Of a stretch of 22,051 nucleotides of DNA, positions 1 to 22,051 are shown piece after piece; within the stretch, counting starts at the first letter, position 1, and the number at the start of each line of letters is the position of its first letter. A model generated the notes under the pieces. That model had not been told where the DNA came from and did not search any database. It saw only the letters and a program-made list of their open reading frames with translations. Origin of the DNA: a virus. Position numbers and translations under genes: made by a program. The stretch covers positions 1 through 22,051 of the IMG/VR virus record IMGVR_UViG_3300032322_002493; one strand, written 5' to 3'.

Positions 1-440
1 ACATCTTGCACCGTATTCGGGGTAATCATCCCCAGGGTTGGGTCGTTTTCCAGCTCCATGACCATCGTTTCGATCAGGTCAGGTCGGTAATGCACGTCGC
101 TGTCGACAACGAGCAGGTAATCAAATGCCCAGAAGTCCAGCGAGCTTAGGCACACGTTTCGGTAACGGGCCAGCCACTTGGTGCGTTCTGTGGACTGGAC
201 GCTGCCCCACTTACGGGATCCGGTCTTCTCGGACATCAGGAATCCCTTGCGATCATCCATCCAACGCAACAGGATTCCGCCCGTCATGTCCTGGGAATCG
301 TTCTCCAGGAAGGCGTAGATGAAGCGATACCCCTTGGGGATCAGTTCGTTCTCCATCCACTCGTATTGGGCAAGCGCGTGACTAATGATTTCACTACTAT
401 CCCGCCACAGTGTGAGCACTGCAATGCGCTTGCCAGTCAT
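1..440 (-). CDS. Glycosyltransferase, GT-A fold (partial, N-terminal 146 residues)
   Basis: The reading frame starts at ATG 440-438 and runs off the left edge, so only the N-terminal 146 residues are present. It begins MTGKRIAVLTLWRDSS and contains FDYLLVVDSDVHYRPDLIE at about residues 106-124. The D113-S-D115 pair has the position and context of the metal/nucleotide-sugar binding DxD motif of GT-A glycosyltransferases. The LVVDSDV...P..LI pattern resembles the Anp1/GT2-like group. The protein would transfer a sugar from an activated donor; the acceptor is unknown (phage DNA, virion protein or host envelope are all possible). It follows the small hli cluster on the same strand, seven bases after the stop of the 53-aa gene. 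A second, GT-B type glycosyltransferase lies at 5349-6605. Fold-level assignment is fairly secure; substrate is not. Confidence 0.72.
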   Translation of the reverse strand, partial: MTGKRIAVLTLWRDSSEIISHALAQYEWMENELIPKGYRFIYAFLENDSQDMTGGILLRWMDDRKGFLMSEKTGSRKWGSVQSTERTKWLARYRNVCLSSLDFWAFDYLLVVDSDVHYRPDLIETMVMELENDPTLGMITPNTVQD

Positions 441-447
441 GAATAAT

Positions 448-609
448 CTACAGATCTACCCGAATATAAGAGATTTCTTGGTCTTGTAAACGTTTCTCGT
501 ATTTGTCTGCGTCAATTGTTTCAACATCTTCAAAGGCTTTGCCATTCAGGCAGCCAGTGCGGCACTCCTCGTCAAAATCAAGGTAGAACCGTGTGAGATT
601 TGATGCCAT
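448..609 (-). CDS. Small hypothetical protein (53 aa)
   Basis: ATG at 609-607, stop TAG at 450-448. The product begins MASNLTRFYLDFDEECRTG and ends YIRVDL. It is mildly acidic, has two cysteines (C16, C20), no membrane segment and no domain that I recognise. It overlaps the last 32 bases of the hli gene in another frame and ends just upstream of the glycosyltransferase start, so it fits the dense minus-strand operon. Coding status is inferred from the ordinary amino-acid make-up and the exact filling of the gap between hli and the glycosyltransferase. Function unknown. Confidence 0.6.
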   Translation of the reverse strand: MASNLTRFYLDFDEECRTGCLNGKAFEDVETIDADKYEKRLQDQEISYIRVDL

Positions 610-847
610 CGATCAGGCTCCAAATGCTGGTATGAGTTGTGAATTCGTATAGGAGTACGACACTTAAGACCAACATTGCGATACGACCGTTCACCCGCTC
701 GGCGTACCACAGATGATCATCAATGTCTGTATGCCACTTCCAAAATTTTAAGTCAGGACACTCTTCCAGTATCCAGGTGAACAGTGCGGAAAACATCCAG
801 CCCAAACAAGCCGCGTAACCTTGAATACCTAACAGGATTTTGTTCAT
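578..847 (-). CDS. hli: High-light-inducible protein (Hli), divergent two-helix form
   Basis: The 89-aa product carries the chlorophyll a/b-binding-like motif ExxNGRxAM at residues 50-58 (E50, N53, R55, M58), followed by a hydrophobic stretch to about residue 68. That is the signature of the one-helix Hli/Scp proteins of cyanobacteria and cyanophages. These proteins associate with photosystem II assembly intermediates in the thylakoid and quench excess excitation; phage copies are thought to keep host photosynthesis running during infection. Unlike typical Hli proteins it has a second hydrophobic stretch before the motif (about residues 4-27), giving two predicted membrane helices. Its ATG overlaps the TAA of the upstream 33-aa gene (TAATG), suggesting translational coupling. 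The family call is confident; the role of the extra helix is unknown. Confidence 0.85.
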   Translation of the reverse strand: MNKILLGIQGYAACLGWMFSALFTWILEECPDLKFWKWHTDIDDHLWYAERVNGRIAMLVLSVVLLYEFTTHTSIWSLIDGIKSHTVLP

Positions 848-948
848 TACTGCAGGAGGTTGCCTGAGAAAAGGAGGTAGGCATCAATGCCTACAATCAC
901 AAGAATAGCGCCCAAAATCGTCATTATCGCGCAGGTGAAGTCTTTCAT
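847..948 (-). CDS. Small membrane peptide (33 aa) coupled to hli
   Basis: ATG at 948-946, TAA at 849-847. The product starts MKDFTCAIMTILG and is almost wholly one hydrophobic helix (about residues 5-26) with a short polar end. Its stop codon shares a base with the hli start (TAATG), the classic arrangement for termination-reinitiation. No family is recognised; it does not match PsbN, PetG or other small photosystem subunits I could compare by eye. It is transcribed divergently from the exonuclease gene at 1001. A small thylakoid or inner-membrane partner of the Hli protein is a guess from the coupling only. Confidence 0.5.
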   Translation of the reverse strand: MKDFTCAIMTILGAILVIVGIDAYLLFSGNLLQ

Positions 949-958
949 TCGCGGTTCG

Positions 959-986
959 TTGACAACCTAGGTAAGCTGACAATAAT
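959..986 (+). promoter_or_regulatory. Sigma70-like promoter with palindrome in the spacer
   Basis: TTGACA at 959-964 is a perfect -35. AATAAT at 981-986 (five of six) serves as -10 with a 16-bp spacer. The predicted start near 993 leaves only about eight bases before the ATG at 1001, so the first gene would be nearly leaderless. ACCTAGGT at 965-972 is a perfect 8-bp palindrome between the two boxes and could be an operator. It drives the plus-strand replication operon; the opposite strand of the same gap must carry the start of the hli cluster. Confidence 0.6.
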
Positions 987-1000
987 ATACAAAACCTTCA

Positions 1001-1855
1001 ATGGTTGCTAAAGTTAATACATCCGATCCTTGGATTCAAGCCAAGGATGAGCAACCAGAGATGATGCGGGACCTGAACCGGACCGCAGCCAGGATTACGC
1101 TTAACGGAAAGCGGCATTACACAACTCCGTTACCCACTGGACCTGCGCCGTCCGTAACTACTATCATCAGTGAAACGGCTTCCGAAGCAAACAAACGGAA
1201 GCTGGAAATGTGGTCGAAAGCAAATCCAGGTGTTAAAGAAGCTGCTGCGGAACGGGGAACTGCCATCCACTATGGGATGGAGCAGTACCTCAAAGGGAAC
1301 AAAACTCCAGAAATACCAGACGATTATCAGGACTTTTGGTCGGGTATGCCGCCAATCTTGGATCAGTTTGAGGAAGTCCTTTGGGCCGAGTCCCCTGTTC
1401 TGGATAAATTTAAGTTCACTATTGGTGCTGATGATGTTGCTCGCGTTTGGGGTTGTGACGGAGAAGGACGTGCTTGGGCTGGTGCTCCTGACATCATTGG
1501 TGTCGCTAATAACAAACTCACGCTTGCTGACCTAAAGACCAGCGTCAAACCCTACAGTCGTAAGTGGCCTAAGGATCTGGATAAGGGTTCGCCGGAATGG
1601 CGAGATCTTTTGGGTGGTCACATGAAATTCAAGAAAACCTGCAAGCAACTGGCGGCGTACGACATTGCTATTCAGCAGACTTTGGGCATGAGGGTCCAGC
1701 AGGCAGCCATCTTGGTTTCAACACCTGTCCGCACTCAAGTCTTCAAGATCTCCAGGCGCTTCCTCGATATTTTGCATGAAGACTGGTACAAGATTGTTGC
1801 TGAATACTATGAGCAGGTTGAGAATTGTAATGTTTACGATCCTGATCTCATCTGA
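1001..1855 (+). CDS. PD-(D/E)XK family nuclease (RecB/Cas4-like exonuclease)
   Basis: 284 aa. The conserved core of the PD-(D/E)XK fold can be read in order: GTAIH with H90; WAE with E130; GAPDIIG with D164; then LADLKTS giving the D177-x-K179 catalytic pair; and QLAAYDIA with Q216 and Y220, the RecB-type motif III. Such phage nucleases process DNA ends during recombination-dependent replication or degrade host DNA, using Mg2+. It is the first gene after the promoter at 959-986 and sits two genes upstream of the primase-helicase, which fits a replication/recombination job. Its TGA overlaps the next ATG by one base (TGATG). Exonuclease is favoured over endonuclease because of the RecB-like Q-x3-Y motif, but polarity cannot be told. 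Confidence 0.8.
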   Translation: MVAKVNTSDPWIQAKDEQPEMMRDLNRTAARITLNGKRHYTTPLPTGPAPSVTTIISETASEANKRKLEMWSKANPGVKEAAAERGTAIHYGMEQYLKGNKTPEIPDDYQDFWSGMPPILDQFEEVLWAESPVLDKFKFTIGADDVARVWGCDGEGRAWAGAPDIIGVANNKLTLADLKTSVKPYSRKWPKDLDKGSPEWRDLLGGHMKFKKTCKQLAAYDIAIQQTLGMRVQQAAILVSTPVRTQVFKISRRFLDILHEDWYKIVAEYYEQVENCNVYDPDLI

Positions 1856-2040
1856 TGGACGCAGAAACTGCTGATATCAAAGTGAATCTCACGCGAGAAG
1901 AACTGGAATTAATCCTTGGCTTTCTTTCGGCCAGGCGCATCTACATCCCCTACGGAGAGAAGTGGGGCTACAGCTTCTGGCAGCCGTACATGGACAAGAT
2001 GTTGCACAAGATTGAGGCGGCACTGGAGGCAATTGAATGA
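1855..2040 (+). CDS. Small hypothetical protein (61 aa)
   Basis: The start ATG overlaps the nuclease stop by one base. The product runs from MDAETADIKVNLTREELE to HKIEAALEAIE and looks like a compact helical protein with an aromatic middle (YGEKWGYSFWQPY, residues 33-45). The opening NLTREELELILGFL resembles the start of a small helical bundle seen in many phage accessory proteins. I recognise no named family. Translational coupling to the nuclease suggests a related job, for example as a nuclease accessory factor, but this is context only. Confidence 0.7.
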   Translation: MDAETADIKVNLTREELELILGFLSARRIYIPYGEKWGYSFWQPYMDKMLHKIEAALEAIE

Positions 2041-2149
2041 CTGCGTGGACCCTGGATGAGTCTAATGAGTCCAAGTAATCTCTAAAAAGTTCTAAGGGTC
2101 TTCCGGATTGGTCGCCGTAGGATAAGGAGACACCCAACTCAGCCCTCCG

Positions 2150-2335
2150 ATGGAAATTTACATTTCTGTCGGTGAGTGGATAAATACTCTCCAGATCCGC
2201 ATGAATACTGCGGTGGATGGGGATTGTTTTTGTCTGCCCACCCCGATGCACCTCCATGCCTACAACTTGGTTAAGGACGCATCATTTCCGGAGCGGAACT
2301 TTAGAGTAGAACTCAAAGAAGAAAGTAAAGTATGA
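2150..2335 (+). CDS. Small hypothetical protein (61 aa)
   Basis: Starts MEIYISVGEWINTLQIRMN and ends VELKEESKV. It is predicted mixed alpha/beta with no motif I know. Its TGA overlaps the ATG of the primase-helicase gene in an ATGA of four bases, so the two are probably translationally coupled. The 109 bases before it hold no convincing gene. A purine-rich GGATAAGGAGA lies about 20 bases upstream, too far for a normal ribosome-binding site. Function unknown; real coding status is supported mainly by the ATGA junction. Confidence 0.55.
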   Translation: MEIYISVGEWINTLQIRMNTAVDGDCFCLPTPMHLHAYNLVKDASFPERNFRVELKEESKV

Positions 2336-4971
2336 CCAGCCGAAACCAGCAGGCCCTCCGTCCAGGGGAAGTCAATCTCAGCTATATCCCCATTGATTGG
2401 CCTCTCACCCCCCTGGGTGCCAAGAAGGATCCGTACGTCAACGGCTGGCAGAACAAGCCTTTTAGCGTCCGTGAAATCGAGGAGGAAATTGTAGCCGGTA
2501 ACTGCCGTGCCATCGGTCTGCTCGGTGGTCCTGTCTACAACCATCCCTATGGCCTGGTCTGGGTCGACATCGATGGTCCAAGCGTCTACCAGCTGGTGGA
2601 AGGAATCTCGGATCTGCCTTTGTTACAGGCGCTGCCGCCAACCTTAACAATCATGAGCGGCAAGATTGGCCGCGAACGGAAGCTCTATAAACTCAGCCGC
2701 GATAAACACAAGCATTTCGTACGGAACAAGTACACCTGGCACGCGGAAGCAGATAAAGAAAAGCTTGAGATCCTGTGGCAACGGCACCAGGGTGTTCTCA
2801 TGGGTCTGCACCCTGAGACTGAAGGCTACTTCACTGCAGAAGGCCAGGGCTTTGAATGGGTTGATGATCTGCCTGAATTCCCGGAATGGCTGCTGAACGC
2901 CATCATCAATAAAAACGTTCGCCAGGGGACACCGGCCAAGGAACGCACTCGGATTGTGGGTCCGGGTTTTGCAATTAACGCAGAGGTGTCCTTAGAGCGG
3001 GACATGAAACTGGCGACGGAAGCCATGTGGGCACTGCCGCCGGAAGCTGCGGATGACTACGACATCTGGATTACGATTGGCCAGACGCTCCACAGCTTGG
3101 ATGAATCCCTGCTTGATAACTGGGATGAGTGGTCTAAGCAGTCAGAAAAATATCGGGAAGGTGAGTGCCACAGGCGTTGGCGTTCCTTCTCTAAAAACGG
3201 TGGTCGGGGCCTTGGTTCTTTGATTCATATCGCACAGGAGCATGGCTGGAAGCCTTCTCAAGAACATCGTGCGATGAACGTTGACGATGACACGCTAGAG
3301 CACGTCTCCAAATTGCTTGCTGAATTAGAAGAGGATCTACAAATGGCACCGGAAGCTCTGGTAGAAACCAAAGGTCAAGTTCAAGCTGAACCCGTGTGGA
3401 AGGTAAGGCAAGCGCAGGCGCCTGCAGAGAAACAAGGAAAAGACCAACGGACCAGAAACCCTTCATCGAACGTAGTTACGGACGTGGTGTTGGACTTGTA
3501 TAAGGGGGATCTGCTTTTTAGTCAACCGCATGGCCAGTTCTTCCTGTACCAGAAAGAGGCCCGTGGTCTGTGGTCCCCTTTAACCAAGATCGAAATCCTC
3601 GGTGACATCCGTAACAAACTGCAACTGCTTGGCGACTTCCTTCCGAACGGCTTCAGCACCAACCTGATGAACGATGTCTGCACCCAACTGCAGTCGGTAC
3701 TTGCCGTTGAGGAATGGTATGACGGCACTGAACTGCTCCTGTTCACCAATGGTGTGTTGAATGTTCAGACCAGGGAGCTGCTTCCGTTTAACCGGGAGAT
3801 GCACCTGGTTCAGCAGATGCCGTACCCCTACGATCCAGCTGCCACCTGTGAAGAAATTGTTAAGTGGCTGAAGAGTACCCAGCACGACAGCTGGGAACGC
3901 ACTCAAGTTTTGCGGGCATGGCTGCGGGCAACACTGCTCGGGCGCTACGAGATCCAGAAGTTTGTGGAGATTGTCGGCCCTGGTAAGTCGGGTAAATCAA
4001 CTTACGCAAACCTGGCTGTGGCATTGGTGGGTAAAAGCAATACTTACTCCACGGACTTCGAGAACATGGAGAAGAACCGCTTTGAAGCGGCTGCCTACAT
4101 GGGCAAAAAACTTTTACTGTTCCAGGATGCCGACCGCTGGGGTGGTTCGGTCTCTCGCCTGAAAGCCATCACTGGTAACGACTGGATCCGTAGCGAACGC
4201 AAGTATCAGGGCGAAGGTCTTGACCCATTCCAATACCACGGGGTGGTGATGATCACCGCCAACGAAGCTATCCAATCCACTGACTACACCTCTGGTCTGG
4301 CCCGTCGTCGCCTCACTATTCCGTTCGACCGCCCCTTCACTGGTGGGCCGAATGAACAAAAAGAATTGATTAAGTTCAATTCCAAGGGTGAGCCCCAGGG
4401 TGTGTTTTCGCCACTGCTGCCGGGCCTGGTGAACTGGCTCCTGGATATGAGCGAAGAAGAGATGCGGGAGTACCTGATGGAAACTTCCAAGAAGGTCAAG
4501 TTCTTCAAGAAGTACGAGAAGATGCAGAACCTCAGGTCTAATCCCCTGTTGGACTGGATGGAGCACAAGATCATCTTCGATCCAGGTATCAGCTCTGCTG
4601 TTGGCTTTACGAAGAACGCACCGATGGGTTCGTCCCATATCTACGCCAATCAGGACAAGTGGTTGTACGCCAGCTACGCCGAGTTCTGCCGTCAGTGCAA
4701 TGTCGGCATCATGTCGCGCAACCGATTTGAGCCCCTGTTCATTGACGTATGCAAGCACCAGCTCAAGATTGATGTCTTCCCCATGCGAAATACCAGGGGT
4801 ATGCGGGTCGTGAACGTTGCCGTCAGGGAGTCCAGCCCGAAATATGAAGACTGGCCGTCCATTGTTGAAGTGTCGTCAGATAAGGAAAAGTACAAAGAGT
4901 TTTATGGAATGAAGCTAGATGCAAATGTTGATGCGACAATGGAAGATGAACTAGAAATTACAGATGTCTAA
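2332..4971 (+). CDS. Primase-polymerase / D5-like helicase fusion protein
   Basis: 879 aa, the largest replication gene here. N-terminal bifunctional primase-polymerase (AEP) domain: IPIDWPLTP..K.P....W near residues 19-39 and VWVDID with metal-binding candidates D79 and D81. About residues 215-305 resemble the PriCT-2 domain (WALPPEAADDYDIWITIG; RRWRSFSKNGGRGLGSLIHIA). A polar linker (about 310-385) leads to a D5 N-terminal-type region and an SF3 helicase: Walker A GPGKSGKST near 548-556, Walker B LLLFQDAD near 594-602, sensor MITANEA near 640, arginine-rich LARRRLTIPF near 657. It would prime and unwind DNA at the phage fork. The 4-base overlap with the upstream gene and 8-base overlap with speD place it inside one operon. 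T4-like and T7-like cyanophages use different primase-helicases, so this hints at another lineage. Confidence 0.88.
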   Translation: MTSRNQQALRPGEVNLSYIPIDWPLTPLGAKKDPYVNGWQNKPFSVREIEEEIVAGNCRAIGLLGGPVYNHPYGLVWVDIDGPSVYQLVEGISDLPLLQALPPTLTIMSGKIGRERKLYKLSRDKHKHFVRNKYTWHAEADKEKLEILWQRHQGVLMGLHPETEGYFTAEGQGFEWVDDLPEFPEWLLNAIINKNVRQGTPAKERTRIVGPGFAINAEVSLERDMKLATEAMWALPPEAADDYDIWITIGQTLHSLDESLLDNWDEWSKQSEKYREGECHRRWRSFSKNGGRGLGSLIHIAQEHGWKPSQEHRAMNVDDDTLEHVSKLLAELEEDLQMAPEALVETKGQVQAEPVWKVRQAQAPAEKQGKDQRTRNPSSNVVTDVVLDLYKGDLLFSQPHGQFFLYQKEARGLWSPLTKIEILGDIRNKLQLLGDFLPNGFSTNLMNDVCTQLQSVLAVEEWYDGTELLLFTNGVLNVQTRELLPFNREMHLVQQMPYPYDPAATCEEIVKWLKSTQHDSWERTQVLRAWLRATLLGRYEIQKFVEIVGPGKSGKSTYANLAVALVGKSNTYSTDFENMEKNRFEAAAYMGKKLLLFQDADRWGGSVSRLKAITGNDWIRSERKYQGEGLDPFQYHGVVMITANEAIQSTDYTSGLARRRLTIPFDRPFTGGPNEQKELIKFNSKGEPQGVFSPLLPGLVNWLLDMSEEEMREYLMETSKKVKFFKKYEKMQNLRSNPLLDWMEHKIIFDPGISSAVGFTKNAPMGSSHIYANQDKWLYASYAEFCRQCNVGIMSRNRFEPLFIDVCKHQLKIDVFPMRNTRGMRVVNVAVRESSPKYEDWPSIVEVSSDKEKYKEFYGMKLDANVDATMEDELEITDV

Positions 4972-5323
4972 TGGGCGGCACCTAATTCTGGACCTGTATG
5001 ACTGCGATCCAGAGGCATTAGATAATTTTGATCTGTTGGAGGAGTGGCTGGAAGCTGCCCTCCTGATGTCCAAGGCCACGATACTTCGGATTTTTGGTGA
5101 GAAATTCGAGCCACAAGGTGTGACTTTACTGGCACTTCTGGCTGAATCTCACGCATCAATTCATACTTGGCCGGAGATGGGCTATGCCGCCATCGATCTC
5201 TACACCTGCGGGGACACGACCAACACGCATAAGGCTGCTGAGTTCTTGAAGTACAAACTCAAGGCCAAAATTTCGGAGGAGCGGGAATTAACCCGTTCTA
5301 TTACTCCGTCAGTTTGTGTATAG
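4964..5323 (+). CDS. speD: S-adenosylmethionine decarboxylase proenzyme
   Basis: 119 aa, the normal length of the prokaryotic class 1B enzyme. The motif LLAESHASIHTWPE (residues 58-70) contains the E61-S62 self-cleavage site; S62 becomes the pyruvoyl group. H67 and C82 (in YTCGD) match the processing and catalytic residues of the Thermotoga enzyme (S63, H68, C83) with an offset of one. It decarboxylates SAM to give the aminopropyl donor for spermidine. speD is known in several marine cyanophages, where polyamines may help DNA packaging or support the host photosystem. Its ATG lies eight bases inside the primase-helicase gene. No aminopropyltransferase is visible in the window, so the product is presumably used by host enzymes. 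Confidence 0.93.
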   Translation: MSNGRHLILDLYDCDPEALDNFDLLEEWLEAALLMSKATILRIFGEKFEPQGVTLLALLAESHASIHTWPEMGYAAIDLYTCGDTTNTHKAAEFLKYKLKAKISEERELTRSITPSVCV

Positions 5324-5348
5324 TAAATCGAGAATAATCCGATTTTCT

Positions 5349-6605
5349 GTGACAAAAAAACCAAAGCTTCTGTGGGTCGGTGACGTAATTGCCACCACCG
5401 GTTTTGCGCGTGTAACGCATAACGTCATTGAGCAGCTGAAAGATAAATATGAAATTGTGATCTTGGGTTGCAACTGGCACGGTGATCCGGATCCCCTGCA
5501 AAACGAATACAAGATCTATCCGGCATCCAACCGATTCCAGCAGGCTCCCTTTGGTGAAGAGCGGATGCGGGAAATTGTGCAGATCGAAAAGCCCGACATC
5601 ATCTTCACAATTAACGACTGCTGGATTATCAATACCCAGTACGCACAGATCGCTGATCTGCACCAGCAGCTGGGCTTTAAGTTCGTGGGCTACATGCCCA
5701 TGGACTCCTACAACTGGGTGGGCGCCCTCTCCGATACTGCCAACAACTGGGACGCAGTGGTGTCCTACACGGAATTCGGGGCGCACGAATTTATTAAAGG
5801 TGGGGTCCAGAAGCCCATTACCGTTATCCCCCATGGTGTGACCCCAGGGCAGTTCAAGCCTGGTGACAAGATTGCTGCACGTAAGCGGCTGGGAATTAAG
5901 GAGGACGCATTCATTGTCTTCAACGGCAACAGGAACCAGTTCCGCAAACGGATCGACATCACCATTGATGCCTTCGCTGATTTCGCGGTCGATAAGCCGG
6001 ATGCTCACCTGTACCTGCACATGGGTACCAAGGACCAGGGCTGGGATGTGATGGCCGTATTCGCTCGTGAAATGCAGAAGCGTGGGCTCGATCCCAACGG
6101 TCGCATCATCATGACCGCCAATACGCCTAACCCGCCGTCCGTACCCGTGGACATGCTGGAGACCATCTACCAGGCTGCCGATGTGGGTGTCAATACCTGC
6201 AAGGGTGAGGGCTGGGGGCTGGTGAACTTCGAGCACGCTGCCTGCCGTGTGGCACAGGTGGTGCCGGATCATACGTCCTGCAAGGAGATCTTCGAGGGCT
6301 ACGGCAAGCTGATCCGCTGTGACCACGTTGATGTGGACACCAACTTTGCCCGCGAGATGCCCTGCCCCTCCGCCAAGCACATGACGGAGATCCTCAACGA
6401 ACTGTACGAGGACCGCGAGAAGCTCGATGCCGTTGCCGAACTCTGTTACCTGCGGGCGACTGACGAGCAGTTTGCATGGACCACCATCGCTGCTCAATTC
6501 GATGGGGTGTTCCAGGAGGTGCTCAACCCTGTGATCGAGGCTGAGGCGCTGGTGACACCTAAAAAGAAAGCGAAGAAGAAGGAGCAGGAGCTGGTGCCGG
6601 CATAA
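5349..6605 (+). CDS. GT-B glycosyltransferase, GT4-like
   Basis: 418 aa from GTG 5349; an upstream in-frame GTG at 5316 would add 11 residues and overlap speD by eight bases. I prefer 5349 because the protein then opens MTKKPKLLWVGD, like related GT4 proteins. A first Rossmann-like half shows the glycine loop GDVIATTGFARV (about 11-22 of this form) and IPHGV at 160-164. The second half has FNGNRNQFRKRID (about 191-203) and the donor-site motif KGEGWGLVNFEHAAC (about 285-299), the EGxG...E region of retaining GT4 enzymes. It transfers a sugar from a nucleotide donor; the acceptor is unknown. The C-terminus is lysine-rich (TPKKKAKKKE). It is the last gene of the operon and is followed 28 bp later by a terminator. 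Confidence 0.85.
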   Translation: MTKKPKLLWVGDVIATTGFARVTHNVIEQLKDKYEIVILGCNWHGDPDPLQNEYKIYPASNRFQQAPFGEERMREIVQIEKPDIIFTINDCWIINTQYAQIADLHQQLGFKFVGYMPMDSYNWVGALSDTANNWDAVVSYTEFGAHEFIKGGVQKPITVIPHGVTPGQFKPGDKIAARKRLGIKEDAFIVFNGNRNQFRKRIDITIDAFADFAVDKPDAHLYLHMGTKDQGWDVMAVFAREMQKRGLDPNGRIIMTANTPNPPSVPVDMLETIYQAADVGVNTCKGEGWGLVNFEHAACRVAQVVPDHTSCKEIFEGYGKLIRCDHVDVDTNFAREMPCPSAKHMTEILNELYEDREKLDAVAELCYLRATDEQFAWTTIAAQFDGVFQEVLNPVIEAEALVTPKKKAKKKEQELVPA

Positions 6606-6633
6606 GATGTCGCGGGTGAACTCCTGTGGGACG

Positions 6634-6663
6634 AGGGCCTCCGCTTCGGCGGGGGTCTTTTTT
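6634..6663 (+). terminator. Intrinsic (rho-independent) terminator
   Basis: A GC-rich stem (GGCCTCCGC paired with GCGGGGGTC, with G-U pairs) is capped by a TTCG tetraloop closed by C-G, the very stable cUUCGg form. TCTTTTTT follows at once. It lies 28 bp after the glycosyltransferase stop and closes the plus-strand operon that starts at 1001. Confidence 0.92.
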
Positions 6664-6734
6664 GTGCGTTGGTGCGGCACGAAAGTACAGGTGTATCAAA
6701 ATCCCAGTCTGAGACTCGAATGTCGGTGCAGAGA

Positions 6735-6840
6735 TGCAGACTTTGGGGGTGTTTTAACCCTTACGCGACGTACATTACACTTTAGGGGTCAGCAGTGTTA
6801 TGTAGCTTATATAAAGATAAAAATGGGGTCAAAGTCTGCA
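6735..6840. repeat. 11-bp perfect inverted repeat, arms 84 bp apart
   Basis: TGCAGACTTTG at 6735-6745 is the exact reverse complement of CAAAGTCTGCA at 6830-6840. The arms enclose AT-rich DNA with TATATAAAG. The wide spacing argues for paired protein-binding sites and DNA looping more than for an RNA hairpin, although a long-range stem in a transcript is possible. Confidence 0.7.
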
Positions 6841-6849
6841 AGTCTGCAG

Positions 6850-6878
6850 TGGACCCGTACAAAACGGCCCCTTATAAT
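6850..6878 (+). promoter_or_regulatory. Sigma70-like promoter for the HNH gene operon
   Basis: TATAAT at 6873-6878 is a perfect -10. TGGACC at 6850-6855 (four of six) sits 17 bp upstream as a weak -35. The tandem AGTCTGCA pair lies directly upstream (6833-6848), where an activator that touches sigma would bind, which suits a weak -35. The predicted start is near 6885, about 19 bases before GTG 6904. Confidence 0.62.
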
Positions 6879-6903
6879 GTCATGAGTTACCGGTGGGTCT
6901 CCC

Positions 6904-7596
6904 GTGGCAAGCGTGGTGAAAAAGCTCCAGCAGATCGAGAAGGAGTTTGGGCAGCCCAACTTCCGTCATGTAGGCGGTATCGAGGCGCTGGAGGAGGAGC
7001 GGCTTAATGAGCTGGGCTACTACCGGGGCTTCACTTGCCCTCACGGTCATCTCATTCGAGACTCAGAAGGACACTGGTGTTACGAGTGTGCGAAGAAGAT
7101 TTTGAGCAACGTCTGTGGCTTCGATATCAACTATTTGCACCCTGATTACAAGCACAAATACGCCAAGCTCTGGAAAAAAATCACCATTGGCTTCCCTGAG
7201 GACTGCTGGGAGATGGAGGCTCCCGGTGGCACGACTCCCAAAAGGGTGTGCCTTCCGTCCTACAGATCGGGGTACAGCAGGAACAAATCAGAAAACGTGA
7301 ATATCCACAAGGCGATCTACCAGTGCGCGTGGGGGGACGTAGGGAATTTGGTGGTGACGCGGTTGTGTAGTAATCAGACGTGTGCCAATCCCTTGCATAT
7401 GGTGTCCAGCTTTAACCGGACTTATCCGCCCGCGAGCGTGACCCCATTGGAAGTGGACTTCAAAGCGGAGAAACTAATGCTCTTCAACCGTCAATCTCAA
7501 CGTGAGTCTGGAATTAGAGCAGTGATTGAGAAAGAGTATAAGAATGTGATCACACATCCTGAATATGTGAAAGATCGCCCCGAGTACAATGAGTGA
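6904..7596 (+). CDS. HNH-type endonuclease with N-terminal zinc finger
   Basis: 230 aa from GTG 6904. An N-terminal CPHGH...CYEC cluster (C45, H47/H49, C59, C62) looks like a small zinc finger. The C-terminal half contains NIHKAIYQCAWG (H135) and then CSNQTCANPLHM: C155, C160, N162 and H165. This is the zinc-stabilised HNH core of the kind C-x4-C-x-NP-x-H seen in phage free-standing HNH enzymes. Such enzymes cut DNA with a single metal and act as homing endonucleases or as nicking/packaging factors. It is flanked upstream by a terminator and its own promoter and is followed by virion-type genes. Whether it is mobile or domesticated cannot be decided here. No target intron is visible. Confidence 0.75.
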   Translation: MASVVKKLQQIEKEFGQPNFRHVGGIEALEEERLNELGYYRGFTCPHGHLIRDSEGHWCYECAKKILSNVCGFDINYLHPDYKHKYAKLWKKITIGFPEDCWEMEAPGGTTPKRVCLPSYRSGYSRNKSENVNIHKAIYQCAWGDVGNLVVTRLCSNQTCANPLHMVSSFNRTYPPASVTPLEVDFKAEKLMLFNRQSQRESGIRAVIEKEYKNVITHPEYVKDRPEYNE

Positions 7597-7614
7597 AAAG
7601 GTAGTTGTATAGAA

Positions 7615-8538
7615 GTGTCTAGGAATTCAAATCAAACTAACCAACGGCAGCGAACAAAAGAAAACCCCTTGGATCTGGGGTATTTCTCGCAGCTGTCGTT
7701 GCGTTATTTGAGGGGTACTCTTGGACCTTTGAACCAGGTTGGACTGAATGGCTACGGCGGTGGTACCTATAACCACTGGTTTCAAATCAACTTAACAGAA
7801 CCAGGCTGGATCCTTGTGGTTAAGGACGGCCCACGTCCTAACTACATTCAAACATCAATGTATGACCTCAATCACACACCGATTGTTGGTCTGCCAATTT
7901 TTCAAGAAGACTCCATTCGTGCTGGTACAAGCCTGACAACGGGTGAGGCTTACTTCCCGTATCTGGATACCACAATGAGTACCCAGTCGGATCTATACAA
8001 TACCTACTCACGTCTGCGACTGGATCGTGGAGATGATCGATATTACCCACTGCAAGCTGGAAATTACCTTTTATGTATCTCTACTACACGTAATGAACGT
8101 CTTGATTACAACGTTGGCGTAATTGTTGAATTTGCTGAAGTTGAATATCTGCTTGCCCTGGAAGATTTCACCCTTTATCTCCAAGAAACAACAATTGATG
8201 ACGTTACAACCGTCACATACAACTCTCCAATCACAGTTGATACCAGTATTTCTACAGTTCCAGGGAAGCCAAACGGTTTTACTGACACGGAGTGTGCTAT
8301 TAACTCTGGCGTAACAGTAACAGTTTTGGATGGTTCTGAGTGGTTGATTGGCAGTCCCCAGGGAAGTGGCCCTGCTTTGACTGATGACAACTTCTTCTTA
8401 CTTGAGTTTGGAGATCCTGAATTTAGCAATACCGTACACGACCATACCCTGTCAGAATGGAAAAATGCTTGGAGTAAACAACATCATCCAGACGAAAAGT
8501 TCCCAGAAATCTTTGTTGCGTTAACTAACAGACCATGA
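7615..8538 (+). CDS. Conserved cyanophage-type protein, probably virion-associated
   Basis: 307 aa from GTG 7615, 18 bases after the HNH gene. The protein is rich in beta-prone residues, with GYFSQLSLRYLRGTLGPLNQVGLNGYGGGTYNHWFQ near residues 22-57, many aromatic residues, and a C-terminal HTLSEWKNAWSKQHHPDEKFPEIF segment. I recognise this general architecture from uncharacterised marine cyanophage proteins, but not a named domain. No signal peptide, membrane helix or catalytic motif can be seen. A structural (decoration or tail) role is inferred from composition and from its company; it could also be an uncharacterised accessory protein. The stop overlaps the start of the next small gene (ATGATG). 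Confidence 0.7.
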   Translation: MSRNSNQTNQRQRTKENPLDLGYFSQLSLRYLRGTLGPLNQVGLNGYGGGTYNHWFQINLTEPGWILVVKDGPRPNYIQTSMYDLNHTPIVGLPIFQEDSIRAGTSLTTGEAYFPYLDTTMSTQSDLYNTYSRLRLDRGDDRYYPLQAGNYLLCISTTRNERLDYNVGVIVEFAEVEYLLALEDFTLYLQETTIDDVTTVTYNSPITVDTSISTVPGKPNGFTDTECAINSGVTVTVLDGSEWLIGSPQGSGPALTDDNFFLLEFGDPEFSNTVHDHTLSEWKNAWSKQHHPDEKFPEIFVALTNRP

Positions 8539-8672
8539 TGGGTTTTTATAACTGGATTATTTGCAAGCTTTTCAAGCGTTGCGAGATTTACAGCGACACG
8601 CCAACGGAGAAATTCCGTCGCTATTGTGAAGAAAATCCTGGTGCAGTCCAGTGTCGGATTTACGACAGCTGA
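8535..8672 (+). CDS. CP12-like miniprotein (45 aa)
   Basis: ATG 8535 (or the next ATG, 8538) overlaps the previous stop; TGA at 8670-8672. The last 25 residues read DTPTEKFRRYCEENPGAVQ followed by CRIYDS. This matches the C-terminal signature of CP12, where a P-x-E-x-aromatic stretch leads to C-x8-C-R-x-Y-D. In CP12 that cysteine pair is oxidised in the dark and binds GAPDH, shutting the Calvin cycle with PRK; cyanophages are known to carry cp12. Here C31 and C40 have the right spacing. The N-terminal half is short and hydrophobic (MMGFYNWIICKLFKRC), with a C10/C16 pair that does not match normal CP12, so the PRK-binding part appears to be missing. The call is by motif only. Confidence 0.55.
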   Translation: MMGFYNWIICKLFKRCEIYSDTPTEKFRRYCEENPGAVQCRIYDS

Positions 8673-8700
8673 GTTTTTCTTCCTTGGTTAAAAAGAAAAA

Positions 8701-8853
8701 ATGCAGAAGAATCAAAAGAAAAAAGTTAGTAACAACACTGCGTCTAAAGAACCAGGCGATAGTGGTGACCCGCTTGATTCCATGGATTCGTATTGGGAAA
8801 AACTACGCGTGGATGGCCAGTTTAGCCGTGGGCAAAAGCCGGCGACAGATTAA
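8701..8853 (+). CDS. Small hypothetical protein (50 aa)
   Basis: ATG 8701 to TAA 8851-8853. The product begins with a basic run (MQKNQKKKV), then a polar acidic middle (KEPGDSGDPLDSMDSYWEKLRVDG) and ends QKPATD. It lies 28 bases after the CP12-like gene and 10 bases before the next start. Its composition looks like a normal soluble protein, whereas the overlapping frame through the same bases gives an implausible Lys/Arg/Val-rich stretch. Function unknown. Confidence 0.55.
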   Translation: MQKNQKKKVSNNTASKEPGDSGDPLDSMDSYWEKLRVDGQFSRGQKPATD

Positions 8854-8863
8854 CGATTGGTTG

Positions 8864-9142
8864 ATGCGCAAAACCAAGAGAAAGCGCGTTCAAAAATTAG
8901 ATAACAATTTGACTGGTTTGGGAGGAAACTCCGGTCATGCCATTGCTCTTAGGCAACTGTACGCATGGTTGGAAGTCATTCCACCAGGGGATATGGTGAT
9001 GTTCTACTGCGAATCTGCAGAGGCAAAACGGCAGATGATTATTTGGAAAAAATGGATTAACCGTCATCACCCAAATCTTTTGTATTCAATTGACGAAGAA
9101 ACGAAATCTTTCTATATCTATAAACCACACGACATAGAATAA
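8864..9142 (+). CDS. Hypothetical protein (92 aa)
   Basis: The frame is open from 8651, but I place the start at ATG 8864 because the upstream part is the out-of-frame shadow of the CP12-like and 50-aa genes. The 92-residue product has a basic start (MRKTKRKRVQ), a helical centre (GHAIALRQLYAWLEVIPPGDMVMFYCES) and a tryptophan-rich end (IIWKKWINRHHPNLL...FYIYKPHD). It looks like a small globular, possibly nucleic-acid-binding protein; no family recognised. It is followed 18 bases later by the next gene in the same direction. Confidence 0.65.
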   Translation: MRKTKRKRVQKLDNNLTGLGGNSGHAIALRQLYAWLEVIPPGDMVMFYCESAEAKRQMIIWKKWINRHHPNLLYSIDEETKSFYIYKPHDIE

Positions 9143-9160
9143 AGGAAACGGGATATACCC

Positions 9161-9325
9161 ATGCACAAACTCAACGAATACCTGGAAGTGGCCCTTGCCA
9201 TCCATGCCGCTTGTTCTGCAATCTGCGCCTTGACTCCTACACCCAAGGATGACGCGCTGGTTCGCAAGCTGTATCGCATTATTGAAATCGGTGGCCTGGT
9301 GATTGGCCGCGCTAAGCAACGCTGA
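9161..9325 (+). CDS. Small helical protein (54 aa), conserved-looking
   Basis: ATG 9161, TGA 9323-9325, with AGGAAACGGGA about 10-18 bases upstream as a loose ribosome-binding site. The product MHKLNEYLEVALAIHAACSAICALTPTPKDD... is two helices joined by a TPTPKDD turn (residues 25-31) and ends IGRAKQR. The first helix is hydrophobic enough to associate with membrane. Similar helix-TPTPKDD-helix small proteins are familiar from marine phages, but no function is known to me. A holin-like role is a weak possibility because the lysin gene lies nearby on the other strand. Its stop abuts the stop of the convergent gene with no spacer. Confidence 0.65.
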   Translation: MHKLNEYLEVALAIHAACSAICALTPTPKDDALVRKLYRIIEIGGLVIGRAKQR

Positions 9326-9487
9326 TCAATCAGGCAACGCCTGAAACCAGTACACAACCCCATCATTATTCTCAACCCATTCACGGGTTTTATATGCGTC
9401 GCTCTTATCAAGGGTGACGCATTTTCTTTCTTCTCCAAGTTCCCAGCAGATATTGACCCGTATACACGGTTCTTTATAGTTCTTCAC
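9326..9487 (-). CDS. Small hypothetical protein (53 aa)
   Basis: GTG 9487-9485 overlaps the lysin stop in a GTGA of four bases, and TGA is at 9328-9326. An open frame reaches further upstream to 9547, but that part lies inside the lysin gene and the GTGA junction marks the better start. Product: MKNYKEPCIRVNICWELGEERK... ending NNDGVVYWFQALPD, probably a small beta-sheet domain. It is the last gene of the long minus-strand fibre/lysis arm. Function unknown. Confidence 0.6.
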   Translation of the reverse strand: MKNYKEPCIRVNICWELGEERKCVTLDKSDAYKTREWVENNDGVVYWFQALPD

Positions 9488-10599
9488 TTGCTTACCAGAA
9501 TTGCCCAGCCTGTGTTTTTTCCGTCGCATTCCCAACGCCGTAACCAATTTTTCTTGCTGTACTTAACTGCAGTACCTGCTTTGCGGTCATGACTGACATA
9601 ACCGCCATTTACCATATCAGCTTCCCCGTTGGGATCGTGGAAGACAAAGGAATCTGGTGTAAATCCAATGCAGCAGGTCCAGTGCCCACCACCTGTGGGA
9701 TAACTTGCTGTTCCTTTGTGAAGCCAGCCAACAGCTACAGGTCTGCCGTTGCGAATTTCGTTTTCTAGTAATGCGCTATTCCCATTGGTGATAAACCTGG
9801 CATTAAGTCCCAGCTCTCTGATGGCCTGGAGCTGAGCGTTGCGGTTGGTGGTGTCACCGTACTTCGCACGAATCTTGTTGTACTCATCATCATTTTTGAC
9901 CTTGCCGTAATACCGGCAGATCATGGCACAGGTTGATGAAAAACACTCCCGATATCCAGTACCAGATTGATTATCCAGCTGATATTCATAAGGAACAGGC
10001 AGTATTTTTTCAAGGACAACACCTGGTTGATTGGAGTCGGGAACTTTTAACTCTCGATCCATGATCTGGATTAATTTTGTACTGTACAAAGGATCGGTGG
10101 CGTAACCTTCTTTTTCAAGCAGCTGGGCACATTCGTTCCTGCTGGTAGCTCTATTCACGCCTTTGTAGTTATTGAAATCTTTGTACCAGCGGTCAACCAG
10201 ATATTTAATACAGGAATACAAATCTGGAAAACGCTTAAACCAATCTTTGATTGTTACTTCTTTTCCACCAACAACTTCCTTGGTTTCGACAAAACAACCT
10301 TCGCCGTCTTTTGATTTAATACCGAAGTAATTGTGAGTACATGCAGTGTGCTTCCCATAGGATGATTCGAGTGCCCATTGAGCAGCAACACATTCCGGAA
10401 ATTTTGCACCTGCTTTCTTGGCAGCTGCCAACACTCCTGCCCATGTATTGGAAAATTCTTCTTTTTGTGCGTTGCGATATTTAATTGCAAACTGATCTAA
10501 AACATCAGGAGTAACTGCTGTTTGCAGCCACTCCCATGCTTCTATTTGGTGAGGCAGATTCTTAAAGTGTTCGGCTGCGTCAACCAGTTTTATGGACAT
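9484..10599 (-). CDS. Bifunctional lysin: glucosaminidase (GH73-like) plus C39-like peptidase
   Basis: 371 aa with three parts. Residues 10-45 (HFKNLPHQIEAWEWLQTAV...QFAIKYR) form a short helical motif that recurs in cyanophage cell-wall enzymes. Residues about 48-182 look like a GH73 N-acetylglucosaminidase: FPECVAAQWALESSYGKH with catalytic candidate E78, NYFGIK, and FPDLYSCIKYLVDRWY. Residues about 200-345 look like a C39-family papain-like peptidase: YRECFSSTCAMI (C219), GGHWTCCIGF (H306) and FHDPNG (D322). Together they would cut the glycan and act on peptide bonds of peptidoglycan. No signal peptide is seen, so release depends on a holin, or the protein is virion-borne. It is transcribed after the two oxygenase genes. 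Confidence 0.82.
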   Translation of the reverse strand: MSIKLVDAAEHFKNLPHQIEAWEWLQTAVTPDVLDQFAIKYRNAQKEEFSNTWAGVLAAAKKAGAKFPECVAAQWALESSYGKHTACTHNYFGIKSKDGEGCFVETKEVVGGKEVTIKDWFKRFPDLYSCIKYLVDRWYKDFNNYKGVNRATSRNECAQLLEKEGYATDPLYSTKLIQIMDRELKVPDSNQPGVVLEKILPVPYEYQLDNQSGTGYRECFSSTCAMICRYYGKVKNDDEYNKIRAKYGDTTNRNAQLQAIRELGLNARFITNGNSALLENEIRNGRPVAVGWLHKGTASYPTGGGHWTCCIGFTPDSFVFHDPNGEADMVNGGYVSHDRKAGTAVKYSKKNWLRRWECDGKNTGWAILVSK

Positions 10600-10623
10600 C
10601 GCTTAACAGCGTATCTACTTATT

Positions 10624-11334
10624 TTACCTGGCCGCATCAAATGCACAGTGTGCGCGTTGCCCGTCCTGCAGAACGTAGTGGAAGAAGATTTGATGATAAT
10701 ACAGCTCTTCTCCTTTTCCGAAAAGTTTCTTACTCCGGTTGGCACCAGGCATTGCTTCTCGCCAGTGAGGACGTTCACAACCCTTGTAGACCATGCCATC
10801 ACCTGGTTCTAAAATTACCTTTCGATCTTCTCCGGGAACAAGAACGTTTTCTTTTTTCTTGTCTGAATAGACATCAGGTGTTTTGATCCAGATTGGCCAT
10901 TCTTCATCCCCACCAGAAAGATTAGTACTGATGTGGACCGTCACGGAGATTTCGCATGCATCACGATCAGCATGCATCTTCAGCTCTTGGCCAGGAAAGT
11001 AAAACCGGTCGTAGTAATAAGTATTGTACAGAGGACGCCCCAATTCTTTTTCAAGCTTGATTCGGATCTGACTGTGGATTTCGCGATATTGAGGATGCCA
11101 GTAACGGGCAAGAGATCCCTCTACCTGGGCTTCAACTGGGTTGTGCTGAAACTGATCTGTAGTTTTACCAAAGTAATTGATTTGTCCTCGTTCCTTTGGG
11201 ACCGGGTGGTAAAGCACTTTTGGATCCCAAAGATTTTTAATAACTAGATAACCGTCACGGTCAAAAGTTTCATTGCGGGTCCATGAAGTTCCGGTGTTTG
11301 TGCGCTCTTGTACTGCAAGTTGATGGATATCCAT
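10624..11334 (-). CDS. 2-oxoglutarate/Fe(II)-dependent oxygenase
   Basis: 236 aa. The double-stranded beta-helix core shows H121-A-D123 in KMHADRDACEISVTVHI and a distal His in CERPHWRE (H190), the iron-binding HxD...H triad. This matches the prolyl/lysyl-hydroxylase-like group. HYVLQDGQRAHCAFD at the end completes the barrel. It would hydroxylate a substrate, releasing succinate and CO2. Cyanophages carry many such genes and their targets are mostly unknown. It lies eight bases downstream of a second, different oxygenase and 24 bases upstream of the lysin. A protein target such as the neighbouring fibres is an inference from position. Confidence 0.85.
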   Translation of the reverse strand: MDIHQLAVQERTNTGTSWTRNETFDRDGYLVIKNLWDPKVLYHPVPKERGQINYFGKTTDQFQHNPVEAQVEGSLARYWHPQYREIHSQIRIKLEKELGRPLYNTYYYDRFYFPGQELKMHADRDACEISVTVHISTNLSGGDEEWPIWIKTPDVYSDKKKENVLVPGEDRKVILEPGDGMVYKGCERPHWREAMPGANRSKKLFGKGEELYYHQIFFHYVLQDGQRAHCAFDAAR

Positions 11335-11342
11335 GATTTACC

Positions 11343-11963
11343 TCACTTCCAGCGGGGGCCGACTGTCCAGCCCACCAGTGACTTACGAATGCCTTTGCGT
11401 ACTTTCAATACGCGATGTTGGGTACGAGAATCAAAAAGAATTATGGTACCTCGTTTACGTGGTGCGATGTAGGATTTACCTGCTTCATCAAGAAGCTGAA
11501 GGTTGCCTCCTTCATAATCGTCTGGGTCAGACAGCTGAAGAACAAAAGAAAGTTTACGAACCATCTCAACGCGTTCGTTTAGATAGTCCTGAGCAAGGCC
11601 GTCAGCTCGGTTTCCTACAGATACTGGTTTGTACTGGGTGGCTAAACCGGCATCGTTGTGCCAACCATAAAACTCTCCTTTCTCGTATTTGGTGTATTGC
11701 ATGGATTCTCCATCAATACAACGCAGGTCGTAAAGAAAGTTTTCTCGGTTAGCACGCTCAATGTAGTGCCAAATAAACCCCCCTACCCAATTGGTGGTGG
11801 GCACCCAGGCGTTCTTAGAGTTTCGTTTTTCTTTATTTAAAGCATCTCCGTGCAGCTTGGAATCTGCCATCTGATCATCAAATTTCTCAGCCAAATCCCG
11901 CTCAATGATACCAACGACATTCTCAGGAATGTCCGTGAAGTACCAAATACTTTGAAATGCCAT
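11343..11963 (-). CDS. PKHD-type 2OG-Fe(II) hydroxylase
   Basis: 206 aa from ATG 11963 (an in-frame TTG at 11969 exists but is unlikely). The iron site is H102-N-D104 (GWHNDAG) and H183 (SRTQHRV); R193 in KGIRKSLVGW binds 2-oxoglutarate. The FYGWHxD...LQLSDPDDYEGGNLQL...GTIILFDSRTQHRVLKV pattern is that of the PKHD/PiuC-like hydroxylases, related to prolyl 4-hydroxylases and common in marine cyanophages. The start codon directly follows a perfect 8-bp stem-loop (11964-11984). It sits between the fibre genes and the second oxygenase, in the same transcription unit. Confidence 0.88.
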   Translation of the reverse strand: MAFQSIWYFTDIPENVVGIIERDLAEKFDDQMADSKLHGDALNKEKRNSKNAWVPTTNWVGGFIWHYIERANRENFLYDLRCIDGESMQYTKYEKGEFYGWHNDAGLATQYKPVSVGNRADGLAQDYLNERVEMVRKLSFVLQLSDPDDYEGGNLQLLDEAGKSYIAPRKRGTIILFDSRTQHRVLKVRKGIRKSLVGWTVGPRWK

Positions 11964-11984
11964 CACCAAGAGTCAATCTTGGTG
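11964..11984 (-). promoter_or_regulatory. Stem-loop abutting the hydroxylase start codon
   Basis: CACCAAGA (11964-11971) and TCTTGGTG (11977-11984) form a perfect 8-bp stem with a 5-base loop. On the minus-strand mRNA the 3' arm ends exactly at the ATG at 11963. It occupies the place of a ribosome-binding site, between the TAG of the 133-aa gene and the hydroxylase. There is no U-tract, so it is not an intrinsic terminator. A translation-control or RNA-processing element is likely. Confidence 0.7.
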
Positions 11985-11993
11985 CATCATACC

Positions 11994-12395
11994 CTAATTT
12001 TGAGGGCTGGGGACATGAAGTTCCCAATTTTGATTGGTTTCGTCCCAAATGTAGTAATAACCTGCAGCAATTTCCGCAGGGGTTAATTCTGGCATGGGAA
12101 CAGGAGCCTTCCACTCTGCAGTTGTGGTATCAAGAACCCAAGAAGGATATGGCTTAGGCGCGATAAACGCGTCAAGTACCTCATCATAAATGTATCCAAT
12201 GCCTGCGTAGCGAAACCGAAAATTTCCGTTATACGACGTTTGCTTCCAATTGGTGTTCAAACCGAACAAACGCTTGCAATAAGCAATGCCTAATTCTTCG
12301 TTTTCAACACCATTAGTATCATGCGTTTCTTGATTGGAAACAACAATCACAGAGGTAACAATATTGTTGCTGTCCAGTTCGGCAAAATGGGCCAT
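11994..12395 (-). CDS. Conserved marine-phage hypothetical protein (133 aa)
   Basis: ATG 12395. The protein begins MAHFAELDSNNIVTSVIVVSN and contains GIAYCKRLFGLNTNWKQTSYNGNFRFRYAGIGYIYDEVLDAF...PYPSWVLD near residues 36-108. I recognise this layout from many uncharacterised cyanophage and pelagiphage proteins encoded near tail fibres, usually called hypothetical or structural. No enzyme motif is seen. Composition suggests a small beta-rich domain, perhaps a fibre-tip or attachment accessory. It follows the glycine-rich fibre gene by 25 bases on the same strand. Confidence 0.78.
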   Translation of the reverse strand: MAHFAELDSNNIVTSVIVVSNQETHDTNGVENEELGIAYCKRLFGLNTNWKQTSYNGNFRFRYAGIGYIYDEVLDAFIAPKPYPSWVLDTTTAEWKAPVPMPELTPAEIAAGYYYIWDETNQNWELHVPSPQN

Positions 12396-12420
12396 GGTCT
12401 TACGTTTTGTTTTGTTTATT

Positions 12421-14160
12421 CTATGAAGGGTAAGCGATAATCACAATACCCGCTCCGCCGTTACCGGCTCTTGCCGTTGGAGCACCGGTTACTGCGCAAC
12501 CACCGCCGCCACCGCCTGTGTTTTGCGTAGCGGAAGTTGCGTCTCTAGGCGTAGGTCCTGTGTTGACACTTCCATTACCGCCTCCACCAGGGCCTCCAAC
12601 ACCCGTTGTAGGAGTACCATGACCTTCGGCACAACCACCGCCGCCTCCTGCATAAATAACAGCAGTACCAGAAATAGAAGACGGTGACCCAGGGCCTCCA
12701 TCTCCTCCTTTTTCAGTACTAGGTGATCCACCTGTGCCTGCAGTACCAGCGCCACCAGCGCCGCCGCCACCAGCGCCACCAGCCCAGATAGGAGTAGCTG
12801 TTGTACCACCGGGATTGCCTTGAGGTGGTGAAGTTGGGGGTGAATTACCAGTTCCTCCCGTACCGTGTCCATCTCGTCTGTTACCACCACCTGAGCCTCC
12901 TGGGCTTCCAGTACCTGCCGGAGAGGTGCCCGGAGCCCCGCCGCCACCGCCGCCAGCTGAGGTGATCGTACTAAATACAGAATTACTTCCGTTTGTACCT
13001 CCAGGTCCTGGAGTAACCCAGCCTGCACCACCTGCTCCCACAGTAACTGTAAATACACCTGGGGTAGGACTCACAGGAAAACTTGTAGCAGTCCTAAAAC
13101 CGCCTGCACCGCCGCCGCCTTCTCCACCGCCGCCACCACCAGCAACCACTAAGTAATCGACAGAAGCTAAAGAGGGGTTGGTAATTGTAAAAGTTCCGGA
13201 TGAATAAAACGTATGAATTGTTTTACCACCAAAAAAGCTAATAGCGCCACCAGTGGCTTTTGCTGTATTACTAGAAGGAGAAATTGCATAGCGAACTACA
13301 ACAATTCCTGAGCCGCCATTTCCTCCTCCTGATGCTCCATTTTGAGCTCCAGGTCCTCCATTGCCTGTTAAAGGATCTGCATTAACACTTGTAATTGGAT
13401 TATTACCAGGACTAGTCCAGCCTTGTCCACCGGCTGCGTAAGTAACGGGAGAAGCATCAGCAATTGCAACTGCCGAACCACCACCGCCACCGCCGCCACC
13501 GGGACCTGGTGTTCCTGAGCCACCGGCACCGCCACCGCCACCGCCACCAAAAGGTGATGATGGAATACCAGTACCTCCTGAATTTCCTTGTGGAGGTGTT
13601 ACTGGAGGTGTATTACCTGTACCAAATACGCCAGCGCTGGATGAACCGCCGCCGCCGCCGCCTGATCCACCGTTTGCAGTTGGCCAAGAAGGTAGAGGAA
13701 CATCTGCTGTTGCTCCTCCGCCGCCGCCTGCTGACGAAATGGGTCCAAATGCAGAAGAGCTCCCACTTGCGCCAAAGCTAGGAGCTCCTGGACTAAAAGG
13801 TTTCCCTGCACCTCCTCCTCCGACACTTACGGTGTAAATACCAGGGGAAGTTGAAACAGGGAACGACGAGCCTGCTAAAGGATGACCCGGTACATTTGTC
13901 CTGAAACCACCCGCACCGCCACCTCCTGCACCTGTAACTTGATCTCCAGATGCAGGGCCGCCGCCGCCGCCGCCAGCGACAACTAAATACTCAACAGAAG
14001 TGAGAGAAGAATCAAGAACTTGAAATTGACTAGTTGATGTAAATATATGTGCTCTATATCTGGTGGGGCCAGATGTATATTCACTAATAATTCCTCCGGT
14101 TGCCAATTGACCGCCTCCGGAATCCTGGGAGACACTTAAAAGGATTTGAAGAAGAGACAT
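12421..14160 (-). CDS. Glycine-rich tail-fibre / adhesin protein, two tandem domains
   Basis: 579 aa, built from two homologous units at about residues 20-292 and 303-579. Each unit has the same landmarks in order: an N-terminal beta segment, EYLVVAGGGGGG or DYLVVAGGGGGG (57-68; 335-346), GGGGAGGFRT (79-88; 348-357), PG-x-(Y/F)TV(S/T)VG (106-113; 367-374), SAGGGGGA (143-150; 401-410), many poly-Gly loops with PG turns, and GNGG-x-GIV (280-288; 566-573). This is the glycine-rich domain found at the tips of phage tail fibres and adhesins, where polyglycine helices can pack into a receptor-binding sandwich. Cysteines (C510, C555) occur only in the second unit. It probably contributes to host recognition. 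The coding strand is dense in GGN codons, so the plus strand shows CCG/CCA triplet tracts. Confidence 0.85.
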   Translation of the reverse strand: MSLLQILLSVSQDSGGGQLATGGIISEYTSGPTRYRAHIFTSTSQFQVLDSSLTSVEYLVVAGGGGGGPASGDQVTGAGGGGAGGFRTNVPGHPLAGSSFPVSTSPGIYTVSVGGGGAGKPFSPGAPSFGASGSSSAFGPISSAGGGGGATADVPLPSWPTANGGSGGGGGGSSSAGVFGTGNTPPVTPPQGNSGGTGIPSSPFGGGGGGGAGGSGTPGPGGGGGGGGSAVAIADASPVTYAAGGQGWTSPGNNPITSVNADPLTGNGGPGAQNGASGGGNGGSGIVVVRYAISPSSNTAKATGGAISFFGGKTIHTFYSSGTFTITNPSLASVDYLVVAGGGGGGEGGGGAGGFRTATSFPVSPTPGVFTVTVGAGGAGWVTPGPGGTNGSNSVFSTITSAGGGGGGAPGTSPAGTGSPGGSGGGNRRDGHGTGGTGNSPPTSPPQGNPGGTTATPIWAGGAGGGGAGGAGTAGTGGSPSTEKGGDGGPGSPSSISGTAVIYAGGGGGCAEGHGTPTTGVGGPGGGGNGSVNTGPTPRDATSATQNTGGGGGGCAVTGAPTARAGNGGAGIVIIAYPS

Positions 14161-14169
14161 ATTAATTAA

Positions 14170-14868
14170 TCAAGTGATGTTACCTGCAATCACAAATTCA
14201 GTCCCTGCGGACCCTGATACACATAATACAGTAGCTAAACCACGTTGCGCCAAGGTTCTATTACCTGTACCAGAAGCACCCGCTTGGCGTAAAGTAACGT
14301 TAGTTCCTTGAGTAATAGTAATCGTGCCAGTGGTATTGTTGTAGATAGTCACTGCCTGACCAACGCTAAACACACCAGAAGGAACCGTGACACCGGCTGT
14401 GGTGAAAATATGATCTCCTGCATCTGCAGCAGTAAGAGTGTAGGAAGTTGTCTGAACAACTTGGGGAATATCCCTAACGTTACCTGCTGTATCTCTGACA
14501 GTAGTGCCAGAAAGGGTACCTGTGAAGTTTCCGCTTGCAAAATTTGCCGTTGTGCCCGTATGTGTTGGGCCTGCAACTGTTGCACCAGAAACCTGGGTTG
14601 TGAATACGCCAGATTGAAAATTGGCCGTAGTGCCTGTGTGTGTTGGCCCAGCTACCGTTGCACCAGAAACCTGAGTAGTAAAAATACCAGTAACGGCCGT
14701 AATTGTTGTGAAATTAGCCGTATTACCTGTAAAGGTTGCACCGGAGATGGTGCCAGTAATTGTGATATTTGGAAACTGACCTTGAACAAGACCACTAACA
14801 GAGGTGCTTGCGTCAACCCCTCCGTTTGTGTAAGTGATATTATCAACTTTTAGGGTTCCGTAAGGCAT
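14170..14868 (-). CDS. Tail-fibre-like protein with TG-rich repeats (232 aa)
   Basis: Begins MPYGTLKVDNITYTNGG, an opening familiar from cyanophage fibre proteins. Residues about 36-115 are TG-rich beta repeats. A 26-residue unit, SGATVAGPTHTGTTANF followed by QSGVFTTQV, appears twice (the second copy with ASGNF) and is related to the repeats of the 906-aa fibre next door. The C-terminal half (about 130-232; YTLTAADAGDHIFTTAG, TIYNNTTGTITITQG, GLATVLCVSG) is a compact beta domain of the sort that ends fibres. AAGGGAAACG lies just upstream of the ATG as a ribosome-binding site. A trimeric fibre segment or receptor-binding tip is likely. It ends nine bases before the glycine-rich fibre gene. 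Confidence 0.83.
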   Translation of the reverse strand: MPYGTLKVDNITYTNGGVDASTSVSGLVQGQFPNITITGTISGATFTGNTANFTTITAVTGIFTTQVSGATVAGPTHTGTTANFQSGVFTTQVSGATVAGPTHTGTTANFASGNFTGTLSGTTVRDTAGNVRDIPQVVQTTSYTLTAADAGDHIFTTAGVTVPSGVFSVGQAVTIYNNTTGTITITQGTNVTLRQAGASGTGNRTLAQRGLATVLCVSGSAGTEFVIAGNIT

Positions 14869-14909
14869 CTTCGTTTCCCTTTTGTCTTGCTTTCTAAGTT
14901 AAATCAATT

Positions 14910-17630
14910 CTACACAAGGACAGCCCACAGAGATCCACTTGGAACATCCACGGCAAATCCTGATGCAATCTCGACAGGACCCTGACTCAATCCATTATAT
15001 CCAGAGGTTAGGCCAAAGTTGACATCAATAACAATTTTGCTTTGCATAATTGTTGTGATGCCGCCACCCCCACCTCCGCTCTGAACAACCCAAGAGGTGG
15101 TTCCGTTCCCGTTTGTGGAGAGAACAAATCCCGCAGTGCCAACCGTTGTTGGGAATGAGAACAAACCACGAGGGCGGACATCACCAGAACCACTGACAAA
15201 TACGGCGCCGCCAGCGGTAAACGTATCGCCAGAAACAGATACAAACTGACCAGAAGTGGCGACAATATTATTCCCGGTGATTGTGGCGCCCGAAATTTGA
15301 GTAGTAAAGACTCCCGATTGGAAGTTTGCCGTCGTACCAGTAATAGTTGTGCCGGTGAGGCTGGTCGTAAAGTTACCGGCAACAAAATTGGCAGTTGTCC
15401 CAGTGATTGTGGTACCTGTTATGGAAGTTGTAAAGTTACCGGCGACAAAGTTTGCTGTTGTTCCAGTTACCGTTGCACCTGTGACCGTTGTAAACCCAGC
15501 AGATACACCAGTTAAGTTGGTAAACTGGCCTAAATCACCAGTGATTGTTGCGCCTGAAATGCGTGTTGTGTAAGTACCGGAAACAAAGTTTGCATTTGTA
15601 CCAGTAACAGTTGCACCCGTGATGCTGGTCGTGAAATTAGCGCTATCTCCTTGGATTTGAGTACCAGTGATTGTTGCGCCAGTTACTGTGGTAAATCCAG
15701 CTGTATTACCGGTCAGTGTTCCAAATCGACCTGCATTGCCAGTGATTGTGGCACCGGAAACTTGAGTGGTGAAAACACCAGATTGAAAATTAACCGTGGT
15801 GCCAGTAACGGTCGTGCCAGTTAAAGTTGTAAACCCTCCAGCAATACCGGTAAGGTTAGTGAATTGCCCCAGGTTTCCTGTAACCGCTGCACCGGAGATC
15901 TGAGTGGTAAAGACGCCTGATTGGAAATTAACTGTTGTACCTGTGACTGTTGTACCAGTCAGTGTGGTAAAACCACCAGCAATCCCTGTGATGTTGGTTC
16001 CTTGAATCAGGTTGCCAGTGACTGTCGCACCGGAAACTCGAGTAGTGAATACTCCGCTGATTCCAGTGATTTGAGTGAACTGGCCAGTGGTTCCTGTTAT
16101 TGTCGTGCCACTCAGAGTTCCTGTAACAGTGACGCCGGATGCAAAGGAACCCGACCCAAGGACCGCAAGATTACCACTAACGGTCAAGTTTCCTTGAACG
16201 GTATGACCACTAGTGATTAAGGTTTGGAAATTACCGGTCGTTGCGTTAACCGTGTTTCCGGTAATGGTCTGACCCGACAAATTACTGGTGAATACCCCGC
16301 TAATCCCGGTAATCTGAGTGAACTGAGCTGTTGTGCCTGTAAAGGTGACACCAGAAATTGTTCCAGTGGTAACGGTCAACCCAGAGGCAATGGTTGCTGT
16401 CTGCGCAACTGACAGAGTTCCGCTGGTATTGATGTTGCCTGTAACTGTAATGTTTTGCTTAACAATTCCGGTTTCAACTGTTGCAGTTATTGCGTTAAGC
16501 GTGGTGAAGTTAGCTGTATCACCAGTGATAACAGCACCCGAAAGCTGATTGGTGAATACGCCGCTAACACCTGTGAGCTGAGTTGCCAGTATCGTGTTGC
16601 CCGTGACGGTAGCGCCAGAAACACGGGTTGTGAAAACACCGGACTGGAAGTTGGCCGTGGTGCCGGTAATCGTGACGCCTGTCAGACTGGTCGTGAAGTT
16701 GGCACTATCAGCTTGAATCTGAGTACCAGTGATCGTGCTACCAGTAACAGTGGTAAACCCTGCAGCAATACCGGTTAAGTTGGTAAACTGCCCCAGGTTT
16801 CCAGTGATAGTGGCGCCGGAAATTTGGCTAGTGAAGACACCACTGATTCCAGTAAGTTGAGTAAAACGTCCTGTATTACCAGTAATGACCGCCCCAGATA
16901 ACTGGGAAGTGAACACTCCGGAAATTCCGGATAGTTGACTAAATAATCCAGTGTCACCTGTGATGACAGCACCAGAGATTTGAGTGGTGCCGACAATACC
17001 ACTACCAGTGATGTTGGTAAAGTTTGCGTTTGTCCCTGTTACGGTTGTGCCACTTAAGGTCCCAGTGACACGAACGTTGGATTGGAAGGTGGCAACCCCT
17101 GTAACAGCAAGAATATTGCCGACATTTAAATTGGTATTAACAACAGCGTTAACAGTATTGACCTGCTGGAAAACACCACTGGTCGCATTGACGGTATTAC
17201 CAGTGATTGTGGCACCGGAAAGCTGAGATGCAAAAACACCCGACAGACCTGTGACGGTACTGAAATTTGCCGAGTTACCGGTAATTGTGTTACCGCTGAT
17301 ATTGCCACTGACAGTTAAATTGTTTTGAACCGTTAGGTTGATGAACGTTACACCACCACTAACAACAAGAGTATTTAAAGATGTGGCGCCAAGAACCGTC
17401 AGGCCACTGGCGATCGTGACATTCTCTTGAACATCGATAGAACCACTGATTGTACCGCCGGTTCTGGGCAGGTAATAAACGTTGAGATATGCCTTGGTTC
17501 CGGATATTGTTAGCTTCTTATTCTTAATCGCAGGGTCAACTTCGCCGGTATCTACAACCGTAAATAGGTCGTTATCGGCTAAGTCGAGACCTGCGAGTTC
17601 TTGTAGCTCGGATATCCGTCTGTTAGCCAC
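14910..17630 (-). CDS. Large repeat tail-fibre protein (906 aa)
   Basis: Start GTG 17630. The N-terminus (RRISELQELAGLDLADNDLFTVVDT...AIKNKKLT, residues 4-41) is of the kind that attaches cyanophage fibres to the tail. Residues about 112-800 are beta-solenoid-like repeats: a 26-aa unit (SGAxITGNxxxFxxLTGISGVFTSQL) alternating with a 20-21-aa unit (GTTVTGTTxNFxSGVFTTxI), often giving a 46-aa higher-order period. The last 105 residues (GDVRPRGLFSFPTTVGTAG..., a GGGGGG hinge, SKIVIDVNFGL...) form a different C-terminal domain. The protein is almost free of Cys and Trp, as expected for an elongated trimeric fibre. It would carry the host-range determinant with the two fibre genes downstream. Repeat number may vary between strains. 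Confidence 0.87.
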   Translation of the reverse strand: MANRRISELQELAGLDLADNDLFTVVDTGEVDPAIKNKKLTISGTKAYLNVYYLPRTGGTISGSIDVQENVTIASGLTVLGATSLNTLVVSGGVTFINLTVQNNLTVSGNISGNTITGNSANFSTVTGLSGVFASQLSGATITGNTVNATSGVFQQVNTVNAVVNTNLNVGNILAVTGVATFQSNVRVTGTLSGTTVTGTNANFTNITGSGIVGTTQISGAVITGDTGLFSQLSGISGVFTSQLSGAVITGNTGRFTQLTGISGVFTSQISGATITGNLGQFTNLTGIAAGFTTVTGSTITGTQIQADSANFTTSLTGVTITGTTANFQSGVFTTRVSGATVTGNTILATQLTGVSGVFTNQLSGAVITGDTANFTTLNAITATVETGIVKQNITVTGNINTSGTLSVAQTATIASGLTVTTGTISGVTFTGTTAQFTQITGISGVFTSNLSGQTITGNTVNATTGNFQTLITSGHTVQGNLTVSGNLAVLGSGSFASGVTVTGTLSGTTITGTTGQFTQITGISGVFTTRVSGATVTGNLIQGTNITGIAGGFTTLTGTTVTGTTVNFQSGVFTTQISGAAVTGNLGQFTNLTGIAGGFTTLTGTTVTGTTVNFQSGVFTTQVSGATITGNAGRFGTLTGNTAGFTTVTGATITGTQIQGDSANFTTSITGATVTGTNANFVSGTYTTRISGATITGDLGQFTNLTGVSAGFTTVTGATVTGTTANFVAGNFTTSITGTTITGTTANFVAGNFTTSLTGTTITGTTANFQSGVFTTQISGATITGNNIVATSGQFVSVSGDTFTAGGAVFVSGSGDVRPRGLFSFPTTVGTAGFVLSTNGNGTTSWVVQSGGGGGGITTIMQSKIVIDVNFGLTSGYNGLSQGPVEIASGFAVDVPSGSLWAVLV
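15231..17297 (-). repeat. Intragenic 26-aa / 20-21-aa fibre repeats
   Basis: This part of the 906-aa fibre gene is a long array of degenerate repeats of about 78 and 60-63 bp. Copies are close in protein but far apart in DNA. For example 15762-15839 and 15900-15977 encode the same 26 residues yet differ at about 20 of 78 bases, all synonymous, and lie 138 bp apart. Confidence 0.85.
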
Positions 17631-17683
17631 CTATTAAATCACATAACCCAATAAAATGAATTATAGTCGCAGTGTGTTCAACC

Positions 17684-18058
17684 TTATCGAGCTTTAATTT
17701 CAATCCTCGGTAAGTTATTGGATGCAAAATTCCAGGTGGCTTGAAGCCCTGTGACCAAACCACAGGACACAGCAAAAACCAGAATTAGTTCGGCAACCGT
17801 TAGGTTCCGGCGGACATACACGACTTGAGGTTGCTGCATTGGAACCTGAAACCTAGATGGAACCTCTGGTTGACCAGTGGGATACTCCGCTTGCTCTTGA
17901 GCTGCAGCCTGCTGTTGGAGAATGGTCATCCGAATGGCTTCTTCCCGCGCACGAGCTTTCATCTGCTCCAAAAGCTCAGGAGTTATCCCCCCAGGGATTG
18001 GAGAGTTCTTCAGTTCAGAAAACTGAGGAGGAGTACTGGAAGGAACCTGATCTTCCAT
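17684..18058 (-). CDS. Small membrane-anchored protein, first gene of the fibre arm
   Basis: 124 aa from ATG 18058 (an in-frame ATG at 18091 would add MLVCGKTFCIT). The N-terminal 80 residues are proline- and glutamine-rich with an acidic/basic helix (PELLEQMKARAREEAIRMTILQQQAAAQEQ, residues 27-56), likely a coiled coil. One membrane helix follows (about 87-107, LTVAELILVFAVSCGLVTGLQ), then a short tail with NLPRIEIKAR. The positive VRRN before the helix suggests that the N-terminus is cytoplasmic. It leads the minus-strand arm of fibre genes. It could be an ejection/tail component or a membrane protein acting in the host; nothing in the sequence decides. Confidence 0.7.
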   Translation of the reverse strand: MEDQVPSSTPPQFSELKNSPIPGGITPELLEQMKARAREEAIRMTILQQQAAAQEQAEYPTGQPEVPSRFQVPMQQPQVVYVRRNLTVAELILVFAVSCGLVTGLQATWNFASNNLPRIEIKAR

Positions 18059-18092
18059 GGTGATGCAAAATGTTTTCCCACACACTAGCATC

Positions 18093-18100
18093 TATTTAAA
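18093..18100 (-). promoter_or_regulatory. Possible T4-late-type promoter element
   Basis: On the minus strand this reads TTTAAATA, seven of eight bases of the T4-like late element TATAAATA. It is 34 bases before ATG 18058 and would start transcription within the leader of the fibre arm. The same element is not seen before the other minus-strand genes, and the phage is not shown to be T4-like, so this is weak. Confidence 0.25.
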
Positions 18101-18112
18101 ACGTTTGACACG

Positions 18113-18520
18113 ATGGCCGCATTTGGAATCCGAAAGGGTTTAGAAGATATTGCCCATGAGGTAAAGGGTGTCAAAAACATCCTGGCTTCCATGTGGCACA
18201 GTCGGTATCAAACGCAAGAAACAGACCGCATGAATCCGCAGGCTTTTGCGGATGAGTACATATCTACTGAAGAGTGCGCCAGGCGTCTGTCCGTATCTGA
18301 TCAAAGCATCAGAAACTGGATTGCTGTTGGACGAAAGCAACCCGAGAAAGGCTGGACCGAAGGATTGCATTACGTCAACATTGCCCCCGATGCAGGGAAG
18401 AAGGCAGTCATTCGGATTCCCTGGAACCAACTGGTGATGTCCTTTTCCAAAAACAAAGAGATTGACCTGTCTGATTTCTATGGTCGGAAGTATCAGACGA
18501 CACAGGAGAAACTTGAATGA
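18113..18520 (+). CDS. Helix-turn-helix DNA-binding protein, excisionase-like
   Basis: 135 aa. Residues about 48-100 read YISTEECARRLSVSDQSIRNWIAVGRK...GLHYVNI...KAVIRIPWNQL. That is the winged-helix pattern of MerR/Xis-like (HTH_17) proteins: a helix pair with S-x-Q-S-I-R-N-W as the recognition helix and a following wing. The N-terminal 47 residues are helical (IRKGLEDIAHEVKGVKNILASMW). It may regulate transcription or bend DNA as an architectural factor; no integrase is seen, so a true excisionase role is unlikely. It is divergent from the fibre arm, with 54 bp between the two starts, and could control both. It is the first gene of a six-gene operon and overlaps the next by four bases (ATGA). 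Confidence 0.68.
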   Translation: MAAFGIRKGLEDIAHEVKGVKNILASMWHSRYQTQETDRMNPQAFADEYISTEECARRLSVSDQSIRNWIAVGRKQPEKGWTEGLHYVNIAPDAGKKAVIRIPWNQLVMSFSKNKEIDLSDFYGRKYQTTQEKLE

Positions 18521-19017
18521 TTCCCAATCGTTTCCAGGGATTGGACTTGCCTGCCGTCACCGTTGAGAACTGTTCGCAACTATTGCCCGAATCTTTGTTC
18601 CGGCAAGTTGAAGATTTTCTGCCGCCTTCTGGATCTTTTGATGACGGATGCTTGCGCCGTTACCTGGAGAACGTACGGAATTACGAAGAAGAAGACGCCA
18701 ATTCTGGGATGACCTTGGCAAATCGGTTGCGTCTGGCGTTTGTGGACATGAACCCCGACACGATCTGTGGGAAGTTTCCCCAGGCGGAACTGCCCCTTAA
18801 GCGGCGTCTGCGATGTGTGGCTGAATATCTTATTCGGTCTGGAGAATTTGACAAGCTCCGTGACGAAACCGGTAAACTTGTGAAGAAACGCGGCAACCTT
18901 GGCAAGTTAGTTGTCATCTATAAACCGCTACCTAAACTGCTAGAGTCCCTTGTTCGCCAGGGGTTGATAGAAAATGAACCGTCGAGAGAAGCTGATTCAC
19001 GCTGCGCTGCAGGGTGA
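18517..19017 (+). CDS. Hypothetical protein (166 aa)
   Basis: ATG 18517 overlaps the previous stop (ATGA) and has a proper ribosome-binding site, AGGAGAA, eight bases upstream. The product is mostly helical, with SLFRQVEDFLPPSGSFDDGCLRRYLENVRNYEEED (about 26-61) and a basic C-terminal part (LKRRLRCVAEYLIRSGEFDKLRDETGKLVKKRGNLGKL). The second part could contact nucleic acid. No domain is recognised. The last 14 residues are read through the start of the next gene, which overlaps by 44 bases. Its place beside a DNA-binding protein suggests a role in DNA or expression, without direct evidence. Confidence 0.7.
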   Translation: MIPNRFQGLDLPAVTVENCSQLLPESLFRQVEDFLPPSGSFDDGCLRRYLENVRNYEEEDANSGMTLANRLRLAFVDMNPDTICGKFPQAELPLKRRLRCVAEYLIRSGEFDKLRDETGKLVKKRGNLGKLVVIYKPLPKLLESLVRQGLIENEPSREADSRCAAG

Positions 19018-19360
19018 GGTTGACGAAACCAAAGCCAAGATGCTCAGCCAGACGGTTGACTTCATTCTTGGTGATATGGGGTCGTTGTACTTTAAGTTTT
19101 GGCAGACAGAAGGACCAGGGGTCATGTGCTTCCAGCCTGGCCAAGACCGGGGGATTGTTTACATGACGCTGGAAGAGTTGAACAGCGCAAAAGAAGCGTT
19201 TGAACGCGATAACAACCACGACCTGGTAGAAACTTTCCGACGCATTCTGGAAGCAGCACAAAAGATTGATCCAGAGGAGAAGGCTGGCTATCTCATCAAT
19301 GATGATCAGGGCATTCGCTATTTGGAAATAGACTACAACAAGGTTGTGGACGCAGCATGA
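18974..19360 (+). CDS. Hypothetical protein (128 aa)
   Basis: ATG 18974 lies 44 bases inside the previous gene; the next in-frame ATG (19040) would remove a well-formed amphipathic helix, so I keep the longer form. The protein has a helical N-terminus (NRREKLIHAALQGEVDETKAKMLSQTVDFIL), a central beta region (GSLYFKFWQTEGPGVMCFQPG...GIVYMTLEEL) and a helical end. It is a small alpha/beta protein with no recognised family. Its stop overlaps the methyltransferase-like start in an ATGA. Confidence 0.7.
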   Translation: MNRREKLIHAALQGEVDETKAKMLSQTVDFILGDMGSLYFKFWQTEGPGVMCFQPGQDRGIVYMTLEELNSAKEAFERDNNHDLVETFRRILEAAQKIDPEEKAGYLINDDQGIRYLEIDYNKVVDAA

Positions 19361-19944
19361 CGGTACGGCGCGTCACAGGTAGGCGTGAAGATCTAGAACT
19401 TATTACCCCTACTGAACTGGTTCAGGCCGCCAATATTGTGATGGGTGGGATTGACCTTGATCCTGCTAGCTCCAAGATTGCACAGGAGTATGTACAGGCC
19501 GGGCAGTTTTTTGGTCCGCAACAAGATGGATTGAATTCTCAGCAGTGGTTTGGGCGCGTGTATCTTTTCCCGCCCAGCGGCTGCTACTTCTTTGATAAAC
19601 GTCTGGATAAATGGAAGATGACTAGGGCTTCCTCCCCAACCCTGGTTTCATCTCATGCGGTGTGGTTTCGCCAGCTGTACAAGAAGTGGCTGGCGGATGA
19701 AATAGAGCAGGCAATCTATTTCACCAACTGTCCTGACATGATTCGTTACGAACAAAAGATCTTTGATTTCCCCATCTGTTTCTTGAAGACAGTTCCAAGG
19801 CTGATCAAGTACACCAGCGAAGGGATCGGTGAACACAAGACCTGCAGTTCTTTTGTGGTATATCTGCAACCCAAGACAAATTCCGCAGGGGCAACCATGA
19901 AATTCATTGATACATACGAGCAGTTTGGCCGCGTTATCTATTGA
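19357..19944 (+). CDS. Phage Dam-like N6-adenine methyltransferase homologue with altered motif IV
   Basis: 195 aa. The N-terminal half follows the phage DNA N6-adenine-methyltransferase family: ITPTELVQAANIVMGGIDLDPASS (16-39) with the GxDLDPAS signature, then V-x-A-x-x-FF and QDGLNSQQWFGRVYLFPPS (56-74). In that family the last element is normally N-P-P-Y, the catalytic motif IV. Here it is F71-P-P-S74, so both the Asn and the aromatic residue are lost. The C-terminal half (SPTLVSSHAVWFRQLYKKWLADEIEQAIYFTN...DFPICFLKT) is intact. It may bind DNA or SAM without methylating, or use another mechanism; I have a vague memory of similar FPP forms in cyanophages. It overlaps its upstream neighbour by four bases. 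Confidence 0.75.
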   Translation: MTVRRVTGRREDLELITPTELVQAANIVMGGIDLDPASSKIAQEYVQAGQFFGPQQDGLNSQQWFGRVYLFPPSGCYFFDKRLDKWKMTRASSPTLVSSHAVWFRQLYKKWLADEIEQAIYFTNCPDMIRYEQKIFDFPICFLKTVPRLIKYTSEGIGEHKTCSSFVVYLQPKTNSAGATMKFIDTYEQFGRVIY

Positions 19945-19977
19945 GTTCGGTATAGTTAAAGACGATTGATGGGATCT

Positions 19978-20565
19978 ATGGGAATCCTTTGCGACGCCGA
20001 AATCAAGAGATTTGCCCTGGAACAGGGGATGATCGAGCCATTCAATGATCGTCTCATCAATGAAGAAGATGGACGCCGTATCTTGAGCTATGGACTCAGC
20101 TCATACGGATATGACATCCGCCTTTCACCCAAGCAATGCTTGATTTTTGGCCGCATCCAAGAGGGCGTGTCGGATCCTAAGGATTTCAACCCCAAGATCT
20201 TGTCGGAATCTGCCTTGCTTGAGGATGAAAAGGGCAAGTATTTCCTCTTGCCTCCTTACGGGTACTGTTTGGCAGTAGCAGAAGAACGGCTTAAGCTGCC
20301 CCAGGATGTGACCGTGATTGCCATGGGTAAGAGCAGTTACGCCCGCTCAGGCATCATCGCCAACATCACCCCTGCAGAGGCCGGTTGGGAGGGCTACCTG
20401 ACCCTGGAGATTAGCAACGCCACTGGTCAGTTCAACCGTATCTACGCTAACGAGGGCATCATCCAGCTACTATTCCTGCGTGGCACTCCTTGTGAGGTGT
20501 CGTACCAGGACCGGAAGGGCAAGTACCAGAACCAGGCCCAAGAAGTCGTCTACTCAAAGGCATGA
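19978..20565 (+). CDS. dcd: dCTP deaminase
   Basis: 195 aa from ATG 19978; in-frame ATG 19969 and TTG 19966 would add three or four residues (MGS). The start chosen gives MGILCDAEIKRF, like the usual Dcd N-terminus. Conserved parts: SSYGYDIRLS (41-50), GKSSYARSG with S119 and R123, GWEGYLTLEISN with the catalytic Glu E144, IYANEGIIQLLF (155-166) and a C-terminal GKYQNQ. The enzyme deaminates dCTP to dUTP, feeding dUMP and dTTP synthesis, useful for phage DNA production from host nucleotides. A bifunctional dUTPase activity cannot be excluded. It lies 33 bases after the methyltransferase-like gene and overlaps the next gene (ATGA). Confidence 0.9.
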   Translation: MGILCDAEIKRFALEQGMIEPFNDRLINEEDGRRILSYGLSSYGYDIRLSPKQCLIFGRIQEGVSDPKDFNPKILSESALLEDEKGKYFLLPPYGYCLAVAEERLKLPQDVTVIAMGKSSYARSGIIANITPAEAGWEGYLTLEISNATGQFNRIYANEGIIQLLFLRGTPCEVSYQDRKGKYQNQAQEVVYSKA

Positions 20566-20774
20566 CCATGGACCGCACAAACCTTGAGCAACGGATCGAC
20601 ATCCTGCGGATCCTGGAAGATCAGGTGGTCTTCCTGAAGAACGAAGAGCTGGCTGGTTCTTTAATTGGTTTTCGCACCGAAAACGTGAACTGGATTTTAA
20701 ACACGCTCCAAGAACTGTTAGGCCAGATGCAGGATGCTTTGGATCTAGAAGATTTCAGCGATAGCTGGAACTAG
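20562..20774 (+). CDS. Small helical protein (70 aa)
   Basis: ATG 20562 overlaps the dcd stop by four bases (ATGA); ATG 20568 is an alternative that drops two residues. The product (MTMDRTNLEQRIDILRILEDQVVFLKNEEL...WILNTLQELLGQMQDALDLEDF) is predicted as two or three helices with a likely coiled coil and an acidic end. No family is recognised. Its TAG shares three bases with the stop of the convergent minus-strand gene. It is the last gene of the operon from 18113. Confidence 0.7.
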   Translation: MTMDRTNLEQRIDILRILEDQVVFLKNEELAGSLIGFRTENVNWILNTLQELLGQMQDALDLEDFSDSWN

Positions 20775-21151
20775 CTGAAGCCGTAGAACCGGCCTGACTG
20801 GGCTTTGGGTTTCTTGGCGTAACCGACGCTGCCTACCGTTCCGTATTCATCGCCCAGACTGGGAACTTCTACGCCGCCAATAATGGCTTCTGATCTGGGG
20901 GTCTCACCGCGAAGGGTGGGCTCATCAATCGAAGCCTTCTGGCGGTATTTATTTGCTGTTTTAGCAGCCTTAAAGAACCGGCGGATACGACCCTGTTCAT
21001 CGTTGATTGCTTCGATATCAGGTCGCTCAGCTTCTCCAATACGACGTAAGTCCGTGTCGTAATTACGTTCCGGATTTAGGTCAGTAATTTCTGAGCCTGA
21101 GCTACCAGAATCCTGCCTTGGATCGTAGGTGGAATCGAAGAATCTTGCCAT
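20771..21151 (-). CDS. Hypothetical protein (126 aa), polar and Arg/Gly-rich
   Basis: Start placed at ATG 21151, giving MARFFDSTYDPRQDSGSSGSE; the frame is open to 21274, but the extra part is antisense to the gene at 21188 and has an odd, Cys/Phe/Tyr-rich make-up. The product is polar and probably flexible, with GEAERPDIEAINDEQGRIRRFFKAAKTANKYRQ (about 37-69) as the one clear helix and a Gly/Ser-rich C-terminus ending SGRFYGFS. No domain is recognised; it might be a small internal or scaffold-type virion protein. TACAATAATAC just before the ATG may be a -10 region. It is convergent with the 70-aa gene, sharing the stop bases. Confidence 0.65.
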   Translation of the reverse strand: MARFFDSTYDPRQDSGSSGSEITDLNPERNYDTDLRRIGEAERPDIEAINDEQGRIRRFFKAAKTANKYRQKASIDEPTLRGETPRSEAIIGGVEVPSLGDEYGTVGSVGYAKKPKAQSGRFYGFS

Positions 21152-21187
21152 AGTATTATTGTAAAAGAAGTAGTCCCAGTACTTGAT

Positions 21188-21535
21188 ATGATGCACAACG
21201 CGGCATCGTTCCTCGATGCATTCGTACAAGATGAAGTGAAGTGCCGTTGTCTTACAGAAGAAGACTTCGGCCAACCTCTCGCAAACGAAGAAAATGATGT
21301 ACCCTTATATGACATGTACAACCGTGGATTAGCGGCATGTCAAGAAGGGAACGAGAGACTGAACCTGTCATTGGCGGAGGGTCGCCGTCCGGGTTTGACG
21401 GGATACATACCCTCGGCGGAGGAGGGAGCAACGATGGGAGCCCAACCGAAACCAAAGGCCTTGGTTTTGGAACTGGAGGGTCCGACCGAAGAGATGAAGG
21501 AGGAATCGCTCAAACGGCGTGGTTTGCGCCGGTAG
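21188..21535 (+). CDS. Hypothetical protein (115 aa), overlaps the DUF3310 gene
   Basis: ATG 21188 (second ATG at 21191). The first 50 residues (MMHNAASFLDAFVQDEVKCRCLTEEDFGQPLANEENDVPLYDMYNRGL) look like a normal acidic soluble protein. The second half (GRRPGLTGYIPSAEEGATMGAQPKPKALVLELEGPTEEMKEESLKRRGLRR) is polar and shares 199 bases with the next gene in the -1 frame. No family is recognised. It could be an independent gene, or the true start of the DUF3310 gene separated by a frameshift. Confidence 0.5.
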   Translation: MMHNAASFLDAFVQDEVKCRCLTEEDFGQPLANEENDVPLYDMYNRGLAACQEGNERLNLSLAEGRRPGLTGYIPSAEEGATMGAQPKPKALVLELEGPTEEMKEESLKRRGLRR

Positions 21536-21867
21536 AGGCTGACGCATCTCCTGACGTACTGGACTTTGGTATTTGTAAGGACGGGATCTGCCCAGTACCC
21601 TGGGCCAGTAACGATAATCCCGTCTTTACGATCCAGGGGCGTCCAGAGGTGCGTGAGGATGTTGTAAATCATCCATCCCACTACACGGACGGCGGTATTG
21701 AAACGATAGAAGCCATTGAAGCACAGCTATCTACAGAAGAGTACGAAGGTTATTTGCGTGGTAACTGCGTAAAATACCTATGGAGATGGCGCCACAAAGG
21801 AGGCGTTGATGACCTTAAAAAATGCAAATGGTATCTTGACCGTTTAATTTCATTAGTTGATGTTTAA
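21337..21867 (+). CDS. DUF3310-domain protein (SaV-like)
   Basis: 176 aa. The C-terminal domain at about residues 109-172 reads VVNHPSHYTDGGIETIEAIEAQLSTEEYEGYLRGNCVKYLWRWRHKGGVDDLKKCKWYLDRLI. This is the standard DUF3310 pattern of phage proteins (NHPxHY...GNxxKYxxRxxxKGxxxDLxKAxxYL). Its role is unknown; it is often near phage nucleotide and replication genes. The N-terminal 60 residues are Gly/Ser-rich and overlap the upstream gene in another frame. A much shorter form from GTG about 21649 would keep just the domain, but residues 60-105 (TAWFAPVEADASPDVLDFGICKDG...) look genuinely coding. Confidence 0.82.
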   Translation: MSRRERETEPVIGGGSPSGFDGIHTLGGGGSNDGSPTETKGLGFGTGGSDRRDEGGIAQTAWFAPVEADASPDVLDFGICKDGICPVPWASNDNPVFTIQGRPEVREDVVNHPSHYTDGGIETIEAIEAQLSTEEYEGYLRGNCVKYLWRWRHKGGVDDLKKCKWYLDRLISLVDV

Positions 21868-21879
21868 TTTTCTTCTGTC

Positions 21880-22051
21880 TCAGAACGGCTGAAGTTCGTC
21901 TTCATCATCGTCGCCGTCTTCGTAGAAAGCGCAGGCGGCGGCGAGTTCTTCTAGTTCCAGGTCGGTTGGCACGTCAAAGTCCAACTTAATGTTTTCGTCT
22001 GCCAGAATTTCTTTGACTGCCTGCCACTCCATAAGGCGCTGATGGTAGAGG
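21880..22051 (-). CDS. Partial protein with acidic tail ending in PF
   Basis: Stop TGA at 21882-21880; the frame is open through the right edge. An internal ATG at 22032 could start a complete 50-aa product (MEWQAVKEILADENIKLDFDVPT...). The last 16 residues, AFYEDGDDDEDELQPF, form a strongly acidic tail ending Pro-Phe. That resembles the C-terminal tip of single-stranded DNA-binding proteins, which recruits replication partners. The part visible is too short to tell whether an SSB domain precedes it. It is convergent with the DUF3310 gene, 12 bases away, with no terminator seen. Confidence 0.6.
   Translation of the reverse strand, partial: LYHQRLMEWQAVKEILADENIKLDFDVPTDLELEELAAACAFYEDGDDDEDELQPF

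Follow-up and report, generated by a model that had tools for sequence, protein, structure and literature searches.

The window analysed here, a 22,051-base stretch comprising the whole of virus record IMGVR_UViG_3300032322_002493, represents part of the genome of a freshwater cyanophage resembling S-EIV1. Among 50,697 phage records, Synechococcus phage S-EIV1 was the only close relative at the DNA level, and the match extended over only about 100 bases. A small frame overlapping the end of a 307-aa gene is translated into the 45-aa protein MMGFYNWIICKLFKRCEIYSDTPTEKFRRYCEENPGAVQCRIYDS, which we call mini-CP12. The features of the locus are:

7615-8538, plus strand: upstream gene, 307 aa, from the list of open reading frames; same neighbour and same overlap geometry in nearly all relatives
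8535-8672, plus strand: mini-CP12 gene, 45 aa plus stop; Pfam CP12 match, conservation in relatives and pN/pS well below 1
8535-8582, plus strand: N-terminal segment MMGFYNWIICKLFKRC, short, hydrophobic and basic, containing C-x5-C; helix predicted for residues 4-12
8601-8669, plus strand: GAPDH-binding C-terminal tail of CP12, PTEKFRRYCEENPGAVQCRIYDS; cysteine pair C31-x8-C40, penultimate residue acidic (D44); Pfam profile positions 49-70

The stop of the upstream gene and the start of mini-CP12 share the sequence ATGA, an overlap that suggests translational coupling. A promoter scan around the mini-CP12 gene gave fewer sites than shuffled sequences, and Rfam and tRNA scans gave no matches. 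Mini-CP12 is followed by two overlapping plus-strand frames (8651-9142 and 8701-8853), possibly overlapping genes; such pairs occur in several relatives, where both frames look conserved and the smaller often ends in FEFDR or FDR, the type of ending also seen in a 296-aa S-EIV1 protein annotated as PurM. Elsewhere in the window, an S-adenosylmethionine decarboxylase (4964-5323, plus strand; PHROG E 6e-37) and a dCTP deaminase (19966-20565, plus strand; Pfam E 2.5e-23) are common to S-EIV1. The product of 9484-10599 (minus strand; 371 aa), in which a C39-like peptidase domain comes after a glucosaminidase domain, is probably a lysin or virion enzyme, and an 89-aa frame at 578-847 (minus strand), containing AERVNGRIAML, the motif of high-light-inducible proteins, and weakly matching the PHROG hli (E 0.018) and chlorophyll a/b-binding (E 0.055) families, is probably a phage Hli gene.

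CP12 switches off photosynthetic carbon fixation during the night. In solved complexes its two N-terminal helices bind PRK and its C-terminal domain puts the tail into the GAPDH active site (PMC10253348). The sequence-only reading had described the small frame as a truncated CP12 keeping the GAPDH-binding end only, with exact C-x8-C-R-x-Y-D spacing in its C-terminal half, and this description was borne out. The tail reads C31-x8-C40-R-I-Y-D, and residues 23-44 matched the Pfam CP12 profile (PF02672) with 27.3 bits (E 6.5e-6), above the curated cut-off of 22.7 bits. The alignment was confined to the last of the 70 profile positions (49 to 70), which form the GAPDH-binding end; positions 1-48 were unmatched and the AWD_VEE core is absent. 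The C-terminal cysteine pair encloses the central proline (P35), and the penultimate residue, acidic as in the GapB extension, is either D or E in every one of the 37 family members. Given the roughly 200 frames in the window that reach 35 aa, such a match has a chance expectation of about 1e-3 for one sequence, and the corresponding S-EIV1 frame, the 37 matching family members and the purifying selection described below place it far beyond chance.

A phmmer search of the PDB returned 3zdf_C, 6gfo_E and 3b1j_C, all CP12 chains of GAPDH complexes; 3zdf_C, the best match, has 23 residues and 3b1j_C has 25. The template-free model built from the family alignment, with one row from the phage collection left out, was of moderate confidence (mean pLDDT 67, pTM 0.35) and contained helices at residues 4-12 (pLDDT about 58-66) and 23-33. 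Foldseek comparison of this model with 350,542 PDB chains (E up to 10) gave five matches, none significant alone and all to CP12 bound to GAPDH, with the tail overlaying 3qv1 and 3b1j at an rmsd of 0.9-1.2 Å over 19-20 columns; since Foldseek also scores amino-acid similarity, this result is partly tied to the sequence match. Judged by its sequence, mini-CP12 retains only the GAPDH-binding end of CP12 and lacks the PRK-binding half. From the resemblance in sequence and fold to GAPDH-bound CP12 chains we infer that it binds GAPDH, and recruitment of PRK is not expected because the PRK-binding domain is missing.

The same frame was found in S-EIV1, where it also has 45 aa, is 66% identical to that of the window and occupies the same position after primase, SpeD, glycosyltransferase and the upstream gene. 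It is unannotated in the S-EIV1 record, in which no product is named CP12. Scans of IMG/VR yielded 17 loci with the mini-protein as query and 49 loci with the upstream gene, and from both scans, S-EIV1 and the window we assembled 37 distinct mini-CP12s of 37 to 46 aa. The expectation that the frame would be conserved in relatives thus held for S-EIV1 and 35 further distinct relatives. All 37 matched Pfam CP12 (E up to 0.1, some below the curated cut-off), and Y30, C31 and P35 are invariant in their alignment; both tail cysteines are present in 34, the second being lost in L010, L013 and L017. The start context is ATGA in 35 members and TAATG in two. Of the 49 upstream-gene loci, 40 contain mini-CP12, always as one copy and as the sole CP12 match; its absence from the other nine indicates that it is not essential to the lineage. 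Nine records of about 79-86 kb hold one match each, the mini-gene; on this ground both a full CP12 of which the gene would be a remnant and an additional CP12 gene in the same phage were rejected. The family is conserved across one virus lineage, the S-EIV1-like cyanophages.

Codon comparisons gave dN/dS of 0.06-0.20 in most close pairs (0.17 for the window and L022, 0.06 for L005 and L006), with values of up to 0.81 in the L040/L043/L050/L056 group, where changes are very few. Over ten close pairs, pN/pS was 0.08 in the last 19 residues and 0.27 in residues 2-16, so that both halves are constrained, the tail more strongly. In S-EIV1-like cyanophages, selection preserves the mini-CP12 gene.

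The N-terminal leader stands where CP12 has its PRK-binding helices. In the subgroup of the window it is of the FYNW type (M-x-x-FYNWLICKLFKRC) and near-invariant; leaders elsewhere are unrelated in sequence and likewise hydrophobic-basic, for example MIKRLLAWFKGK, MIKQLLRLLKK, MIYRLLSFWSRLTKQ and MINSIKKLIKRLFKR. The hydrophobic N-terminal stretch with its own C-x5-C, pointed out in the sequence-only reading, is present in the window (C10-x5-C16), but the motif is limited to one subgroup (17 of 37 members) and its context is unrelated to the N-terminal cysteine pair of CP12; a redox role as a family trait was accordingly rejected. Among the matches listed from 244 cyanobacterial genomes we found no host source of the leader: none covers it, none begins before profile position 11 and the shortest frame has 75 aa. 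On the upstream-gene tree the FYNW leader type changes at least four times, implying that the leader or the entire small gene has been exchanged between lineages. MIK-type tails mostly have W where FYNW-type tails have F, and this reading of the alignment favours exchange of the whole gene.

Mini-CP12 shares with the CP12 of cyanobacteria and plants (PF02672) the C-terminal short helix, the C-x8-C pair with central proline and the CR-x-Y-D/E end, but lacks the CP12-type N-terminal cysteine pair, the AWD_VEE core and the PRK-binding helices, and measures 37-46 aa against about 75-80 aa. Marine cyanophage CP12 (for example phrog_627 and phrog_2603; 75-76 positions), for which a Calvin-cycle block has been proposed, likewise has a phage-borne CP12 C-terminus; unlike mini-CP12, however, it is about 75 aa long and keeps the middle region. 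Mini-CP12 matches these two families weakly (E 0.015 and 0.053), and the longer marine-type CP12 is found in relatives L077-L087, except L086. The plant GapB extension and the CP12-like tails of ADK3 and argininosuccinate lyase (PMC9406205) also lack the PRK-binding part, and that of GapB is an inhibitor of GAPDH in its own right. They are extensions of a large enzyme, whereas the mini-CP12 tail is free, virus-encoded and preceded by a short leader. Two further short cyanophage proteins are tail-only:

L002:2962-3126: tail-only CP12 of S-CRES3 (gp30, annotated 'CP12 domain protein', 54 aa)
L003:2905-3078: tail-only CP12 of S-CBS2 (unannotated)

Unlike mini-CP12, these belong to another phage lineage and gene neighbourhood and have lost both tail cysteines, so they would be redox-insensitive. 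A different tail-only architecture was seen on a 99.5-kb viral contig (L073:3647-4090), with the CP12 tail behind a cysteine-rich stretch, CSCPPGCVYCAKTGECTC. Cyanophage proteins resembling the CP12 carboxy terminus are mentioned in reviews (PMC3906501; PMC9406205) and are already known; what appears to be new is the tail-only family in S-EIV1-like phages, of which no description was found in a literature search that did not extend to the original publications on S-EIV1, on CP12 in phages (Thompson 2011) and on the cyanobacterial complex.

In plant GapB, a CP12-like tail acts in cis: its disulfide sets the acidic end near Arg77 and NADPH-dependent activity falls, the acidic residue of the GapB or CP12 tail contacting the NADP-binding arginine (PMC3838966; PMC4436894). 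Because mini-CP12 has the features of this tail and nothing recognisable for PRK, we propose, by analogy, that it is probably a stand-alone GAPDH-inhibiting tail, working like the GapB extension in trans. In the oxidised state, a C31-C40 disulfide would close the loop and the acidic end would enter the coenzyme site of Gap2, the photosynthetic GAPDH of the host. There it would contend with the NADPH 2'-phosphate for the arginine to which this group binds, and activity with NADPH would drop, in the manner of the cis-acting GapB extension. With PRK not recruited, the block would fall on the NADPH-consuming step alone, and NADPH and carbon might be spared for phage nucleotide synthesis; S-EIV1 encodes ThyX and dCTP deaminase, indicating that the phage makes deoxynucleotide precursors. 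The leader could provide a second contact, with the GAPDH surface, a membrane or another phage protein. Two considerations speak against an inhibitor. A free tail must oxidise to bind, yet infection in the light keeps thioredoxin reduced, a problem to which the family offers no solution, except perhaps in members with a lost cysteine; and binding by the tail on its own may be weaker than that of full-length CP12.

A rather unlikely possibility, adding to GAPDH inhibition more than opposing it, is that the leader is embedded in the membrane surface and tethers GAPDH to the thylakoid or the plasma membrane. The first 15 residues carry a net charge of +2 to +6 in all 37 aligned members, and the hydrophobic-basic character stays while the leader sequence varies between subgroups. 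The helical hydrophobic moment exceeded that of shuffled sequences over the family as a whole and in 7 of 13 representatives from several subgroups (L025, L030, L039, L043, L054, L065 and L074; p 0.002-0.044). Against this, the moment was not significant for L033, L064 or the leader of the window (p 0.39 and 0.69 in two runs), for which an amphipathic helix is therefore unsupported, and L076, a further S-EIV1-like member, has an acidic, polar N-terminus without the hydrophobic-basic leader. A transmembrane helix was rejected, since the hydrophobic run of about ten residues is followed by lysine and is too short to span a membrane. The suggestion in the sequence-only reading that the protein acts from a membrane accordingly survives only as a weak lead, with the amphipathic helix seen in several other subgroups and not measurably in that of the window.

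The tail might instead be a decoy that occupies GAPDH and displaces the full-length CP12 of the host, thereby preventing assembly of the GAPDH-CP12-PRK complex. In the dark PRK would then stay active, as would GAPDH sites left unbound, and the effect on the Calvin cycle would be opposite to inhibition. Loss of the PRK-binding half with the GAPDH-binding half kept is the form expected of a dominant negative, and cyanobacterial genomes do carry full-length CP12; however, in plant GapB such a tail suffices to reduce activity with NADPH (PMC3838966), and the usual interpretation of cyanophage CP12 is that of a Calvin-cycle inhibitor (PMC10452541); we regard a decoy as unlikely. Less likely still is that the tail has turned to another partner, be it a different dehydrogenase, a metal ion or a protein of the phage, for instance the product of the coupled upstream gene: the constant coupling to one upstream gene and the copper binding of CP12 (PMC3906501) would fit, but the positions that have been kept, YC..NP....CRIYD/E, are those of the GAPDH-binding tail, with an invariantly acidic end. 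That a frame so short, and unannotated in S-EIV1, arose by chance or is a decaying remnant of full CP12 can practically be dismissed in view of the low dN/dS in most close pairs, the 37 intact distinct copies and the fixed position with its overlap.

Cyanophage CP12 is thought to stop host carbon fixation, and mini-CP12, a probable GAPDH-inhibiting tail that keeps the GAPDH end without PRK capture, would separate the two activities; it is small enough for a synthetic peptide, which makes the need for PRK capture directly testable. The gene had been suspected of escaping annotation and did so in the S-EIV1 and S-CBS2 records, so that CP12 surveys based on annotated genes undercount. It is an improbable extension that the regulator of S-EIV1-like phages forms a class of its own: a GAPDH-blocking peptide, free and switched by redox state, with an interchangeable membrane-binding leader, which inhibits and relocates host GAPDH and leaves PRK free. 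If true, these phages would redirect carbon flux differently from those with full-length CP12.
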